Translations under genes and position numbers: made by a program
Shown here: positions 1-64,000 of the stretch, one piece after another
Numbering within the stretch: the first letter of the stretch is position 1
Layout: each line of letters starts with the position of its first letter
Notes under the pieces: generated by a model
Database searches by the model: none
Seen by the model: the letters and a program-made list of their open reading frames with translations, nothing else
Told to the model about the DNA's origin: nothing
NCBI RefSeq assembly: GCF_006715005.1
Contig: NZ_VFMJ01000001.1
Span: forward strand, 62,001-126,000
DNA length: 64,000 nucleotides
Source of the DNA: Serratia marcescens
GTDB lineage: Bacteria > Pseudomonadota > Gammaproteobacteria > Enterobacterales > Enterobacteriaceae
Direction: 5' to 3'

Positions 1-667
1 CCACGCCGTAGTACAGGCTGTTGATGGTGAAATCACGGCGCTGGGCGTCTTCCTCGATCGAGCCGAAGATGTTGTCGCGCAGCAGCATGCCGTTTTGCGC
101 CTGCTGTGACGAGTTTTTGTCGGATTCCTGATTCTGTTCGTGGTGGCCACGGAAGGTGGCCACTTCGATGATCTCCGGCCCGAACATCACGTGCGCCAAG
201 CGGAAACGGCGGCCGACCAGGCGGCAGTTGCGGAACAGCTTACGCACTTGCTCCGGCGTGGCGTTGGTGGTGATGTCGAAGTCTTTCGGCTTTTTGCCGA
301 GCAACAGATCGCGCACGCCGCCGCCGACCAGATAGGCTTCGTAGCCGGACTTGTTCAGGCGATAAAGCACTTTCAGCGCATTTTCGCTGATGTCTTTACG
401 GGAGATCGAGTGCTGTTCGCGCGGGATCACGGTCATCGAGTCGTTGCTCTCGGCGATAGGAAAAGGCGGACGCTTGCGCGGCGTTGAGCGGCGGGCAGGG
501 GCGTTGCTGCCGTTATCGGCGGCGCGCGGCTGCGGCGCAGGGCGGCTTGGCGCCGCGGCACGCTCTTCGCGGACTACGTTTTTATCGCCGGCCGCCGCGT
601 CGTCGCGGGGCAGCTTGTCATCGCGGGTCAGTACCTTACGACAGAAGTTGGCTACTCGGGTAAAAAT
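1..667 (-). CDS. pcnB: Poly(A) polymerase I, N-terminal part (3' end outside window)
   Basis: The enzyme adds 3' poly(A) tails to RNA and so marks mRNAs and plasmid antisense RNAs for decay. The reverse-strand translation begins [12 protein letters not shown], like E. coli PcnB, then has a basic, Pro/Ala-rich stretch longer than in E. coli. The nucleotidyltransferase core follows: [11 protein letters not shown], then [20 protein letters not shown] with the catalytic acidic pair DFD, and further in [12 protein letters not shown]. No ATG or GTG fits the conserved N-terminus. The codon at 665-667 is ATT, preceded by GAGGTG, and E. coli pcnB is known to start at AUU, so I take this as the start. 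The C-terminal half lies beyond base 1. Confidence 0.93.
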
Positions 668-677
668 GGTACACCTC
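665..677 (-). promoter_or_regulatory. pcnB: AUU start codon and Shine-Dalgarno of pcnB
   Basis: On the minus strand GAGGTG (672-677) lies four bases before ATT (665-667), which opens the frame encoding FTRVANFC. The poor start codon is a known way of keeping PcnB low in E. coli; its presence here is seen directly, and its function is inferred by analogy. Confidence 0.75.
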
Positions 678-728
678 GATAGTGACTGATAAAAATGGAG
701 CTAACAAAAAATAGCGGCTAATCATAGC

Positions 729-1640
729 TCACCATGGCTCCTTTGAGAATGCCGGCGTGTTTTCATCCAGAGGGATAGCCTCCTGACGCGGCACGTTTTC
801 CAACCGCCAATGTGCGACCGCCCAGCTCAATAATAATGGCAGGTCAAGATCTTGCCAGCTTTCCGGCAGCGGTTGGCGCAGAAATTTCAGCGCGGCGATC
901 AGTACCGGGCGCGGATCGCCTGCGGGCAATGCCGGCGCATGGTTTTGCTTCGACAGCTTGATGCCGTTGGCGCCCAGGGCCAGCGGCAGATGCACATAAG
1001 TGGGTACCGGCGCCTGCAGCTGGCGATAGAGGGCGATTTGGCGCACTGTCGGTTCGATCAAATCGGCGCCGCGCACAATCTCGGTCACGCCCTGAAAATG
1101 GTCGTCGATCACCACCGCCAGGTTGTAAGCGAACAGCCCGTCGCGACGGCGAATGATGAAGTCTTCCCCCGCGAGCGCCGGATCGGCGTGCAGTTCTCCC
1201 TGCAGGCGGTCGTGGAACCCGTAAACGGGCGCGGTCTGGCGCAAGCGGATGGCGGCGCCCTGCGGGCCGAGCTGTAAGTCACGACAGTGGCCGTCGTACA
1301 ATCCGCCGATGTGCTGGATGCGGCTGCGGGTGCAGGTGCAGTAATAGCTGAGCCCCTGGCGCTGCAACAGATCCAGCGCGGCGCGATAGGCATCGTGACG
1401 TTGGGATTGATAGATGACCTGGCCGTCCCAGTGGAGACCATAATGTTCCAGCGCGGACAGGATGCGAGCGGCGGCGCCGGGAACTTCACGCGGCGGGTCG
1501 ATATCTTCGATGCGAACCAGCCACTGCCCGCGTTGGGCGCGAGCCTGAAGGTAGCTTCCCAGAGCGGCAATCAGCGAACCGAAATGCAGATCCCCGGAAG
1601 GCGATGGGGCAAAGCGCCCCACATAATGACTTTCTTGCAT
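729..1640 (-). CDS. gluQRS: Glutamyl-Q tRNA(Asp) synthetase
   Basis: A paralogue of the glutamyl-tRNA synthetase catalytic domain that attaches glutamate to queuosine at the wobble base of tRNA(Asp). The class I signature is [15 protein letters not shown] (HIGH-like) near the N-terminus. A zinc-binding cluster CTC...YDGHC sits near residue 100, and KLSKQN, the KMSKS-like loop, near residue 235. There is no anticodon-binding domain, as expected. The open frame extends to a GTG at 1691, but the ATG at 1640 matches the E. coli start (M[15 protein letters not shown]) and gives 303 residues against about 308. It follows dksA by about 70 bases on the same strand, the usual dksA-gluQRS pairing. Confidence 0.95.
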
Positions 1641-1712
1641 ATCAGAGGGGAGAGGTTCCCTTTTCTCTGTGCGGCGCACGCAGGTGCGCACGCCGCAGCG
1701 GTAACAACGGTA

Positions 1713-2162
1713 TTAGCCGGCCATCTGCTTTTCGCGGATCTCAGCCAGCGTCTTGCAGTCGATGCACAGATCGGCGGTCGGACGCGCTTCGAGGCGACGA
1801 ATGCCGATCTCCACGCCACAAGATTCGCAGTAGCCGAAATCATCGTCTTCCACTTTCTTCAGCGTTTTCTCGATCTTTTTGATCAGTTTGCGTTCACGGT
1901 TACGCAGTTCAAGGCTGAACTCTTCTTCCTGGGTAGCACGGTCGGCCGGATCAGGGAAGTTGGCTGCCTCTTCTTGCATATGCGATACAGTACGGTCCAC
2001 TTCGTCCCTGAGCTGGTTGCGCCACGCTTCAAGAATGCGCTTGAAATGCGACAACTGGGCGTCGTTCATGTACTCTTCGCCCGGCTTCTCTTGGTACGGC
2101 TCCACCCCAGCGATGGCGAGAATGCTCAAGGACGAGGTTTTACGGTTTTGCCCTTCTTGCAT
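1713..2162 (-). CDS. dksA: RNA polymerase-binding transcription factor DksA
   Basis: DksA binds the RNA polymerase secondary channel and, with ppGpp, represses rRNA and activates amino-acid promoters. The N-terminus [20 protein letters not shown] is identical to E. coli. The coiled coil carries the tip motif DPADRA (residues 71-76), and the zinc finger cysteines are C112, C115, C133 and C136. The protein has 149 residues, not 151. In the second coiled-coil helix the sequence reads [11 protein letters not shown] where E. coli has LELRNRDRERKLI, so two residues (Arg-Asp or Asp-Arg) are missing and the cysteines are shifted by two. Everything else is highly conserved, so this is dksA with certainty; the in-frame deletion is the oddity. 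Confidence 0.97.
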
Positions 2163-2344
2163 GTTGCTTCTCCTACATACACACGCACTATCGAATCCCC
2201 AATGCGGGGGAAAAACAGGCCGCTATAAATAACAGAAGGAAGGTAGGTTGGCAATTATTCCTGTCGCCCGCTTGACAATCGTGTGAAGGAGGGCGTATTT
2301 GGCGATCGTGCTGGTCGGTTGTCTATTTATAGGGACCGACTGCG

Positions 2345-3052
2345 CTAATCGATAAAAAACGGCAGCTTATCGCAGAGATAAATACCGTCAGGTGATAACT
2401 TTGCCCCGTAACAAACCACTTCCACTCCCAACTGCCGGACCTGTGCCAACAGCGCCGCATAGCGCTCATCTATATGATGTGCCGGTGCGACCTGCTCAAT
2501 ACCGCTGTGTAACACGGCAAAGAACAACACCGCCCGTTGCCCGCTTTCAACCACGCTGAGCAACTCACGCAGGTGCTTTTGCCCTCTGAGCGTTACCGCA
2601 TCAGGAAAGTAACCACGTTGTTGTTGCAGTAATGTGACTGACTTAACTTCAATATAGCAGTTAACCCGATTTTCTGCCTGTAATAACAAATCGATACGGC
2701 TGTTTTCACCACCGTATTTCACTTCGCCGCTGATTTTACTGTAACCGGATAATTCATTGATTAAATTGTGTTCGATTGCCTCGCGCACCAGCGCGTTGGC
2801 ACGCAGGGTATTGACGCAGATCCAGTGCCCCTGTTGGGTATGGGTCAACTCCCAGCTGTGGGCGTATTTGCGCTTGGGATTATCCGAAGTGGAGTACCAA
2901 ACGGTATCGCCGGGCGTGGCGCAGCCGGTCATGGCGCCGGTATTGGCGCAGTGCAGCGTAAAGGTTTCCCCTTCCGGGGTGATCACGTCCGCCAGAAAGC
3001 GCTTGTAACGTTTGATCAGCGTGGCGGAACGCAGCGGTGGAGAGAAAATCAT
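2345..3052 (-). CDS. sfsA: DNA/RNA nuclease SfsA (sugar fermentation stimulation protein)
   Basis: SfsA was found in E. coli as a gene that stimulates maltose fermentation when overexpressed; the family has a nuclease-like fold. The conserved family blocks are present: [20 protein letters not shown] at the N-terminus, [25 protein letters not shown] and YIEVKSVTL (nuclease-like core), and [16 protein letters not shown]. The frame runs upstream to 3079, but the ATG at 3050-3052 matches the E. coli start and gives 235 residues (E. coli 234). It overlaps the stop of thpR as ATGA, so the two are probably translationally coupled. About 180 bases separate its end from dksA. Confidence 0.93.
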
Positions 3053-3591
3053 GCGGATGCCTGCTTGGCCAGCGGCCACTGTTCGAGGTGTTGATAGCGG
3101 GTGCGGCCGTTTTCGAACACCGACTCATATAAGGAAAAGGCGTCGGCGCTGAACGCCCAGCCCGGCGTCGCCGGCGGGATGGCCACCGGCTGGGTGGCGG
3201 CGCGCAACAGCGTGATGTGCGGATGGAACGGCAGCGCGCTTTGATGGCAGCCGTTGCGGGCGGCCTGCGAACGCAGCAGCTCGGCCAGCTGCAGAAGCCC
3301 GCGCGGCGCGCGGCGGGTACCGAGCCAGACCACGCCGGGGCGCGGCCAATGGCCGAGATCGTCGAGCCGCATGCTGAAGCCGGGTTGAACGATGCGGCCG
3401 GCCAGTTTGCGCAGCGCCAGCTCTTTCTGCGCGGTGACCTCGCCGAGAAACGCCAGCGTCAGGTGCAAATTGGCCGCCGCCACCGGTCGGCCGGCCTCTG
3501 GCGTAAACGCCTCGGCGCGCCAGCGGATCACCTGCTGTTGCAGGGCATCAGGCAAGGACAGGGCGAAAAACAGGCGGCGCGAATTGGACAT
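3049..3591 (-). CDS. thpR: RNA 2',3'-cyclic phosphodiesterase
   Basis: A 2H phosphoesterase (formerly LigT) that opens 2',3'-cyclic phosphates on RNA ends and can ligate tRNA halves in vitro. Both catalytic HxTx-type motifs are visible: HLTLAFLG in the first third and HPHITLLR in the last third of the 180-residue protein. The start ATG at 3589-3591 opens [15 protein letters not shown]; upstream extension of the frame has no similarity I recognise. The stop overlaps the sfsA start by four bases. The gene is divergent from hrpB across about 190 bases. Confidence 0.92.
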
Positions 3592-3779
3592 GGGGGCTCG
3601 GTAAATAATGACAAATCCGTCGGGACAGACCTGGATACGGTTTGCAGCGGTCGCGCGCGAAGCGGGACGCATGGACGAGCTCCGTACTATAGCTAACGCC
3701 GCCGCAGTTTGAAAGGCTACGGGGGCAAAGCTAATGCTACACTGTACGCCGTTTAACGTTAACCACCACGGAGAGTTCA

Positions 3780-6218
3780 GTGTCTTCATTGCCCGTCAGC
3801 GCGGTGCTTGATGAGTTGCTGGCTGCGTTGCAGTCCGCTCCTCAGGTGCTGTTGCACGCCCCGACCGGCGCCGGTAAATCCACCTGGCTGCCGCTGCAGA
3901 TCCTGGCTAAGGCCGGGTTGCCGGGGCGCATTATCATGCTCGAGCCGCGGCGGCTGGCGGCGAAAAACGTCGCCTATCGCCTGGCGCAGCAACTGGGGGA
4001 GGAGCCCGGCCAGACCGTGGGCTACCGCATGCGCGCCGAAAGTAAAAGCGGGCCGCAGACCCGGCTGGAAGTGGTGACGGAAGGCATTCTCACCCGCATG
4101 CTGCAGCAGGATGCCGAGCTGCAGGGCGTGTCGCTGGTGATCCTCGATGAATTCCACGAACGCAGCCTGCAGGCCGATCTGGCGCTGGCGCTGCTGCTCG
4201 ACGTGCAGCAAGGGCTGCGCGACGATCTGAAACTGCTGATCATGTCGGCCACCCTGGACAACGCTCGCCTGTCGCAGCTGCTGCCGGAAGCGCCGGTGGT
4301 GGTGTCCGAGGGGCGTAGCTTCCCGGTTGAGCGTCTGTATCAGCCGTTGGCCAACCATCAGCGGCTGGAGGACGGCGTAGCGGCGGCGGTGAAGCGGTTG
4401 CTGGCCGAACAGCCGGGGTCTTTGCTGCTGTTCCTGCCGGGCGTGGCGGAGATCAATCGGGTGCTGGAGCGATTGACCGGCGAGGTGGCGAGCGATACCG
4501 ATCTTTGCCCGCTGTATGGCGCCCTGCCTCTGGCGCAACAGCAAAAAGCGATTCAGCCGGCGGCGCCTGGCCGCCGCAAGGTGGTGCTGGCGACCAACAT
4601 CGCCGAAACCAGCCTGACGATCGAGGGCATTCGGCTGGTGGTGGACAGCGGCCTGGAGCGCGTGGCGCGTTACGACGTACGCAACGGCTTAACACGGCTA
4701 GCGACGCAGCGCATCAGTCAAGCCTCGATGGTGCAGCGTGCCGGGCGCGCCGGGCGCCTGGAGCCGGGCATTTGCTGGCATCTGTTCGCCAAAGAACAGG
4801 CGGAGCGCGCGGCGGAACATGCCGAACCGGACATTTTACAGAGCGATCTCACCGGCTTCTGGCTCGAATTGCTGCAGTGGGGGTGCCATGATCCGGCGCA
4901 GCTGACCTGGCTTGATGCGCCTTCGGCGGCGGCATTGGCAGCGGCCAGGGCGCTGTTGCACCGGCTGGGAGCCACGGATGACGGCGGCAAACTTACCGCG
5001 CCGGGGCGCCAGATGGCCGCGCTGGGGTGCGAGCCGCGACTGGCGGCGATGCTGGTCGCCGGCGCGGCACTGGGCGCCGACGGCCTGGCGACGGCGGCGT
5101 TGTTGGCGGCGTTGCTGGAAGAACCGCCGCGCGGCGGGCAGATGGATATCGGTTATTGGCTGAGCCGCCCGCAACCGAACTGGCGGCAGCGCGCCGCACA
5201 GTTGGCCAAACGCCTGCCGCAACGTGCGGGGCAAATCGACGCCGATCTGGCGCCGCGTCTGTTGGCGCAGGCGTTTACCGATCGTATCGCCCAGCGCCGT
5301 GGCCAGGACGGCCGCTACCTGCTGGCCAACGGCCTGGGGGCGGCGATGAACCAGGACGAGGCGCTGTCGCGCGCCCCCTGGCTTATCGTTCCCAGCCTGT
5401 TGCAGGGCCACAACAGCCCCGATGCGCGTATCCTGCTGGCGCTGCCGGTGGACATCGAAGCCCTGGCGGCGCAGCTGCCGGCGATTGTCATGCAGCGCAC
5501 GGCAGTGGAATGGGATGAAGATAAGGGCACGTTGCGCGCCTGGAAGCGCCAGCAGATCGGTCGTCTGACGCTGCGCGCTCAGCCGCTGGCAAAACCGGCG
5601 GACGAAGAGCTGCAGCAAGCGCTGCTCGACTGGGTGCGTGCGCAGGGGCTGGCGGTGCTCAACTGGGAGGGCGCCGCTGAACAATTGCGGGTGCGCCTGC
5701 AGTGCGCGCAAGCCTGGCTGCCGGAAGCGGAGTGGCCGGCGATGGATGAAGAGCCGCTGCTGGCGGCGCTGGAGCAGTGGCTGTTGCCGTCGCTGAACGG
5801 CGTGCGCGATCTGCGCGGCTTGAAGCAGGTCAACATCGCCGAAGCGCTGTCCCGTCTGCTGGACTGGCAGCAAAAGCAGCGGCTGGATAATGCGCTACCC
5901 ACTCATTACACTGTGCCGACCGGCAGCCGCCTGCCGATCCGTTATGAGGCCGGCAAACCGCCGGCGCTGGCGGTGCGTTTGCAGGAGGTGTTCGGCGAGC
6001 AGCGCAGCCCGATGTTGGCGGAGGGTCGCATCCCGGTGGTGCTTGAGTTACTCTCACCGGCGCACCGGCCGTTGCAAATCACCGGCGATCTGGCGGCCTT
6101 CTGGCAAGGCGCCTATCGCGAGGTGCAAAAAGAGATGAAGGGCCGCTACCCGAAACACGTTTGGCCGGACGATCCGGCCACGGCGGTACCGACGCGCCGA
6201 ACGAAGAAATATCAGTAG
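3780..6218 (+). CDS. hrpB: ATP-dependent helicase HrpB (DEAH-box family)
   Basis: A large RNA-helicase-like ATPase of unclear cellular role. Walker A is APTGAGKST at residues 28-36. The DExH box is LDEFHERS near residue 123, followed by the motif III SAT near residue 160. The superfamily 2 motif VI appears as QRAGRAGR near 320. HrpB-specific C-terminal domains follow. The 812-residue length is normal for the family. Translation starts at a GTG (3780-3782) with GGAGAG a few bases upstream; no ATG is better placed. It is transcribed away from thpR and towards mrcB, as in E. coli. Confidence 0.94.
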   Translation: MSSLPVSAVLDELLAALQSAPQVLLHAPTGAGKSTWLPLQILAKAGLPGRIIMLEPRRLAAKNVAYRLAQQLGEEPGQTVGYRMRAESKSGPQTRLEVVTEGILTRMLQQDAELQGVSLVILDEFHERSLQADLALALLLDVQQGLRDDLKLLIMSATLDNARLSQLLPEAPVVVSEGRSFPVERLYQPLANHQRLEDGVAAAVKRLLAEQPGSLLLFLPGVAEINRVLERLTGEVASDTDLCPLYGALPLAQQQKAIQPAAPGRRKVVLATNIAETSLTIEGIRLVVDSGLERVARYDVRNGLTRLATQRISQASMVQRAGRAGRLEPGICWHLFAKEQAERAAEHAEPDILQSDLTGFWLELLQWGCHDPAQLTWLDAPSAAALAAARALLHRLGATDDGGKLTAPGRQMAALGCEPRLAAMLVAGAALGADGLATAALLAALLEEPPRGGQMDIGYWLSRPQPNWRQRAAQLAKRLPQRAGQIDADLAPRLLAQAFTDRIAQRRGQDGRYLLANGLGAAMNQDEALSRAPWLIVPSLLQGHNSPDARILLALPVDIEALAAQLPAIVMQRTAVEWDEDKGTLRAWKRQQIGRLTLRAQPLAKPADEELQQALLDWVRAQGLAVLNWEGAAEQLRVRLQCAQAWLPEAEWPAMDEEPLLAALEQWLLPSLNGVRDLRGLKQVNIAEALSRLLDWQQKQRLDNALPTHYTVPTGSRLPIRYEAGKPPALAVRLQEVFGEQRSPMLAEGRIPVVLELLSPAHRPLQITGDLAAFWQGAYREVQKEMKGRYPKHVWPDDPATAVPTRRTKKYQ

Positions 6219-6336
6219 GTCGCGATCATTTAAGGTTTGGAATTCAGATGTTTCTTCTGGTCAGCGCTGCGGCGTAGGCACAGATTAAGCGACTAATCAT
6301 GGCCGGCAGTGTCGGCAAGCTCGGAGAACAACAGCC

Positions 6337-8829
6337 ATGGCTGGGGATGACCGCGAGCCCATCGGGCGCAAAGGAAAACAACCAAAAAGCACTGCGTCGC
6401 GCAAGCCGCCGCGCCGTCGCCGAGACGACGATTATGACGATTACGAAGAAGACGAGTATGACGATGATGAGTATGAAGAGGAGGAGGAACGCATGCCGCG
6501 TAAGGTAAAAGCGACTCCGCCGCGTAAAAAACGCCGTTGGCTTGGCCTGTTTATCAAACTGATCCTGGTGATCGCCGTCCTGTTGGCGATCTATGGCGTC
6601 TACCTGGACTCGCAGATCCGCAGCCGCATCGACGGTAAAGTCTGGCAGCTGCCGGCGGCGGTGTACGGCCGCATGGTCAACCTGGAACCGGGCATGCCGT
6701 ACAGCAAGAAGGAGATGGTCAACCTGCTGGAGGGCATGCAGTACCGTCAGGTCAGCCGCATGACGCGCCCGGGCGAGTTTACCGTGCAGGCCAACAGCAT
6801 CGAAATGCTGCGCCGCCCGTTCGACTTCCCGGATGGTAAAGAAGGGCAGATCCGCGCCCGTCTCGACTTCCAGAACAACCGCCTGGCGAAGATCGAAAAT
6901 CTGGACAGCGGCCGCAGCTTCGGCTTCTTCCGCCTCGATCCGCGTCTTATCACCATGCTGCAGTCGCCTAACGGTGAACAGCGCCTGTTCGTGCCGCGTT
7001 CCGGTTTCCCGGATCTGTTGGTAGACACGCTGATCGCCACGGAAGACCGCCATTTCTATGAGCATGACGGCATCAGCCCGTACTCCATCGGCCGCGCGGT
7101 GCTGGCCAACCTGACCGCCGGTCGTGCGGTGCAGGGCGGCAGTACCCTGACGCAGCAGCTGGTGAAGAACCTGTTCCTGACCAACGAACGTTCGCTGTGG
7201 CGTAAGGCCAACGAAGCCTATATGGCGCTGTTGGTGGATTACCGTTACAGCAAAGACCGCATCCTGGAGCTGTATCTGAACGAGGTGTACCTCGGCCAGA
7301 GCGGCAGCGACCAGATCCGCGGTTTCCCGTTGGCCAGCCTGTATTACTTCGGCCGTCCGGTGGACGAGCTGAGCCTCGATCAGCAGGCGTTGCTGGTCGG
7401 CATGGTCAAGGGCGCGTCGCTGTATAACCCGTGGCGCAACCCGAAACTGGCGCTGGAACGCCGCAACCTGGTGCTCAAACTGCTGCAGAACCAGGGCGTG
7501 ATCGACGGCGAGCTGTATGACATGCTGAGCGCGCGTCCGCTGGGCGTGCAGCCGAAAGGCGGCGTCATTACGCCACAGCCGGCGTTTATGCAGATGGTGC
7601 GTCAGGAACTGCAAACCAAGCTGGGCGATAAGGTCAATGACCTGTCCGGCGTGAAGATCTTCACCACGCTGGATCCGGTGTCGCAAGACGCGGCGGAAAA
7701 AGCGGTCGAAGACGGCATCCCGGCGCTGCGCGCTGCGCGCCACCTGCAGGATCTGGAAGCGGCAATGGTGATCGTCGATCGCTTCAGCGGTGAAGTGCGC
7801 GCCATGGTCGGCGGCGCCAACCCGCAGTTCGCCGGCTTCAACCGCGCCATGCAGGCGCGCCGCCTGGTCGGCTCGCTGGCCAAGCCGCCGACGTACCTGA
7901 CCGCGCTGTCCGAACCGGATAAATACCGCCTCAACACCTGGCTGGCGGATGCGCCGCTGTCGCTGAAACAGCCAAACGGCGCCGTCTGGCAGCCGAACAA
8001 CTATGACCGTAAATTCCGCGGTCAGGTGATGCTGGTGGATGCGTTGGCCAACTCGCTGAACGTGCCGACGGTGAACCTAGGCCTGTCGGTCGGGCTGGAT
8101 CAGATCAGCGCTACGCTGCAACGCCTGGGGATCCCGAAAGCGGAGATCAACCCGGTGCCGTCGATGCTGCTGGGGGCGATCGGCCTGACGCCGATGGAAG
8201 TCGCTCAGGAGTACCAGACCATCGCCAGCGGCGGTAACCGTGCGCCGCTGTCGGCGGTGCGTTCGGTGATCGCCGAAGACGGCACGGTGCTGTACCAGAG
8301 CTTCCCTCAGGCGGAACGCATGGTGCCGGCGCAGGCCGCTTACCTGACGTTGTACGCGATGCAGCAGGGCGTGGCGCGCGGGACTTCCCGCTCGCTGTCG
8401 GTGAAGTTCCCGAACTATAACCTGGCGGCGAAAACCGGTACCACCAACGATCTGCGCGACAGCTGGTTCGCCGGCATCGACGGCAAGGAAGTGGCGATCG
8501 CCTGGGTGGGGCGCGACAACAACGGCCCGGCCAAGCTGACCGGCGCCAACGGTGCGTTGACCCTCTATCGTCGCTATCTGGAAAACCAGACGCCGCTGCC
8601 GCTGATGCTGCAGCCGCCGGAAGGCATTAACCAGATGAGCATCGACTCTGCCGGCAACTTTATTTGCGGCGGCGGCAGCTGGCGCACCATCCCGGTCTGG
8701 ACCGACAATCCGCAGGGATTGTGCCAGGCCAGCCAGGCGGCGGTGCAGCAACAGCAGCAACCGGCGGCGGGTGAGCAAAAAGATGGCGATGGCGTCGCCG
8801 GCTGGATCAAGGATATGTTCGGCCAGTAA
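6337..8829 (+). CDS. mrcB: Penicillin-binding protein 1B, bifunctional transglycosylase/transpeptidase
   Basis: One of the two main peptidoglycan polymerases, anchored in the inner membrane. The N-terminus [14 protein letters not shown] matches E. coli. A strongly acidic Asp/Glu/Tyr cytoplasmic tail follows, then a single transmembrane segment around residues 68-88 and the UB2H domain. The GT51 glycosyltransferase has [12 protein letters not shown] (catalytic Glu near 235) and GGSTLTQQL. The transpeptidase has SLAK with the active serine near residue 513, SLN near 570, and KTGTT near 698. At 830 residues it is close to the 844 of E. coli. The family is activated by outer-membrane LpoB, which is not in this window. 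An internal start for a shorter isoform is listed separately. Two terminators follow. Confidence 0.97.
6482..6495 (+). promoter_or_regulatory. Probable internal ribosome binding site for short PBP1b isoform
   Basis: GAGGAGGAAC stands just before an in-frame ATG (6493-6495, Met53, MPRKVK). E. coli makes a second PBP1b form from an internal Met at the equivalent place (Met46). The Shine-Dalgarno here is stronger than the one before the full-length start. Its use is inferred. Confidence 0.6.
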
Positions 8830-8834
8830 TCGCT

Positions 8835-8866
8835 ACCGGGGCGTCGGCCCCGGTGAAAATTTTTTC
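8835..8866 (+). terminator. Rho-independent terminator of mrcB (first)
   Basis: An eight-base-pair stem ACCGGGGC/GCCCCGGT with a GTCG loop, followed by an A-rich step and six T residues, five bases after the mrcB stop codon. Confidence 0.85.
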
Positions 8867-8875
8867 TTTGTTATT

Positions 8876-8907
8876 AAGCCCGTAACCTTGGTTGCGGGCT
8901 TTTTTGT
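8876..8907 (+). terminator. Second terminator downstream of mrcB
   Basis: The stem AGCCCGTAAC/GTTGCGGGCT (one G-T pair) is followed by six T. In tandem with the previous hairpin it separates mrcB from the iron-regulated fhu operon. Confidence 0.85.
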
Positions 8908-9022
8908 TTTTCCGCTCGTTTTATTTCCCTGTTAACCGCATGGCTAAGCGCCTAATCCTTAACCTATTTGCCCTATGAATTCGGCTTGCAGTTTAATTTG
9001 GCTTCTGCATAAAATGCGACGC

Positions 9023-9041
9023 TTATAATAATTATTATCGT
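9023..9041 (+). promoter_or_regulatory. Fur box upstream of fhuA
   Basis: TTATAATAATTATTATCGT matches the Fur consensus (three NATAAT-type hexamers), about 40 bases before the fhuA ATG. A TATAAT hexamer lies inside it, so Fur bound with iron would cover the promoter. Ferrichrome operons are classic Fur targets. Confidence 0.8.
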
Positions 9042-9080
9042 TTACATTCGTCATTTAATAATTCATCAGAGAAATCAACT

Positions 9081-11279
9081 ATGCCGACCAAGCGTCTTTC
9101 ATCATCCGCGGCCAAGCAGGGCCGTACCCCCGTCAGCGCGTTAGCCATCACCGTCGCTGCGGCGTTGGGCACGCTGGCGATGCCGGCTTTTTCCGCCGAC
9201 GCCAAGCCGGCCGCCAAGGAAGACACGATTACCGTTGTGGGCGGTAGCAATACCGCCCAGCAGGAAAGCGCCTGGGGGCCGGTCGGCACCTATGTCGCCA
9301 AGCGCAGCGCCACCGGCACCAAAACCGATACGCCGATCGAAAAGAACCCGCAGTCCGTTTCCGTAGTAACGCGTGAAGAGATGGACATGCGTCAGCCGGA
9401 TACGGTGAAGGGCGCTCTGGCCTATGCGCCGGGCGTATTCGCCAGCCGCGGCAGCTCCACGACCTATGATGCGGTGGCGATCCGCGGCTTCCCGGCCACC
9501 AACACCACCCAGTATCTGGATGGCCTGCGGTTGCTGGGCGACAACTACAGCGAAGCGTCCATCGATCCTTACTTCCTTGAGCGCGCCGAGCTACTGCGCG
9601 GCCCGGTCTCGGTGCTGTACGGCAAAAGCAACCCCGGCGGCCTGGTCGCGATGGTCAGCAAACGGCCAACCACCGAGCCGCTGCGCGAAATTCAGTTCAA
9701 AATGGGCACCGATAACCTGTTCCAGACCGGTTTCGATTTCAGCGACGCGCTGGACGATCAGGGTATCTATTCTTACCGCCTGACCGGCCTGGCGAAAGAC
9801 AGCGATTCGCAGCAGAACATGAGCAAAGAGAAGCGCTATGCGATCGCACCGTCCTTTAGCTGGCGTCCGGATGACAAAACCAACTTCACGCTGTTGGCCA
9901 ACATTCAAAACGATCCTTATACCGGTTATTACGGCTGGCTGCCGAAGCAGGGCACGCTGATCCCGCTGCCGAACGGCGGTAAGCTGCCGACCGATTTCAA
10001 CGAAGGCGAAGCCAGCAACTACACCTCCCGCAAACAGCGGATGATCGGCTACAGCTTCGAACATGCCTTCAACGATACCTGGGCGGTGCGCCAGAATCTG
10101 CGCTATATGCAGCTGGAAACCGACATGAAGAGCATCTATGGCAGCGGCGTTTCTGCGGCGACGCCGACGACGATTAATCGCGCCTATGTCCAGTCGAAAG
10201 AACACCTGAACAATTTCTCTGTGGATACCCAGGCGCAGGCGAAGGTGAAAACCGGCGATATCGACCACACGCTGTTGTTCGGCGTGGACTACATGCGCAT
10301 GCGTAACGATATCAATGCCGCATTTGGCTCTGCGGACGGTCTGAGCATGACCAATCCGCAATACGGGAATGACGCGGTCAATATCAACTTCCCTTACCAT
10401 TACCTGAACCGTCAGGAGCAAACCGGCCTGTATGTGCAGGAGCAAGGGGAGTGGAACCAGTGGCTATTGACGCTGGGCGGGCGCTATGACTGGGCGAAGA
10501 CTTCCGCTTATAACCGCGATACGAGTTCGACGAGCCAGCAGACCGATCGCCAGTTCACCTGGCGCGGCGGCCTCAACTACCTGTTCGACAACGGCGTGAC
10601 GCCGTATTTCAGCTACAGCGAATCGTTTGAACCGAATCTGGGCACGACGCAAGGGGGCAGCACATTCAAGCCGTCGATCGGCAAGCAGTATGAAGCCGGC
10701 GTGAAATACGTGCCGAAGGATCGTCCGATCGTGCTGACCGGTGCCCTGTATCAGCTGACCAAGAACAACAACCTGACGCCGGATCCGGATAACGCGCAGT
10801 TCAGCGTGCAGAGCGGCGAGATCCGTTCGCGCGGCGTGGAGCTGGAAGCCAAGGCGGCGTTGAATGCCAACGTCAACCTGATCGCCTCCTATACCTATAC
10901 CGATGCGAAATACACCAAGGACAATACCTATCAGGGCAAACCGACCGTCGAAGTGCCGAAACACATGGCGTCGCTGTGGGCGGATTATACCTTCCACGAA
11001 ACGGCGGTGAGCGGTTTGACGCTGGGTTCCGGGGTGCGTTACGTTGGCTCCAGCTCGAGCTTCAACAGCGATAACACCACCTTCAAGGTGCCAGACTACA
11101 CGCTGGTGGACGCCACCATTAAATACGATCTGGCGCGCTTTGGCCTGCCGGGCTCGTCCGTGGGCGTCAACATCAACAACCTGTTCGACAAGACCTACGT
11201 GTCGAGCTGCTACCGCGACTACGCCTGCTACTGGGGCGCAGAACGCCAGGTGGTCGCCACCGCAACCTTCCGTTTCTAA
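9081..11279 (+). CDS. fhuA: TonB-dependent ferrichrome outer-membrane receptor
   Basis: A 22-strand beta-barrel with an N-terminal plug that imports ferrichrome across the outer membrane using TonB energy. The first 38 or so residues are a signal peptide ending near AFSADAKP. The TonB box DTITVVG is at residues 48-54. Plug motifs include IRGFP near 135 and LRGPVSVLYGKSNPGG near 172. The C-terminal strand ends in VVATATFRF with the aromatic last residue needed for barrel assembly. The late segment with CYRDYACYW provides the loop cysteines also known in E. coli FhuA. It is 732 residues long and first gene of fhuACDB, under the Fur box at 9023. Confidence 0.94.
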   Translation: MPTKRLSSSAAKQGRTPVSALAITVAAALGTLAMPAFSADAKPAAKEDTITVVGGSNTAQQESAWGPVGTYVAKRSATGTKTDTPIEKNPQSVSVVTREEMDMRQPDTVKGALAYAPGVFASRGSSTTYDAVAIRGFPATNTTQYLDGLRLLGDNYSEASIDPYFLERAELLRGPVSVLYGKSNPGGLVAMVSKRPTTEPLREIQFKMGTDNLFQTGFDFSDALDDQGIYSYRLTGLAKDSDSQQNMSKEKRYAIAPSFSWRPDDKTNFTLLANIQNDPYTGYYGWLPKQGTLIPLPNGGKLPTDFNEGEASNYTSRKQRMIGYSFEHAFNDTWAVRQNLRYMQLETDMKSIYGSGVSAATPTTINRAYVQSKEHLNNFSVDTQAQAKVKTGDIDHTLLFGVDYMRMRNDINAAFGSADGLSMTNPQYGNDAVNINFPYHYLNRQEQTGLYVQEQGEWNQWLLTLGGRYDWAKTSAYNRDTSSTSQQTDRQFTWRGGLNYLFDNGVTPYFSYSESFEPNLGTTQGGSTFKPSIGKQYEAGVKYVPKDRPIVLTGALYQLTKNNNLTPDPDNAQFSVQSGEIRSRGVELEAKAALNANVNLIASYTYTDAKYTKDNTYQGKPTVEVPKHMASLWADYTFHETAVSGLTLGSGVRYVGSSSSFNSDNTTFKVPDYTLVDATIKYDLARFGLPGSSVGVNINNLFDKTYVSSCYRDYACYWGAERQVVATATFRF

Positions 11280-11326
11280 CCGGATAGCCGGGGCGGCGCC
11301 GCGTCGCCCCGGACAAAGCAGGATCT

Positions 11327-12124
11327 ATGCAGGACAAACTTCTTAATCCCGGCGCGGCCTTCGCGCTGGATAACGCCAGCTTCGCCGTCCCCGGTCGGGT
11401 GCTGCTGCAACCGCTGTCGCTCAGTTTTCCCCAGGGCAACGTCTGCGGCCTGATCGGTCACAACGGTTCCGGTAAATCCACGCTGTTGAAACTGCTCGGG
11501 CGGCACCATGCGCCCAGCGGCGGCCAGGTCTTGCTCAATCGGCAGCCGTTGGCGCAGTGGGACAGCAAATCCTTCGCCCGCCAGGTGGCCTACCTGCCGC
11601 AGCAGTTGCCGGCGGCGGAAGGCATGACGGTGCGTGAGCTGGTGGCCGTCGGCCGCTATCCGTGGCACGGCGCGCTGGGGCGTTTTGGCGCCAACGATCG
11701 CCAGTTGGTTGAAGAGGCCATTTCACTGGTGGGGCTGAAGCCGTTCGCCAACCGCCTGGTGGACAGCCTGTCCGGCGGCGAGCGCCAACGCGCCTGGCTG
11801 GCGATGATGGTGGCGCAGGACAGCCGCTGCCTGCTGCTCGACGAACCGACGTCGGCGCTGGACATCGCGCACCAGGTCGAGGTGCTGGCGCTCATTCAGC
11901 GCTTGAGCCGCGAACGCGATCTCACGGTGATCGCCGTGCTGCACGACATCAACATGGCGGCGCGCTACTGCGATCATCTGGTGGCGCTGCGCGGCGGTGA
12001 AATGATCGCTCAGGGCGGCCCGCTGGAACTGATGCAGGGGCCGGTGCTGGAGCAAATTTACGGTATTCCTATGGGCACGTTGCCGCACCCGAGCGGCGGC
12101 GCGCCGGTGAGTTTTGTCTACTGA
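11327..12124 (+). CDS. fhuC: Ferrichrome/hydroxamate ABC transporter ATP-binding protein
   Basis: The ATPase that drives hydroxamate-siderophore import through FhuB. Walker A GHNGSGKST lies near residue 45, signature LSGGERQR near 148, Walker B CLLLDEP near 168, and the switch histidine in AVLHD near 205. It is 265 residues, like E. coli FhuC. It begins about 47 bases after fhuA, and its TGA stop overlaps the fhuD ATG by one base, so the two are co-translated. Confidence 0.95.
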   Translation: MQDKLLNPGAAFALDNASFAVPGRVLLQPLSLSFPQGNVCGLIGHNGSGKSTLLKLLGRHHAPSGGQVLLNRQPLAQWDSKSFARQVAYLPQQLPAAEGMTVRELVAVGRYPWHGALGRFGANDRQLVEEAISLVGLKPFANRLVDSLSGGERQRAWLAMMVAQDSRCLLLDEPTSALDIAHQVEVLALIQRLSRERDLTVIAVLHDINMAARYCDHLVALRGGEMIAQGGPLELMQGPVLEQIYGIPMGTLPHPSGGAPVSFVY

Positions 12125-13032
12125 TGTCTTCTGCATTCACTTCTTCTCACGATCCGCTGCGCCGCCGTTTGTTGATGGCGCTGGCGCTGTCACCGCTGTT
12201 GGGCTCGTTGCCCGGCCGGGCGGCGGATGCGCCGCCGGATATCGCGCGCGTTGCGGCGCTGGAATGGCTGCCGATCGAACTGCTGCTGGCATTGGGCGTG
12301 ACGCCGCTGGCGGTGGCCGATGTGCATAACTACAACCTGTGGGTGGCGGAGCCGAAGCTGCCGGCGACGGTGGTCGACGTCGGTCAGCGCACCGAACCTA
12401 ACCTCGAACTGCTGCAGCAGCTCCAGCCTTCGCTGGTGTTGCTGTCGCAAGGCTATGGCCCGACGCCGCGAAAAATCCAACCCATCGCGCCAACCATGAG
12501 CTTCGGCTTCAACGACGGCAGCGGCAAACCGCTGACCGTCGCCCGCCAGTCGCTGCTGGCGCTGGGCCAGCGGTTGGGCATAGAAAGCCGGGCGGTAAAC
12601 CACCTGGCGCAGTTCGACGGCTTTATGCAGGACGCGCGTCAGCGCCTGCAAAGCTATACCCGGCAACCGCTGCTGTTGTTTTCGCTGATCGACACGCGCC
12701 ATGCGTTGATCATCGGCCAGAAAAGCCTGTTCCAGGAAGCGATGGACCAACTGGGCATCCGCAATGCTTGGCAGGAGCAAACCGACTTTTGGGGCACGGC
12801 GGTGGTGGGGATTGAACGGTTGGCTACGGTGCGTAACGCGCGGGTCATTTATCTGGATCACGGCAATCAGGCGATGATGGACAAGGTCAGCGCGACGCCG
12901 CTGTGGCAGTCGTTGCCCTTTGTGCGGCAAAACCAGCTGCGGCAGGTGCCGGCGGTGTGGTTCTACGGCGCCACGCTGTCGACGATGCGGTTTTGCCGCC
13001 TGTTGGCGCAGGCCCAGGAGAGTGCGGCATGA
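12124..13032 (+). CDS. fhuD: Fe(3+)-hydroxamate periplasmic binding protein
   Basis: Binds ferrichrome and related hydroxamates in the periplasm and hands them to FhuBC. The N-terminus DPLRRRLLMALALSPLLGS followed by GRAADAPP looks like a signal peptide with an RR(R) pair, possibly Tat-dependent. The rest is a class III binding protein: VAALEWLPIELLLALGV, VVDVGQRTEPNLELLQQLQP, and a C-terminal LWQSLPFV. Its length of 302 residues is usual. The stop overlaps the fhuB start as ATGA. Confidence 0.93.
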   Translation: MSSAFTSSHDPLRRRLLMALALSPLLGSLPGRAADAPPDIARVAALEWLPIELLLALGVTPLAVADVHNYNLWVAEPKLPATVVDVGQRTEPNLELLQQLQPSLVLLSQGYGPTPRKIQPIAPTMSFGFNDGSGKPLTVARQSLLALGQRLGIESRAVNHLAQFDGFMQDARQRLQSYTRQPLLLFSLIDTRHALIIGQKSLFQEAMDQLGIRNAWQEQTDFWGTAVVGIERLATVRNARVIYLDHGNQAMMDKVSATPLWQSLPFVRQNQLRQVPAVWFYGATLSTMRFCRLLAQAQESAA

Positions 13033-15017
13033 ATGCAGGCATCCGGAGATTACCGCTGACGCTGATCCTGCTGTTGCTGGCGGCGGCAGGCGGCCTGACG
13101 ATATACAACCTGGCGCAGCAGCTGCCGCCGGCGCAATGGGTGCGGGCGCTCAGCGCGCCGGACATCGACGACGTGCGGCAAATGCTGTTCCATTACAGCC
13201 TGCTGCCGCGGTTGACGGTGTCGCTGTTGGCCGGCGCCGGTCTGGGGTTGGTCGGCGTCCTGTTCCAGCAGGTGCTGCGCAATCCGTTGGCGGAGCCGTC
13301 GACGCTCGGCGTTGCCGCCGGCGCCCAGCTCGGCCTGACCATCGCCACGCTGTGGGTGCTGCCGGGGGGCGAATTCACTCGCCAACTGGCCGCTATGGTG
13401 GGCGCGATTGTGGTGGGCGGGCTGGTGTTCGGCGTCGCCTGGGGCAAGCGGATGTCGCCGGTCACGCTGATTCTGGCCGGGCTGGTGCTGGGGCTGTACT
13501 GCGGCGCGGTCAACAGCCTGTTGGCGCTGTTTCATTACGATCAGCTGCAGGGCATGTTCCTGTGGGGCACTGGCGCGTTGAACCAACAGGACTGGAGCGC
13601 CGTGCAGTTCATTCTGCCGCGTTTGCTGGTGGCCGGCGCGCTGGCGGCGCTGTTGCTGCGCCCGCTGACGCTGCTGGGGCTGGACGACGGCGTGGCGCGC
13701 AACCTGGGGCTGGGGCTATCGATGGCGCGCTTCTGCACCCTGGGGCTGGCCATTATCTTCAGCGCCATGTTGGTGAGTGCGGTGGGCGTTATCGGCTTTA
13801 TCGGCCTGTTTGCACCGCTGATGGCGAAGATGTTGGGCGCGCGCCGCCTGGCGCACCGCATGATGTTGGCGCCGTTGCTGGGGGCGCTGTTGCTGTGGTT
13901 GACCGATCAGGTGATGCTCGGGGTAACGCAGGTGTGGCGCGAGATCCCGACCGGCGCGGCCACCGCGCTGTTCGGTGCTCCGCTGCTGCTGTGGCTGCTG
14001 CCGCGTTTGCGCAGCGCCGCCACGCCGCCGCCGATGAACCTCGGCGACAAGGTGCCTGCCGAACGCGGGAATCTGCCTGCCTGGATCCTGGTGGGGGGCC
14101 TCGTACTGCTGATCGGCCTGACGCTGGCGCTGATGCTGGGCAAAAATGCCGGCGGCTGGCACTGGAGCCTGGGCGCGGAACTGGACTCCTTGCTGCCGTG
14201 GCGCTGGCCGCGGGTGCTGTCGGCGCTGGCGGCGGGCATGATGCTGGCGGTCGCTGGCACGCTGATCCAGAAATTGACCGGCAACCCGATGGCCAGCCCG
14301 GAAGTGCTGGGCATTAGTTCCGGCGCCGCTTTTGGCGTCGTGATGATGCTGTTTATGGTGCCGGGCGACGCCTTCGTTTGGCTGCTGCCCGCCGGCAGCC
14401 TGGGGGCGGCCGCGACGCTGCTTATCATCATGATCGCCGCAGGCCGCGGCGGTTTCTCGGCGGAACGTATGCTGCTCGCCGGTATCGCGCTCAGCACCGC
14501 CTTTACCACTGTCATCTTCCTGCTGTTGGCCAGCGGCGATCCGCGTATGGGGGGCTTGCTGACCTGGCTCTCCGGCTCGACCTATTCGGTGGAGCCGGCG
14601 CAGGCGCTGCGTACCGCGCTGGTGGCCGCCGGCCTGATGGTATTGGCGCCGCTGTGCCGCCGTTGGTTGACCATCCTGCCGCTCGGCGGCGCCACCGCCC
14701 GTTCGGTGGGCATTGCGCTGACGCCGGCGCGGTTGGCCATTCTTTTATTGGCTGCCGTGCTGACCGCGATGGCGACCCTGACCGTCGGGCCGTTGAGCTT
14801 TGTCGGGCTGATGGCGCCGCATATGGCGCGCATGCTGGGCTTCCGCCGCGCGCTGCCGCAGATGGTGATCGCCGCGCTGCTGGGCGGCTTGCTGATGGTG
14901 TTTGCCGACTGGTGCGGGCGGATGCTGCTGTTCCCGTATCAGATCCCCGCCGGGTTATTGGCGACCTTTATCGGTGCGCCGTACTTCGTTTATCTGCTGC
15001 GTAAGCAGACGTCGTAA
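13029..15017 (+). CDS. fhuB: Ferrichrome ABC transporter permease, duplicated-domain type
   Basis: FhuB is a fused double permease of the BtuC/FecCD family with about 20 membrane helices. Two homologous halves are visible. Each has an AGAGL- or AAGMM-type entry near its start, NPLAEPSTLGVAAG in half one against NPMASPEVLGISSGAA in half two, and GFIGLFAPLMAKMLG against SFVGLMAPHMARMLG (the ATPase-coupling loops). I start at ATG 13029, which overlaps the fhuD stop and gives MNAGIRRLPLTLILLLLAAA (662 residues, as in E. coli). The longer frame to 12903 runs inside fhuD and is not supported. Confidence 0.95.
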   Translation: MNAGIRRLPLTLILLLLAAAGGLTIYNLAQQLPPAQWVRALSAPDIDDVRQMLFHYSLLPRLTVSLLAGAGLGLVGVLFQQVLRNPLAEPSTLGVAAGAQLGLTIATLWVLPGGEFTRQLAAMVGAIVVGGLVFGVAWGKRMSPVTLILAGLVLGLYCGAVNSLLALFHYDQLQGMFLWGTGALNQQDWSAVQFILPRLLVAGALAALLLRPLTLLGLDDGVARNLGLGLSMARFCTLGLAIIFSAMLVSAVGVIGFIGLFAPLMAKMLGARRLAHRMMLAPLLGALLLWLTDQVMLGVTQVWREIPTGAATALFGAPLLLWLLPRLRSAATPPPMNLGDKVPAERGNLPAWILVGGLVLLIGLTLALMLGKNAGGWHWSLGAELDSLLPWRWPRVLSALAAGMMLAVAGTLIQKLTGNPMASPEVLGISSGAAFGVVMMLFMVPGDAFVWLLPAGSLGAAATLLIIMIAAGRGGFSAERMLLAGIALSTAFTTVIFLLLASGDPRMGGLLTWLSGSTYSVEPAQALRTALVAAGLMVLAPLCRRWLTILPLGGATARSVGIALTPARLAILLLAAVLTAMATLTVGPLSFVGLMAPHMARMLGFRRALPQMVIAALLGGLLMVFADWCGRMLLFPYQIPAGLLATFIGAPYFVYLLRKQTS

Positions 15018-15051
15018 GCCTCGCTCTCACCTTGTTTTCTCTGCCCTCAAG

Positions 15052-15076
15052 GGCCCAGCGTTGCTGGGCCTTTTTT
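15052..15076 (+). terminator. Terminator of the fhu operon
   Basis: The stem GGCCCAGC/GCTGGGCC with a GTT loop and six T, 35 bases after the fhuB stop. Confidence 0.85.
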
Positions 15077-15155
15077 CAACGCCTTACAAGGCGTTGCGTG
15101 CCGCTGCGCAAGAAAGACATTTAACGTGAAAAGGAACGCGGGAAGAGAGGGGGAA

Positions 15156-15323
15156 GTGAATATACTGCGGGCGGGTGCTCTGGATCTTTGTCTCTGGAGC
15201 CCGTGCGAAAGAGATAAAGAGAAAAGCCCCGAGTCGATATCCATCAACCCGAGGCCTACTCTAACGCGTGACAACGTTAAGTTAGCCTCTTACCCGCCGC
15301 GAGGCAAGGAGAAGAAGGCATGA
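15156..15323 (+). CDS. Mok-like overlapping leader ORF of hok copy A
   Basis: A frame of 55 codons from a GTG (15156) behind GGGGGAA; the frame also stays open to a GTG at 15126. It ends in a TGA at 15321-15323 that overlaps the ATGATG of the toxin gene. In hok/sok systems a leader frame of this kind is translated and pulls ribosomes onto hok. The product (NILRAGALDLCLWS..., ending PPRGKEKKA) has no recognised function of its own. The architecture fits mok; actual translation is inferred. Confidence 0.5.
   Translation: MNILRAGALDLCLWSPCERDKEKSPESISINPRPTLTRDNVKLASYPPRGKEKKA
15219..15254 (-). ncRNA. 3' end of a Sok-like antisense RNA, hok copy A
   Basis: Read on the minus strand, CCTCGGGTTGA and TCGACTCGGGG form an 11-bp stem (with G-T pairs) around a short loop, directly followed by CTTTTCTCTTT, an intrinsic terminator. 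It is antisense to the leader about 65-100 bases before the toxin start, where Sok acts in hok/sok loci. The 5' end and promoter of the RNA, somewhere to the right (about 15275-15300), cannot be fixed from sequence, so only the terminator end is annotated. Confidence 0.5.
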
Positions 15324-15475
15324 TGCCGAACAAACGGAGCCTGTTAAAATTGGTGGTTATTTGTGCCACGGTAATATCACTGGCATGGATAACCCGCAGC
15401 ACGCTGTGTGAGCTGCGGATCCGATCGGGCACTACGGAGGTTGCGGCCATTTTGGCTTACGAATCCGAACGGTAA
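15320..15475 (+). CDS. Hok-family type I toxin, copy A
   Basis: A 51-residue peptide starting MMPNKRSLLKLVVICATVIS, with one membrane helix (about residues 8-24), then TRSTLCELRIRSG, TEV and the end AYESER. This is the Hok/Gef pattern: N-terminal helix, R-x-x-LCE, R-x-G, TEVA, AYES. Such peptides insert into the inner membrane and collapse the potential when made in excess. A GAAGAAGG stretch precedes the ATG. The second ATG (15323) would give 50 residues, the usual Hok length. Copy B differs by one residue. Confidence 0.85.
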   Translation: MMPNKRSLLKLVVICATVISLAWITRSTLCELRIRSGTTEVAAILAYESER

Positions 15476-15549
15476 GGCAACCCGGCGGCGGGGGCTTTGC
15501 CTCCGCTTGCCGGCAGTCGATGCGTTGATCCAGGAGCACCCATCTGCTC

Positions 15550-15580
15550 AAAAAAAACGGCGAGCCCAGGCTCGCCGTTT
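15550..15580 (-). terminator. Terminator of metK
   Basis: The stem ACGGCGAGCC/GGCTCGCCGT with T-runs on both sides. On the minus strand seven T follow it, placing it about 20 bases after the metK stop. It could also stop transcription coming from hok copy A. Confidence 0.8.
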
Positions 15581-15598
15581 TCATGTTGATGTCGGGGC

Positions 15599-16753
15599 TT
15601 ATTTCAGGCCGGCGGCATCGCGCAGCAGTGCGGCTTTGTCGGTCGCTTCCCACGGGAAGTGCTCGCGGCCGAAGTGGCCGTAGGCAGCAGTTTCGCGGTA
15701 GATCGGTTGCAGCAGATCCATCATCTGGATCAGGCCATATGGGCGCAGATCGAAGAATTCGCGCACCAGTAGCGTCAGCTGCTCGGTTGGCACTTTCTCG
15801 GTACCGAAGGTTTCCACCATGATGGAGGTCGGTTCCGCTACGCCGATAGCGTAAGACACCTGAATCTCGCAGCGATCGGCCAGGCCGGCGGCGACGATGT
15901 TTTTCGCCACGTAGCGCGCCGCGTAAGCCGCGGAACGGTCAACCTTGGACGGATCCTTACCGGAGAAGGCGCCGCCGCCGTGGCGAGCCATGCCGCCGTA
16001 GGTGTCGACGATGATTTTACGGCCGGTCAGGCCGCAGTCGCCCATCGGGCCGCCGATAACGAAACGGCCGGTCGGGTTGATGTGGTATTTGGTGCCCGCC
16101 GTCAGCCATTCCGCCGGCAGGACCGGTTTGATGATCTCTTCCATCACCGCTTCTTGCAGATCTTTCAGCGAGATGTCTTCTGAGTGCTGGGTGGACAGTA
16201 CCACGGCGTCGATGCCGACGATTTTGCCGTCGTCGTACTGGAAGGTCACCTGGCTCTTCGCGTCCGGACGCAGCCACGGCAGGGTGCCGTTTTTCCGCAC
16301 TTCGGACTGGCGCTGCACCAGACGGTGCGCGTAGGTCACCGGGGCCGGCATCAGCACGTCGGTTTCGTTGGTGGCGTAGCCAAACATCAAGCCCTGATCG
16401 CCGGCGCCCTGCTCGAGAGGATCGGTACGGTCAACGCCCTGATTGATGTCCGGGGATTGTTTACCGATGGCGCTCAATACTGCGCAGGAGTTGGCGTCAA
16501 AGCCCATGTCCGAATGAACGTAGCCGATCTCGCGCACGGTCTTGCGGGTGATCTCTTCGATATCGACCCAGGCGCTGGTGGTGATTTCACCGCCGACCAG
16601 CACCATGCCGGTTTTCACGTAGGTTTCGCAGGCGACGCGCGCCTTCGGATCTTGTTCCAGGATGGCGTCGAGGACGGCATCGGAGATCTGATCGGCGATT
16701 TTATCGGGATGTCCTTCGGAGACGGATTCGGACGTGAAGAGGTGTTTAGCCAT
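15599..16753 (-). CDS. metK: S-adenosylmethionine synthetase
   Basis: Makes S-adenosylmethionine from methionine and ATP, an essential reaction that supplies methyl groups and, after decarboxylation, aminopropyl groups for spermidine. All landmarks are present: [20 protein letters not shown] at the N-terminus, [12 protein letters not shown] near 118, the flexible-loop region around 100, [19 protein letters not shown] near 265 and IGVAEPTS near 300. The length of 384 residues equals E. coli MetK. A candidate MetJ operator lies upstream (16907-16930). It is divergent from speA and followed by its own terminator. Confidence 0.97.
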
Positions 16754-17524
16754 TGTGTTCTTTACCTTGCATAAGACGGGTTAGAAATTACTGCACAGCG
16801 CTGGAGATCCGGCATCAAAGCGAAGGGTCTTCCGCTGATGGCGCGAGATGCATCCTGCAACGCCCCTCAGGCAAAGCCGTTAAGCAGTTTATCAGTTAAC
16901 CAGTATAGATGGATTAACATCTGGACGTCTATTTTAGGTCAGGGTTTAGCCAGATTGCCAGTAATTTTTTGCGCTTTCGCTCTTTTACGCAAACGGGTTG
17001 GCGCCATTTTCATCGCTTGAAACAGTTTTCGGCGAATTTTCATTTTGCTTTTTCACCTTCTTACCGGTATAAACTGCGCGCGCGGTTCATTTGCTGCACA
17101 GTACGGCGATTGGCGCTGGGGAAGATGTGATAAACTTCCGCTTTGCATTCGCCGGCGTTGCGCTATTATCCGTCGCGGGCGTTCGCCGTGGCGCCGCCGC
17201 TTCATCGAACGGTCACGTTCTTACACTATTTTAGAGGCTGGGTCGTTCACTGTGAACGGCGCGCGTGGAGGTGGTTGGATTAATGATCCGTTGTCTACCG
17301 GTTGTTGGTTCCCAACAGCAGTGCCGTTCTGGCGCACATTCTTCTGCTATTTCCCGTCTTGTCTCTCTGTCACTTACCAGGTGCGATAAACACTTGGCCG
17401 CTACTCAGGATTCTCGGGCCGGCTAACGGTCGTCTGAAGAACTGAACAAGGGTAGCCTGCAGCCTTCCTGTGGGATGTTTCTTGGCCCGATTCACGAGGT
17501 TTGAACAGGGTGTCTTACAATTAT
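16754..17524. other. Divergent metK-speA intergenic region without a confident gene before yqgB
   Basis: About 770 bases. The left part holds the metK promoter region and tandem met boxes. The middle is AT-rich (16,940-17,080). The right part should contain the speA/yqgB promoter and a long leader. One 47-codon frame with a Shine-Dalgarno-like GGAGGT (17283-17426) is discussed under findings. A longer frame at 17045-17389 has no coding signs and is not called. Confidence 0.6.
16907..16930. promoter_or_regulatory. Candidate MetJ operator of metK (three tandem met boxes)
   Basis: AGATGGAT, TAACATCT and GGACGTCT are contiguous eight-base units matching the met box AGACGTCT at 5, 5 and 7 of 8 positions. 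MetJ with S-adenosylmethionine represses metK in E. coli through tandem boxes. Distance to the metK start is about 155 bases, so an upstream promoter is implied. Confidence 0.6.
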
Positions 17525-17668
17525 ATGAGTGATAAACCGATCGCTGACCGCGAACGGCAGTTCTCTTCGCTGCCGCCGGCGCGGCTTGTTGGGTTGTTCT
17601 CGCGGGTTGTAGCTGCGATAGTGGCTGACGGTTTCGTCAGTGCGGAATGTGAGGCGAACCATGTCTGA
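17525..17668 (+). CDS. yqgB: Small acid-stress protein YqgB, overlapping speA
   Basis: A 47-residue frame beginning [16 protein letters not shown] and continuing through [15 protein letters not shown]. It matches the pattern of E. coli YqgB (about 43 residues: KPVAQLERQ, then GLLS and AAIV), which also lies just upstream of speA. The stop TGA (17666-17668) falls inside the first codons of speA in another frame, so the two genes overlap by eight bases and may be translationally linked. In E. coli YqgB has been reported as acid-induced; the mechanism is not known to me. Confidence 0.72.
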
Positions 17669-19637
17669 TGATCTGTTGATTCACCGCCCGCCGGTTGCGG
17701 GCGAGTCTTTATCTTTGCGCTCCATGCAGGAGGTTGCCATGAATGATCGTAATGCCAGCAAGATGCTGCGTACTTATAACGTCGCCTACTGGGGCAACAA
17801 TTACTATGACGTCAACGAGCTGGGCCATATCAGCGTGTGCCCGGACCCGGATGTCCCGCAGGCGCGCGTCGATCTGGCAGAACTGGTGAAAACGCGCCAG
17901 AAAGACGGCCAACGTCTGCCGGCGCTGTTCTGCTTCCCGCAGATCCTTCAGCATCGCCTGCGCTCTATCAACGCCGCGTTCAAACGCGCGCGTGAGTCCT
18001 TCGGCTACCAGGGCGGTTATTTCCTGGTGTATCCGATCAAGGTGAACCAACACCGCCGCGTGATTGAATCGCTGGTGAACTCCGGCGAACCGCTGGGGCT
18101 GGAAGCCGGCTCCAAGGCTGAGCTGATGGCGGTGCTGGCGCATGCCGGCATGACCCGTTCGGTGATCGTCTGTAACGGCTATAAAGATCGTGAATACATT
18201 CGCCTGGCGCTGATCGGGGAAAAGCTGGGGCACAAGGTGTACCTGGTGATCGAGAAGATGTCCGAGATCAACCTGGTGCTGGAAGAAGCCGAGCGGCTGA
18301 ACGTCATACCGCGCCTGGGCGTGCGTGCGCGTCTGGCGTCCCAAGGCTCCGGCAAATGGCAGTCGAGCGGCGGCGAAAAATCCAAGTTCGGCCTGGCGGC
18401 GGTGCAGGTGCTGAAGCTGGTGGAAACCCTGCGTGAAGCGGGCCGCCTCGACAGCCTGCAGCTGCTGCACTTCCACCTGGGTTCGCAACTGGCCAACATT
18501 CGCGACATCGCCACCGGCGTGCGCGAATCGGCGCGCTTCTACGTTGAGCTGCACAAGCTGGGCGTCAACATTCAGTGCTTCGACGTGGGCGGCGGCTTGG
18601 GCGTCGACTACGAAGGCACCCGCTCGCAGTCCGATTGCTCGGTGAACTACGGCCTGAACGAATATGCCAACAACGTGATTTGGGGCATCGGCGACGCCTG
18701 TAACGAACACGGCCTGCCGCACCCGACGGTGATCACCGAGTCCGGCCGCGCCGTAACCGCGCACCACACGGTGCTGGTCTCCAACGTGATCGGCGTCGAG
18801 CGCAACGAGTTCAGCGAACCGCAGCCGCCGGAAGCCGACGCGCCGCGCGCGCTGGAAAGCATGTGGGAAACCTGGCTGGAAATGAACGAGCCGGAGAACC
18901 GCCGCTCGCTGCGCGAATGGCTGCATGACAGCCAGATGGATCTGCACGACGTGCATACCCAATACGCGCACGGCATGCTGGACTTGACCAAGCGCGCCTG
19001 GGCCGAGCAGCTGTATCTGAACATCTGCAACAAGATCCAGCAGCAGCTCGATCCGAGCAACCGTGCGCACCGTCCTATCATCGACGAACTGCAAGAGCGC
19101 ATGGCGGACAAGTTCTACGTCAACTTCTCGCTGTTCCAGTCGATGCCGGATGCCTGGGGCATCGATCAGCTGTTCCCGGTGCTGCCGCTGGAAGGGCTGG
19201 ATAAGCCGCCGGAAGGCCGCGCGGTGCTGCTCGACATCACCTGCGACTCCGATGGCACCATCGACCATTACGTTGACGGCGACGGCGTGGCGACCACCAT
19301 GCCGATGCCGCCGTACGATCCGGAGAATCCGCCGGCGTTGGGCTTCTTCATGGTCGGTGCGTACCAGGAAATCCTCGGCAACATGCACAACCTGTTCGGC
19401 GACACCGCCTCGGTTGACGTTTACGTGTTCCCGGACGGCAGCGTCGAGACCGAGCTGTCCGACGAGGGTGACACCGTGGCGGACATGCTGGAGTACGTGC
19501 AGCTCGATCCGAGCGCGTTGCTGTCCAAGTTCCGCGATCAGGTCAAAGAAACCGATCTGGACAGCGAGCTGCAGGCGCAGTTCCTGGAAGAGTTTGAGGC
19601 CGGTCTGTACGGCTACACGTATCTGGAAGACGAGTAA
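17661..19637 (+). CDS. speA: Biosynthetic arginine decarboxylase
   Basis: A PLP-dependent fold III decarboxylase that turns arginine into agmatine, first step of the arginine route to putrescine. Seen: MSDDLLIH, then [20 protein letters not shown], the PLP lysine in [14 protein letters not shown] near residue 127, [10 protein letters not shown] near 250, and LLHFHLGSQ near 280. The C-terminus [11 protein letters not shown] is identical to E. coli. I start at ATG 17661, not 17640, because this gives exactly the 658 residues of E. coli SpeA with matching MSDD. The upstream MRNVRRT extension lies inside yqgB. Confidence 0.97.
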
Positions 19638-19733
19638 CCGCCCTCTTCAGGGGGGGCGATGTCGGCCCCCTTGAAGCATGAACAAAATGCGGCCATAATC
19701 TGCTGCATCGGTAGCACCGAAACAAACATCGAA

Positions 19734-19858
19734 TTACCCGTCATACTTGAAGTTGCCTCTGTGTTGGCTGCGTGCGTTCACCCCAGTTACTTACTTGAGT
19801 AAGCTCCTGGGGATTCCCGCCCTGGCCGTCTTGATGCAACTCCAATTATCCAGGGTAT
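19734..19858. repeat. Enterobacterial palindromic repeat element (YPAL-like)
   Basis: The ends are inverted with mismatches: TACCCGTCATACTTGAAGTT on the left, GCAACTCCAATTATCCAGGG on the right. The middle has GTTGGCTGCGTGCGTTCACC and CTTGAGTAAGCTCCTGGGGA. I know this pattern from dispersed intergenic repeats of Yersinia and Serratia that can fold as a long imperfect hairpin in RNA. The family name is from memory and approximate. Confidence 0.65.
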
Positions 19859-19861
19859 CAA

Positions 19862-19905
19862 TCCCTTTCTCGTCGGGCTAACGACGCGGGAGGGATTTTT
19901 TTTTG
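19862..19905 (+). terminator. Terminator between speA and speB
   Basis: CCCTTTCTCGTCG pairs with CGACGCGGGAGGG (several G-T pairs) around GGCTAA and is followed by a run of nine T. Confidence 0.75.
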
Positions 19906-19956
19906 TAACGGCTCGGCGTCTGCGCCCGGCAACTTGTTGAACTACGAGGGTTTACT

Positions 19957-20877
19957 ATGAGCACCTTAGGCCATCAGTCCGATAATTCATTAGTGTCCAA
20001 CGCCTTTGGTTTCCTGCGCTTTCCGCTGAATTTCATGCCTTACGACAGCGATGCAGAGTGGGTCATCACCGGCATTCCGTTTGACATGGCGACCTCCGGT
20101 CGCGCCGGTGGCCGTCACGGCCCGGCGGCCATCCGTCAGGTGTCCACCAACCTGGCCTGGGAAGGCAACCGTTGGCCGTGGAGCTTCGATCTGCGCGATC
20201 GGCTGAACGTGGTTGACTGCGGCGACATCGTGTTCGACTTCGGCGATGCGCAGGACATGAGCGACAAGCTGCAGGCGCACGCGGAGAAACTGCTGAAGGC
20301 CGGTAAGCGCATGCTCTCGTTCGGTGGCGACCACTTTGTCACCCTGCCGCTGCTGCGCGCGCACGCCAAGCATTTCGGCAAGCTGGCGCTGGTGCACTTT
20401 GACGCCCATACCGATACCTACGCCAACGGCAGCAAGTTCGACCACGGCACCATGTTCTACCATGCACCGAATGAAGGCCTGATCGATCCGCACCACTCGG
20501 TGCAGATCGGTATTCGTACCGAGTTCGATCATGACAACGGCTTTACCGTATTGGACGCCGCGCAGGTGAACGATCGCAGCGTGGACGACCTGCTGACCCA
20601 GATCAAAGGCATCGTCGGCGATATGCCGGTGTACCTGACCTTCGACATCGACTGCCTGGATCCGGCGTTCGCACCGGGCACCGGCACGCCGGTGATCGGC
20701 GGCCTGACTTCCGATCGCGCGCTGAAGCTGGTACGCGGCATGCAGTCGCTGAACATCGTCGGCATGGACGTGGTGGAAGTGGCGCCGGCCTATGACCAGT
20801 CCGAGATCACCGCGCTGGCCGCGGCGACCCTGGGCCTGGAGATGCTGTACCTGCAGGCGGCCAAGAAACACGCCTGA
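19957..20877 (+). CDS. speB: Agmatinase
   Basis: A ureohydrolase with a dinuclear manganese centre that splits agmatine into putrescine and urea, directly after SpeA. Metal-binding motifs seen: GGDHFVTLP near residue 122, HFDAHTDTY near 148, and [20 protein letters not shown] near 228. The length of 306 residues equals E. coli SpeB. Start ATG at 19957 follows ACGAGGG. It has its own terminator downstream, and in E. coli it would be followed by loiP; here the catabolic island intervenes. Confidence 0.97.
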
Positions 20878-20897
20878 CGCCAGACCACTCCTCGCTG

Positions 20898-20934
20898 AAA
20901 AAGCGGCTTCCATTGTATGGGGGCCGCTTTTTTT
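20898..20934 (+). terminator. Terminator of speB
   Basis: The stem AAAAAGCGGC/GCCGCTTTTT with a 15-base loop ends in a T-rich tail about 20 bases after the stop. Confidence 0.75.
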
Positions 20935-21046
20935 ATTTCATTTGTCGCCATCCGCACTGTGATTTTCAGTCTGTTGCAACGCCTTTGCGCAATTTTGCGC
21001 AGAAATGAAACTGAGTCGGAGAAAAGGAACCGGGACAACGGAGAGG

Positions 21047-21175
21047 ATGAATATACTGCGCGCGGGTGCTCTGGATCTTTGTATCTGGAGCCTGCGTGAA
21101 AGGTACAAAGAGAAAAGCCCCGAGTCGATATCCATCAACCCGAGGCCTACTCTAACGCCAGCAACGTTAAGTTAG
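21047..21175 (+). CDS. Mok-like leader ORF of hok copy B, frameshifted
   Basis: From ATG 21047 (GAGAGG upstream) this frame encodes NILRAGALDLCIWS and continues with ESISINPRPTLT, as in copy A. It then ends at TAG 21175 because copy B lacks one base around 21162-21166 (CGCCAGC against CGCGTGAC in copy A). It therefore stops 35 bases before the toxin ATG instead of overlapping it. The frame that does overlap the toxin has no ATG, GTG or TTG after its last stop at 21099. Confidence 0.45.
   Translation: MNILRAGALDLCIWSLRERYKEKSPESISINPRPTLTPATLS
21110..21145 (-). ncRNA. 3' end of a Sok-like antisense RNA, hok copy B
   Basis: The same minus-strand hairpin and CTTTTCTCTTT tail as in copy A, fully conserved although the surrounding leader has changed. 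The 5' end is not resolved. Confidence 0.5.
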
Positions 21176-21209
21176 CCTCTTACCCGCCGCGAGGCAAGGA
21201 GAAGAAGGC

Positions 21210-21365
21210 ATGATGCCGAACAAACGGAGCCTGTTAAAATTGGTGGTTATTTGTGCCACGGTAATATCACTGGCATGGATAACTCGCAGCACGCTGTGTG
21301 AGCTGCGGATCCGATCGGGTAACACGGAGGTTGCGGCCATTTTGGCTTACGAATCCGAACGGTAA
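21210..21365 (+). CDS. Hok-family type I toxin, copy B
   Basis: A 51-residue peptide identical to copy A except Asn for Thr in the RSGxTEVA segment. It has the same helix, TRSTLCE and AYESER motifs and the same GAAGAAGG before ATGATG. Its leader frame no longer overlaps it (see the frameshifted mok entry), so expression may be weaker or independent of coupling. Confidence 0.82.
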   Translation: MMPNKRSLLKLVVICATVISLAWITRSTLCELRIRSGNTEVAAILAYESER

Positions 21366-21475
21366 GGCAACCCGGCGACGGGGGATGTCCCCCGTCTGCT
21401 GATTGTTGGCGTCCAGATCCATGAGCACCCTCTCAACGCTGTCGGTTTTCCGCCGCACGGGACAGGGAAACGGGT

Positions 21476-22717
21476 TTATGCCCGCTTCACCTGCCGCGCC
21501 AGCAACATGCGGCCAAACAGTGCGCCGCCCGCCAGCAACGTCAGCAGCTGCGAGGCAATCAGCACCGCAAAGCCTGAAGACACCTTGCCCTGGCTGGCCA
21601 TCACCATGCCCATCGCCATCGGCACAAACGCCGAGAACAGATTGCCGATGCCGTTGATCAGCCCATAGGCGCTGCCGACCGCCTCCGGCCGCGCATAATG
21701 CTGCAGCAGAGTGGGGATCGCCGCGCCCTGTGCGCCCCAACAGGCGTTGGCCGCCAGCAGGAAGAAGGCGATCCAGCCAAGCTGATGGCTGTTCATCACG
21801 CCATAAATGCACAGTGCGGTCGCCGCGCCGCCGCAAACGAAGATCAGCGGCGCCTGATAAGGGCGAATGCGATCGAGCAGCACGCCGCCGAGGTATTTGG
21901 AGGCGATGCTGACGATGAACGGCAGCGAGGCCATCCAGCCCATCTGCTTGATGGAAAAACCTTTTTCATCGGTCAGATATGCCGGAAGCCAGGCGCTGGA
22001 GCCCCACAGGTAGCTGAGCGTGGCGATCTCGATCAGCAGGATCCAGCCGAGCATCGGCGTGCGCCAGGCCAGTGCGAAGGTATGCCAGACGCGGCTCAGC
22101 CCGGGTTGCGGATCGGCAGAGCGTGAAGATGAGGGTGCGGGGAGCGGATGAACGAACAGCCGCACCAGCGCCAGGCCCAGCAGCAGGTTGATCAGCGCCA
22201 GCAGGTGAAACGACATTGCCCAACCGAAGTGCGCCATCAGAAAACTCACCAGCGGAAACCCGATCACCAGCCCCAACGAGACGCCCAGCGTGCTGACCGC
22301 GTTGGGTTTGCCGCGCTCGTCGGCGGCGAAATGATCGCCGATGTACATGGTCTTCAGCGAGAACAGGGGCCCTTCACTGACGCCCAGCAGCGCGCGCACC
22401 ACGCACAGCAGCATCAGCGATCCCGCCAGCGGCGAGGCGGCGGTGAGCAGCGCCCACAGCACCACGCTCAGCGTCAGCGCGCGGCGGTAACCCATCAGCG
22501 TTTCCAGAAACGGCGTCAGCAACATGGCAGACAGGCCGTAGCCGAGCAAAAACACCGTCATCAGCGTGCCCTGGTGAGCGCGGTCGCCGCCGAGCTGGAA
22601 GTGTTGCAAGAAGTCGGGATTGACCAACATCACGGCGATATTGACCCGATCCGCATAGGCGATAACGATCAGAAACAGCAGGGCGATCACCCCAAACCAG
22701 CGTTGACGTTGTTGCAC
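21476..22717 (-). CDS. MFS transporter, anion:cation symporter type
   Basis: 413 residues, about 12 hydrophobic segments. The family signature after helix 1 is YADRVNIAVML, and a charged loop GDHFAADERGKPNAVSTLGV follows helix 4. This is the ACS group (glucarate, hexuronate and phthalate importers). The second half has LSYLWGSSAWLPAYLTDEKG, very like LTYLWGMNGWLPSYL in the MFS protein at 28675, so the two are probably related importers. It is divergent from the Rieske operon across 398 bases. GAGGAACGCAA precedes its ATG. The substrate is unknown; an organic acid used by the neighbouring operon is a reasonable guess. Confidence 0.8.
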   Translation of the reverse strand: MQQRQRWFGVIALLFLIVIAYADRVNIAVMLVNPDFLQHFQLGGDRAHQGTLMTVFLLGYGLSAMLLTPFLETLMGYRRALTLSVVLWALLTAASPLAGSLMLLCVVRALLGVSEGPLFSLKTMYIGDHFAADERGKPNAVSTLGVSLGLVIGFPLVSFLMAHFGWAMSFHLLALINLLLGLALVRLFVHPLPAPSSSRSADPQPGLSRVWHTFALAWRTPMLGWILLIEIATLSYLWGSSAWLPAYLTDEKGFSIKQMGWMASLPFIVSIASKYLGGVLLDRIRPYQAPLIFVCGGAATALCIYGVMNSHQLGWIAFFLLAANACWGAQGAAIPTLLQHYARPEAVGSAYGLINGIGNLFSAFVPMAMGMVMASQGKVSSGFAVLIASQLLTLLAGGALFGRMLLARQVKRA

Positions 22718-23115
22718 GTTGCGTTCCTCAATGCGAGCGGTTGACGAATTCAGGCAGCAGTAAACTCACCCGCGGAGGCCATTTCGCGCAAACGCGGGGG
22801 ATGAGGCCGATTGATGTAAATTTATTGTTATCAAACAGGGTGTGAAAGACAGTGAGAAAACACTTTTACGCGCAATGCGTCGTCGGAATCAACGCATTTT
22901 TTGCCATAAATTAGCGGGAGAGCGCACAACTGACATAGGTTTTTCATATCGGTGCATGATTTCGTGATCCTTCCCGCATTTGTCATTTTTAAACAACCTT
23001 TCATTAACATTTGCCGCTCCGCTCGCTTGACGAAAGTTTCGCCACACTTATAGTGGCTGTATTAAATAAGAAACTGAGTTTCATATATGAAACAATCAGA
23101 TAGAGGATAAAAGCA
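22718..23115. other. Divergent regulatory region between the MFS gene and the Rieske operon
   Basis: 398 bases, clearly more AT-rich than the flanking genes. The right end has the operon promoter and operator-like half-sites (separate entry). At 22874-22902 AATGCGT and ACGCATT form a stem followed by T residues; it may be a terminator or an operator. The leftmost 80 bases hold the MFS ribosome binding site. I see no gene. Confidence 0.6.
23027..23093 (+). promoter_or_regulatory. Promoter and probable IclR operator of the Rieske operon
   Basis: TTGACG (23027-23032), 16 bases, TATAGT (23049-23054) is a good sigma-70 promoter. GAAACTGAGTTTC (23070-23082) and GTTTCATATATGAAAC (23078-23093, perfect palindrome) follow and share a half-site, so GAAAC/GTTTC occurs three times just after the expected transcription start. 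GAAAGTTTC also occurs inside the promoter spacer (23032-23040). IclR-family proteins bind such short palindromes, and an IclR gene lies in the operon. Confidence 0.65.
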
Positions 23116-23433
23116 ATGAGCTGGAAGAATGTGTGCGAAGTGTCTCAGGTGAAAGAAGATTTTCCTTTCTCCGGCAAAGTGGAAGGAAAAGAGATCGGGG
23201 TGTACCTGCTCGACGGTAACTACTACGCGCTGGAAGACGTTTGCCCGCATGCTTATGCCTTGCTCAGCCAGGGGTTTGTAGACGACGGCAAGGTTGAGTG
23301 CCCACTGCACGAAGCGCTGTTTGACGTGCGCACCGGCCAGTGCCTGCGCGAGCCGGGCGGCCGCGATCTGCAAACCTATCCCACCCGGGTGGTCGACAAC
23401 CAAATCCAGATCACCTTTATCGCGGAGGAGTAA
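23116..23433 (+). CDS. Rieske-type [2Fe-2S] ferredoxin
   Basis: 105 residues with the Rieske ligands C43-x-H45 (CPHAYALL) and C62-x2-H65 (CPLHEALFD). It is a soluble Rieske ferredoxin of the kind that passes electrons from a flavoprotein reductase to a ring-hydroxylating oxygenase. Both partners are in the same operon (reductase at 27439, oxygenase at 23765). AGAGGAT precedes the ATG. It is first gene of the operon, 22 bases after the palindromic operator. Confidence 0.9.
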   Translation: MSWKNVCEVSQVKEDFPFSGKVEGKEIGVYLLDGNYYALEDVCPHAYALLSQGFVDDGKVECPLHEALFDVRTGQCLREPGGRDLQTYPTRVVDNQIQITFIAEE

Positions 23434-23435
23434 TC

Positions 23436-23744
23436 ATGCAGCACATCACCGATTTCAATCCCTGGCTGCCGGACACCCAACAGGTGACGCCGGCCCGCGA
23501 AGGCGGCAACGGTCAAATCCATCAGCCGGGCCAGTTCCGCAATGTCATCTGGCAAAACCGCGCCCGGGTGCCGGACGGTTTCGAAACCGCGCTGGTGGCG
23601 GCGCTGGAAACGATCTTCGAGCAGGGGGCGGAAGAGCTGGAGCAGATCGTCAGCGCGCTGAATCAGCGCCGCCTGTTCGATCGCAGCGGCCAACCGTGGA
23701 ATGAGGCGACCTTCCGCGAATTCCTTCACGTTAACGGTTTCTGA
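23436..23744 (+). CDS. Small protein with recombinase-like helix-turn-helix C-terminus
   Basis: 102 residues, no signal or membrane segment. The C-terminal part, EQIVSALNQRRLFDRSGQPW then NEATFREFLHVNGF, resembles the small HTH found at the end of serine recombinases (isoleucine/leucine positions and the RxG-x-PW turn). The N-terminus (ITDFNPWLPDTQQ) resembles nothing I know. GGAGGAG precedes the ATG, two bases after the ferredoxin stop. Proteins of this type occur beside Rieske oxygenase genes; whether it binds DNA or acts as a subunit is unknown. Confidence 0.6.
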   Translation: MQHITDFNPWLPDTQQVTPAREGGNGQIHQPGQFRNVIWQNRARVPDGFETALVAALETIFEQGAEELEQIVSALNQRRLFDRSGQPWNEATFREFLHVNGF

Positions 23745-23764
23745 GCCACATCCGGGAGAAGACA

Positions 23765-24808
23765 ATGACAGCAAACACAACATCCTCCGAACAGAGCTTG
23801 CAGGACTATCTTGACCAGGGATTGCGCGGCATGTGGTATCCGGTGCTGGCCAGTTGGGAAGTGGGCAACAACCCGGTCGGCATCACCCGCCTTGAACAGC
23901 AAATCGTGGTGTGGCGCGACGGTGAAGGCCAGATCCACGCGCTGGAAGACCGCTGCCCGCACCGTGGCGCGCGGCTTTCCATGGGGTGGAACCTCGGCGA
24001 TCGCATCGCCTGCTGGTATCACGGGGTGGAAGTCGGCGGCGATGGGACGGTGAAAGACGTGCCGGCGGTGGATCGCTGCCCGCTGGTGGGGCAAAAATGC
24101 CTGCGTTCTTACCCGGCCAAAGAAGCCTACGGCGCAGTGTTCCTCTATTTCGGCGTGACGGCGGATGAAGCGCCGGCGGAGCTGACTTTCCCGCAAGAGC
24201 TGGCGGACGAAGCGTCGTACAGCCACTTCCTGTGCACCGCCAGCTGGGACTGCAACTACCAGTACGCGTTGGAAAACGTGATGGATCCGATGCACGGCAC
24301 CTATCTGCATTCCTCCTCGCACTCGATGGCGGAAGGGGATCGCAAGGCGGATATGGGGCTGGAGCCGACCGACAGCGGGTTTATCTTCAAAAAGAACGGA
24401 CAGATCGGGGTTAACTTCGACTGGGTGGAATTCGGCAGCAGCGGCGCGTATTGGATGCGCCTGTCGATCCCGTACAAGAAGCGCTTTGGGCCGGGTGGTC
24501 ACTTCTGGATCATCGGCATGGTGGTGCCGGAAGACAAGGATCACTGCCGGGTATTCTTCTGGCGCATCCGTAAGGTCAAGGACTGGCAGCGCGACATGTG
24601 GCGCTTCATGTACCGCAACCGCCTGGAATCATTGCATTGGGACGTGCTTGAGCAGGATCGCATCGTGCTTGAGAACATGGCACCTAACGCCCGTGGCCGC
24701 GAATACCTGTACCAGCACGACGTCGGTCTTTCACGCCTGCGCCGCCTGATGCAGAAAGAGGCGCAGAAACAGCTGGCGACGTTGCGCGAGCGGGAGGCGG
24801 CGCAGTGA
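23765..24808 (+). CDS. Rieske non-heme iron oxygenase, catalytic (alpha) subunit
   Basis: 347 residues. Rieske cluster ligands C64-x-H66 (CPHRGARL) and C83-x2-H86 (CWYHG). The mononuclear iron site reads D174-x2-H177-x4-H182 (NVMDPMHGTYLH), the spacing of naphthalene dioxygenase D205/H208/H213. The third iron ligand is probably the Asp in LEQDRIVLENM. The size and lack of a beta-subunit gene place it with the short alpha-only oxygenases (vanillate demethylase/phenoxybenzoate type) and not with biphenyl dioxygenase. It would hydroxylate or O/N-demethylate an aromatic acid. The stop overlaps the GTG start of the next gene. Confidence 0.88.
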   Translation: MTANTTSSEQSLQDYLDQGLRGMWYPVLASWEVGNNPVGITRLEQQIVVWRDGEGQIHALEDRCPHRGARLSMGWNLGDRIACWYHGVEVGGDGTVKDVPAVDRCPLVGQKCLRSYPAKEAYGAVFLYFGVTADEAPAELTFPQELADEASYSHFLCTASWDCNYQYALENVMDPMHGTYLHSSSHSMAEGDRKADMGLEPTDSGFIFKKNGQIGVNFDWVEFGSSGAYWMRLSIPYKKRFGPGGHFWIIGMVVPEDKDHCRVFFWRIRKVKDWQRDMWRFMYRNRLESLHWDVLEQDRIVLENMAPNARGREYLYQHDVGLSRLRRLMQKEAQKQLATLREREAAQ

Positions 24809-25560
24809 ACGGCCTGTTGAACGGTAAACGTATCGTGGTCACCGGTGCGGCGCGCGGCCTGGGTTACAGCTTCGCCGCCGCCATCGCCGCCGCCGGCGCG
24901 CAGGTGGTGATGTGCGACATCTTGGCGGATGAGCTGGCCGCGAGCGGTGCCGCGCTGCGCGAGCAGGGCGCTCGGGTGGAAACGCAGACGATCGACCTGG
25001 CGTCACCGGATTCGATCCGTTCGGCGTTCGAAAAGATCGCCGCTGGCGGCGGGATCGACGGCCTGGTGAACAACGCGGCGCTGGCGACCGGCATCGGTGG
25101 CAAAACCATGATGGAATACGATATCGATCTGTGGGATCGCGTGATGCAGGTCAACGTGCGCGGTACCTGGCTGGTGAGCCAGGCGGCGGTGCCGCTGCTG
25201 GCACGCAACCCGCATGCCAAAATCGTCAACGTGGCGTCGGACACTGCGCTGTGGGGCGCGCCGCGCCTGATGGCCTATGTCGCCAGTAAAGGCGCGGTGA
25301 TTGCAATGACCCGTTCGATGGCGCGCGAGCTGGGCCCGCAGGGCATCTGCGTCAACGCCATCGCACCGGGCCTGACGCGGGTGGAGGCCACCGAGTATGT
25401 GCCCGCCGAGCGCCATCAGCTGTATGAGCAGGGGCGCGCGCTGGCCGGGGCGCAGCATCCGGACGATGTGAACGGTACGGTGCTTTATCTGCTGTCGTCG
25501 CTGGCGGATTTCGTCACCGGCCAACTGCTGCCGGTCAACGGCGGCTTCGTATTCAACTGA
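24805..25560 (+). CDS. Short-chain dehydrogenase/reductase
   Basis: A classical SDR of 251 residues: cofactor motif TGAARGLG (13-20), NNAAL (89-93), and catalytic N117, S145, Y158 and K162 (YVASK). Asp38 in VVMCDIL suggests NAD(H) preference. It starts at GTG 24805 inside the stop of the oxygenase gene. In an operon with a ring-hydroxylating oxygenase the simplest role is oxidation of a cis-dihydrodiol to the catechol; other alcohol substrates are possible. Confidence 0.82.
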   Translation: MNGLLNGKRIVVTGAARGLGYSFAAAIAAAGAQVVMCDILADELAASGAALREQGARVETQTIDLASPDSIRSAFEKIAAGGGIDGLVNNAALATGIGGKTMMEYDIDLWDRVMQVNVRGTWLVSQAAVPLLARNPHAKIVNVASDTALWGAPRLMAYVASKGAVIAMTRSMARELGPQGICVNAIAPGLTRVEATEYVPAERHQLYEQGRALAGAQHPDDVNGTVLYLLSSLADFVTGQLLPVNGGFVFN

Positions 25561-25596
25561 GGCCCGCAGGGCTGGCGCACAGCGCAGGAGCGAGAG

Positions 25597-26391
25597 ATGG
25601 CGGACGAGCAAGCATGTAAGTATCTGATCCCGGGACTGGATCGCGGGTTGCAGTTGCTGCTGGCGTTTGGCGAGCAGCATAAGGAAATGACCTTCGCCGA
25701 GTTGCATCGCCTGGTCGATATGCCGAAGGCCACCGCCTACCGCGTGGTGCAGACGCTCGAGCACCTGGGCTTCCTGGAGCGCAATCCGCGCACCAACACC
25801 TTTGCGCTCGGCATCAAGGTGCTGCGCCTCGGCTTCGAATACATCGCGTCGCTGGACGTGGCACAGGCCGGCCAGCCGGTGATCGAGCAGCTGCGCGATC
25901 GCAGCCAGTGCAGCAGTCATCTGGCGATCCGCGACGGGCGCGACGTGATCTACATCGCTCGCGTCAGCGCCGCCGGTTCGCAGATCAACCAGGTCAGCGT
26001 CGGCACCCGTTTGCCGGTGCACCAAACCTCTCTGGGTCGCATGCTGTTGACCAGCGCCACCCGCAGCGAGTTCGAACAACTTTATCCGGACGCGCAGCTG
26101 CCGGGCAATGCGCCGGGCACCCCGGCGGATCGCGAAACGCTGTGGCAGATGGTGCAGCAAGACAAAGCGCGCGGCTATGTGATCGGCGAATCGTTCTTCC
26201 GCCACGGCATCTCCTCGATCGTCTACCCGATCTTCAACCGCGAGCAGCGGGTCGAGGCGGTGGTCAGCATCATGGTGCCGTCCGATGAGATCCCGAAAGC
26301 GGATCGCGAGCGGCTGCGCATGGAAGTGCGCGACGCGGCGGAGAAAATTTCCGGCTTCCTCGGCGCGCCGCCGCAGGCCAACGTCGGCTAA
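25597..26391 (+). CDS. IclR-family transcriptional regulator
   Basis: 264 residues. The N-terminal winged helix-turn-helix reads MTFAELHRLVDMPKATAYRV followed by LEHLGFLERN. The C-terminal effector domain has HLAIRDGRDVIYIARV, GTRLPVHQTSLGRMLL and ARGYVIGESFFRHGISSIVYPI. IclR proteins control aromatic-acid and sugar-acid operons, often with the substrate or an intermediate as effector. It lies in the same orientation inside the operon, so it would be co-expressed with the genes it probably controls; a likely operator is at 23070-23093. Confidence 0.9.
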   Translation: MADEQACKYLIPGLDRGLQLLLAFGEQHKEMTFAELHRLVDMPKATAYRVVQTLEHLGFLERNPRTNTFALGIKVLRLGFEYIASLDVAQAGQPVIEQLRDRSQCSSHLAIRDGRDVIYIARVSAAGSQINQVSVGTRLPVHQTSLGRMLLTSATRSEFEQLYPDAQLPGNAPGTPADRETLWQMVQQDKARGYVIGESFFRHGISSIVYPIFNREQRVEAVVSIMVPSDEIPKADRERLRMEVRDAAEKISGFLGAPPQANVG

Positions 26392-26500
26392 CCGGCAGGA
26401 CCGACTCTTTTACTCAGGCAGGGATAAGGCCCGTAGCAAACAGGGGCCGGGGTTCACTCATGCCTGAAAACCGTATGCAGCGAGAACGTGAGGCTGAACA

Positions 26501-27442
26501 ATGAGCGTAATCGGAATCGAAAAACTGGAGTTTGGCGTCGAAGATCTGCCAACCTGCGAAAAATTCATGCAAGACTTCGGCCTGCAGCCCGCCACGCAAC
26601 ATTGGGGCGAACCGCAGCGCGAATTCACCACCCTGAGCGGGGCGCAGGTTGTCCTGCACCCGTTGCAAAGCGCGGCGCTGCCTGCGGCGTTTGAAGGCGG
26701 TTCTACCCTGCGCCGCATGACCTGGGGCGTGGGCTCACCCGCCGATCTGGCGCGCCTGCAGCCGCGTTTGGCGTTGATGCCCGGCTTCCGTCAAGTGGGA
26801 GAAGAGCTGGAATGCCTCGACCCCAACGGCATGACGCTGCGTTTCGTCGTCAGCCGCCAGCAGGCGGTTGAGGTGCCGGTCACGCCGATCAACCAATGGG
26901 GCGACGTGCGCCGCATCGATCAACCCAGCCCGGTCTATTCGCAGGCGCAACCTATCAACATCGGCCACGTAGTGTTCTTCGTTGACGACCTGGCGGCGAC
27001 CGAGCGTTTCTATCGCGAGCTGTTGGATTTCCAGGTTTCCGATCGCTATATCGATCGCGCCGTCTTCCTGCGTACTCAGGCGTGCGGCGGCCACCATAAC
27101 CTGTTCCTGCTGAAGCTGCCGAACCGCCCACGCGGCCTGAACCACGTGGCATTCACCGTGCGCGATATCCACGAAGTGATCGGCGGCGGCATCGCCATGA
27201 ACAAAGAGCAGTGGAGCACCTTTATCGGCCCCGGCCGCCACCCGATCTCCTCGGCCTATTTCTGGTACGTCAACAGCCCGACCGGTGGCGCGTTCGAGTA
27301 CTACACCAACGACGATTATCTGACGGAAAACTGGCAGCCGCGCGAGCTGGAGCATTCGTTGGTCTCCTTCACCGAATGGGCGGTAGAGGGCGGCATCGAT
27401 CACGACACGCGCCGCCAGCATAAAAAGGCGCAGGCGTTATGA
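26501..27442 (+). CDS. VOC-superfamily dioxygenase, extradiol type
   Basis: 313 residues with two vicinal-oxygen-chelate domains (about 5-120 and 152-275). The second domain carries a complete 2-His-1-carboxylate iron site: H156 (NIGHVVF), H215 (LNHVAFTV) and E266 (GGAFEYYTND), plus GRHPISSAYFWY, the region that holds the acid/base histidine in extradiol catechol dioxygenases. The likely role is ring cleavage of the catechol made upstream. About 110 bases separate it from iclR, and its stop overlaps the next ATG by four bases. The extradiol assignment is from the ligands; the substrate is unknown. Confidence 0.8.
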   Translation: MSVIGIEKLEFGVEDLPTCEKFMQDFGLQPATQHWGEPQREFTTLSGAQVVLHPLQSAALPAAFEGGSTLRRMTWGVGSPADLARLQPRLALMPGFRQVGEELECLDPNGMTLRFVVSRQQAVEVPVTPINQWGDVRRIDQPSPVYSQAQPINIGHVVFFVDDLAATERFYRELLDFQVSDRYIDRAVFLRTQACGGHHNLFLLKLPNRPRGLNHVAFTVRDIHEVIGGGIAMNKEQWSTFIGPGRHPISSAYFWYVNSPTGGAFEYYTNDDYLTENWQPRELEHSLVSFTEWAVEGGIDHDTRRQHKKAQAL

Positions 27443-28650
27443 ACCGGCCGGAACACGCGGGCATCGTCATCGTCGGTGGCGGCCAGGCCGGCGGCTGGGC
27501 GGCCAAGACGCTGCGCGATCGCGGTTACAGCGGCCGGCTGACGGTTGTCAGCGACGAACCCTACGATTTTTACGAGCGGCCGCCGCTGTCGAAAGCGGCG
27601 CTGCTGGATGCCGCGGCGCCCCTCAGCCGGCTATTCAGCGAACAGGCGGTGGAGGCGCTGAATATCGACTGGCGTCGCCCGCTGCGCGCCGAGTCCATCG
27701 ATGCCGAACAGCAAATCGTCACGCTCAGCGACGGGCAACGGCTGCAGTTCGAGCAGTTGCTGATCGCCACCGGCGGACGGCCGCGTGTGCCGAGCGCCGC
27801 CTGGGCGCAGCACCCGCGCGTGATGACGCTGCGTTCCTGGGACGATGCGGCCCGGTTGCGGCAGGGCTTGCAGGGCTGCCGTCGCCTGGCGATCGTCGGC
27901 GGCGGTTGGATCGGGCTGGAGATCGCTGCTTCCGCGCGCCGTCTCGGCGCCGAGGTGACGGTGTTTGAACGCCAGCCTGCGCTGTGCATGCGTAGCGTCG
28001 GCGCCGACGTCTCACAGGCGTTGTTCGAACTGCATCGTCAGCAGGGCGTCACGGTGCTGTGTGGCTGCGGCGAGATCTCGCTGGAAGATCGCGATGGCGC
28101 CGCCTGGATCGGCAGCGAAGTCAGCGATCCGCAGGCCTTCGATCTGGTGGTGGTGGGGATCGGCGTCGAGCTGAATCTCGAACTGGCGCGCAGCGCCGGG
28201 CTGGCGATCGAGTCCGGCATCGTGGTCGACGGCCAGGGGCGCACCAGCCATCCGGCGATCTTCGCCGCCGGCGACGTGGCGCGCCATCCGACGCTCGGCC
28301 TGTGCCTGCAGTCCTGGGCCTACGCGCAAAATCAGGCCATCAGCACCGCTTGCGCGATGCTCGACGCCTTCGCCGCTCCGTATGACGACGTGGCCTGGCT
28401 TTGGTCGGATCAATACGACGCCAATATCCAGATCCTCGGCGTGCCGAGCGGCGGGGTACACCATGTGGTGCGCCGCACGCCGCAGTCGCAGGTGTTCTTC
28501 ACGCTGAACGCCGATCGGCAGTTGGTGCAGATGGTAGCGTTCAACGACGCGCGCACCATCAAGCTCGGCAAGCGTTGGCTGGCGAGTGGCCGGGTGCTGG
28601 ATCCGCAGCAGCTGGCGGATGCGGAGTTTTCTTTGATGGCGTTGAAATAA
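27439..28650 (+). CDS. FAD-dependent ferredoxin reductase
   Basis: 403 residues, two-dinucleotide-binding-domain flavoprotein. The FAD site is IVIVGGGQAGGWAAKTLRD at residue 9. The second fold LAIVGGGWIGLEIAASARR near 150 binds NAD(P)H. ATGGRPR and IFAAGDVARHPT are the usual flavin motifs. DEPYDFYERPPLSKAALL is typical of oxygenase-linked ferredoxin reductases. It should reduce the Rieske ferredoxin at 23116, completing a three-component oxygenase. It overlaps the VOC gene as ATGA. Confidence 0.9.
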   Translation: MNRPEHAGIVIVGGGQAGGWAAKTLRDRGYSGRLTVVSDEPYDFYERPPLSKAALLDAAAPLSRLFSEQAVEALNIDWRRPLRAESIDAEQQIVTLSDGQRLQFEQLLIATGGRPRVPSAAWAQHPRVMTLRSWDDAARLRQGLQGCRRLAIVGGGWIGLEIAASARRLGAEVTVFERQPALCMRSVGADVSQALFELHRQQGVTVLCGCGEISLEDRDGAAWIGSEVSDPQAFDLVVVGIGVELNLELARSAGLAIESGIVVDGQGRTSHPAIFAAGDVARHPTLGLCLQSWAYAQNQAISTACAMLDAFAAPYDDVAWLWSDQYDANIQILGVPSGGVHHVVRRTPQSQVFFTLNADRQLVQMVAFNDARTIKLGKRWLASGRVLDPQQLADAEFSLMALK

Positions 28651-28674
28651 CGCCCGAACGCTCGGGAGCGTTTT

Positions 28675-29931
28675 ATGACTACGCAAGACATTGACGCCCG
28701 CGCTGGACGGGCGGGGGAAACCGTTGCCGAAAATCCGCAGCAGCGGGTGCGCTGGTCGGTGCCGATCGCGCTGTTTGCCTGCGTGCTGCTGGCGTTTTTC
28801 GACAAGATCAGCATCGCGGCGCTGTTTTCCGACGCCGAGTTTCAGCAGGCGTTAGGGATCGGCTTTGACCCGGCGCGGCTGGGCTTGCTGATGAGCGCGT
28901 TTCTGTTCTCCTACGGCATCTCCTCGATGCTGCTCAGCGGCATCGGCGATCGGCTTAACCCGGTAAAAGTATTGATTGGCATGATGGTGGTGTGGGGCGT
29001 GCTGATGGTGTTGATGGGGATGGTGCGTTCCTATCACGCCATGATGACGCTGCGCATTCTGCTCGGCATCGCCGAAGGGCCGCTGCTGCCGATGGCCTAC
29101 GCCATTATTCGTCAGGCCTTCCCGCCGCAGCTGCAGGCGCGCGCCACCATGCTGTGGCTGCTCGGCACGCCGCTGGGCGCCGCGCTCGGCTTCCCGGTCA
29201 CCCTGTACATCCTCAATACCTTCGACTGGCAAACCACCTTCTTCTTTATGGCGTTTTTGACGCTGCCGGTGATGTTGCTGGTGCTGTTCGGCATGCGTCA
29301 CCTGAACGTCGCGCGCCCGGCGGCGGCGGCCAAGCCGGCGGTGTCCGAACGCAAACAGCATCGCCGCGAGCTGTTGCGCAGCCCGCACTTTTGGATGATT
29401 TGCCTGTTCAATATCGCCTTCCTGACCTACCTGTGGGGCATGAACGGCTGGTTGCCGAGCTATCTGATCAAAGGCAAAGGCATTCATCTGGAGCATGCCG
29501 GTTACCTCTCTTCGCTGCCGTTCATCGCCATGCTGCTCGGCGAAGTGCTGGGCGCCTGGCTGTCGGACAAGCTGGATCGGCGCGCGCTGGCCTGCTTCCT
29601 GTCGCTGTGCGGCGCCGGACTCGGTCTGGCGGTGGTGCTGCACCTGCAGGGTACTTACAGCGTGATCGCCGCCATGGCCTTCAGCACCTTTATGTGGGGC
29701 GCCGGCGCACCGAATATTTTCGCGCTGTTGGCGAAGGCGACCAGCAGCAAGGTCAGCGCCACCGCCGGCGGTATTTTCAACGGGTTGGGCAATTTTGCCG
29801 GCGCGCTGGCGCCGGTGCTGATGGGGGCGTTGATCGCCGCCACCGGCAATATGGATAACGGCCTGCTGTTCCTGGTGGTGATGGCGTTCGTCGGCTGCCT
29901 CATTCTGCTGCCGTTGCTGAGAAAGTACTGA
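28675..29931 (+). CDS. MFS transporter, organic-acid importer
   Basis: 418 residues, about 12 membrane segments, with LLAFFDKISIAALFSD after helix 1. LGIAEGPLLPMAYAI follows in helix 4, and NGLGNFAGALAPVLMG in helix 11. The MFS gene at 21476 is similar in layout and sequence. Its place in the middle of the operon, 24 bases after the reductase, makes it the best candidate for import of the pathway substrate. Confidence 0.82.
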   Translation: MTTQDIDARAGRAGETVAENPQQRVRWSVPIALFACVLLAFFDKISIAALFSDAEFQQALGIGFDPARLGLLMSAFLFSYGISSMLLSGIGDRLNPVKVLIGMMVVWGVLMVLMGMVRSYHAMMTLRILLGIAEGPLLPMAYAIIRQAFPPQLQARATMLWLLGTPLGAALGFPVTLYILNTFDWQTTFFFMAFLTLPVMLLVLFGMRHLNVARPAAAAKPAVSERKQHRRELLRSPHFWMICLFNIAFLTYLWGMNGWLPSYLIKGKGIHLEHAGYLSSLPFIAMLLGEVLGAWLSDKLDRRALACFLSLCGAGLGLAVVLHLQGTYSVIAAMAFSTFMWGAGAPNIFALLAKATSSKVSATAGGIFNGLGNFAGALAPVLMGALIAATGNMDNGLLFLVVMAFVGCLILLPLLRKY

Positions 29932-29963
29932 TTAATCAATCGATTCAACAGAGGAGTGACAAC

Positions 29964-30488
29964 ATGTCTCAGGTTGAGAATAAAGCCGGCGTCAAGCCGC
30001 AGGATCTGTCGATGGAAAACTGGGTAGAGTCGCGCATCGCCCGTTTTGAAGGCCGTAAATACGACTGGAACGCGCTGAAATTCCAGGCCGACTTTGACCC
30101 GAAATACCGCCGCGCGCAGATGCGCTACATCGGTACCGGCGCTACCGGCGTGGCCAGCGACGCCAACACCATTCCGGCGGGCAATTTCACCTTCTCCACC
30201 ATGGTGCTGCCGTCGAAGTGCGAGGGCCCGTTGCACCTGCACGACGACGTGGAAGAAGTGTTCTTCATGCTGAAAGGCAGCATCACGCTGATGATTCAGG
30301 ATGGGGAAGAGTATTACGAAACCAGGCTGAAAGAGCGCGATCTGATCTCGGTGCCGGCGGGCGTGTACCGCGGCCTGTTCAACCACGGCGAGGAAGAGGC
30401 GTTGATGTGCGTGATGCTCGGCACCGCCAAGCCGGAGATCCCGACCTATCCGGCGGATCATCCGCTGTCCAAAGTGAAGCGCAACTGA
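29964..30488 (+). CDS. Cupin-domain protein
   Basis: 174 residues. Cupin motif 1 reads PLHLHDDVEEVFFMLKG (His, His, Glu metal ligands), and motif 2 is PAGVYRGLFNHG with the fourth His. The protein could be a metal-dependent dioxygenase, isomerase or sugar/lactone binding enzyme; the fold alone does not decide. GAGGAGTGACAAC precedes the ATG. Its TGA overlaps the ATG of the hydrolase gene by one base. Confidence 0.75.
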   Translation: MSQVENKAGVKPQDLSMENWVESRIARFEGRKYDWNALKFQADFDPKYRRAQMRYIGTGATGVASDANTIPAGNFTFSTMVLPSKCEGPLHLHDDVEEVFFMLKGSITLMIQDGEEYYETRLKERDLISVPAGVYRGLFNHGEEEALMCVMLGTAKPEIPTYPADHPLSKVKRN

Positions 30489-31306
30489 TGAACGGCCTGG
30501 CGCAACGCCAACGGGCGCGCTGCGGGGCGTACACCCTGAGCTGGCGCGAGGCCGGGCAGGGGCGGCCGGTGGTGTTGCTGCACGGCATCAGCTCCGGATC
30601 GGCCTCGTGGATCAAGCAGTTGAACGATAACGGCCTGATGGACGGCCACCGTCTGTTGGCGTGGGACGCGCCGGGCTACGGCGGCAGTCTGCCGTTGGCG
30701 GATCCTCAGGCCGATGCCGCCGGTTATGCGGCGGCGTTGGCGGCGCTGATTGCTGAGCTGCAGCTGGCGCAGCCGCTGATCGTCGGCCATTCGCTGGGGG
30801 CGCTGATCGGCAGCGCCTATGCCGCCGGCTATCCGGACGGGTTATGTGGATTGGTGTTGGCGGATCCGGCGCAGGGCTATGCCACGGCGCCGGAGGAAAA
30901 ACGTCGGCAGGTGTACGGCCAGCGCCAACAGATGATAGAGACGCTGGGGCCGGTGGGCTATGGCGAGCAGCGGGCGGCGGCCTTGCTGCGTGAAGGGGCG
31001 GATCCGCAGGATATCGCCTGGGTGCGCAACGGCATGCAGCAGCTCGATCCCGACGGTTTTCTGAGTGCCGCCTGGATGCTGGCCAATGACGATATCGCCC
31101 GCTATCTGGCGCGCTATCGCGGCCCACTGGAAGTGTGGTGCGGTGAACAGGATCGCATTACGCCACCGGAGAAGGCGGCCGAGCTGGCGCGTGAGCAGGA
31201 CGCGACGCTGCGTTTGATCGCCGCCGCCGGCCATGCCAGCTACCTCGACGCGCCGGCGTGTTTCAACCGCTATCTGCGGGACTTTACGGGAGCAATCCAA
31301 CGATGA
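30488..31306 (+). CDS. Alpha/beta-hydrolase
   Basis: 272 residues. The oxyanion motif is LLHGISSGSASW, the nucleophile elbow GHSLGA with S102, the acid is probably the Asp in CGEQDRITPP, and the base His lies in AAGHASYLDAP. This resembles carbon-carbon hydrolases that split meta-cleavage products (BphD/MhpC type) but also lactonases and esterases. Downstream of an extradiol-type enzyme a C-C hydrolase is plausible. I use the ATG at 30488, coupled to the cupin stop. It overlaps the next gene as ATGA. Confidence 0.78.
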   Translation: MNGLAQRQRARCGAYTLSWREAGQGRPVVLLHGISSGSASWIKQLNDNGLMDGHRLLAWDAPGYGGSLPLADPQADAAGYAAALAALIAELQLAQPLIVGHSLGALIGSAYAAGYPDGLCGLVLADPAQGYATAPEEKRRQVYGQRQQMIETLGPVGYGEQRAAALLREGADPQDIAWVRNGMQQLDPDGFLSAAWMLANDDIARYLARYRGPLEVWCGEQDRITPPEKAAELAREQDATLRLIAAAGHASYLDAPACFNRYLRDFTGAIQR

Positions 31307-32097
31307 ATTTTCAGCTTGAGAATCGGGTGGCGGTGGTGACCGGCGGCTCGTCGGGCATCGGTTTCGAAACCCTGAAACTGCTGCTGGCCGAAGGGGCGAA
31401 GGTGGCGTTTTGCGGCCGCGATCCGGACAAACTGGCCGGCGCAGCAGCCAGCCTGCGTGCGGAGTTTCCGCAGGCGGAGATCCTGGCGCTGCGCTGCGAC
31501 GTACTGGACGCGCAGCAGGTGGCGCAGTTCGCCGACCAGGTGACGGCGCATTTCGGCGGCGTGGATCTGCTGATCAACAACGCCGGTCAGGGCTTCGTCG
31601 CCTATTTTGACCAGACGCCGCGTGAAGCCTGGCTGCATGAGGCGGAGCTGAAGCTGTTCGGCGTGATCAATCCGGTGCAGGCGTTCTTACCGGCGCTGGA
31701 ACGATCGGCGATCGCGTCTATCACTTGCGTGAACTCGCTGCTGGCGCTGCAGCCGGAAGAACACATGATCGCCACCTCGGCGGCGCGTGCCGCGCTGCTC
31801 AACATGACGCTGACGCTATCGAAAGAGCTGGTGGACAAAGGCATTCGCGTTAACTCGATCTTGCTGGGGATGGTGGAGTCGGGCCAGTGGCGCCGCCGTT
31901 TCGACGATCGCAGCGATAAAGAGCAAAGCTGGGAGCAGTGGACGGCGGCGATCGCCGAACGGCGCGGCATCCCGATGAAGCGCCTGGGCAAGCCGCAGGA
32001 GCCGGCGCAGGCGCTGCTGTTCCTCGCTTCGCCGCTGGCTTCCTTTACCACCGGCGCGGCGCTGGACGTTTCCGGCGGTTTTAACCGCCATGTGTAG
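31303..32097 (+). CDS. SDR-family protein with non-canonical active site
   Basis: 264 residues. The nucleotide fold is intact: VVTGGSSGIGFE (11-22), NNAG (92-95), and C-terminal GAALDVSGGF. The serine S145 is present, but the usual Tyr-x3-Lys is replaced: position 158 is Thr and 162 is Arg (ATSAARAALLN). Classical SDR chemistry needs the Tyr and Lys, so this is either a different chemistry, a binding protein or a divergent subfamily. It starts at ATG 31303 within the hydrolase stop. Confidence 0.75.
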   Translation: MNFQLENRVAVVTGGSSGIGFETLKLLLAEGAKVAFCGRDPDKLAGAAASLRAEFPQAEILALRCDVLDAQQVAQFADQVTAHFGGVDLLINNAGQGFVAYFDQTPREAWLHEAELKLFGVINPVQAFLPALERSAIASITCVNSLLALQPEEHMIATSAARAALLNMTLTLSKELVDKGIRVNSILLGMVESGQWRRRFDDRSDKEQSWEQWTAAIAERRGIPMKRLGKPQEPAQALLFLASPLASFTTGAALDVSGGFNRHV

Positions 32098-32112
32098 CAG
32101 AGGCCGAAAAAG

Positions 32113-32907
32113 ATGAAGAAGATCATGATGATTGGCTACGGCGCGATGGCGAAGGCAGTGATCGCCCGTTTGCCGGAAGGCGTGGAGGTTGGCTGGATCC
32201 TGGCGCGCGCAGCTCATCATGCGGCGATCGCCGAGGCCTTTGGCGGGCGGGTGCAGGCGTTGACCCATCCCGAGCAGTGTTTGCAGCGGCCGGATCTGGT
32301 GCTGGAGTGCGCCAGCCAGCAGGCGGTGGTGGAGTTTGGCGAAGCGGTGCTGCAGCGCGGCTGGCCGCTGGCGCTGATCTCGACCGGTGCGCTGGCGGAC
32401 GCCGCATTGCAACAGCGGCTGCAGCAAGTTTGCCGCCGCCATCACGGGCAGCTGATCGTGCTGTCCGGTGCGGTGGCGGGGATGGACGGACTGGCGTCGG
32501 CGCGCGAAGGCGGGCTGGAAAGCGTGACCTATCAGGCCAGCAAAAGTCCGGCCAGCTGGCGCGGCAGCCCGGCGGAGCAACTGATCGACCTCGATGCGGT
32601 GAGCGAAGCGCAGGTATTTTTTGAAGGGTCGGCGCGCGAAGCGGCGCGTTTGTTCCCGGCCAATGCCAACGTGGCGGCCACCATTGCGCTCAACGGCCTG
32701 GGGATGGACGCCACCCGGGTGCGCCTGCAGGTCGATCCCGCCACCCGGCGCAATACCCATCGTCTGCAGGTGTGCGGCGACTTTGGCGAATTTCACATCG
32801 AGCTGAGCGGCACCCCGCTGGCGAGCAATCCCAAAACATCAACCCTGGCGGCGCTGAGCGCGGTACAAGCCTGCCGCCGTCTGGTGGACGGCGGTTTTAT
32901 TGCCTGA
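32113..32907 (+). CDS. L-aspartate dehydrogenase-like NAD(P)-dependent oxidoreductase
   Basis: 264 residues. Rossmann motif MIGYGAMAKAVIARL at the N-terminus, LECASQQAVVEFGEAVL, and the family C-terminal signature FPANANVAATIALNGLGMD followed by DP-x4-NTH, with the likely catalytic His. The family (NadX/AspDH, DUF108) makes iminoaspartate or aspartate, but members within catabolic operons probably work on other amino or imino acids. No NAD-synthesis genes are nearby, so I read it as part of this pathway. Confidence 0.78.
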   Translation: MKKIMMIGYGAMAKAVIARLPEGVEVGWILARAAHHAAIAEAFGGRVQALTHPEQCLQRPDLVLECASQQAVVEFGEAVLQRGWPLALISTGALADAALQQRLQQVCRRHHGQLIVLSGAVAGMDGLASAREGGLESVTYQASKSPASWRGSPAEQLIDLDAVSEAQVFFEGSAREAARLFPANANVAATIALNGLGMDATRVRLQVDPATRRNTHRLQVCGDFGEFHIELSGTPLASNPKTSTLAALSAVQACRRLVDGGFIA

Positions 32908-32923
32908 ACGGCAGGAGCGGAGC

Positions 32924-34393
32924 ATGGAACGATTGAATATTTTTGTCGCCGGGCGCTGGCGTGAAGGGCGTGGCGAAGAGATGGCTTCGGTATTCCCGGC
33001 TGACGGCAGCGTCAACGCGCGGCTGCGTGCCGCTAGCGTCGAGGACGTGAACGAGGCGGTAGAAGCCGCGGAACGCGCCTGGCGTGCGCCGGAATGGCGT
33101 GGGTTGGTGCCGCACCAACGCGCCTCGATCCTCTACCGCGTCAGCAACCTGATTCTGGCGCAGCAGGAACAGTTGGCCGAGCTGCAGACCCGCGACAACG
33201 GCAAGCCGCTGGCGGAAACCCGCGGGCTGGTGGCCAGCGCGGCGGCGACCGCGCGCTACTTCGCGGCCGCCTGCGAGGTGTTGGAAGGTGAGCTGCCGAC
33301 CCCGCGCAGCGCCGAGGTGATGACGCTCAGCCAGTATCAACCGATGGGGGTGATCGCCGCCATTACGCCGTGGAACTCGCCGATCGCCAGCGAAATGCAG
33401 AAGGTAGCGCCGGCGTTGGCAGCGGGCAACGCGGTGGTGCTCAAACCGGCCGAAGCCACGCCGCTGATGGCGCTGAAGCTGGCCGAGCTGTTCGAACAAG
33501 CGGGCCTACCGGCTGGGCTGCTCAGCGTGTTGCCGGGCAAAGGTTCGGTGATCGGCGAGGCGTTGGCGCGCCATCCGCTGGTGAAAAAGATCTCCTTTAC
33601 CGGCGGGACCAGCACCGGGCGCCATTTGGCGCACATCGCCGCCGACAAGCTGATCCCCACTTCGCTGGAATTGGGCGGCAAGTCGCCGACCATCGTGCTG
33701 GAGGACGCCGATCTGGAGCAGGCGGCGCGCGGCATCTGCTACGGCATTTTCAGCTCCGCCGGCCAGGCGTGCATCGCCGGTTCGCGGCTGTTCGTGCATC
33801 GTTCGCTGTATCAGCCGCTGCTGGCGCGCTTGACCGAACTGACGGCGGGGCTGCGCATCGGCAACCCGCTGGTGCCGGGCGTGCATCTCGGCCCGCTGAT
33901 CAGCGCCAAACATCGGCAAAGCGTGGCGGACTACGTGGCGCTGGCGCGGCAGGAGGGCGGCCGGGTGATCATCGGCGGCGAAGCGCCGGCCGATCCACAA
34001 CTGGCGAGCGGTAGCTATTACCTGCCGACCATTATTGAAGGCTTGAACAACGACGCCCGTGTCTGCCAGGAAGAGATCTTCGGCCCGGTGCTGGTGGCGC
34101 TGCCGTTTGACGACGAGCAACAGCTGACTGAACAGGCCAATGACTCGGTTTACGGCCTGGCGGCCGGCATCTGGAGCCGTGACTTCCCTCGCGCGATGGC
34201 CCTGGCGGAGCGGCTGGAAACCGGCACCGTCTGGGTCAATACCTACAAAACGTTCTCGATTTCCACGCCGTTCGGCGGTTTCAAGGAAAGCGGGCTGGGC
34301 CGCGAAAAGGGCCTGAACGGCATCAAGGCCTACATGCAGCAGAAAAGCGTGTATCTGGCGCTGAGCCATCAGGTGAACCGCTGGAGCGACTAG
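32924..34393 (+). CDS. Aldehyde dehydrogenase
   Basis: 489 residues, NAD(P)-dependent superfamily. The bilayer of motifs is complete: ITPWNSPIASEMQKVAPALA near 148, GNAVVLKPAE, FTGGTSTGRHLA near 225, catalytic E249 (LELGGKSPTIV) and C283 (FSSAGQACIAGSR). I use ATG 32924 behind GGAGCGGAGC; the frame reaches 32900 but adds only MPERQERS. The substrate is unknown; the aldehyde could come from the ThDP enzyme next door or from ring-cleavage products. Confidence 0.88.
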   Translation: MERLNIFVAGRWREGRGEEMASVFPADGSVNARLRAASVEDVNEAVEAAERAWRAPEWRGLVPHQRASILYRVSNLILAQQEQLAELQTRDNGKPLAETRGLVASAAATARYFAAACEVLEGELPTPRSAEVMTLSQYQPMGVIAAITPWNSPIASEMQKVAPALAAGNAVVLKPAEATPLMALKLAELFEQAGLPAGLLSVLPGKGSVIGEALARHPLVKKISFTGGTSTGRHLAHIAADKLIPTSLELGGKSPTIVLEDADLEQAARGICYGIFSSAGQACIAGSRLFVHRSLYQPLLARLTELTAGLRIGNPLVPGVHLGPLISAKHRQSVADYVALARQEGGRVIIGGEAPADPQLASGSYYLPTIIEGLNNDARVCQEEIFGPVLVALPFDDEQQLTEQANDSVYGLAAGIWSRDFPRAMALAERLETGTVWVNTYKTFSISTPFGGFKESGLGREKGLNGIKAYMQQKSVYLALSHQVNRWSD

Positions 34394-34442
34394 GCCGACA
34401 CCTCTACGCATAACCCTAATAACGAATACCCTAAGAAGGCAG

Positions 34443-36086
34443 ATGATGAGCGATAAAATCACGGTTGGCGAGGCGATAGCCCGGACTCTGGAACAGTACG
34501 CGGTGTCGGCGATGTACGGCATCATTTCGATTCATAATCTGCCGATCGCCGATGCGGTGGGGCAGCGCGATAAAATTCGCTTCGTGCCAGCGCGCGGCGA
34601 AGCGGGCGCGGTCACCATGGCCGACGCGCACGGGCGCTTCTCCGGCCTGGGCGTAGCCTTGACCAGCACCGGCGCCGGCGCGGGCAACGCGGTGGGGGCG
34701 ATGATTGAGGCGCTCAACGCCAACACGCCGCTGCTGCATATCACCGGCCAGGTGGAAAAAGCCTATCTGGACGCCGACGCCGGTTTTATTCATGAAACCC
34801 GCGATCAGCTCGGCTTCCTGCGCGCCTGCTCCAAGCGCGCTTACCGGGTCAATTCACCGGAGCAGGCGGTGGCGGTGATCCAACGGGCGATCCTGGATGC
34901 GCAAACCGTGCCCTGCGGCCCGGTGGCGGTCGAGATCCCGATCGATATTCAAAGCAGCCTGGTTTCCCGTTCGGTGCTGACCGAAGCGTTGGTGCCGGCG
35001 CCGCTGCCGAAGGCGGACGATGCGGCGGTGGAGCGGCTGCATCAGCGGCTGAAACAGGCCAAGCGTCCGCTGCTGTGGTTGGGCGGCGGCGCCTTGGCCT
35101 GCGGCGACGCGGTGCGCAAGCTGGCGGACGCCGGCGTGGCGGTGATCTCCAGCACCCACGGCCGCGGCATTCTACCGGACAGCCATCCGCGCAGCCTGCG
35201 GGCGTTCCATAACTCACCGAGCATCGAGGCGATCCTGACGCAGTGCGATCTGACGCTGGTGGCCGGTTCGCGCCTGCGCAGTAATGAAACCCGCACCTGG
35301 ACGCTGCCGCTGCCGCGCCCGCTGGTGCAGATTGACATCGATCCGGCGGCGGCCAACCGCAACTATCTGGCCGATGAGCAGATCAACGGCGACTGTGCGG
35401 CGCTGCTGGCGGCGCTGGCGGCGCGGCTGGCCCCCGGCGAGAAGGTCAACGCCGAGTGGGATGCCGAGATTGCGGGGGCGGTGCGGCAGGCGGAGAGTGC
35501 GCTGCGCCAGCAGTCCGGTGAATACGCCAAACTCAATGACGCCATCGACGCCGCGCTGCCGCAGGACGGATTGCTGGTACGCGATATCACCGTTTCCGGC
35601 AGCGTCTGGGGCAGCCGGCTGTTCCGGGCGATCTCGCCGCTGTGCAACATTCACTCGCTGGCGGGCGCCATCGGTATGGGGCTGCCGATGGCCATCGGCA
35701 CCGCGATCGCTAACCCGCAGCGCAAGGTGGTGGGGCTGGTGGGCGACGGTGGTCTGGCGCTGGGCCTGGGCGAGTTGGCGACCATGGCGCAGGAACAGGT
35801 GAATATCACCCTGCTGATCATGAACGACGGCGGTTATGGCGTGATGCGCGGCATTCAGGACAAGTACTTCGCCGGGCGCCAGTATTACAACGAGCTGCAT
35901 ACGCCGGCCTTCACCCAGATCGCCGAAGCGATGGGGCTGAAAGCCTGGAAGGTGGACGCGGCGTCGCAGTTCAACGGCGTGCTGGCCGAAGCGATCAACT
36001 ACCCGGGGCCATCGGTGGTCGAGGTGGACATGAAGCAGGTCGGGCCGCTGACCTTCGCCGGGCCGCCGCAGAAAACGCTGTATTAA
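34443..36086 (+). CDS. Thiamine diphosphate-dependent enzyme (acetolactate synthase/decarboxylase superfamily)
   Basis: 547 residues, three-domain layout. The catalytic Glu is E53 in VPARGEAGAVTMADA. A central domain with LLWLGGGALACGDAV follows. The ThDP-magnesium motif GDGGLALGL to NDGGYG lies near residues 433-463. The family includes acetolactate synthase, benzoylformate decarboxylase and sulfoacetaldehyde acetyltransferase. With an aldehyde dehydrogenase just upstream, a 2-oxo acid decarboxylase is a natural reading but not proven. It is last gene of the operon; a second ATG follows at 34446. A strong terminator comes right after. Confidence 0.82.
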   Translation: MMSDKITVGEAIARTLEQYAVSAMYGIISIHNLPIADAVGQRDKIRFVPARGEAGAVTMADAHGRFSGLGVALTSTGAGAGNAVGAMIEALNANTPLLHITGQVEKAYLDADAGFIHETRDQLGFLRACSKRAYRVNSPEQAVAVIQRAILDAQTVPCGPVAVEIPIDIQSSLVSRSVLTEALVPAPLPKADDAAVERLHQRLKQAKRPLLWLGGGALACGDAVRKLADAGVAVISSTHGRGILPDSHPRSLRAFHNSPSIEAILTQCDLTLVAGSRLRSNETRTWTLPLPRPLVQIDIDPAAANRNYLADEQINGDCAALLAALAARLAPGEKVNAEWDAEIAGAVRQAESALRQQSGEYAKLNDAIDAALPQDGLLVRDITVSGSVWGSRLFRAISPLCNIHSLAGAIGMGLPMAIGTAIANPQRKVVGLVGDGGLALGLGELATMAQEQVNITLLIMNDGGYGVMRGIQDKYFAGRQYYNELHTPAFTQIAEAMGLKAWKVDAASQFNGVLAEAINYPGPSVVEVDMKQVGPLTFAGPPQKTLY

Positions 36087-36094
36087 TACGATAA

Positions 36095-36122
36095 AAAACG
36101 CCCGGCGGTTGCCGGGCGTTTT
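36095..36122. terminator. Bidirectional terminator between the Rieske operon and loiP
   Basis: A perfect 12-bp stem AAAACGCCCGGC/GCCGGGCGTTTT with a GGTT loop, eight bases after the ThDP gene and next to the convergent loiP end. Confidence 0.88.
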
Positions 36123-36127
36123 CGCGG

Positions 36128-36880
36128 TTATTTCTCTGCCGCGATGCGATCGCGAATATGTTGCGCACGCGCTTGAGAAGACGGGTGATCGTCGAACAGG
36201 CTGCTCTGGCGGCCGGCTTCCATCTGGGCCAGCTTCTCGAAGCTGGTGGCCAGGCCGTTCGGATCGATGCCGCGCTTTTTCAGCAGATCGAACGAGTAAT
36301 CATCCGCTTCGCTTTCCTGCTTCTGCGAGAACTGGGCGCTGACCAGCTTCTCGCCGATATCCGCCAGCTGCGACTGCGACAGCGAGCCGATGACGCCGCC
36401 GGCGGAGGACGCCGCGGTGCGCAGCGCCACGGTGCCGTAAGCCACCTGCATCGCCTTGCGGGTGTGGCCCAGCGCCACGTGGCCCATTTCATGGCCCAGC
36501 ACGCCTTCCACTTCGTTGTCGTTCATCATGTCCATCAGGCCGCTGTAGACGCGGATGCAGCCGTTGGCCATCGCCCAGGCGTTGACGTCTTTGGTCACGT
36601 AGACCTTGTAGTTGGCCGGGGTGCCGTTGATGTTGTCGCCCAGCGCCGCGGCGATTTTGTTGAGACGCTTGGCGTAGGTGCTGTCGGCCGGCGCGATTTG
36701 TGCCTTGCTGTCCATCTCGGCACAGGATTTATCACTCAGGGCCTTAACGTCGTTGTTGCTCAGGGTCGCCGCCTGGAACGCCTGTGCGCCGGACTGCATC
36801 AAGGTTTCGGTATTCAGGTTTTGACAGCCGGTTGCCAAGGTGGCAATGCCCAACGCAATCAAAGAGGTACGGATCTTCAT
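36128..36880 (-). CDS. loiP: Outer-membrane metalloprotease lipoprotein LoiP
   Basis: An M48-type zinc protease (formerly YggG). In E. coli it is induced at low osmolarity and works with BepA-like factors on envelope proteins. The lipoprotein signal ends in LATGC; the zinc motif is GHEMGHVALGH, with the third ligand in ESEADDYSFDLL. The C-terminus FDDHPSSQARAQHI matches E. coli. I start at ATG 36880 (MKIRTSLIALG), giving 250 residues; the frame extends to 36907 without support. In E. coli it sits between speB and tktA, the same neighbours as here apart from the inserted island. Confidence 0.92.
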   Translation of the reverse strand: MKIRTSLIALGIATLATGCQNLNTETLMQSGAQAFQAATLSNNDVKALSDKSCAEMDSKAQIAPADSTYAKRLNKIAAALGDNINGTPANYKVYVTKDVNAWAMANGCIRVYSGLMDMMNDNEVEGVLGHEMGHVALGHTRKAMQVAYGTVALRTAASSAGGVIGSLSQSQLADIGEKLVSAQFSQKQESEADDYSFDLLKKRGIDPNGLATSFEKLAQMEAGRQSSLFDDHPSSQARAQHIRDRIAAEK

Positions 36881-37118
36881 AACGCCATCTTCCTGTGAAG
36901 GTAACAAGGTAAAAGAATCATTTTGCTTGGAGGAAATCTTGTCGCAAGAGCCTAGTGTACGCCAGACGGGGCGAGAATAGTGTTATTCCGAAAAAGCGTC
37001 CAATCGTGCTAATAAGTGGTGAACTCGCTCTCATTTGGCATTAGGGATTGCCGTTGTGATGTGGAGTCTGAGAAAATAGGGAACTTGACTGCTTTTTTTA
37101 TCCGACCTGGAGTAAAAC

Positions 37119-39113
37119 ATGTCCTCTCGTAAAGAGCTTGCCAACGCCATCCGCGCACTCAGCATGGACGCCGTACAAAAAGCAAATTCCGGCCACCCGG
37201 GTGCCCCTATGGGCATGGCGGACATCGCCGAAGTCCTGTGGCGTGACTACCTCAACCACAACCCGACTAACCCGCACTGGGCTGACCGCGACCGTTTCGT
37301 GCTCTCCAACGGCCACGGCTCCATGTTGATTTACAGCCTCCTGCACCTCACCGGCTACGACCTGCCGATGCGCGAGCTGGAAAACTTCCGTCAGCTGCAC
37401 TCCAAAACCCCAGGGCACCCGGAGTACGGCTACACCCCAGGCGTTGAGACCACCACCGGCCCGCTGGGCCAGGGCATCGCCAACGCCGTCGGCTTCGCCA
37501 TCGCCGAACGCACCCTGGCGGCGCAGTTCAACCGCCCAGGCCACGACATCGTTGACCACCACACCTACGCCTTCATGGGCGACGGCTGCATGATGGAAGG
37601 CATCTCGCACGAAGTCTGCTCCCTGGCCGGTACCCTCAAGCTCGGCAAGCTGACCGCTTTCTACGATGACAACGGCATCTCCATCGACGGCCACGTCGAC
37701 GGCTGGTTCACCGACGACACCGCCCTGCGCTTCGAAGCCTACGGCTGGCACGTGGTGCGCAACGTCGACGGCCACAACCCGGACGCCATCAAGGCCGCAA
37801 TTGAAGAAGCCCGCAAGGTGACCGACAAACCGTCGCTGCTGATGTGCAAGACCGTTATCGGCTTCGGTTCACCGAACAAGGCCGGCACCCATGACGTGCA
37901 CGGCGCCGCGCTGGGCGCCGCCGAAGTGGCCGCCACCCGCGAAGCGCTGGGCTGGAAATACGCCGCCTTTGAAATCCCGCAGGACATCTACGCCCAGTGG
38001 GACGCCAAAGAAGCCGGTCAGGCCAAAGAAGCAGCCTGGAACGACAAGTTCGCCGCCTACGCCAAGGCCTTCCCGGAGCAGGCTGCCGAGTTCAAGCGCC
38101 GCATGAACGGCGAGCTGCCGGCCGACTGGAAAGCCGACGCCAAGGCGTTCGTGGAAAAACTGCAGGCCAATCCGGCCAACATCGCCAGCCGCAAGGCGTC
38201 GCAGAACGCGCTGGAAGCGTTCGGCAAGGTGCTGCCGGAGTTCCTGGGCGGCTCCGCCGACCTGGCGCCGAGCAACCTGACCATGTGGTCCGGCTCGAAA
38301 GCGCTGAACGTTGACCCGGCGGGCAACTACATTCATTACGGCGTGCGCGAGTTCGGCATGACCGCCATCACCAACGGCATCGCGCTGCACGGCGGCTTCC
38401 TGCCGTACTCGGCGACCTTCCTGATGTTCGTGGAATACGCCCGCAACGCGGTGCGCATGGCGGCGCTGATGAAGCTGCGCAACGTGTTCGTCTACACCCA
38501 CGACTCCATCGGTCTGGGCGAAGACGGCCCGACCCACCAGCCGGTGGAGCAGCTGGCGAGCCTGCGCGTGACCCCGAACATGAGCACCTGGCGTCCGTGT
38601 GACCAGGTGGAGTCGGCGGTGGCGTGGCAGTACGGCATCGAGCGCAACGACGGCCCGACCACCCTGGTGTTCTCGCGCCAGAACCTGACCCAGCAGCCGC
38701 GCACCGCAGAGCAGCTGGCGAACGTGTACCGCGGCGGCTACGTGCTGAAAGACTGCGCGGGCACACCGGACGTCATCCTGATTGCCACCGGCTCTGAAGT
38801 GGGCATCACGGTGGAAGCGGCGGACACGCTGACCGCAGCGGGCCGCAAGGTGCGCGTGGTGTCGATGCCGTCGACCGACGCGTTCGACAAGCAGGATGCG
38901 GCGTACCGCGAGTCGGTGTTGCCGGCGGCGGTAACGGCGCGCGTGGCGGTGGAAGCGGGCATCGCGGACTACTGGTACAAGTACGTGGGCCTGAACGGCG
39001 CCATCGTGGGCATGACCACCTTTGGTGAGTCGGCGCCGGCAGAGCAGCTGTTCGCCGAGTTCGGCTTCACCGTGGACAACGTGGTGGCGAAGGCGCAGGC
39101 GCTGCTGAAGTAA
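37119..39113 (+). CDS. tktA: Transketolase
   Basis: A ThDP enzyme of the non-oxidative pentose phosphate pathway that moves two-carbon ketol units between sugar phosphates. Motifs seen: [10 protein letters not shown] near 25, [13 protein letters not shown] near 108, the ThDP site [12 protein letters not shown] near 155, and [18 protein letters not shown] near 470. It is 664 residues, like E. coli TktA. The ATG follows CTGGAGTAAAAC. It runs towards brnQ with a shared terminator. In the same neighbourhood epd supplies PLP synthesis from erythrose 4-phosphate, a transketolase product. Confidence 0.96.
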
Positions 39114-39133
39114 GCGGCCTGGCGCAAGCCGAT

Positions 39134-39165
39134 AAAAAAGCCGGTCATCGTGACCGGCTTTTTTT
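39134..39165. terminator. Bidirectional terminator between tktA and brnQ
   Basis: A 13-bp stem AAAAAGCCGGTCA/TGACCGGCTTTTT with a TCG loop, between convergent genes. Confidence 0.9.
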
Positions 39166-39182
39166 ATGGGCGTAACCCGCGC

Positions 39183-40505
39183 TTACGACGCGGCGTTGGC
39201 GCTTTCGGCGCTGCGCAACCGGTCGTAAGCCGCCGCCAGTAACAGCACCAGCAGCGTAGGCTGCAGCCAGACCAGACCCTGTTCGGCCAGCGGCAATTTA
39301 TCGAACCAGGTCGGCAGCAGGCCGCTGAAGCTGGAGGCCTTCAGGCCGTCGGCGAGGCCAAACACCAGGCTGGTGGCGATCACCGGCGCGAACACGCGCT
39401 TGGCGCTGCGCCAGCGGTTCTGGCTGAAGCTGAGCAACACCAGCGCGATGCAGGGTGGATAGATCGCCGTCAGCACCGGCAGCGAGACGCGGATCAGGTT
39501 GGTCAGCCCCATGTTGGAGACCAGCATGGCGAAGAGCGCGAGGATAACCACCAGCGTGCGGTAAGAGAGCGGCAGGTAGCGAGAGAAGAAATCCGCGCAG
39601 GCGCAAGTCATGCCGACCGCCGTCACCAGGCAGGCGATGAACATCAGTACCGCCATAAAGACGCTGCCCAGATCGCCGAAGGTGTGTTGCACATAAGCGT
39701 GCAGGATTGCCGCGCCATCCTGAGCGCCACTCTCGACCAGGCTGCCGCTGCCGGCGCCAAGTTTGAACATGCAGATATAGACCAGCGTTAGGCCGACGCC
39801 GGCGATCAGGCTGGCCCACAGGGTGTAGCGCAGCAGCAGGCCGCTGTCGCTGACGCCACGCGAGCGGGCGGCGGTGACGATAATCGAGCCGAACATCAGC
39901 GCCGATAGCGTGTCCATGGTTTGATAACCCTGCACGAAGCCGGTGGAAAACGCCGCTGCCTGATAGCTGCCCACGGCGGAGACCGGTTCACCGGCGGGCC
40001 AAACCAGGGCGGCGATGCCGAGCGCGGCCAGCGCCAGGATTTTCAGCGGCGCCAGAATATGGCCGACGTTATCAAGCAACCTGCCGGGATACAGCGAGAC
40101 GATCATCGCCAGGGTAAAGAACAGCAGGCTGTAGATGAACTGCGGCAGTGCGCCGTCGCCGGTGAAAGGCGCGATGCCGAGGGCGAAAGAGACATTGGCG
40201 GTTCGCGGCGTGGCGAACAGCGGGCCGAGCGCCAGATAGCAGACGGTCGCCAACAGCAGGCCGGCGGTGCGGCCGATGGGGCCGGTCAGCAGGCTGATGC
40301 TGCCGCCGACGCGCGCCAGCGCGATCACGGCGATCACCGGCAAGGCGACGGCGGTCACCATAAACCCGAGGGCGGCCGGCCACAAATGTTCGCCGGACTG
40401 CAGCCCCACCAGCGGAGGGAAAATGATGTTGCCGGCGCCGACAAACAGGGCGAAGGTCATAAAGCCCAGGGCGATAATGTCTTTCGGGGATAAATTCTTG
40501 GTCAT
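39183..40505 (-). CDS. brnQ: Branched-chain amino acid transporter (LIV-II/BrnQ type)
   Basis: 440 residues, about 12 membrane helices. It is a sodium- or proton-coupled importer of leucine, isoleucine and valine. Family motifs: [20 protein letters not shown] at the N-terminus, [25 protein letters not shown] near 120, and [14 protein letters not shown] near 220. I start at ATG 40503-40505; the upstream extension of the frame is not similar to anything. In E. coli brnQ lies elsewhere, so its place between tktA and epd is a local arrangement. Confidence 0.9.
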
Positions 40506-40717
40506 AACGGTATGGCACTGCCTGTATTCATGAAATAAACGGCCTGCTGCGGAATGGGTAACTGCAAAGGGCAGGCGCAGGGGGCGGCGAGCGCCCGCAA
40601 AATTTTCGTCCGGCAGGATATAATAATTCGGCGACAAAAACCTGATTAATCCAGTGCTGTTTATCCTGGCGTGAACCGGCCGCACAGAGGGATCATGGCG
40701 GCCGGCCCGGCAGTGCG

Positions 40718-40976
40718 TTAGCCCGCGTGCGCCACCCTGTCTATCGACAGCGGGATTTCGACATGCGGTTTGAAGGAGTCATACGCGAAGGAAACGTGGC
40801 CGTCTTCGACCGGTTTGCGGGTGGCGTCCTCCTCGACCGAGAGCACGAAAGGCCGGCATTCCAGACGCCAGGCAAAATCTTTCGGCCGAGCGCCGGCAGG
40901 GGGCGTCGGAGGTAAAGGCTGTACGGTGTTCCTGGTACACTTTCTTAACGTTATCAAGCAGGGGGAACTGTCGCAT
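40718..40976 (-). pseudogene. Small gene of unknown function, apparently frameshifted in a G5/C5 tract
   Basis: From ATG 40976 the minus strand encodes MRQFPLLDNVKKVYQEHRTA then FTSDAP, and then loses sense. One base earlier in phase, the frame ending at 40718 reads GARPKDFAWRLECRPFVLSV, then [20 protein letters not shown] and [10 protein letters not shown]. Removing one C from the C5 run (plus-strand G 40899-40903) joins them into one 85-residue protein with good codon use. So this is either a true frameshift, a phase-variable tract or a sequencing error. I do not recognise the product. It lies between the csaA-like gene and brnQ. Confidence 0.5.
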
Positions 40977-41006
40977 TTCTCGGTGGCTTCACGAATGATG
41001 CGGCGG

Positions 41007-41339
41007 TTATAAAATCTTGCTGCCAATCTCCACGTCGACATCGGGTTTCAGCAAGACGGTGCCTTGATCCCGGGTGACTGCGGCAAGCACCAGCACTTCA
41101 GATTTAAATCCGGCAACCCGCCTGGCGGGGAAATTAACGACGGAGATGACTTTTCTGCCAAGCAGATCCTCTTCCTGATAGTTTTCGCATAATTGCGCCG
41201 AGCTGTTTTTAATGCCAATTTCTTCGCCGAAATCAATGCGCAGCTTATAGGCGGGCTTTAACGCCTTGTCGTTAAATTCCACGGAAATAATTTCGCCAAT
41301 ACGCATATCCAGTTTCATAAAATCAGTGATTTCGGCCAT
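41007..41339 (-). CDS. CsaA-like tRNA-binding domain protein
   Basis: 110 residues forming one tRNA-binding OB domain: FMKLDMRIGEIISVEF, then LRIDFGEEIGIKNSSAQL, then VISVVNFPARRVAGFKSEVL. The pattern is that of Bacillus subtilis CsaA (IDFGxEIGIKxSSAQ, VVNFPPRRIAGFKSEVLVL), closer than to E. coli YgjH. Homodimers bind tRNA; a chaperone role was proposed for CsaA. It is more AT-rich than its neighbours, which may mean transfer. Upstream (41340-41400) should hold its promoter. Confidence 0.85.
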   Translation of the reverse strand: MAEITDFMKLDMRIGEIISVEFNDKALKPAYKLRIDFGEEIGIKNSSAQLCENYQEEDLLGRKVISVVNFPARRVAGFKSEVLVLAAVTRDQGTVLLKPDVDVEIGSKIL

Positions 41340-41458
41340 GAGTCGGTCCAGTTAATTAAGTGGCTTAGGGAAGGCTAGCAAAGGGAAATTATTCCAACAA
41401 TGTCGCCAGGAGGGGAATAGTTATACCTGATGTAGCAGTTAACTTACATTATCGCGGG

Positions 41459-41572
41459 GTGGGGGCCGGTGTCTTGCCGCTGGTGCAGTTGGCGGGGTTT
41501 GTGCTGACGCTGCTGGGAGTCGCCATCGTACAGCGAATTCGTCTGCTGCGGCGCTCTCGCCTGGCCGAATAG
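41459..41572 (+). pseudogene. 3' remnant of a transporter gene
   Basis: 38 codons ending at TAG 41572: one hydrophobic helix (VLPLVQLAGFVLTLLGVAIV) followed by the basic tail QRIRLLRRSRLAE. This looks like the last membrane helix and tail of an MFS-type permease. The frame has no start or family similarity upstream and is followed by a proper terminator, as if the 3' end of a gene survived a deletion. A short membrane peptide from GTG 41459 cannot be ruled out. Confidence 0.4.
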
Positions 41573-41592
41573 TCTGCGACAGGCAGTGCCGT

Positions 41593-41617
41593 AAAGCCCG
41601 CGCTGCCGGGCTTTTTT
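41593..41617 (+). terminator. Terminator after the transporter remnant
   Basis: The stem AAAGCCCG/CGGGCTTT with six T, about 20 bases after the remnant stop. It insulates the ABC operon that follows. Confidence 0.8.
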
Positions 41618-41735
41618 ATTGGCTGAAAAACGTCCAACCTCACAAAACCGAAAGATAACAAAGCAACGCCGTTGCCTCGTCACACTTATTAACTATATGT
41701 TAATTTTTGGTTTATTAAATGTGATCAGGGGATGG

Positions 41736-42827
41736 ATGATGATGAAAAAAATCAGCGCGACCGTAGCTGCAATCACCTTACTGGGCTCCGTTTCCGCCTA
41801 TGCGGCCTTCCCGGCGGGCTACCCCGCCGACTATCAGAAACGGGTCGACGGCGCGAAGAAAGAAGGCAAGGTGGTGATTTACTCGACCACCGACACCAAG
41901 GCGGCAGCGCCGCTGATCCAGGGGTTCGAGGCGTTGTACCCGGGCATTAAGGTCGAATACAACGACATGAACAGCACCGAACTGTATAACCGCTTTATCA
42001 GCGAGCAGGCGGCCGGCGGTACCAGCGGCGACGTGGTGTGGAGCTCGTCGATGGACACCATTTTGAAACTGGCGGGCGATTACGCGCAGGAATACGCCTC
42101 CCCCGAGCAGGCCCAACTGCCGAAATGGGCGGTATGGCAAGATAAGGTGTATGGCACCACCTATGAGCCGGTGGTGTTTATCTATAACAAACGCCTGATC
42201 CCGCAAGGCGATGTGCCGGATTCACACGCGGCGCTGGCTAAATTGATCGCCGGCCAGACGGACAAATTCAAGAAGAAAGTCACCACGTACGACATCGAAA
42301 AATCCGGCGTCGGCTTCATGCTGTCGGTGCAGGACTTCAAGGCCGATCCTAACTACTTCAAAACGCTGGCCGACGTGGCCAAGGGCGGGCTGGCCGTGCA
42401 ATCCTCCACCGGCACCATGATGGAGCGCGTCTCCTCCGGTGAAAACCTGATCGGTTTCAATATCCTCGGTTCCTACGCCGAGGCCCGCGCCAAGAGCGAT
42501 CCGTCGCTTGGCATCGTCTATCCGAAAGACTATACCCTGGTGCTGTCGCGCGTGAGTTTCATCAGTAAAGAGGCCGCCAACCCTAACGCCGCCAAGCTGT
42601 GGTTCGACTATGTGCTGTCGGAGAAAGGCCAAAATATTCTCGCCAATCAGGCGGATATCCCCTCGATCCGCAACGACATCGAAGGCAAGAACGACATCGA
42701 TGGCATGACCAAGCTGTTGGGTAACGCGCTCAAGCCGATCCCGGTTGATGACAGCCTGCTGGAATATCTGCAGCCGGCCAAACGTCTCGACTACATCAAA
42801 CAATGGCGCGCCGCCGCGGCGAAATAA
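41736..42827 (+). CDS. ABC importer periplasmic binding protein (FbpA/AfuA-like family)
   Basis: 363 residues. The signal peptide is about residues 1-24 (MKKISATVAAITLLGSVSAY then AAF). The mature protein begins FPAGYPADYQKRVDGAKKEG with KVVIYSTTDTKAAAPLIQGF, GGTSGDVVWSSSMD and TTYEPVVFIYNKRL: the class that contains ferric, spermidine-like and hexose-phosphate (AfuA) binders. The adjacent Tyr pair that binds iron in FbpA is not visible and there is no Fur box, so iron is not the obvious ligand. Three ATGs in a row (41736, 41739, 41742) could start it. It is followed by its permease after 78 bases. Confidence 0.82.
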   Translation: MMMKKISATVAAITLLGSVSAYAAFPAGYPADYQKRVDGAKKEGKVVIYSTTDTKAAAPLIQGFEALYPGIKVEYNDMNSTELYNRFISEQAAGGTSGDVVWSSSMDTILKLAGDYAQEYASPEQAQLPKWAVWQDKVYGTTYEPVVFIYNKRLIPQGDVPDSHAALAKLIAGQTDKFKKKVTTYDIEKSGVGFMLSVQDFKADPNYFKTLADVAKGGLAVQSSTGTMMERVSSGENLIGFNILGSYAEARAKSDPSLGIVYPKDYTLVLSRVSFISKEAANPNAAKLWFDYVLSEKGQNILANQADIPSIRNDIEGKNDIDGMTKLLGNALKPIPVDDSLLEYLQPAKRLDYIKQWRAAAAK

Positions 42828-42905
42828 CAGGGACTGCATTCGGACGCGCGCCTGCCGCATGGGCGCGCGCCCTTTGGTCGTCGTTTACAACCATAGGGAG
42901 CATTT

Positions 42906-44667
42906 ATGCAAGCATGGCGCAGAAAGTGGCAGAGCCTGCCGCGCGGCCTGGTGGTGTTGATAACCGCGCTGGTTATCTATGTCCCCCTGTCGTTTATCAT
43001 CATTCAAAGCTTCCTCTCGGCACCGTTCTTCTCTCCCTCCAAGGTCTTCAGCCTGGAGGCCTTCGAGTTCATCTTTACCGATCCGGATTTCTACAAAGCG
43101 CTGAAAAGCGGCTTTATTCTGGCATTCGGCCTGGTGATTATCGCCATCCCGCTCGGCGGCATTTTGGCCTTCCTGATGGTGCGCACCGATCTGCCGGGGC
43201 GGCGGATCATCGAACCGCTGATTCTGGTGCCGATCTTCGTGTCGCCGATGGTGCTGGGTTTCGGTTACGTGGTGGCGGCGGGGCCGGTTGGCTTCTTCTC
43301 GCTGTGGGCGGAGGCGCTGCTGGGCTTTGTGCCGTGGAACATCTATTCGATGGCCAGCATCGTGGTGATAGCCGGATTGACGCACGTGCCCCACGCGTAT
43401 CTGTACATCTCCTCGGCGCTGCGTAGCGTGGGTTCGGACGTTGAAGAGGCGGCGCGCACCGCCGGCGCCACGCCGCTGCAGGTGATGACCGCCGTCAGCC
43501 TGCCGATGGTGCGGCCGTCTATTCTGTATGCCGGGGTGTTGCTGTTCTTCCTCGGGCTGGAAGTGTTCGGCCTGATGCTGGTGCTGGGGGATCCGGAAGG
43601 CAACCTGGTGCTGGCGACCTACCTGTACCAGTTGACCAACAAGCTGGGCACGCCGTCTTACCACCTGATGGCGGCGGTGGCGGTGGTGCTGATCTGCATC
43701 ACCATTCCGCTGGTGATGCTGCAGCGCCGGCTGATGCGTACCGCCAACCGCTTCGTCACCGTCAAGGGCAAAGCCTCGCAGGCCCGCGCGCTGCCGCTGG
43801 GCAAATGGCGCTGGGTGGCCGGCGCGGTGGTGATGTTCTGGCTGACCGTGACCATCGGCGTGCCGCTGATCGGCGTAGTGCTGCGCGCCTTTATCTCCAA
43901 CTGGGGCGTGGGCGTGTCTGTCTGGGACGAACTGTCGATCAATACCTTCCGCACCATCTGGGCGCAACCCAACCTGCTGCGCGCCATCGTCAACTCGATG
44001 GCGATCGGGGTGATCGGTGGGGCGCTGGCGGTGGCGTGCTACCTGTTTATCGGCATTGCCATGCACCGCAAGCCAGATGGCGCCACGCGCTTCCTCGACT
44101 ACAGCGTGCTGGTGCCGCGCGCGGTGCCGGGGCTGTTGGCCGGCCTGGCGTTCCTGTGGGTGTTTCTGTTCCTGCCGATGTGGCTGGACAAATCGCTCAA
44201 GGAAGGCTGGCTGTCAGTGCTGCCGATGGCCGAGTGGCTGCGCGAGAACGTGATCGTCTGGCTGCGTTCGCTGCGCAGCACCATCTTCAGCGTCTGGCTG
44301 GCGTACACCGTGGTGTGGATGGCTTACGGCCTGCGGCTGATCTCTTCTACGCTGCTGCAGGTGGGGCCGGAGCTGGAGGAGGCGGCGCGCAGCGCCGGCG
44401 CCAGCCGCGGCCAGATCACCCGCCACGTCACCATTCCGCTGTCGCGCTACGGCCTGATCGGCTCCTGGCTGCTGATGTTCCTGATCTTTGAACGCGAATA
44501 TTCCACCGGGGTGTATCTGCTGTCTCCGGGCACGGAAACCATCGGCTCGATGCTGGTTTCCCTGTGGGCCGCGGGCGCTATCGATATCGTCGCCGCGCTG
44601 TCGTTCATCAATATCCTGCTGGTGGTGCTGGGGCTGGGGATTGCCTTGCGCTTTGGAGTGAAATTAC

Positions 44668-44675
<8 letters not shown>
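42906..44675 (+). CDS. ABC importer permease, two fused transmembrane domains
   Basis: 589 residues, about 12 membrane helices. Each half has an EAA loop for ATPase docking: EEAARTAGATPLQVMTAVSL near residue 180 and EEAARSAGASRGQITRHVTI near 490. Fused permeases of this type go with FbpA/AfuA-like binding proteins. The ATG follows ATAGGGAGCATTT. Its end overlaps the ATPase gene by eight bases. Confidence 0.85.
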
Positions 44676-45738
<1,063 letters not shown>

Positions 45739-45780
45739 TCAGGACGCCCGCAGGTGCGGGCGCTCCGTTTACAGAGTTAA

Positions 45781-45930
45781 ACCGTTAGCGGCGATCTTTT
45801 CCGAACTGTGTACGTTTCCCGGCTGGCAACGTCGGCGAAAGTGCGGGTGACGGTCGAATTTTTGCGCGACTATTTCCGTGAGCACTACGGCGAAACGGGG
45901 CCGGCGAGCGAAAACCCACCGCGGCCTTGA
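45781..45930 (+). pseudogene. 3' remnant of a LysR-family regulator gene
   Basis: After an in-frame TAA at 45778 the plus strand reads RTVYVSRLATSAKVRVTVEF then LRDYFREHYGE to TGA 45930. VYVSRLATSAKVRV-x-VEFLRDYF is the usual C-terminal helix pattern of LysR regulators (aromatic, Arg, Leu, KVR-x-F-x-DFL). No start or HTH lies upstream, only the end of the ABC operon. The gene body was probably lost when the ABC operon was placed here. Confidence 0.45.
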
Positions 45931-46034
45931 GGCCAAAAATGTGCGCCAGATCATCTTATGCTCGTAAAACTCCCCTCCGTTACTTGTGGAACTGTTGCAC
46001 CTGTTCCTTTTGCCAAAACTTTGGTTTATGCTCA

Positions 46035-46050
46035 GCTGAAGCGTTTCAGT
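46035..46050. promoter_or_regulatory. Cra (FruR) operator upstream of epd
   Basis: GCTGAAGCGTTTCAGT matches the Cra palindrome GCTGAAACGTTTCAGC at 14 of 16 positions, about 195 bases before the epd ATG. Cra controls the epd-pgk promoter in E. coli. Relief by fructose 1-phosphate is expected from that model. Confidence 0.75.
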
Positions 46051-46243
46051 TGAAGCACTCTTCGACAGAAATGCCGATGTGACGGCGGCGAAAAGCCGCT
46101 GAAGCGCGGGAATAATGCAAACGCGGCGATTCACAGCGGGCGGTGCGATCCACTACTCTATGCGGGTTAGTGAGACAACCAGTCAGCGCCGGCCCGGCGC
46201 CGGTGAGTCAGCCCGGCGGGGACGGCCCTTTTTCAGGAGCAGC

Positions 46244-47260
46244 ATGACCATCCGCATAGCGATAAACGGCTTTGGCCGCATCGGCCGCAGCGTATTGCGC
46301 GCACTGTACGAATCGGGACGACGGGCGGAAATCTCCGTGGTGGCGATCAACGAGCTGGCGAACGCCGAAGGCATGGCCCATCTGTTGAAGTATGATTCCA
46401 GCCACGGCCGCTTTGCGTGGGATGTGCGGCAAGAGTGCGACACGCTGAGCGTCGGAGACGACGCGATTCGCCTGTTGCACCAGCCGGCGGTGGAGCAGTT
46501 GCCCTGGGGCGAGCTGGGCGTCGACGTGGTGCTGGACTGCAGCGGCGTGTACGGCAGCCGGGCGGATGGCGAAGCCCATCTGGCGGCAGGGGCGAAGAAA
46601 GTGCTGTTCGCCCATCCGGGCGGCAACGATCTGGACGCCACCATCGTGTTCGGCGTCAACCATCAGACGCTGCTGGCGGAACATCGCATCGTGTCCAACG
46701 CCTCGTGCACCACCAACTGCATTATTCCGGTGATCAAGCTGCTGGACGACGCCTACAGCATCGAATCCGGCACCGTGACCACCATTCACTCGGCGATGAA
46801 CGATCAGCCGGTGATCGACGCGTATCACGCGGATTTGCGGCGCACCCGCGCGGCGAGCCAGTCGATCATTCCGGTCGACACCAAGCTGGCCGCGGGCATC
46901 ACCCGTATCTTCCCGCAGTTTTGCGATCGCTTCGAGGCTATCTCGGTGCGCGTGCCGACCATCAACGTGACGGCTATCGATCTTAGCGTCAGCGTGAGCG
47001 CCGCGGTGAAGGTGGCAGAGGTCAACCAGCTGTTGCAAAAGGCCGCACGGGAATCATTTCGTGGTATAGTTGACTACACGGAATTACCATTGGTCTCGAT
47101 CGATTTTAACCATGACCCGCACAGCGCTATCGTCGACGGTACGCAGACCCGGGTCAGCGGGCAGCACCTGATAAAAACCTTGGTCTGGTGCGATAATGAA
47201 TGGGGCTTTGCCAATCGGATGTTGGATACAACACGGGCAATGGCCGCCAGCGGTTTCTAG
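46244..47260 (+). CDS. epd: D-erythrose-4-phosphate dehydrogenase
   Basis: A GAPDH paralogue that oxidises erythrose 4-phosphate to 4-phosphoerythronate in pyridoxal phosphate synthesis. [20 protein letters not shown] at the N-terminus binds NAD. The catalytic Cys lies in SNASCTTNC near residue 155, and [14 protein letters not shown], typical of Epd and not GapA, follows. It is 338 residues. ATG 46244 behind CAGGAGCAGC matches E. coli; the frame to 46115 is not supported. pgk follows 70 bases downstream. Confidence 0.95.
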
Positions 47261-47330
47261 TACGGCGGCGCCGGCGTGACGGGCGCGCTGCTCAGGCAAT
47301 TTTATAGAGATTCAATAAAGAGGGTTCACC

Positions 47331-48494
47331 ATGTCTGTAATTAAGATGACCGATCTGGATCTGGCGGGTAAATGCGTACTGATCCGCTCCGATCTGAACG
47401 TGCCGGTAAAAGACGGTAAAGTGACTTCCGACGCGCGTATCCGCGCTTCCCTGCCAACTATCGAAGCTGCGCTGAAGCAAGGCGCCCGCGTGATGGTAAC
47501 CTCCCACCTGGGTCGTCCTACCGAAGGCGAGTACAACGAAGAATTCTCCCTGCTGCCTGTGGTCAACTACCTGAAAGATCACCTGAAATCTCCAGTGCGT
47601 CTGGCGAAAGATTATCTGGATGGCGTCGACGTCGCCGAAGGCGAACTGGTGGTGCTGGAAAACGTCCGTTTCAACAAGGGCGAGAAGAAAGACGACGAAA
47701 CCCTGTCCAAGAAATACGCGGCGCTGTGCGACGTGTACGTGATGGACGCGTTCGGCACCGCGCACCGCGCGCAGGCTTCCACCCACGGCGTGGGCAAGTT
47801 CGCGCCTGTCGCCTGTGCCGGCCCGCTGCTGTCCGCCGAGTTGGAAGCGCTGGGCAAGGCCCTGGGCAACCCGGCCCGTCCGATGGTCGCCATCGTGGGC
47901 GGTTCTAAAGTGTCCACCAAACTGACCGTGCTGGATTCCCTGTCCAAAATCGCCGATCAGCTGATCGTCGGCGGCGGCATCGCCAACACCTTCGTGGCGG
48001 CGCAGGGCAACAACGTGGGCCAGTCCCTGTACGAACCTGACCTGATCCCGAACGCGCAAAAACTGCTGGAAACCTGCGACATCCCGGTTCCGACCGACGT
48101 GCGCGTAGCGACCGAGTTCTCCGAAACCGCGACCGCAACCGTGAAGCAGGCCAACGAGATCCAGGACAACGAGCAAATTCTGGATATGGGCGACGTCTCT
48201 GCCGAGCGTCTGGCCGTTATCCTGAAGAACGCCAAGACCATTCTGTGGAATGGCCCGGTTGGCGTATTCGAGTTCCCTAACTTCCGTAAGGGCACCGAAA
48301 TTGTCGCCCGCGCGATCGCCGATAGCGACGCTTTCTCTATCGCTGGCGGCGGCGACACTCTGGCAGCCATCGATCTGTTCGGTATCGCTGACAAAATTTC
48401 CTACATCTCCACCGGCGGTGGCGCATTCCTGGAATTCGTTGAAGGGAAACCGCTGCCTGCAGTCGTGATGCTGGAAGAGCGCGCTAAGCAGTAA
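47331..48494 (+). CDS. pgk: Phosphoglycerate kinase
   Basis: Glycolytic kinase making ATP from 1,3-bisphosphoglycerate. Motifs: [15 protein letters not shown] near 20, [10 protein letters not shown] near 62, GGSKVSTKL near 190, and the nucleotide-binding [10 protein letters not shown] and [14 protein letters not shown] near the C-terminus. It is 387 residues, as in E. coli. GAGGGTTCACC precedes the ATG. epd-pgk-fbaA is a conserved enterobacterial operon. Confidence 0.97.
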
Positions 48495-48610
48495 TTCAGA
48501 CAACGGGAGGCGAAAGCCGCCCGTTTGTTTTATACCGCGCGGCTAATGCTGCGCGGCGTGAAAACATCGATTTACATCCATCTACGGCCGACGAAACAGG
48601 ACAAAGTAAC

Positions 48611-49690
48611 ATGTCTAAAATTTTTGATTTCGTAAAACCGGGTGTCATCACGGGTGATGACGTTCAGAAAGTCTTCGCAGTTGCTAAAGAGAACAACTTT
48701 GCGCTGCCAGCGGTAAACTGCGTGGGTACCGACTCCATCAACGCAGTGCTGGAAGCCGCGGCTAAAGTGCGCGCGCCGGTTATCGTTCAGTTCTCCAACG
48801 GCGGCGCCGCGTTTATCGCCGGCAAAGGCGTGAAGACCGATGTGCCTCAGGGCGCAGCGATTCTGGGCGCTATCTCTGGCGCACACCACGTTCACCAGAT
48901 GGCTGAACACTACGGCGTGCCGGTGATCCTGCACACCGACCACTGCGCGAAGAAACTGCTGCCATGGCTGGACGGCCTGCTGGACGCCGGCGAGAAGCAC
49001 TTCGCCGCTACCGGCAAACCGCTGTTCTCTTCCCACATGATCGATCTGTCTGAAGAATCTCTGGAAGAAAACATCGAGATCTGCAGCGCCTACCTGAAGC
49101 GCATGGCCAAAATCGGCATGACGCTGGAAATCGAACTGGGCTGCACCGGCGGTGAAGAAGATGGCGTGGACAACAGCCATATGGACGCTTCCGCTCTGTA
49201 CACCCAGCCGGAAGACGTGGCTTACGCGTACGAAAAACTGAACGCCATCAGCCCGCGCTTCACTATCGCTGCCTCCTTCGGTAACGTGCACGGCGTGTAC
49301 AAGCCAGGCAACGTCAAGCTGACCCCGACCATCCTGCGTGATTCTCAGGACTATGTATCCAAGAAATTCAACCTGCCGCACAACAGCCTGAACTTCGTGT
49401 TCCACGGCGGTTCCGGTTCTACCGACGCAGAGATCAAAGAGTCTGTGGGCTACGGCGTGATCAAGATGAACATCGACACCGATACCCAATGGGCAACCTG
49501 GGACGGCATCCTGCAGTACTACAAAGCGAACGAAGCTTACCTGCAGGGCCAGCTGGGCAACCCGAAAGGCGCCGATCAGCCGAACAAGAAATACTACGAT
49601 CCACGCGTATGGCTGCGCGCAGCGCAGACCAGCATGGTGACGCGTCTGGAGCAGGCCTTCAAAGATCTGAACGCGGTAGACGTTCTGTAA
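48611..49690 (+). CDS. fbaA: Fructose-bisphosphate aldolase, class II
   Basis: A zinc aldolase that splits fructose 1,6-bisphosphate. HTDHCAKK near residue 108 carries zinc ligand and catalytic Asp; ELGCTGGEEDG near 175; zinc His in NVHGVYKPGN near 227; phosphate-binding GGSGSTDAEI near 266. It is 359 residues, identical in length to E. coli FbaA. It sits 116 bases after pgk, where a ACGGG/CCCGT hairpin (about 48500-48530) may modulate read-through. Confidence 0.97.
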   Translation: MSKIFDFVKPGVITGDDVQKVFAVAKENNFALPAVNCVGTDSINAVLEAAAKVRAPVIVQFSNGGAAFIAGKGVKTDVPQGAAILGAISGAHHVHQMAEHYGVPVILHTDHCAKKLLPWLDGLLDAGEKHFAATGKPLFSSHMIDLSEESLEENIEICSAYLKRMAKIGMTLEIELGCTGGEEDGVDNSHMDASALYTQPEDVAYAYEKLNAISPRFTIAASFGNVHGVYKPGNVKLTPTILRDSQDYVSKKFNLPHNSLNFVFHGGSGSTDAEIKESVGYGVIKMNIDTDTQWATWDGILQYYKANEAYLQGQLGNPKGADQPNKKYYDPRVWLRAAQTSMVTRLEQAFKDLNAVDVL

Positions 49691-49714
49691 TCTTCGGCAC
49701 CTGTTGCACGATGC

Positions 49715-49745
49715 AAAAGGCTCCCAGCAGGGAGCCTTTTTGTTT
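49715..49745 (+). terminator. Terminator of fbaA
   Basis: The 11-bp stem AAAAGGCTCCC/GGGAGCCTTTT with an AGCA loop and T-tail, 25 bases after the stop. Confidence 0.88.
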
Positions 49746-49800
49746 ACGACAAGCCTGATGGCGTTGCCTGGCTTGCCGTTGGCAAAATATAAAAAATAAG

Positions 49801-49869
49801 GAAAATCAATTTATTGATTTTCGGCTGATGACCACAAAGGAGGAAAAACCACGTTTTTTCCTCCTTTGT
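49801..49869. other. Two perfect hairpins between fbaA and the DUF1345 gene
   Basis: GAAAATCAAT-TT-ATTGATTTTC (49801-49822) and a 15-bp stem ACAAAGGAGGAAAAA/TTTTTCCTCCTTTGT (49834-49848 with 49855-49869). The region is AT-rich, has no frame of note, and is flanked by near-identical terminators on both sides. It may be a small RNA or a mobile palindromic unit. Confidence 0.5.
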
Positions 49870-49878
49870 TTGTGAGTT

Positions 49879-49905
49879 AAAGGCTCCCTGCGGGGGAGCC
49901 TTTTT
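49879..49905. terminator. Terminator at the convergent end of the DUF1345 gene
   Basis: The stem AAAGGCTCCC/GGGAGCCTTT, nearly the same as the fbaA terminator, six bases from the DUF1345 stop. It has T-runs on the plus side and short ones on the minus side. Confidence 0.75.
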
Positions 49906-49910
49906 CGTTT

Positions 49911-50579
49911 TCAGCCCAGCAGGCCGGCGCCGACGTTGATAGACAGGCCCAGGATCAGCATGTTGAACGCGAAGGAGATCACCGACTGCAGCAGGGTGAC
50001 CTTCCGCACCTCCGCCGCCCCGACCGCCACATCGGCGGTCTGCGACGCCACCGCGATGGTGAAGGAGAAGTAGGCGAAATCCAGATAGGTCGGATCGGTG
50101 AGGTTGCCGGGGAACAGCAGCGGCAAAGGATCCTGCTGCGCGCCCTGGCGATAAAATTGGTGGGCATAGTGCATGGTGAAGGCGGTCGGCAGCAACAGCC
50201 AGGAGACCACCAGCGTGGCGCCGGTCAGCAGCAAATGCAGCGTCTTCAGAGAGCCGGCCACCTGTTTGGCGCTGCTCAGTTCAAACAGGATCGCCAACAA
50301 GCTGACCAGGCAACCGAGGCTGACCAGCGTCAGCACCATGCTGGCGCTTTCGTCCTGCCGCCGGGCGATCTGGCGAATGTGCTGCGGCGTGCTGATCAGC
50401 ATCAGCCGCCAGAGAAACAGCAGGTAGAGCCAGGCCAGCGTATTCCAGCCGATCATCAGGCGCTGCAGTAGCGAGAGCTGGGCGGGCAGCAGCAGAAAGC
50501 ACAGCAGCCCGGCGCCGACGGAAAACAGCAGCCTGGGCCGCACTTGCCAATAGTGTTTGAGCGAAGAGCGAATGTGCAT
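49911..50579 (-). CDS. DUF1345 family membrane protein
   Basis: 222 residues with about five membrane helices: LLFSVGAGLLCFLLLP, WNTLAWLYLLFLWRLML, MVLTLVSLGCLVSLLAILFE, a central HLLLTGATLVVSWLLL, and a C-terminal VISFAFNMLILGLSINV. The motif PTYLDFAYFSFTIAVASQTA is typical of DUF1345 proteins. Function unknown. It lies between fbaA and mscS, convergent with fbaA and divergent from mscS. Confidence 0.8.
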   Translation of the reverse strand: MHIRSSLKHYWQVRPRLLFSVGAGLLCFLLLPAQLSLLQRLMIGWNTLAWLYLLFLWRLMLISTPQHIRQIARRQDESASMVLTLVSLGCLVSLLAILFELSSAKQVAGSLKTLHLLLTGATLVVSWLLLPTAFTMHYAHQFYRQGAQQDPLPLLFPGNLTDPTYLDFAYFSFTIAVASQTADVAVGAAEVRKVTLLQSVISFAFNMLILGLSINVGAGLLG

Positions 50580-50784
50580 GATTAACGGATCCCTTGTCGT
50601 GAAATGGCCAACGCGCTGTTCTCAGCATAGAAGAAGCGGCGGGCGGTTTCGGCTATTTTTAACGCTGATGGTTGGCATGGGCCTTTAATGTTGGTTACCC
50701 TTAGGCGGTGGTTTCCTACTGGCTGCCGAGGCCAGTGTATTTTTGCGAGTTTCTCCCGTTAGGGACTGAGTTAGGACGACACGA

Positions 50785-51651
50785 ATGAAAGATTTGAATG
50801 TAGTAGACGGCATCAACGGTGCCGGCGACTGGTTGGTGAAGAACCAGGATCTGTTGATCCAGTACGCGGTGAATATCGTCGCCGCCATCGTTATCCTGAT
50901 CATCGGTTCGATCGTGGCCCGCGTGGTCGGCAATGCGTTGAACCGCGTGATGAAACTGCGCGGCATCGACGCCACGGTGGCAGACTTCCTGTCGGCGATC
51001 GTGCGTTATGGCGTGCTGGCGTTCACCTTCATCGCCGTGCTGGGGCGCGTCGGCGTGCAGACCACCTCGGTGATCGCCGTGCTGGGTGCCGCCGGTTTGG
51101 CCGTCGGCCTGGCGCTGCAAGGCTCACTGTCCAACTTCGCCGCCGGCGTGCTGCTGGTGATCTTCCGTCCACTGCGCGTGGGTGAATATGTCGATCTGGG
51201 TGGCGTGGCCGGTACCGTCGATCAGGTGCAGATTTTCTCCACCACCCTGCGTACTTCCGACAACAAGACCATCGTGGTGCCGAACGGTAAAATCATCGCC
51301 GGCAACATCATCAACTACTCCCGTGAACCGAACCGCCGCGTGGATATCGTGGTGGGCGTGGCCTACAACGCCGACATCGACGTGGTGAAGAAGGTGCTGG
51401 GCGATGTGATCGCCGCCGACAAGCGCATCATGCACGCCAAAGGCGTGACCGTGCGTCTGAACGAGATGGCGCCGTCATCCCTGAACTTCGTGACCCGCTC
51501 CTGGACCACCAACGCGGAATACTGGAACGTGTACTTCGATCTGATGGAAAACTTCAAGCGCGCGCTGGATGCCCACAACATCGGCATTCCGTTCCCGCAG
51601 ATGGACGTGCACCTGTATCGCACCGAAGACGCATCCGCCAAGGCGGAATAA
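50785..51651 (+). CDS. mscS: Small-conductance mechanosensitive channel
   Basis: A heptameric inner-membrane channel that opens under membrane tension to release solutes at hypo-osmotic shock. The pore helix TM3 reads [20 protein letters not shown] near residue 100, with the Gly/Ala packing pattern; the beta domain has [20 protein letters not shown] and [17 protein letters not shown]. The N-terminus [18 protein letters not shown] matches E. coli. It is 288 residues (E. coli 286). The C-terminus [10 protein letters not shown] is conserved. Tandem hairpins follow. Confidence 0.96.
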
Positions 51652-51656
51652 CAGAG

Positions 51657-51680
51657 AAGGGGGCCTTGGCCCCTTTTTTC
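51657..51680 (+). terminator. Terminator of mscS
   Basis: AAGGGGGCC and GGCCCCTT form a GC-rich stem (one bulged G) with a TT turn, followed by T residues. Confidence 0.75.
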
Positions 51681-51686
51681 ATTACA

Positions 51687-51726
51687 GGCCGAGACGCCAT
51701 CGATGGCGTCTCGGCCTTTTCTTTTC
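51687..51726 (+). terminator. 30-bp perfect palindrome plus T-run after mscS
   Basis: The arms GGCCGAGACGCC and GGCGTCTCGGCC flank ATCGAT, so the 30 bases 51687-51716 are self-complementary. TTTTCTTTT follows on the plus strand. It is probably a second terminator, between convergent mscS and the MFS gene. Confidence 0.65.
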
Positions 51727-51733
51727 CGCGAGG

Positions 51734-53083
51734 TTAGGCGCCAGCGGCCGGTTCCGCGAGCGGCGCGCGACGGCGCAGACTGAGGCGATAGAGCAGGAAG
51801 ATGGCGATCGCGCCCAGCAGCGCCGGCAGCGCCAGCCAGAGGAAGAACACTTCCGCCGATCCGGCGGCGGTCATCATCCAGGCGCCGAGCATCGAGCCGA
51901 CGATCGAGCCGAAGCGGCCGTTGGCCATGGCCCAGCTGACGCCGGTCACCCGGGCTGCGGTCGGGTAAAGGGTGGCGGAAACCAGGTTCAGGCCGTTCTG
52001 CGCACCGGCCACGCCGAAGCCAATCAGGAACACGACGGCGGCCAGCGTGTAGGCGTCGCCCATCAGATACCCGGTCGCGCCGATCACCAGCGCGGCGCCC
52101 AGGTAGGAGACGGCCAGCACGCGGTAGGGCCCGACCCGGTCCATCAGCAGCGCCATCAGGATGGCGCCCAGGGTGCCGCCGAGCGGCACCATCGCCCCGA
52201 TGCGCGAGGCGTGGGCGATATCGTAACCGGCGTCTTTGAGGATCGTCGGCAGCCAGCTGGTGAGCAGGTAGAACACGAACAGCGAGCAGAAGAACGCCGC
52301 CCACAGCAGCAGGGTGCGCACGGCGCGTCCTTCGATAAACAGGTGCGAGATCGGCGACGTGGCCTGTGCCGGGCGCTCGTCATCGACGATGGTGACCCCC
52401 GTCCAACGCTGGCCGGTGATACGCTCGACCACCCGGCGCAGCCGATCGGCATGTTTGGCGCTGGCGGCCATAAAGCGTACCGACTCGGGCATCTGCCAGG
52501 CCAACAGCGGCAGCAGTGCCAATGGCGCAATGCCGCCGACCAGCAGCACGCCGCGCCAGCCGAACGCCGGGATGATCTGCCCGGCCAGCAGGCCGCCCAG
52601 GGCCAATCCGGCGGTAAAGCCGCTCCAACTCAGGGTGACCATCAGCATGCGGCGGCGCGCCGGTGAGTACTCTGAGCTGAGGGTAATGCAAGTCGGTATC
52701 GCGCCCCCGAGGCCAATGCCGGTGATGAAGCGCAGCAGGGTCAGGGACTCGATTGAATGCGTATAGGCGGAAGCCAGGGTGCAGCCGCCAAACACCAGCA
52801 CCGCGACGAGCAGCACGCGTTTGCGGCCGAGGGCGTCGGCGATCGGCCCGAACAGCAGGCTGCCGATCAGCAAGCCGAATAGCCCCGCGCCGAAGGCAGG
52901 AGAGAGCTGAGCGGGCAACAGATCCCACTCTTCGCGCAGCGCCGGGGCGATATAGCCGATGATGGCGGTATCGAAGCCATCCAGCAGGGCAATCAGGAAA
53001 CACAGGGTGAGGATGAGGATTTGATAAGGCGAGATCCTGGCGCGATCGATAATTTCGCTGATGCGAGCGGTATCTGGGCTCAT
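51734..53083 (-). CDS. MFS transporter, aromatic acid:H+ symporter family
   Basis: 449 residues, 12 helices. The AAHS hallmark is LLDGFDTAIIGYIAPAL in helix 1, with Asp and Phe conserved in PcaK/BenK/MhpT proteins. ADALGRKRVLLVAV follows helix 2, and TSWLPTILKDAGYDIAHASR helix 7. Likely imports a hydroxylated aromatic acid, but no catabolic genes flank it directly (mscS to the left, mesD to the right on the same strand). It might serve the Rieske operon 15 kb away, which is speculation. Confidence 0.82.
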   Translation of the reverse strand: MSPDTARISEIIDRARISPYQILILTLCFLIALLDGFDTAIIGYIAPALREEWDLLPAQLSPAFGAGLFGLLIGSLLFGPIADALGRKRVLLVAVLVFGGCTLASAYTHSIESLTLLRFITGIGLGGAIPTCITLSSEYSPARRRMLMVTLSWSGFTAGLALGGLLAGQIIPAFGWRGVLLVGGIAPLALLPLLAWQMPESVRFMAASAKHADRLRRVVERITGQRWTGVTIVDDERPAQATSPISHLFIEGRAVRTLLLWAAFFCSLFVFYLLTSWLPTILKDAGYDIAHASRIGAMVPLGGTLGAILMALLMDRVGPYRVLAVSYLGAALVIGATGYLMGDAYTLAAVVFLIGFGVAGAQNGLNLVSATLYPTAARVTGVSWAMANGRFGSIVGSMLGAWMMTAAGSAEVFFLWLALPALLGAIAIFLLYRLSLRRRAPLAEPAAGA

Positions 53084-53213
53084 GAGGGTTCCACTGTTAT
53101 TAAGCTGGTGTGGGCTGGCTGAGGGGCTGTTCAGGCCGCTGTGGCTGGCATCGCGTAGAGATCCGAGTATACACCAGAGGGGGGGCGTTGCGGGGAGAGG
53201 GCGTCGATGATAC

Positions 53214-53246
53214 TCGCCCGCCGCAGGAGGGACCTGTGGCGGGCGA
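53214..53246 (-). other. Strong hairpin after mesD
   Basis: TCGCCCGCCGCAGG pairs with CCTGTGGCGGGCGA (one G-T) around AGGGA, 10 bases beyond the mesD stop. There is no T-run, so it is an mRNA 3' stabilising hairpin or a weak terminator. Confidence 0.5.
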
Positions 53247-53255
53247 TTGGCAAGG

Positions 53256-54287
53256 TTACTTGGCTAACAGTTCACGGCGCACGATCTCGGCACCCGCACT
53301 CAAGGCATTCAGCTTGCCGCTGGCGACCTGACGAGGCAGGGGAGCCATGCCGCAGTTGGTCGACGGATAGAGCTTGTCGGCATCGACAAACTGCAGCGCT
53401 TTGCGCAGCGTAGCGGCCACTTCCTCCGGCGTCTCAACGGTATGATTCGCTACATCAATGGCGCCGACCATCACTTTCTTACCGCGAATCAGTTCAAGCA
53501 GATCCATCGGCACGTGCGAGTTATGGCACTCCAGTGAGATAATATCGATAGTAGACGTTTGCAGCTTGGGGAACGCCTCTTCATATTGCCGCCACTCTGA
53601 GCCCAGCGTCTTTTTCCAGTCGGTGTTGGCCTTAATGCCGTATCCATAGCAGATATGTACGGCCGTTTCACACTTAAGCCCCTCAACGGCTCTTTCCAGG
53701 GCGGCGATGCCCCAGTCATTCACTTCGTCAAAGAACACGTTAAATGCGGGCTCATCAAACTGAATAATGTCGACGCCGGCGGCCTCGAGCTCTTTAGCTT
53801 CCTGATTGAGGATCTTGGCGAACTCCCAGGCCAATTTCTCGCGGCTTTTATAGTGGTTGTCATAAAGCGTGTCGATCATGGTCATCGGCCCCGGCAGGGC
53901 CCATTTAATCGGCTGCTTAGTCAGCTGGCGTAAAAATTTGGCGTCTTCAACGAAAACGGGTTTTTGGCGCGAGACCGCCCCCACAACGGTTGGCACGCTC
54001 GCCTCGTAGCGATTGCGGATTTTAACCACTTCGCGTTTCTCGAAATCGACGCCGCTGAGGTGCTCGATAAACGTCGTGACGAAGTGCTGGCGCGTTTGCT
54101 CGCCATCGCTGACGATATCGATGCCGGCCAGTTGTTGCTCTGCCAGCGACAAACGCAAGGCGTCCTGTTTCCCTTCGATTAATTCTTCATTCTGCAATTT
54201 CCAGGGCGACCATAGGGTTTCCGGCTGGGCCAGCCAGGAAGGTTTAGGCAAGCTGCCGGCGGTCGAGGTAGGGAGCAATATTTTCAT
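53256..54287 (-). CDS. mesD: Folate-independent methionine synthase MesD (MetE C-terminal-like)
   Basis: 343 residues corresponding to the catalytic (C-terminal) barrel of cobalamin-independent methionine synthase, without the N-terminal folate-related half. Zinc ligands are visible: H211 and C213 (VHICYGYG), E253 (LECHNSH) and C312 (PSTNCGMAPL). D179-E-P in IIQFDEPAF is the homocysteine-side motif. Short MetE-like proteins next to DUF1852 genes have been described as MesD, needing MesX and oxygen instead of methyl-folate; the neighbour at 54313 is DUF1852. Start ATG 54287 follows the partner by 25 bases. Confidence 0.82.
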   Translation of the reverse strand: MKILLPTSTAGSLPKPSWLAQPETLWSPWKLQNEELIEGKQDALRLSLAEQQLAGIDIVSDGEQTRQHFVTTFIEHLSGVDFEKREVVKIRNRYEASVPTVVGAVSRQKPVFVEDAKFLRQLTKQPIKWALPGPMTMIDTLYDNHYKSREKLAWEFAKILNQEAKELEAAGVDIIQFDEPAFNVFFDEVNDWGIAALERAVEGLKCETAVHICYGYGIKANTDWKKTLGSEWRQYEEAFPKLQTSTIDIISLECHNSHVPMDLLELIRGKKVMVGAIDVANHTVETPEEVAATLRKALQFVDADKLYPSTNCGMAPLPRQVASGKLNALSAGAEIVRRELLAK

Positions 54288-54312
54288 AATAGATGACCTG
54301 TATTTGAGTGAA

Positions 54313-55290
54313 TCAAAGCGCGTAGTGAGCAGACCATTGCTCAAGAATGGGCTTGTAGGGCTTGATAAATTGCTCTTCCGTAAATTTCCCCTGCTCAATC
54401 GCTAACTGGCTACGCTCTTCGCGATCGTAAACAATCTTGGTTAATGAATAATCCTGGTTATTCAGGCTTGGCTGATAGCATTGCCCCGCCGCCGCGTTGG
54501 CATTGTAAATTTCAGGCCGATAGATTTTCTGGAAGGTCTCCATCGTGCTGATGGTGCCGATCAGTTCCAGATCGGTGTAATCGCTCAGCAAATCCCCAGG
54601 GAAATAGAACGCCAGGGGCGCGACGCTATTTTTCGGCATGAAGTAGCGCACCTGCAGGCCCATTTTTTTAAAATACCGGTCGGTCAGCGAAGCGCCGTCT
54701 TGCCGATATTCGTCGCCCAACACCGGGTGTTGATTGCCTGTCCGATGATAGGTGTCTTTGCTGGACACGCTGAGGCAGATCACCGGCGGTTTGCTGAAAT
54801 TTTCATGGTATTCGTTTGAATTGACGAAGTGTTTAAAGATATTGCCGTGCAAATCGCCGAAATCATCTGGAATGGTAAATTCCGCCGTGTTTTTATTGTG
54901 CGCCGGCAGCAAGACGCTAAAGTCGTAATCGCGCACGTAAGAGGAGAAATTGTTCCCAACGATGCCTTCAATACGCTTTTGCGTTTTTTTATCAATGATG
55001 TTGGTTTTCAGGATTTCGATCACCGGGAAGCTGGCACCCTGATCTTCAACGCGCATCTCAACCGAAATGATTTCAAGCTCAACCGAATAGCGGTCGGCCT
55101 TGGGGTTATCCCAATGCGCCAACGAATTGAAGCGATTGTTAATCATCACCAGCGTGTTGCGCAGGTTCTCCCGGCGGTTTTCCCCTCTGGCCAAATTGGC
55201 GAAGTTGGTGGTGATACGCGTACTTTCAGAAGGGTTATAGTCTTCATTGAAAGAACTGCTCTTAATCGTAAAGGCAAAGTCTCTATTCAT
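54313..55290 (-). CDS. mesX: DUF1852 protein MesX, partner of MesD
   Basis: 325 residues, soluble. It begins MNRDFAFTIKSSSFNEDYNP and contains TNFANLARGENRRENLRNTL, FYFPGDLLSDY and IYRPEIYNANAAAGQCYQPS, which I recognise as DUF1852. Published fitness genetics link this family to MesD as an oxygen-dependent methyl supply for methionine synthesis; the actual methyl donor is not known to me. Base composition is clearly more AT-rich than the neighbours, which suggests acquisition. It is first gene of the mesX-mesD pair. Confidence 0.8.
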   Translation of the reverse strand: MNRDFAFTIKSSSFNEDYNPSESTRITTNFANLARGENRRENLRNTLVMINNRFNSLAHWDNPKADRYSVELEIISVEMRVEDQGASFPVIEILKTNIIDKKTQKRIEGIVGNNFSSYVRDYDFSVLLPAHNKNTAEFTIPDDFGDLHGNIFKHFVNSNEYHENFSKPPVICLSVSSKDTYHRTGNQHPVLGDEYRQDGASLTDRYFKKMGLQVRYFMPKNSVAPLAFYFPGDLLSDYTDLELIGTISTMETFQKIYRPEIYNANAAAGQCYQPSLNNQDYSLTKIVYDREERSQLAIEQGKFTEEQFIKPYKPILEQWSAHYAL

Positions 55291-55605
55291 CGTCTTATAG
55301 CATCCTGTTATATGATATGAAGGCTGGATTTATCCATTTATTTCAATTGGTTGTTTTTCTCTTTTTTTATTCAGCCGATTTCATATTGTCTGTCGTTAAT
55401 GAGGTCTATTTTTGCCAGAGTCCCGCAGGGAGTGAAAGAGACTTAATTTCATTACCACATGAGCGCTGTTCATGATCTGGCGTTCGTGTCGGTTTGCCGC
55501 CGTTGCCCTGCAGCGCAAACTGCCAACTACAGGGCCGGCAACCTGGTGCAGCCTGAAAAATTACGGGTATAATCCCCCCATGACTCCACGGCTTCAGACA
55601 CGAAC
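55291..55605. other. Divergent mesX-yaiL intergenic region
   Basis: 315 bases. The mesX-proximal half is very AT-rich (T-runs around 55360) and should hold its promoter; I found no convincing met box or riboswitch. The yaiL-proximal half is GC-richer without recognisable sites. No gene. Confidence 0.55.
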
Positions 55606-56145
55606 ATGACAAAACTCACCTTACAAGAGCAGATGCTCAAAGCGGGCTTGGTAACCAGCAAGAAAATGGCCAAAGTCCAAAGAACGGCTAAAAAATCACG
55701 CGTTCAGGCCCGCGAGGCCAGAGAGGCGGTGGAAGAGAATAAAAAGGCGCAGCTTGAGCGCGACAAGCAGCTGAACGAGCAGCAAAAGCAAGCCGCGCTG
55801 TCCAAAGAATACAAGGCGCAGGTGAAGCAACTGATCGAGATGAACCGCATCGTTCTGGCGAAAGGCGATATCGGTTTCAACTTCACCGACGGCAACCTGA
55901 TCAAGAAAATCCTGGTGGATAAGGCGACGCAGACCCAGCTGATCAATGGGCGCCTCGCCATTGCCCGCTTGGTGGTCGAGAACCGGGAAGAGTGTGAATA
56001 CGCGATTATCCCCGCGAGCGTCGCCGATAAAATCGCACAGCGCGATGCGGCCAGTATCGTGTTGCACAGCGCGCTGAGTCAGGAAGAGCAGGATGAAGAC
56101 GATCCGTACGCCGACTTTAAAGTGCCCGACGATTTGATGTGGTAA
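55606..56145 (+). CDS. yaiL: DUF2058 family protein YaiL
   Basis: 179 residues. The N-terminus MTKLTLQEQMLKAGLVTSKK is the family signature. It is followed by a highly charged coiled-coil stretch (residues 20-75, rich in Lys, Glu, Gln and Ala). A small domain FNFTDGNLIKKILVDKATQT comes after it, and the end is acidic (EEQDEDDPYADF). Annotated in E. coli as a nucleoprotein or polynucleotide-associated protein; the function is not established. The ATG follows GACACGAAC, a weak site. Confidence 0.85.
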   Translation: MTKLTLQEQMLKAGLVTSKKMAKVQRTAKKSRVQAREAREAVEENKKAQLERDKQLNEQQKQAALSKEYKAQVKQLIEMNRIVLAKGDIGFNFTDGNLIKKILVDKATQTQLINGRLAIARLVVENREECEYAIIPASVADKIAQRDAASIVLHSALSQEEQDEDDPYADFKVPDDLMW

Positions 56146-56152
56146 TACGCGT

Positions 56153-56851
56153 TCAGAACGGCGCGGCGTGACGAGCGGCGATCCGCTCTCCGCTGATGGG
56201 GTGCACAAAGTCCAGCTCGCTGGCGTGCAGCATCAGCCGCGGCGTCTGTTCGGTACCCGGCAGCAGGCGCCCGCCATACAGATCGCAGCCTAAAATAGGG
56301 TGGCCCAACTGCCGGCTGTGAATACGCAGCTGGTGGGTGCGCCCGGTCTCCGGGGTGAGCTGCACCCGCGTCAGCGGCAGCGAGATCCCGTCCTCCGCTT
56401 CACGATAAAAACGCTCGACGACCCGATAGCGGGAGCGGGCGGGCTTGCCGTGAAGGGCGCAAATCGACATCAGCGGGAACAGCGCCGGATCTTTGGCGAT
56501 CGCCGCGTCTATGACCCCTTCGTTATCCGCCAGATGGCCGCAAAGCAGCGCGCTGTACACTTTGCTGACGGTGCGCTCGCTGAACTGCCGGCAGAGCGCG
56601 GCGTTGGCGGCTTTGTTGCGGGCCACCACCATCAACCCGGACGTGCCGAAATCCAGGCGGTGCACCAGAGCGCAGCCGGGGAAGATCTGTACCAGCCGGT
56701 GGTGTACCGAATCGAGATTCTGCGGATTCTTGCCCGAGAGGCTGAGCAGCCCGGCCGGCTTATTGATCAGCGCCAGATGATCGTCCTGATAGAGGATCTC
56801 TATTTGGTCATGGCATGGCGGGGCGATAAAGGTATCGGTGATCGTAGACAT
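56153..56851 (-). CDS. RluA-family pseudouridine synthase
   Basis: 232 residues with the catalytic loop HRLDFGTSG (Asp attacks the uracil) near 75. Other motifs are ILYQDDHLALINKPAGLLSL at the N-terminus, PETGRTHQLRIHSRQLGHPI near 180 and RLMLHASELDFVHP. No S4 domain, as in RluA and TruC. RluA itself differs (HRLDMATSG), so this is a paralogue with unassigned RNA target. I start at ATG 56851 (MSTITDTF); the frame reaches 56926. It is convergent with yaiL, seven bases apart. Confidence 0.83.
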   Translation of the reverse strand: MSTITDTFIAPPCHDQIEILYQDDHLALINKPAGLLSLSGKNPQNLDSVHHRLVQIFPGCALVHRLDFGTSGLMVVARNKAANAALCRQFSERTVSKVYSALLCGHLADNEGVIDAAIAKDPALFPLMSICALHGKPARSRYRVVERFYREAEDGISLPLTRVQLTPETGRTHQLRIHSRQLGHPILGCDLYGGRLLPGTEQTPRLMLHASELDFVHPISGERIAARHAAPF

Positions 56852-56943
56852 CGGGCGGCCGGCTGGAGGGTGGGTGCGGATGATAGCGAATTTCGCGTCG
56901 ATGAGCGAATGCGGTTTTCGCTGCACTGCGCCTCATGCCCGTT

Positions 56944-56973
56944 GGCACCCGATGCGGCAAAGCATCGGGTGCC
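56944..56973. other. Perfect 12-bp hairpin between yiaS and the pseudouridine synthase gene
   Basis: GGCACCCGATGC and GCATCGGGTGCC with a GGCAAA loop, 20 bases past the end of the yia operon. There is no T-run on either strand, so it is a 3' mRNA-stability hairpin or Rho-associated end. Confidence 0.5.
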
Positions 56974-56993
56974 ACGGTTAAGTCCCCGGCGCT

Positions 56994-57689
56994 CTACTGC
57001 CCGTAGTAGGCGTTTTGGCCGTGTTTGCGCAGGTAGTGTTTGTCCAGCAGCTCGCGCTGCATGCTGTGAATGCCCGGCGTCAGCTGGCGCGAGAAAATGC
57101 CCATGTAGGCAATTTCTTCCAGCACCACCGCATTATGCACCGCGTTGTGGGCATCTTTGCCCCAGGCGAAGGGGCCGTGGGCATTGACCAGTACCGCCGG
57201 GATCGCGTTGGGATTGATATCGCGCTGGCGGAAGGTTTCGATAATCACGTTGCCGGTTTCCAGTTCGTAATCGTGCTCAATTTCATCCTGGGTCATCAGG
57301 CGAGTGCAGGGGATAGCGCCATAAAAATAGTCGGCGTGGGTGGTTCCCCAGGTGGGGATGTCCAGCCCGGCCTGCGCCCAGATGGTGGCGTGGCGCGAAT
57401 GGGTATGGACGATGCCGCCGATATCGGCAAATTCGCGGTACAGCGCCAGATGGGTGGCGGTGTCCGACGACGGTTTTTTTGCCCCCTCGACGGTGCGGCC
57501 GCTGGCCAGATCGACCACCACCATATCCTCCGCCGTCATATGCTCGTATTCAACGCCGGAAGGCTTGATCACCACCAGACCGCGTTCGCGATCCACCGCG
57601 CTGACGTTGCCCCAGGTAAAGGTCACCAGCTTATGGCGCGGCAGATCGAGATTGGCCTCCAGCACCTGTTGTTTTAACTGAGTCAGCAT
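56994..57689 (-). CDS. yiaS: L-ribulose-5-phosphate 4-epimerase
   Basis: A zinc-dependent class II aldolase-like epimerase that converts L-ribulose 5-phosphate to D-xylulose 5-phosphate, last step of the ascorbate/ketogulonate route (also called sgbE). Motifs: [20 protein letters not shown] near 30, [14 protein letters not shown], zinc ligands [14 protein letters not shown] near 95, and C-terminal HGQNAYYGQ. It is 231 residues, the family length. Start ATG 57689; it overlaps yiaR by seven bases. It is last gene of the operon. Confidence 0.94.
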
Positions 57690-58543
57690 GTCATGCCCCC
57701 TTGTTGCATTTTCTGTTCGATCCAGCGGCGGGCCTGAACGATCTCGGCCACCGGCTCCTCGGCTTTTTCTGTCCACATCTCAATCAGGAATGCGCCGCGG
57801 TAATTGAGGCGCTGCAGCGTGCGAAACACCTCGACAAAGTCGACGCAGCCTTCGCCAAACGGCACGTCACGGAATTGCCCCGGCGAAGCGGCGGTGACCG
57901 GGTAGGTGTCTTTCAGGTGAATGGCGGCGATGCGATCGATGCCCAGCTCCAGCTCGCGCGGCACGTCATTGCCCCAGGCGCTGAGGTTGCCGACGTCCGG
58001 ATACACCGTGAACCACGGTGAGGCCAGCAGGGTGTCCCAGGCTTTCCATTTACCGATCGAGTTCATAAAGGCGGTGTCCATAATTTCCACCGCCAGCATC
58101 ACCTGGGCGGCGGCGGCACGTTCTACCGCCCACTGCATGCCTTCGCTAAAGCGCGCCAGCGTCCCCTCGTCCTGCTCTTCGTAATACACGTCGTAGCCGG
58201 CCAGTTGGATGGTGCGGATACCGACGTCTTGGGCCAGCTGAATGGCCTGTTCCATCACGTCGAAGGCGCGCTGTCGCAGCGCCGGATCGTGGCTGCCAAA
58301 CGGAAAGCGCCGGTGGCCGGAGAGGCACATCGACGGGATGCGAATGCCGGTTTCCAGCATGGCGTCCACCAGCGCCAGGCGCTGCGCCTTGCTCCAGCTC
58401 AGGCGCGCCAGACGTTCATCGCTTTCGTCCACCGACATTTCGACGAAGTCGAAGCCGCAGGCCTTGGCCAGCGCCAGGCGTTCGGGCCAGCTCAGGTGTT
58501 TCGGCAGCGCTTTCTCGTAAATTCCCAACGGGTGCTGACGCAT
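57683..58543 (-). CDS. yiaR: L-ribulose-5-phosphate (L-xylulose-5-phosphate) 3-epimerase
   Basis: A TIM-barrel metal-dependent epimerase converting L-xylulose 5-phosphate to L-ribulose 5-phosphate (sgbU in E. coli). It begins [20 protein letters not shown], contains [20 protein letters not shown] and [20 protein letters not shown]. Metal ligands lie in [28 protein letters not shown] and EMWTEK. It is 286 residues, exactly as in E. coli SgbU. Start ATG 58543, the upstream frame being unsupported. Confidence 0.95.
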
Positions 58544-58544
58544 A

Positions 58545-59201
58545 TCATGATCTCCAGATGTCATCGATGGCGGTGCGGAACTGCCTGGCGGCCGCCGGCG
58601 AATCACCGGCCTCGGCCAGCGCGCGGCCGGCGATAAAGGCGGTGACGGCGATCTCTTTAAACAGCGGCAGGTCGGCGGGCGTGATGCCGCCGGTCACCGA
58701 CAGCTCGATGCCCAGATCGGACAGCGCCTTCATCCGATCCAGATCCTGCCGGCCCCAGGTTTGTCCGCTGGCCTGCGCGTCGCGGCCGCGGTGATAGATC
58801 GCCTGGCGAATGCCGAGGCCGCGCCATTGCCGCGCATCCTCCAATGTCCAGCGGCCGAACAGTTCGATCTGGATTTCACCGCCGTGACGCTCAGCGACCT
58901 CCCGCGCGCTGGCCATGGTGGCCAACGGCGCGGCGCAGATCACGGTCATCCAGTCCGCACCCTGACCGAAGGCCTGCTCGGCCAGCGTCGCACCGGCGTC
59001 GGCCACCTTGAGATCGGCCACCAGCGTGTGCTGCGGACAGCGCTCGCGCAGCGCGCTAACCGCCTGAATGCCGGCGCTGATGCACAAAATGGTACCGGCC
59101 TCGATGATGTCCACATGGGGGCTGAGGGTCTCGGCGGTGCGCAGCGCCGTATCCAAACGGGTTTGATCGAGCGCCAGCTGCAGGCGCGGTTTCGTGCTCA
59201 T
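58545..59201 (-). CDS. yiaQ: 3-keto-L-gulonate-6-phosphate decarboxylase
   Basis: A magnesium-dependent decarboxylase of the orotidine-phosphate decarboxylase suprafamily (sgbH), making L-xylulose 5-phosphate. Seen: [30 protein letters not shown] with the Glu and catalytic region, [16 protein letters not shown] (DxKxxD core motif) near 63, and [17 protein letters not shown] near 168. It is 218 residues. It overlaps the kinase stop by four bases and ends two bases before yiaR. Confidence 0.94.
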
Positions 59202-60688
59202 GGGGCCTCCTTGTTGGCGGGCTGCAGATGTTGCAATGCAGCAATCAGCGCCTGATAACGTTGGTGTTTGTTGTCGTAAGCTTCGGCGGCGGCCGCATCA
59301 GGCAGCAGCCGCTCGATACGCGGCGCCAGCCGGTGCTGGGCGGCGGTGAAATCGTTGAAGACGCCGCTGCCGACCATGGCCGCCATCGCCGCGCCCAGAC
59401 AGCCGGTTTCTTCCACCTGCGGTAGCTCAACCGGCAGACCGCTGACGTCGGCGAACATTTGCATCCAGGGGAGAGATTTGGCGGGGCCGCCGGTCACGCG
59501 CAGCGCCTGCGCCTCAGGGAAACGCCGGCGCATGCGGTTAAGGTGCGTCATGTGGCAGAACACCACGCCTTCGTAGATCGCCTGCACCAGGTGCTCGCGC
59601 TGGTGGAAAGCCTGCAGACCGTAGAAGCTGGCGCTCAGCCCCAGGCCGGCGTTGGAGCCATACAGGAAAGGGGCGAACAGCAGATCGCCGGCGGCTTTCG
59701 GCAGGGCGGCGACCCAGCGGTTAAGCTGGTCGTAGTCCTGCAGCCCCCATTGGCGACAGAACCACTCCAGGTTGGCGGCGGAAGTGGGGCTGGCTTCGTG
59801 CACGATGTATTGGCCGTTTTCGGCGTGGCGGCCATAGACAAAGGGATGATCGAAACCCTCGACGATGGCGTCGGTGATGCCGCTGGTGACCGACCAGGTT
59901 CCCATCACCGCATTGAGTCGGGTTTCGTCCTGCAGGCCGGCGCACAGTGCGGTGGACACCACGTCGAACAACCCGCCGACCACCGGGGTGCCGGTTTGCA
60001 GGCCGGTGATGGCCGCGGCATTTGCCTCGACGCGCCCGGCGATCTCGGCCGAACCGACAATCGTCGGCAGGGCGGGCATGATGTCGCCGATACCCAGCAG
60101 CTGCGCCAGCGCCGGGTCATAGCGTCCGCTGCGCATCTGATACAGGTTGGATTCGGAGATATTGGTTTCTTCGCAGGCCAGCTCGCCGGTCAGGCAATAG
60201 CGCAGGTAGTCGTGCGCCATCAGCACGCTGCCGATGCGGGCGTAACGTTCCGGCTGATGCCGCTTCAGCCAGCGCAGCAGCGAGACCGGGTGCCCGGTCC
60301 ACAGCGTTTGGCGCGTTTGCGGATACAGCGCCTGCGGCACGCCCTGTCGCTGCCATTCCTGCACCAGCGCCAGCGCACGCTGATCGGAAGAGAGCATGGC
60401 GTTGCCCAGCGGCTGCCCCTGCTTATCCAGCAGAAACGCCCCCTTACCCTGCGCCGAGATGCCGATGGCCTGGATGGCGCCGGCAGCGACGCCGCTGGCG
60501 GACAGCACTTCACGGATCACGTCGGCGGCGGTGCGCCACAGCGATGCCATATCGCGCTCGGCCCAGCCGGGCTGCGGCGCGACGATCGCCAGATTGCGCC
60601 GCGCAACGCCGTGTTCATGGCCGCTGCGGTCGTATAATCCCGCCTTGATGAAGGTACCGCCGCAGTCGAGTCCCAGCCAATATTCCAT
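59198..60688 (-). CDS. lyxK: L-xylulose/3-keto-L-gulonate kinase
   Basis: A FGGY-family sugar kinase; in E. coli LyxK phosphorylates L-xylulose and 3-keto-L-gulonate. MEYWLGLDCGGTFIKAGLYD (phosphate-1 motif) opens it; QPGWAERDM, GISAQGKGAFLLDKQGQPLG, and GLFDVVSTALCAGLQDETRL follow; VTGGPAKSLPWMQMFADVSG is the adenosine motif. It is 496 residues (E. coli 498). Two ATGs, 60691 and 60688; the second has the better six-base spacing from GAGGAG. It overlaps the stop of the transporter gene. Confidence 0.94.
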   Translation of the reverse strand: MEYWLGLDCGGTFIKAGLYDRSGHEHGVARRNLAIVAPQPGWAERDMASLWRTAADVIREVLSASGVAAGAIQAIGISAQGKGAFLLDKQGQPLGNAMLSSDQRALALVQEWQRQGVPQALYPQTRQTLWTGHPVSLLRWLKRHQPERYARIGSVLMAHDYLRYCLTGELACEETNISESNLYQMRSGRYDPALAQLLGIGDIMPALPTIVGSAEIAGRVEANAAAITGLQTGTPVVGGLFDVVSTALCAGLQDETRLNAVMGTWSVTSGITDAIVEGFDHPFVYGRHAENGQYIVHEASPTSAANLEWFCRQWGLQDYDQLNRWVAALPKAAGDLLFAPFLYGSNAGLGLSASFYGLQAFHQREHLVQAIYEGVVFCHMTHLNRMRRRFPEAQALRVTGGPAKSLPWMQMFADVSGLPVELPQVEETGCLGAAMAAMVGSGVFNDFTAAQHRLAPRIERLLPDAAAAEAYDNKHQRYQALIAALQHLQPANKEAP

Positions 60689-61983
60689 CATTCGCTCCTC
60701 GCGCTGTGGTCGCATTTATTGGGCAGCATCAACGCCAGCACGGAGGCGATCGCCAACGAGGCCGCCAGACTGTAGACGCCGACATCCTTGTTGAACAGGC
60801 TGATCAGGACGCCGACCATATACGGGCCGCAAAAGCCGCCGAGGTTGCCCAGCGCATTGATCACGCCACGTGCGCCGCCGGCCACTTCGGCGTTGAACAA
60901 TTTGGGTGGGATGGTCCAGAACACCCCGGCCGCCGCCTGAATGAATACGCCGCAGCCGACCAGCGCAGCGTAAGACCACCAGATGTGATCCTTCAGCAGC
61001 ACCGACAGCGCCATGCAGGCGGCAAAGCAGGCCAGCGGCAGGGCGACGAAGACTTTGCGTTTGCCGGTGCGATCGGAGAGGGTGGAGATGATCATCATGC
61101 CGAAGATGGCGCCGATATAGGGCAAGATAGCCAGCAGGCCCACTTGCTCCATATCGCCGTGGGTCAGCCCTTTCAAAATGGTCGGCAGCCACAGGGTGTA
61201 ACCGTAGATACCGGTCTGGTAGAAGAAATTCACCAGGATCAGCTGCCACATGATCCGATCGCCCAGCACCCGGCGCAGCGAGGCGTTGCGCACCGTTTTT
61301 CCTTTGATCAGCAGCTGTTCGTCGTGCAGGGTCTTCACCAGATACTCTTTCTCCGCCTGCGAGATCCATTTGGCCTCCTGCGGCCGGTTGCTGATGGTGA
61401 AATACCACAGCGCCATGACTACCAGCGACAGAGCGCCCTCCACCAGGAACAGCATGCGCCAGTCCCAGGCGGTGATGATCCAACCCGACAGCGGGGCGGT
61501 GAGAATGCCGGCGATCGGTACGAACATGATGACGATGGCGTTGGCGCGGCCGCGCTCCTTATCCGGGAACCAGTTGCTGATCATGGTCAGCACCACCGGC
61601 AGCATGCCGCCTTCGGAAACGCCGAGGGCGAAGCGCAGGAACAGCAGCTGGTACTGGTTGGTGACCAGCCCGGTCAACACCGAGATCACCGCCCAGGCCA
61701 ACAGTGACCAGCCGATGAATTTCTTGCCGTTGCCGTATACCGCCAGCTTGCCGCCGGGCACCTGCAGAAACAGGTAACCGATAAAGAAGATGCCGCCGGC
61801 CAGCCCGGCCATTGAAGCGGTGATGCCGAGTTCGTCATCCATGCCGCCGGGCATGGCGAAGGCGATGTTGACCCGATCCATGTAAGAAATGATGCAGGTG
61901 ATGAGGATCGGCGGCACGATCCTCAGCCAGCGGAGCTTGGGGATAGCCTGGCTTTGGCTGACGGAAACGGAGGCTGTATTCAT
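60688..61983 (-). CDS. MFS transporter for sugar acid (yiaX-type)
   Basis: 431 residues, anion:cation symporter group: SYMDRVNIAFAMPGGMDDEL after helix 1, RFALGVSEGGMLPVVLTMIS in helix 4, and NALGNLGGFCGPYMVGVLIS in helix 11. In Klebsiella the ascorbate operon has MFS genes (yiaX1, yiaX2) at this place instead of the TRAP transporter yiaMNO of E. coli; the gene here fits that arrangement. Likely substrate is L-ascorbate or 2,3-diketo-L-gulonate. It overlaps lyxK and follows yiaL by about 125 bases. Confidence 0.87.
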   Translation of the reverse strand: MNTASVSVSQSQAIPKLRWLRIVPPILITCIISYMDRVNIAFAMPGGMDDELGITASMAGLAGGIFFIGYLFLQVPGGKLAVYGNGKKFIGWSLLAWAVISVLTGLVTNQYQLLFLRFALGVSEGGMLPVVLTMISNWFPDKERGRANAIVIMFVPIAGILTAPLSGWIITAWDWRMLFLVEGALSLVVMALWYFTISNRPQEAKWISQAEKEYLVKTLHDEQLLIKGKTVRNASLRRVLGDRIMWQLILVNFFYQTGIYGYTLWLPTILKGLTHGDMEQVGLLAILPYIGAIFGMMIISTLSDRTGKRKVFVALPLACFAACMALSVLLKDHIWWSYAALVGCGVFIQAAAGVFWTIPPKLFNAEVAGGARGVINALGNLGGFCGPYMVGVLISLFNKDVGVYSLAASLAIASVLALMLPNKCDHSARSE

Positions 61984-62108
61984 AAGGACCTCTTTCGATG
62001 TTCGCTTTTTTGTAGGGTCGGGCGTTATTGTTTTGCTTGATTTGGGCGCAAGGGCGCCCGCACAGGCCTCATGGACCGGTGTTGTTATCGTTACGGGTGT
62101 TGCGTTTA

Positions 62109-62579
62109 TCAGGCGCTAAACGACGCCAGCGGTATCTTCACCACCACCTTGCGTATCGCGCAGGGGCGTTGGTTAATGCAGGCCGGGCGATGCACGTCCT
62201 GCGGAAAAAATACCGCGAAGTTGCCGGGGCGCATCGTGAGCCAGGATTCGTCGGTCACGTCCTGATAAAACAGGATGTCGCGCTGCGTCAGCAGCTCCTG
62301 ATGAATGACGTTGTCGCCGTTGTCCGCCGCTACGCCGATAAGCTCGGTACCGCTGACCAGAAACTGCACGTCGACGTTTTGCCGGTGGACTTCCGGGCGT
62401 AGCGCATCCGGTGGTTGGGTATGCAGATCCAGCACTTGCACCACGTAGCCGGTGGCGGGATCTTCATAGCGCCCTGCGGGCAAGACGCTGAAATCGGTGC
62501 GCTGCAAATAGGCGACGGCGTTGGCGACCGGCGTCGGATACTGCTCGGGCGCGGTGTTGGCGATGTGGCCGAATATCAT
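62109..62579 (-). CDS. yiaL: YhcH/YjgK/YiaL family protein
   Basis: 156 residues, a cupin-like (DUF386) fold. It begins MIFGHIANTAPEQYPTPVAN and has the metal-site pattern RPEVHRQNVDVQFLVSGTE (E-x-H...) with a later FFPQDVHRPA His. It is always found in operons for sugar acids or sialic acid and is thought to be an anomerase or isomerase for the pathway sugar; the exact step in the yia route is not settled. I use ATG 62579; GGGAGGATC lies before it. It starts 13 bases after yiaK ends. Confidence 0.88.
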   Translation of the reverse strand: MIFGHIANTAPEQYPTPVANAVAYLQRTDFSVLPAGRYEDPATGYVVQVLDLHTQPPDALRPEVHRQNVDVQFLVSGTELIGVAADNGDNVIHQELLTQRDILFYQDVTDESWLTMRPGNFAVFFPQDVHRPACINQRPCAIRKVVVKIPLASFSA

Positions 62580-62592
62580 GATGATCCTCCCG

Positions 62593-63591
62593 TTACAGCG
62601 CCTGAATGCGCGCCCAGACTCGTTCGTCAACCGGAATGCCGTCGCGCAGGTTTTCTTCCAGAATGCGCGGGAACTTGTGGCCCGGCAGGCGAATGGCGAC
62701 GTCGGGGTTGTCCCGTTCGGCGCTGGTGACGTAATCCATGATGCGCTGCAGTTTTTGATCGCGGCTGTCGCCGTCGATCAACCGGTCTATCTCAATCGCG
62801 ATGAACACCTGCGAGACGCCGTATTCGTCGCGGTGATCTTCCGTCACTTCCGCCACCGAGGCGCCGCCGGACAGCAGGGTGGCGATCATGTCCAGTACGA
62901 TCGACAACGCCGATCCTTTCCAGTACCCCATTGGCAAAATGCGCCGATTCTCTTCGATGGTGGCCGGATCGCGGGTCAGGCGGCCGTCGTTGTCGAAGCC
63001 GCCGTCCACCGGCAGGGTTTTGCCCGCCAGCCGGTTCAGCTCCAGCGCGCCGTAGGAAAACATCGACATCGACATGTCCACCATGGTGATCGGGTTGCCG
63101 GGCACGGCGACGATCAGCGGGTTGGTGCCGATACGGCACGTTTTGGCGCCCCACGGCGGCATCACGGCGATCGAGTTGGTCCAGCAAATGCCGATATAGC
63201 CTTTCTCCGCCGCCTGCCAGCCGTAGCCGCCGCCGCGCATCCAGTGGTTGGCGTTGCGCAGCGCCACCAGGCCGATGCCATGATCGTCGGCTAGCTGCAT
63301 GGCGCGATCCATCATGCGGCGGGCGGTAAGGTTGCCGATGCCCTGGTGCGCATCCCATTGCTCGATCGCCCCCAGCGACAACAGTTTGCTGGGTTCGGCG
63401 TCCGGCACGATATCGCCGGCGTCCAACTGCTGAATAAAGCGTGGAAAGCGGTTAACGCCGTGGGAATAAACGCCGCTGGCGGTGGTGTCGGCGAACATGC
63501 CGGCGCAGTCGTCGGCGAGATGTTCCGCCACGCCGCGCGCCAGCAGCACGCGTTTGAATTGCTGTTTTAACTCGCTGTAACTCACTCTCAT
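62593..63591 (-). CDS. dlgD: 2,3-diketo-L-gulonate reductase
   Basis: A malate/L-lactate dehydrogenase-like (LDH2/MDH2) NAD-dependent reductase, also called yiaK. Begins [20 protein letters not shown]; catalytic His lies in [16 protein letters not shown] near 45; [20 protein letters not shown] near 115, [10 protein letters not shown] near 158, and [20 protein letters not shown] near 230 are family blocks. It is 332 residues, same as E. coli YiaK. ATG 63591 chosen; upstream codons to 63657 have no similarity. It is first gene of the operon, with candidate operators upstream. Confidence 0.95.
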
Positions 63592-63636
63592 GCCGGTTCT
63601 CCGCCTGTGCGAATCGTCTGTTTTTGGTTCGCTAAA

Positions 63637-63771
63637 TTTCAATATGCGAAATTGCATTTCAAATAAATGCTATCCCGGAGATTCAGGGAAGTCAAAGCAA
63701 GGGGGAGTAAAATTATTCATGAAAAACATGACGTTAAAATTGAGTGGTGATTTTGTGATCGCCGCCACGTT
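63637..63771. promoter_or_regulatory. Operator-like palindromes and CRP-like site upstream of yiaK/dlgD
   Basis: TTTC-N7-GAAA (63637-63651) and GCATTT-N5-AAATGC (63654-63670) lie 46-80 bases before the dlgD start. TGTGATCGCCGCCACG (63754-63769) has one perfect and one partial CRP half-site. The operon is controlled in E. coli and Klebsiella by the IclR-type repressor YiaJ plus CRP; assignment of these exact sites is inference. Confidence 0.45.
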
Positions 63772-63847
63772 TTGGTGGAGATGGCGTGCTTCAGACGTGA
63801 CAAAGCAGGGCGGATCGAAACCCACCCTGCGTCTTGCGAGACCCCGG

Positions 63848-64000
63848 CTAACCGCGGGTGTTCAGCACCATGCGGTAGAGCGAGGTGGTGGCGGTGATAT
63901 AGAGCTCATCGCCGTTCGGGCCGCCGAAGGTACAATTGGAGACGCGTTCCGGCACGCTGATTTTGTCGATCTGTCGCCCCTGTGGATCAAAGACCAGCAC
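63848..64000 (-). CDS. SMP-30/gluconolactonase-family protein, C-terminal end only
   Basis: The last 50 codons of a gene entering from the right edge: DPQGRQIDKISVPERVSNCT followed by FGGPNGDELYITATTSLYRM and VLNTRG. FGGPNGDELYIT with ERVSNCTFGG is the C-terminal blade of SMP-30/gluconolactonase proteins, calcium-dependent sugar lactone hydrolases. Upstream of a diketogulonate operon it may open a sugar-acid lactone. Start and catalytic residues are outside the window. A GCAGGG/CCCTGC hairpin follows the stop at about 63805-63835. Confidence 0.8.
   Translation of the reverse strand: MLVFDPQGRQIDKISVPERVSNCTFGGPNGDELYITATTSLYRMVLNTRG

Follow-up and report, generated by a model that had tools for sequence, protein, structure and literature searches.

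The window, by which is meant the whole 64,000-nucleotide stretch of Serratia marcescens DNA analysed here, contains an intact and standard mesX-mesD operon that, with a probability of about 0.93, provides a third, aerobic-only route to methionine beside MetE and MetH and is probably activated by MetR (Table 1). The MesD/MesX family was founded on Acinetobacter baylyi and Sphingomonas koreensis by Price et al. (2021, PMC7857596), who report that MesD together with MesX rescues E. coli mutants in metE and in metF when air is present, and not without oxygen. By analogy with these published relatives, the pair in the window would likewise need oxygen and be independent of both folate and B12.

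Table 1. The two genes of the operon and the candidate regulatory sites upstream (window coordinates)
Feature	Coordinates	Strand	Motif and sequence	Remarks
mesX (PF08908, formerly DUF1852)	54313..55290	-		ATG start, 325 aa
mesD, core methionine synthase	53256..54287	-		ATG start, 343 aa, 25 bp behind mesX
MetR-type box 1	55460..55472	-	TGAA-N5-CTCA, TGAACAGCGCTCA	starts 182 bp before the mesX start codon
MetR-type box 2	55439..55451	-	TGAA-N5-RTC, TGAAATTAAGTCT	21 bp from box 1

Identity of the two genes

The original prediction that a DUF1852 gene followed by a short MetE-like gene is a MesX-MesD pair is borne out by PF08908, NF006589 and the A. baylyi identities, which agree with one another. 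MesX covers the whole of the PF08908 profile, ‘Putative oxygenase MesX’ (1-323 of 323; 616.4 bits, cut-off 25), and MesD scores 705 bits with NF006589 (cut-off 392; the query began at 54284, without its Met). Identity to the copies of A. baylyi DSM 14961, a reference other than the ADP1 record used by Price et al., is 87% for MesD (622 BLASTP bits) and 76% for MesX (519 bits). Price et al. (PMC7857596) assign MesD on at least 390 BLASTP bits or at least 560 phmmer bits to the A. baylyi protein, and with its 622 bits to the DSM 14961 copy the window protein lies above the first of these values. MesD also matches PDB 3RPD with 682 bits over residues 2-341 of the query, and on comparison by sequence there is no notable difference between the two. 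This structure, which contains zinc and selenomethionine, is of a protein from Shewanella that Price et al. (PMC7857596) named MesD. The mechanical list of open reading frames puts the mesD start at a TTG, 54398, which is inside mesX; the ATG at 54287 is preferred here because the first residues then equal those of the A. baylyi protein.

The zinc ligands previously named for MesD, H211, C213, E253 and C312 (Met = 1), are all four at the positions claimed. Its homocysteine residues are S12, E63 and D178, which in our mapping correspond to Ser22, Glu73 and Asp188 of 3RPD (an offset of 10). All seven residues are invariant, bar one gap at C312, across the 162 distinct rows of a MesD alignment (182 rows before duplicate removal, with the MetE row L004 and the host's own MetE set aside). 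A mesD match is present at 152 of 152 mesX loci (those up to L170, L001 and L003 being the window's own). The pair is like that of A. baylyi and S. koreensis in gene order, in domain make-up and in the zinc and homocysteine ligands, but differs in having no adjoining flavin reductase gene and in that its host also has MetE and MetH. That the window genes are a regular member of the described MesX-MesD family, of a kind already known, is well supported by these sequence comparisons.

Distribution, base composition and the question of gain

The host genome has one MesX match, a full MetE, a MetH (1898 bits) and MetR. The pair had been thought unusual in enterics, which its distribution contradicts: within the genus 26 of 30 genomes have mesX (the four lacking it measure 1.5 to 3.6 Mb), and of 295 genomes sampled from the order 77 match it, 76 passing the cut-off, with 31 of 100 genera represented. 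The allied claim, that MetE and MetH are what enterobacteria usually depend on, holds to the extent that this host has both, but not when set against how common the pair is among enterics. According to Price et al. (PMC7857596), MetH or MetE accompanies the pair in the majority of its hosts. In a sample of the phylum mesX is in 44 of 398 genomes, many shared with the order sample, and in the class of one far carrier it is in three of 289. At the sensitivity of blastn the pair was not seen in any of 5,426 E. coli genomes, though a copy (L067) is present in a record that bears the title Escherichia sp. ESNIH1. Among plasmid records 209 of 72,556 have mesX, and among phage records two of 50,697.

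Several individual records have features of their own. Two titled Acinetobacter phage MD-2021a (H7 and H8, CAKLQH020000007.1 and CAKLQF020000011.1) have a full MesX match at 74% identity, and are either phage or bacterial DNA. The copy on a contig titled Bacillus subtilis (L080) is almost equal to that of Pseudochrobactrum, which is probably due to contamination or a wrong title. At L158, in genome G400, mesX has a diverged MesD (58% over the part compared) some 700 bp away, and elsewhere there is a second MesX-like stretch, in two pieces with a stop inside one of them.

The description of the pair as markedly AT-rich stands for mesX, the GC content of which is 0.485 as against 0.580 in its 1.5-kb flanks, but for mesD (0.550-0.552) the effect is mild. 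The eight other measured genes of the window have values from 0.541 to 0.670, and the next gene, DUF2058, is at 0.541 as low as mesD. Third-position GC is 0.626 for mesX, 0.676 for mesD and at least 0.717 for the eight other genes, and the share of F, Y, M, I, N and K is 0.34 in MesX versus 0.17-0.27 in the other nine gene products.

This AT-richness had been the ground for supposing that the pair was probably gained, a supposition that does not survive comparison with other hosts. Over 151 loci the gene is below its flanks in GC at 132 for mesX and at 82 for mesD; when the 145 loci with distinct mesX DNA are counted, these numbers become 126 and 78, and the gene differs from its flanks by -0.060 and +0.001 on average. 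From a fit on flank GC the values expected at this locus are 0.485 (mesX) and 0.547 (mesD), where 0.485 and 0.552 are seen, and when the marcescens-type rows are left out the fit predicts 0.486 for mesX, though with related rows this is a trend and not a test. Because low GC is a trait of the family, the AT-richness of mesX is no sign of gain.

That this lineage gained the pair recently, which the low GC would suggest, is in our judgement unlikely. The low GC of mesX from which the idea derives is general to the gene and is reproduced by the fit; mesX is present in most of the genus, where the genomes without it are the four of 1.5-3.6 Mb; and at the 12 of the 26 genus loci that adjoin DUF2058 and RluA, mesX is 94-98% identical to that of the window. 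What speaks for gain is the low GC of mesX beside its flanks, its low third-position GC, the patchy occurrence among the genera of the order, the presence of mesX on plasmid records, and the position of the genus copies in two starred sets of the tree with differing neighbours. The pair has likely moved about in the order, on grounds other than GC, though transfer is not proved.

The neighbourhood varies within the genus: apart from the 12 loci just mentioned, two (L010 and L023) have RluA without DUF2058, and 12 further loci have neither within 1.5 kb. The DUF2058-RluA address is also used by some Enterobacter, Pantoea and Chimaeribacter copies, and those of other genera at this address (L082, L092, L101, L086, L093, L095 and L164) are apart in the tree. 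Across genera the site would be either an old location that they share or one at which the pair has landed repeatedly. A quick tree was built from 96 loci; in it the genus rows form the two starred sets, and the full set of groups requires 39 changes where the least possible is 20, a count raised by the mixing of NCBI family names with code groups and obtained from a short tree search with long rows. Elsewhere in the window, 56994..60715 has a gene for L-ribulose-5-phosphate epimerase (by profile match) and, by their look, an isomerase, a decarboxylase and a sugar kinase; it is probably an operon for pentose or ascorbate use.

Control of expression

MetR control of the PF08908-metE2 pair is not new, as Leyn et al. 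(2014, PMC4239095) have the pair among well-conserved MetR targets. The window operon shares with their description a MetR-type palindrome upstream. It differs in that two boxes are described and counted here, and in that box 1 has a C in one half-site, so that it departs at a single position from the 8 fixed bases of the ATGAA-N5-TTCAT-type site. With at most one mismatch, TGAA-N5-TTCA is present in 102 of 106 mesX upstreams (350 bp), and it is exact in 32; in shuffled controls the mean was 18.1 (most 29) for one-off sites and 0.9 (most 5) for exact ones. One-off sites of the same form are also beside the host metE/metR and before metH. Sites with one mismatch are frequent by chance (there are 5 in 7,001 bases of L201), so that a single box says little and it is the conservation of two boxes which carries the weight. 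Both are present in 99 of 104 distinct mesX upstreams, with the second box 20-22 bp on (the upstreams without the box pair are L078, L094, L102, L105 and L110), as against 0 to 2 in slid controls and a mean of 0.29 (most 2) in shuffles, figures to be read with the rows being related and the box rules having been set after the sequences were viewed. Within the genus both boxes are at 26 of 26 mesX loci. The MetR gene of the host, which is beside metE, scores 646 bits with NF011950 (cut-off 382), and from the sequence of the predicted boxes we infer that MetR binds before mesX in this genome.

In two strains of A. baumannii, mesX is reported to be down by about 8 log2 units with B12 (PMC12892962). 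Leyn et al. (2014, PMC4239095) report Moraxellaceae to be without MetR. MetR-type boxes are seen before mesX at the Moraxellaceae loci L070, L079, L083, L087, L100, L105, L107 and L109, seven of the eight having both boxes and the eighth box 1 only.

Other forms of control were considered. A scan of the host genome for MetJ boxes, AGACGTCTAGACGTCT with at most 3 mismatches, gave no site in the mesX upstream, and MetJ was rejected as a control of mesX. A search of 50000..60000 with Rfam gave no hit at E values up to 1 that would indicate a riboswitch. A consensus scan of 53000..55700 for sigma-70 promoters gave none on the minus strand, and for this reason no promoter is assigned to mesX. A sigma-54-like spacing noticed by eye in some mesX upstreams was dropped, as the marcescens-type copies do not have it.

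MesX and the proposed reaction

In the mechanism proposed, MesD would bind homocysteine as a zinc thiolate, through H211, C213, E253 and C312, and then methylate it. Since MesD has no folate domain, its methyl donor would be supplied via MesX, the predicted oxygen-dependent partner, which would make or carry that donor in a reaction requiring oxygen. Expression of the operon is probably switched on by the homocysteine-responsive activator MetR acting through the two upstream boxes, and in this host the pair would add an aerobic-only route to those of MetE and MetH. The chemistry that this gives to MesX is one which we infer. Price et al. (PMC7857596) suspect a redox reaction for MesX, a flavin reductase often being encoded nearby, and oxygenase/flavin chemistry is their prediction. 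The support for flavin chemistry from a nearby reductase is weak here: a relative of the A. baylyi-type flavin reductase is at 11 of 80 mesX loci (all 8 of Moraxellaceae and 3 others), and there is none within the window. The nearest reductase in the host genome is HpaC-type, far from mesX and adjoining a gene that resembles that of its monooxygenase. If MesX needs reduced flavin, enterics must source the flavin elsewhere.

The AF2 model of MesX has a pLDDT of 90.8 and a pTM of 0.90, and the whole model was used in the fold searches. With Foldseek there was no PDB chain at E ≤ 0.001, the best, at 0.018, being Argonaute with a TM of 0.15. A second fold comparison gave 28 chains with Z of at least 2, the top value being 3.4, and 15 of the 27 rows listed were acetyltransferases, including GNAT, p300/CBP, Rtt109 and Mec-17; this likeness was set aside as being within what common arrangement gives. 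PDB sequence searches up to E = 1 gave nothing either for MesX alone or for a 116-row profile. The residues invariant in 114 MesX rows include H148, C172 and H188, but two remote paralogues in the same alignment are without these three, and no MesX metal site is proposed for that reason. The remote paralogue has 279 aa, is 27-28% identical to MesX and occurs in two of the 30 genomes of the genus (L030:1360-2196, minus strand; L031:1033-1869, plus strand); that of L030 scores 33 bits on PF08908 and matches no further Pfam family at E values of up to 1.

The pair looks redundant beside MetE and MetH. It might then be asked if MesX serves another oxygen-dependent reaction in this host, with the pair making no methionine. 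The high identity to the proven A. baylyi pair, the conservation of the MesD ligands and the methionine-regulon boxes upstream make this very improbable, and an aerobic route to methionine is the preferred reading.

MesD and MetE

MesD has in common with MetE the catalytic domain and its zinc site, and differs from it in two respects. The first is the absence of the N-terminal folate-binding domain. MesD aligns solely with the catalytic, C-terminal part of the host's own MetE (31% identity), scores 134 bits with PF01717 and 20 bits with PF08267 (below the cut-off of 27), and fails the MetE model TIGR01371 (107.8 bits versus 929.95 required). Though such a restricted alignment is what a truncated or decayed MetE beside an unrelated mesX would give, that reading is ruled out by the scores against the family models and by the constancy of the pairing: MesD is full-length on NF006589 and 3RPD, its ligands are intact, a mesD match accompanies mesX at every locus examined and the genome has a full MetE at another place.

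The second difference is a glycine. In E. coli, oxidative stress shuts off MetE through glutathionylation of Cys645, which sits where the active site opens (PMC521173). At the equivalent position the host's own MetE keeps a cysteine (C648, two residues past a zinc ligand), and MesD has Gly215, with glycine in 162 of 162 distinct rows. Terms for Cys645 or glutathionylation are absent from the main text of Price et al. (PMC7857596), and a text search combining MesD with MetE-oxidation terms found no paper joining the two. Insensitivity of MesD to nitrous oxide has also been reported (PMC13059711). Conceivably, the pair is in enterics an oxidation-proof stand-in for MetE, with a switch by oxygen and redox state between two B12-independent synthases that are both under MetR, but we regard this as doubtful. 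The glycine may be an incidental trait of the family, since it is present in all hosts examined and since plant MetE is not known to have the Cys645-type cysteine either.

Significance

The finding confirms a published family in another host. The pair is a convenient setting for the question that the family poses, namely which substrate MesX oxidizes and where the methyl group originates, and in hosts that have MetE, MetH and MesD together one can test when the oxygen-dependent route comes into play.
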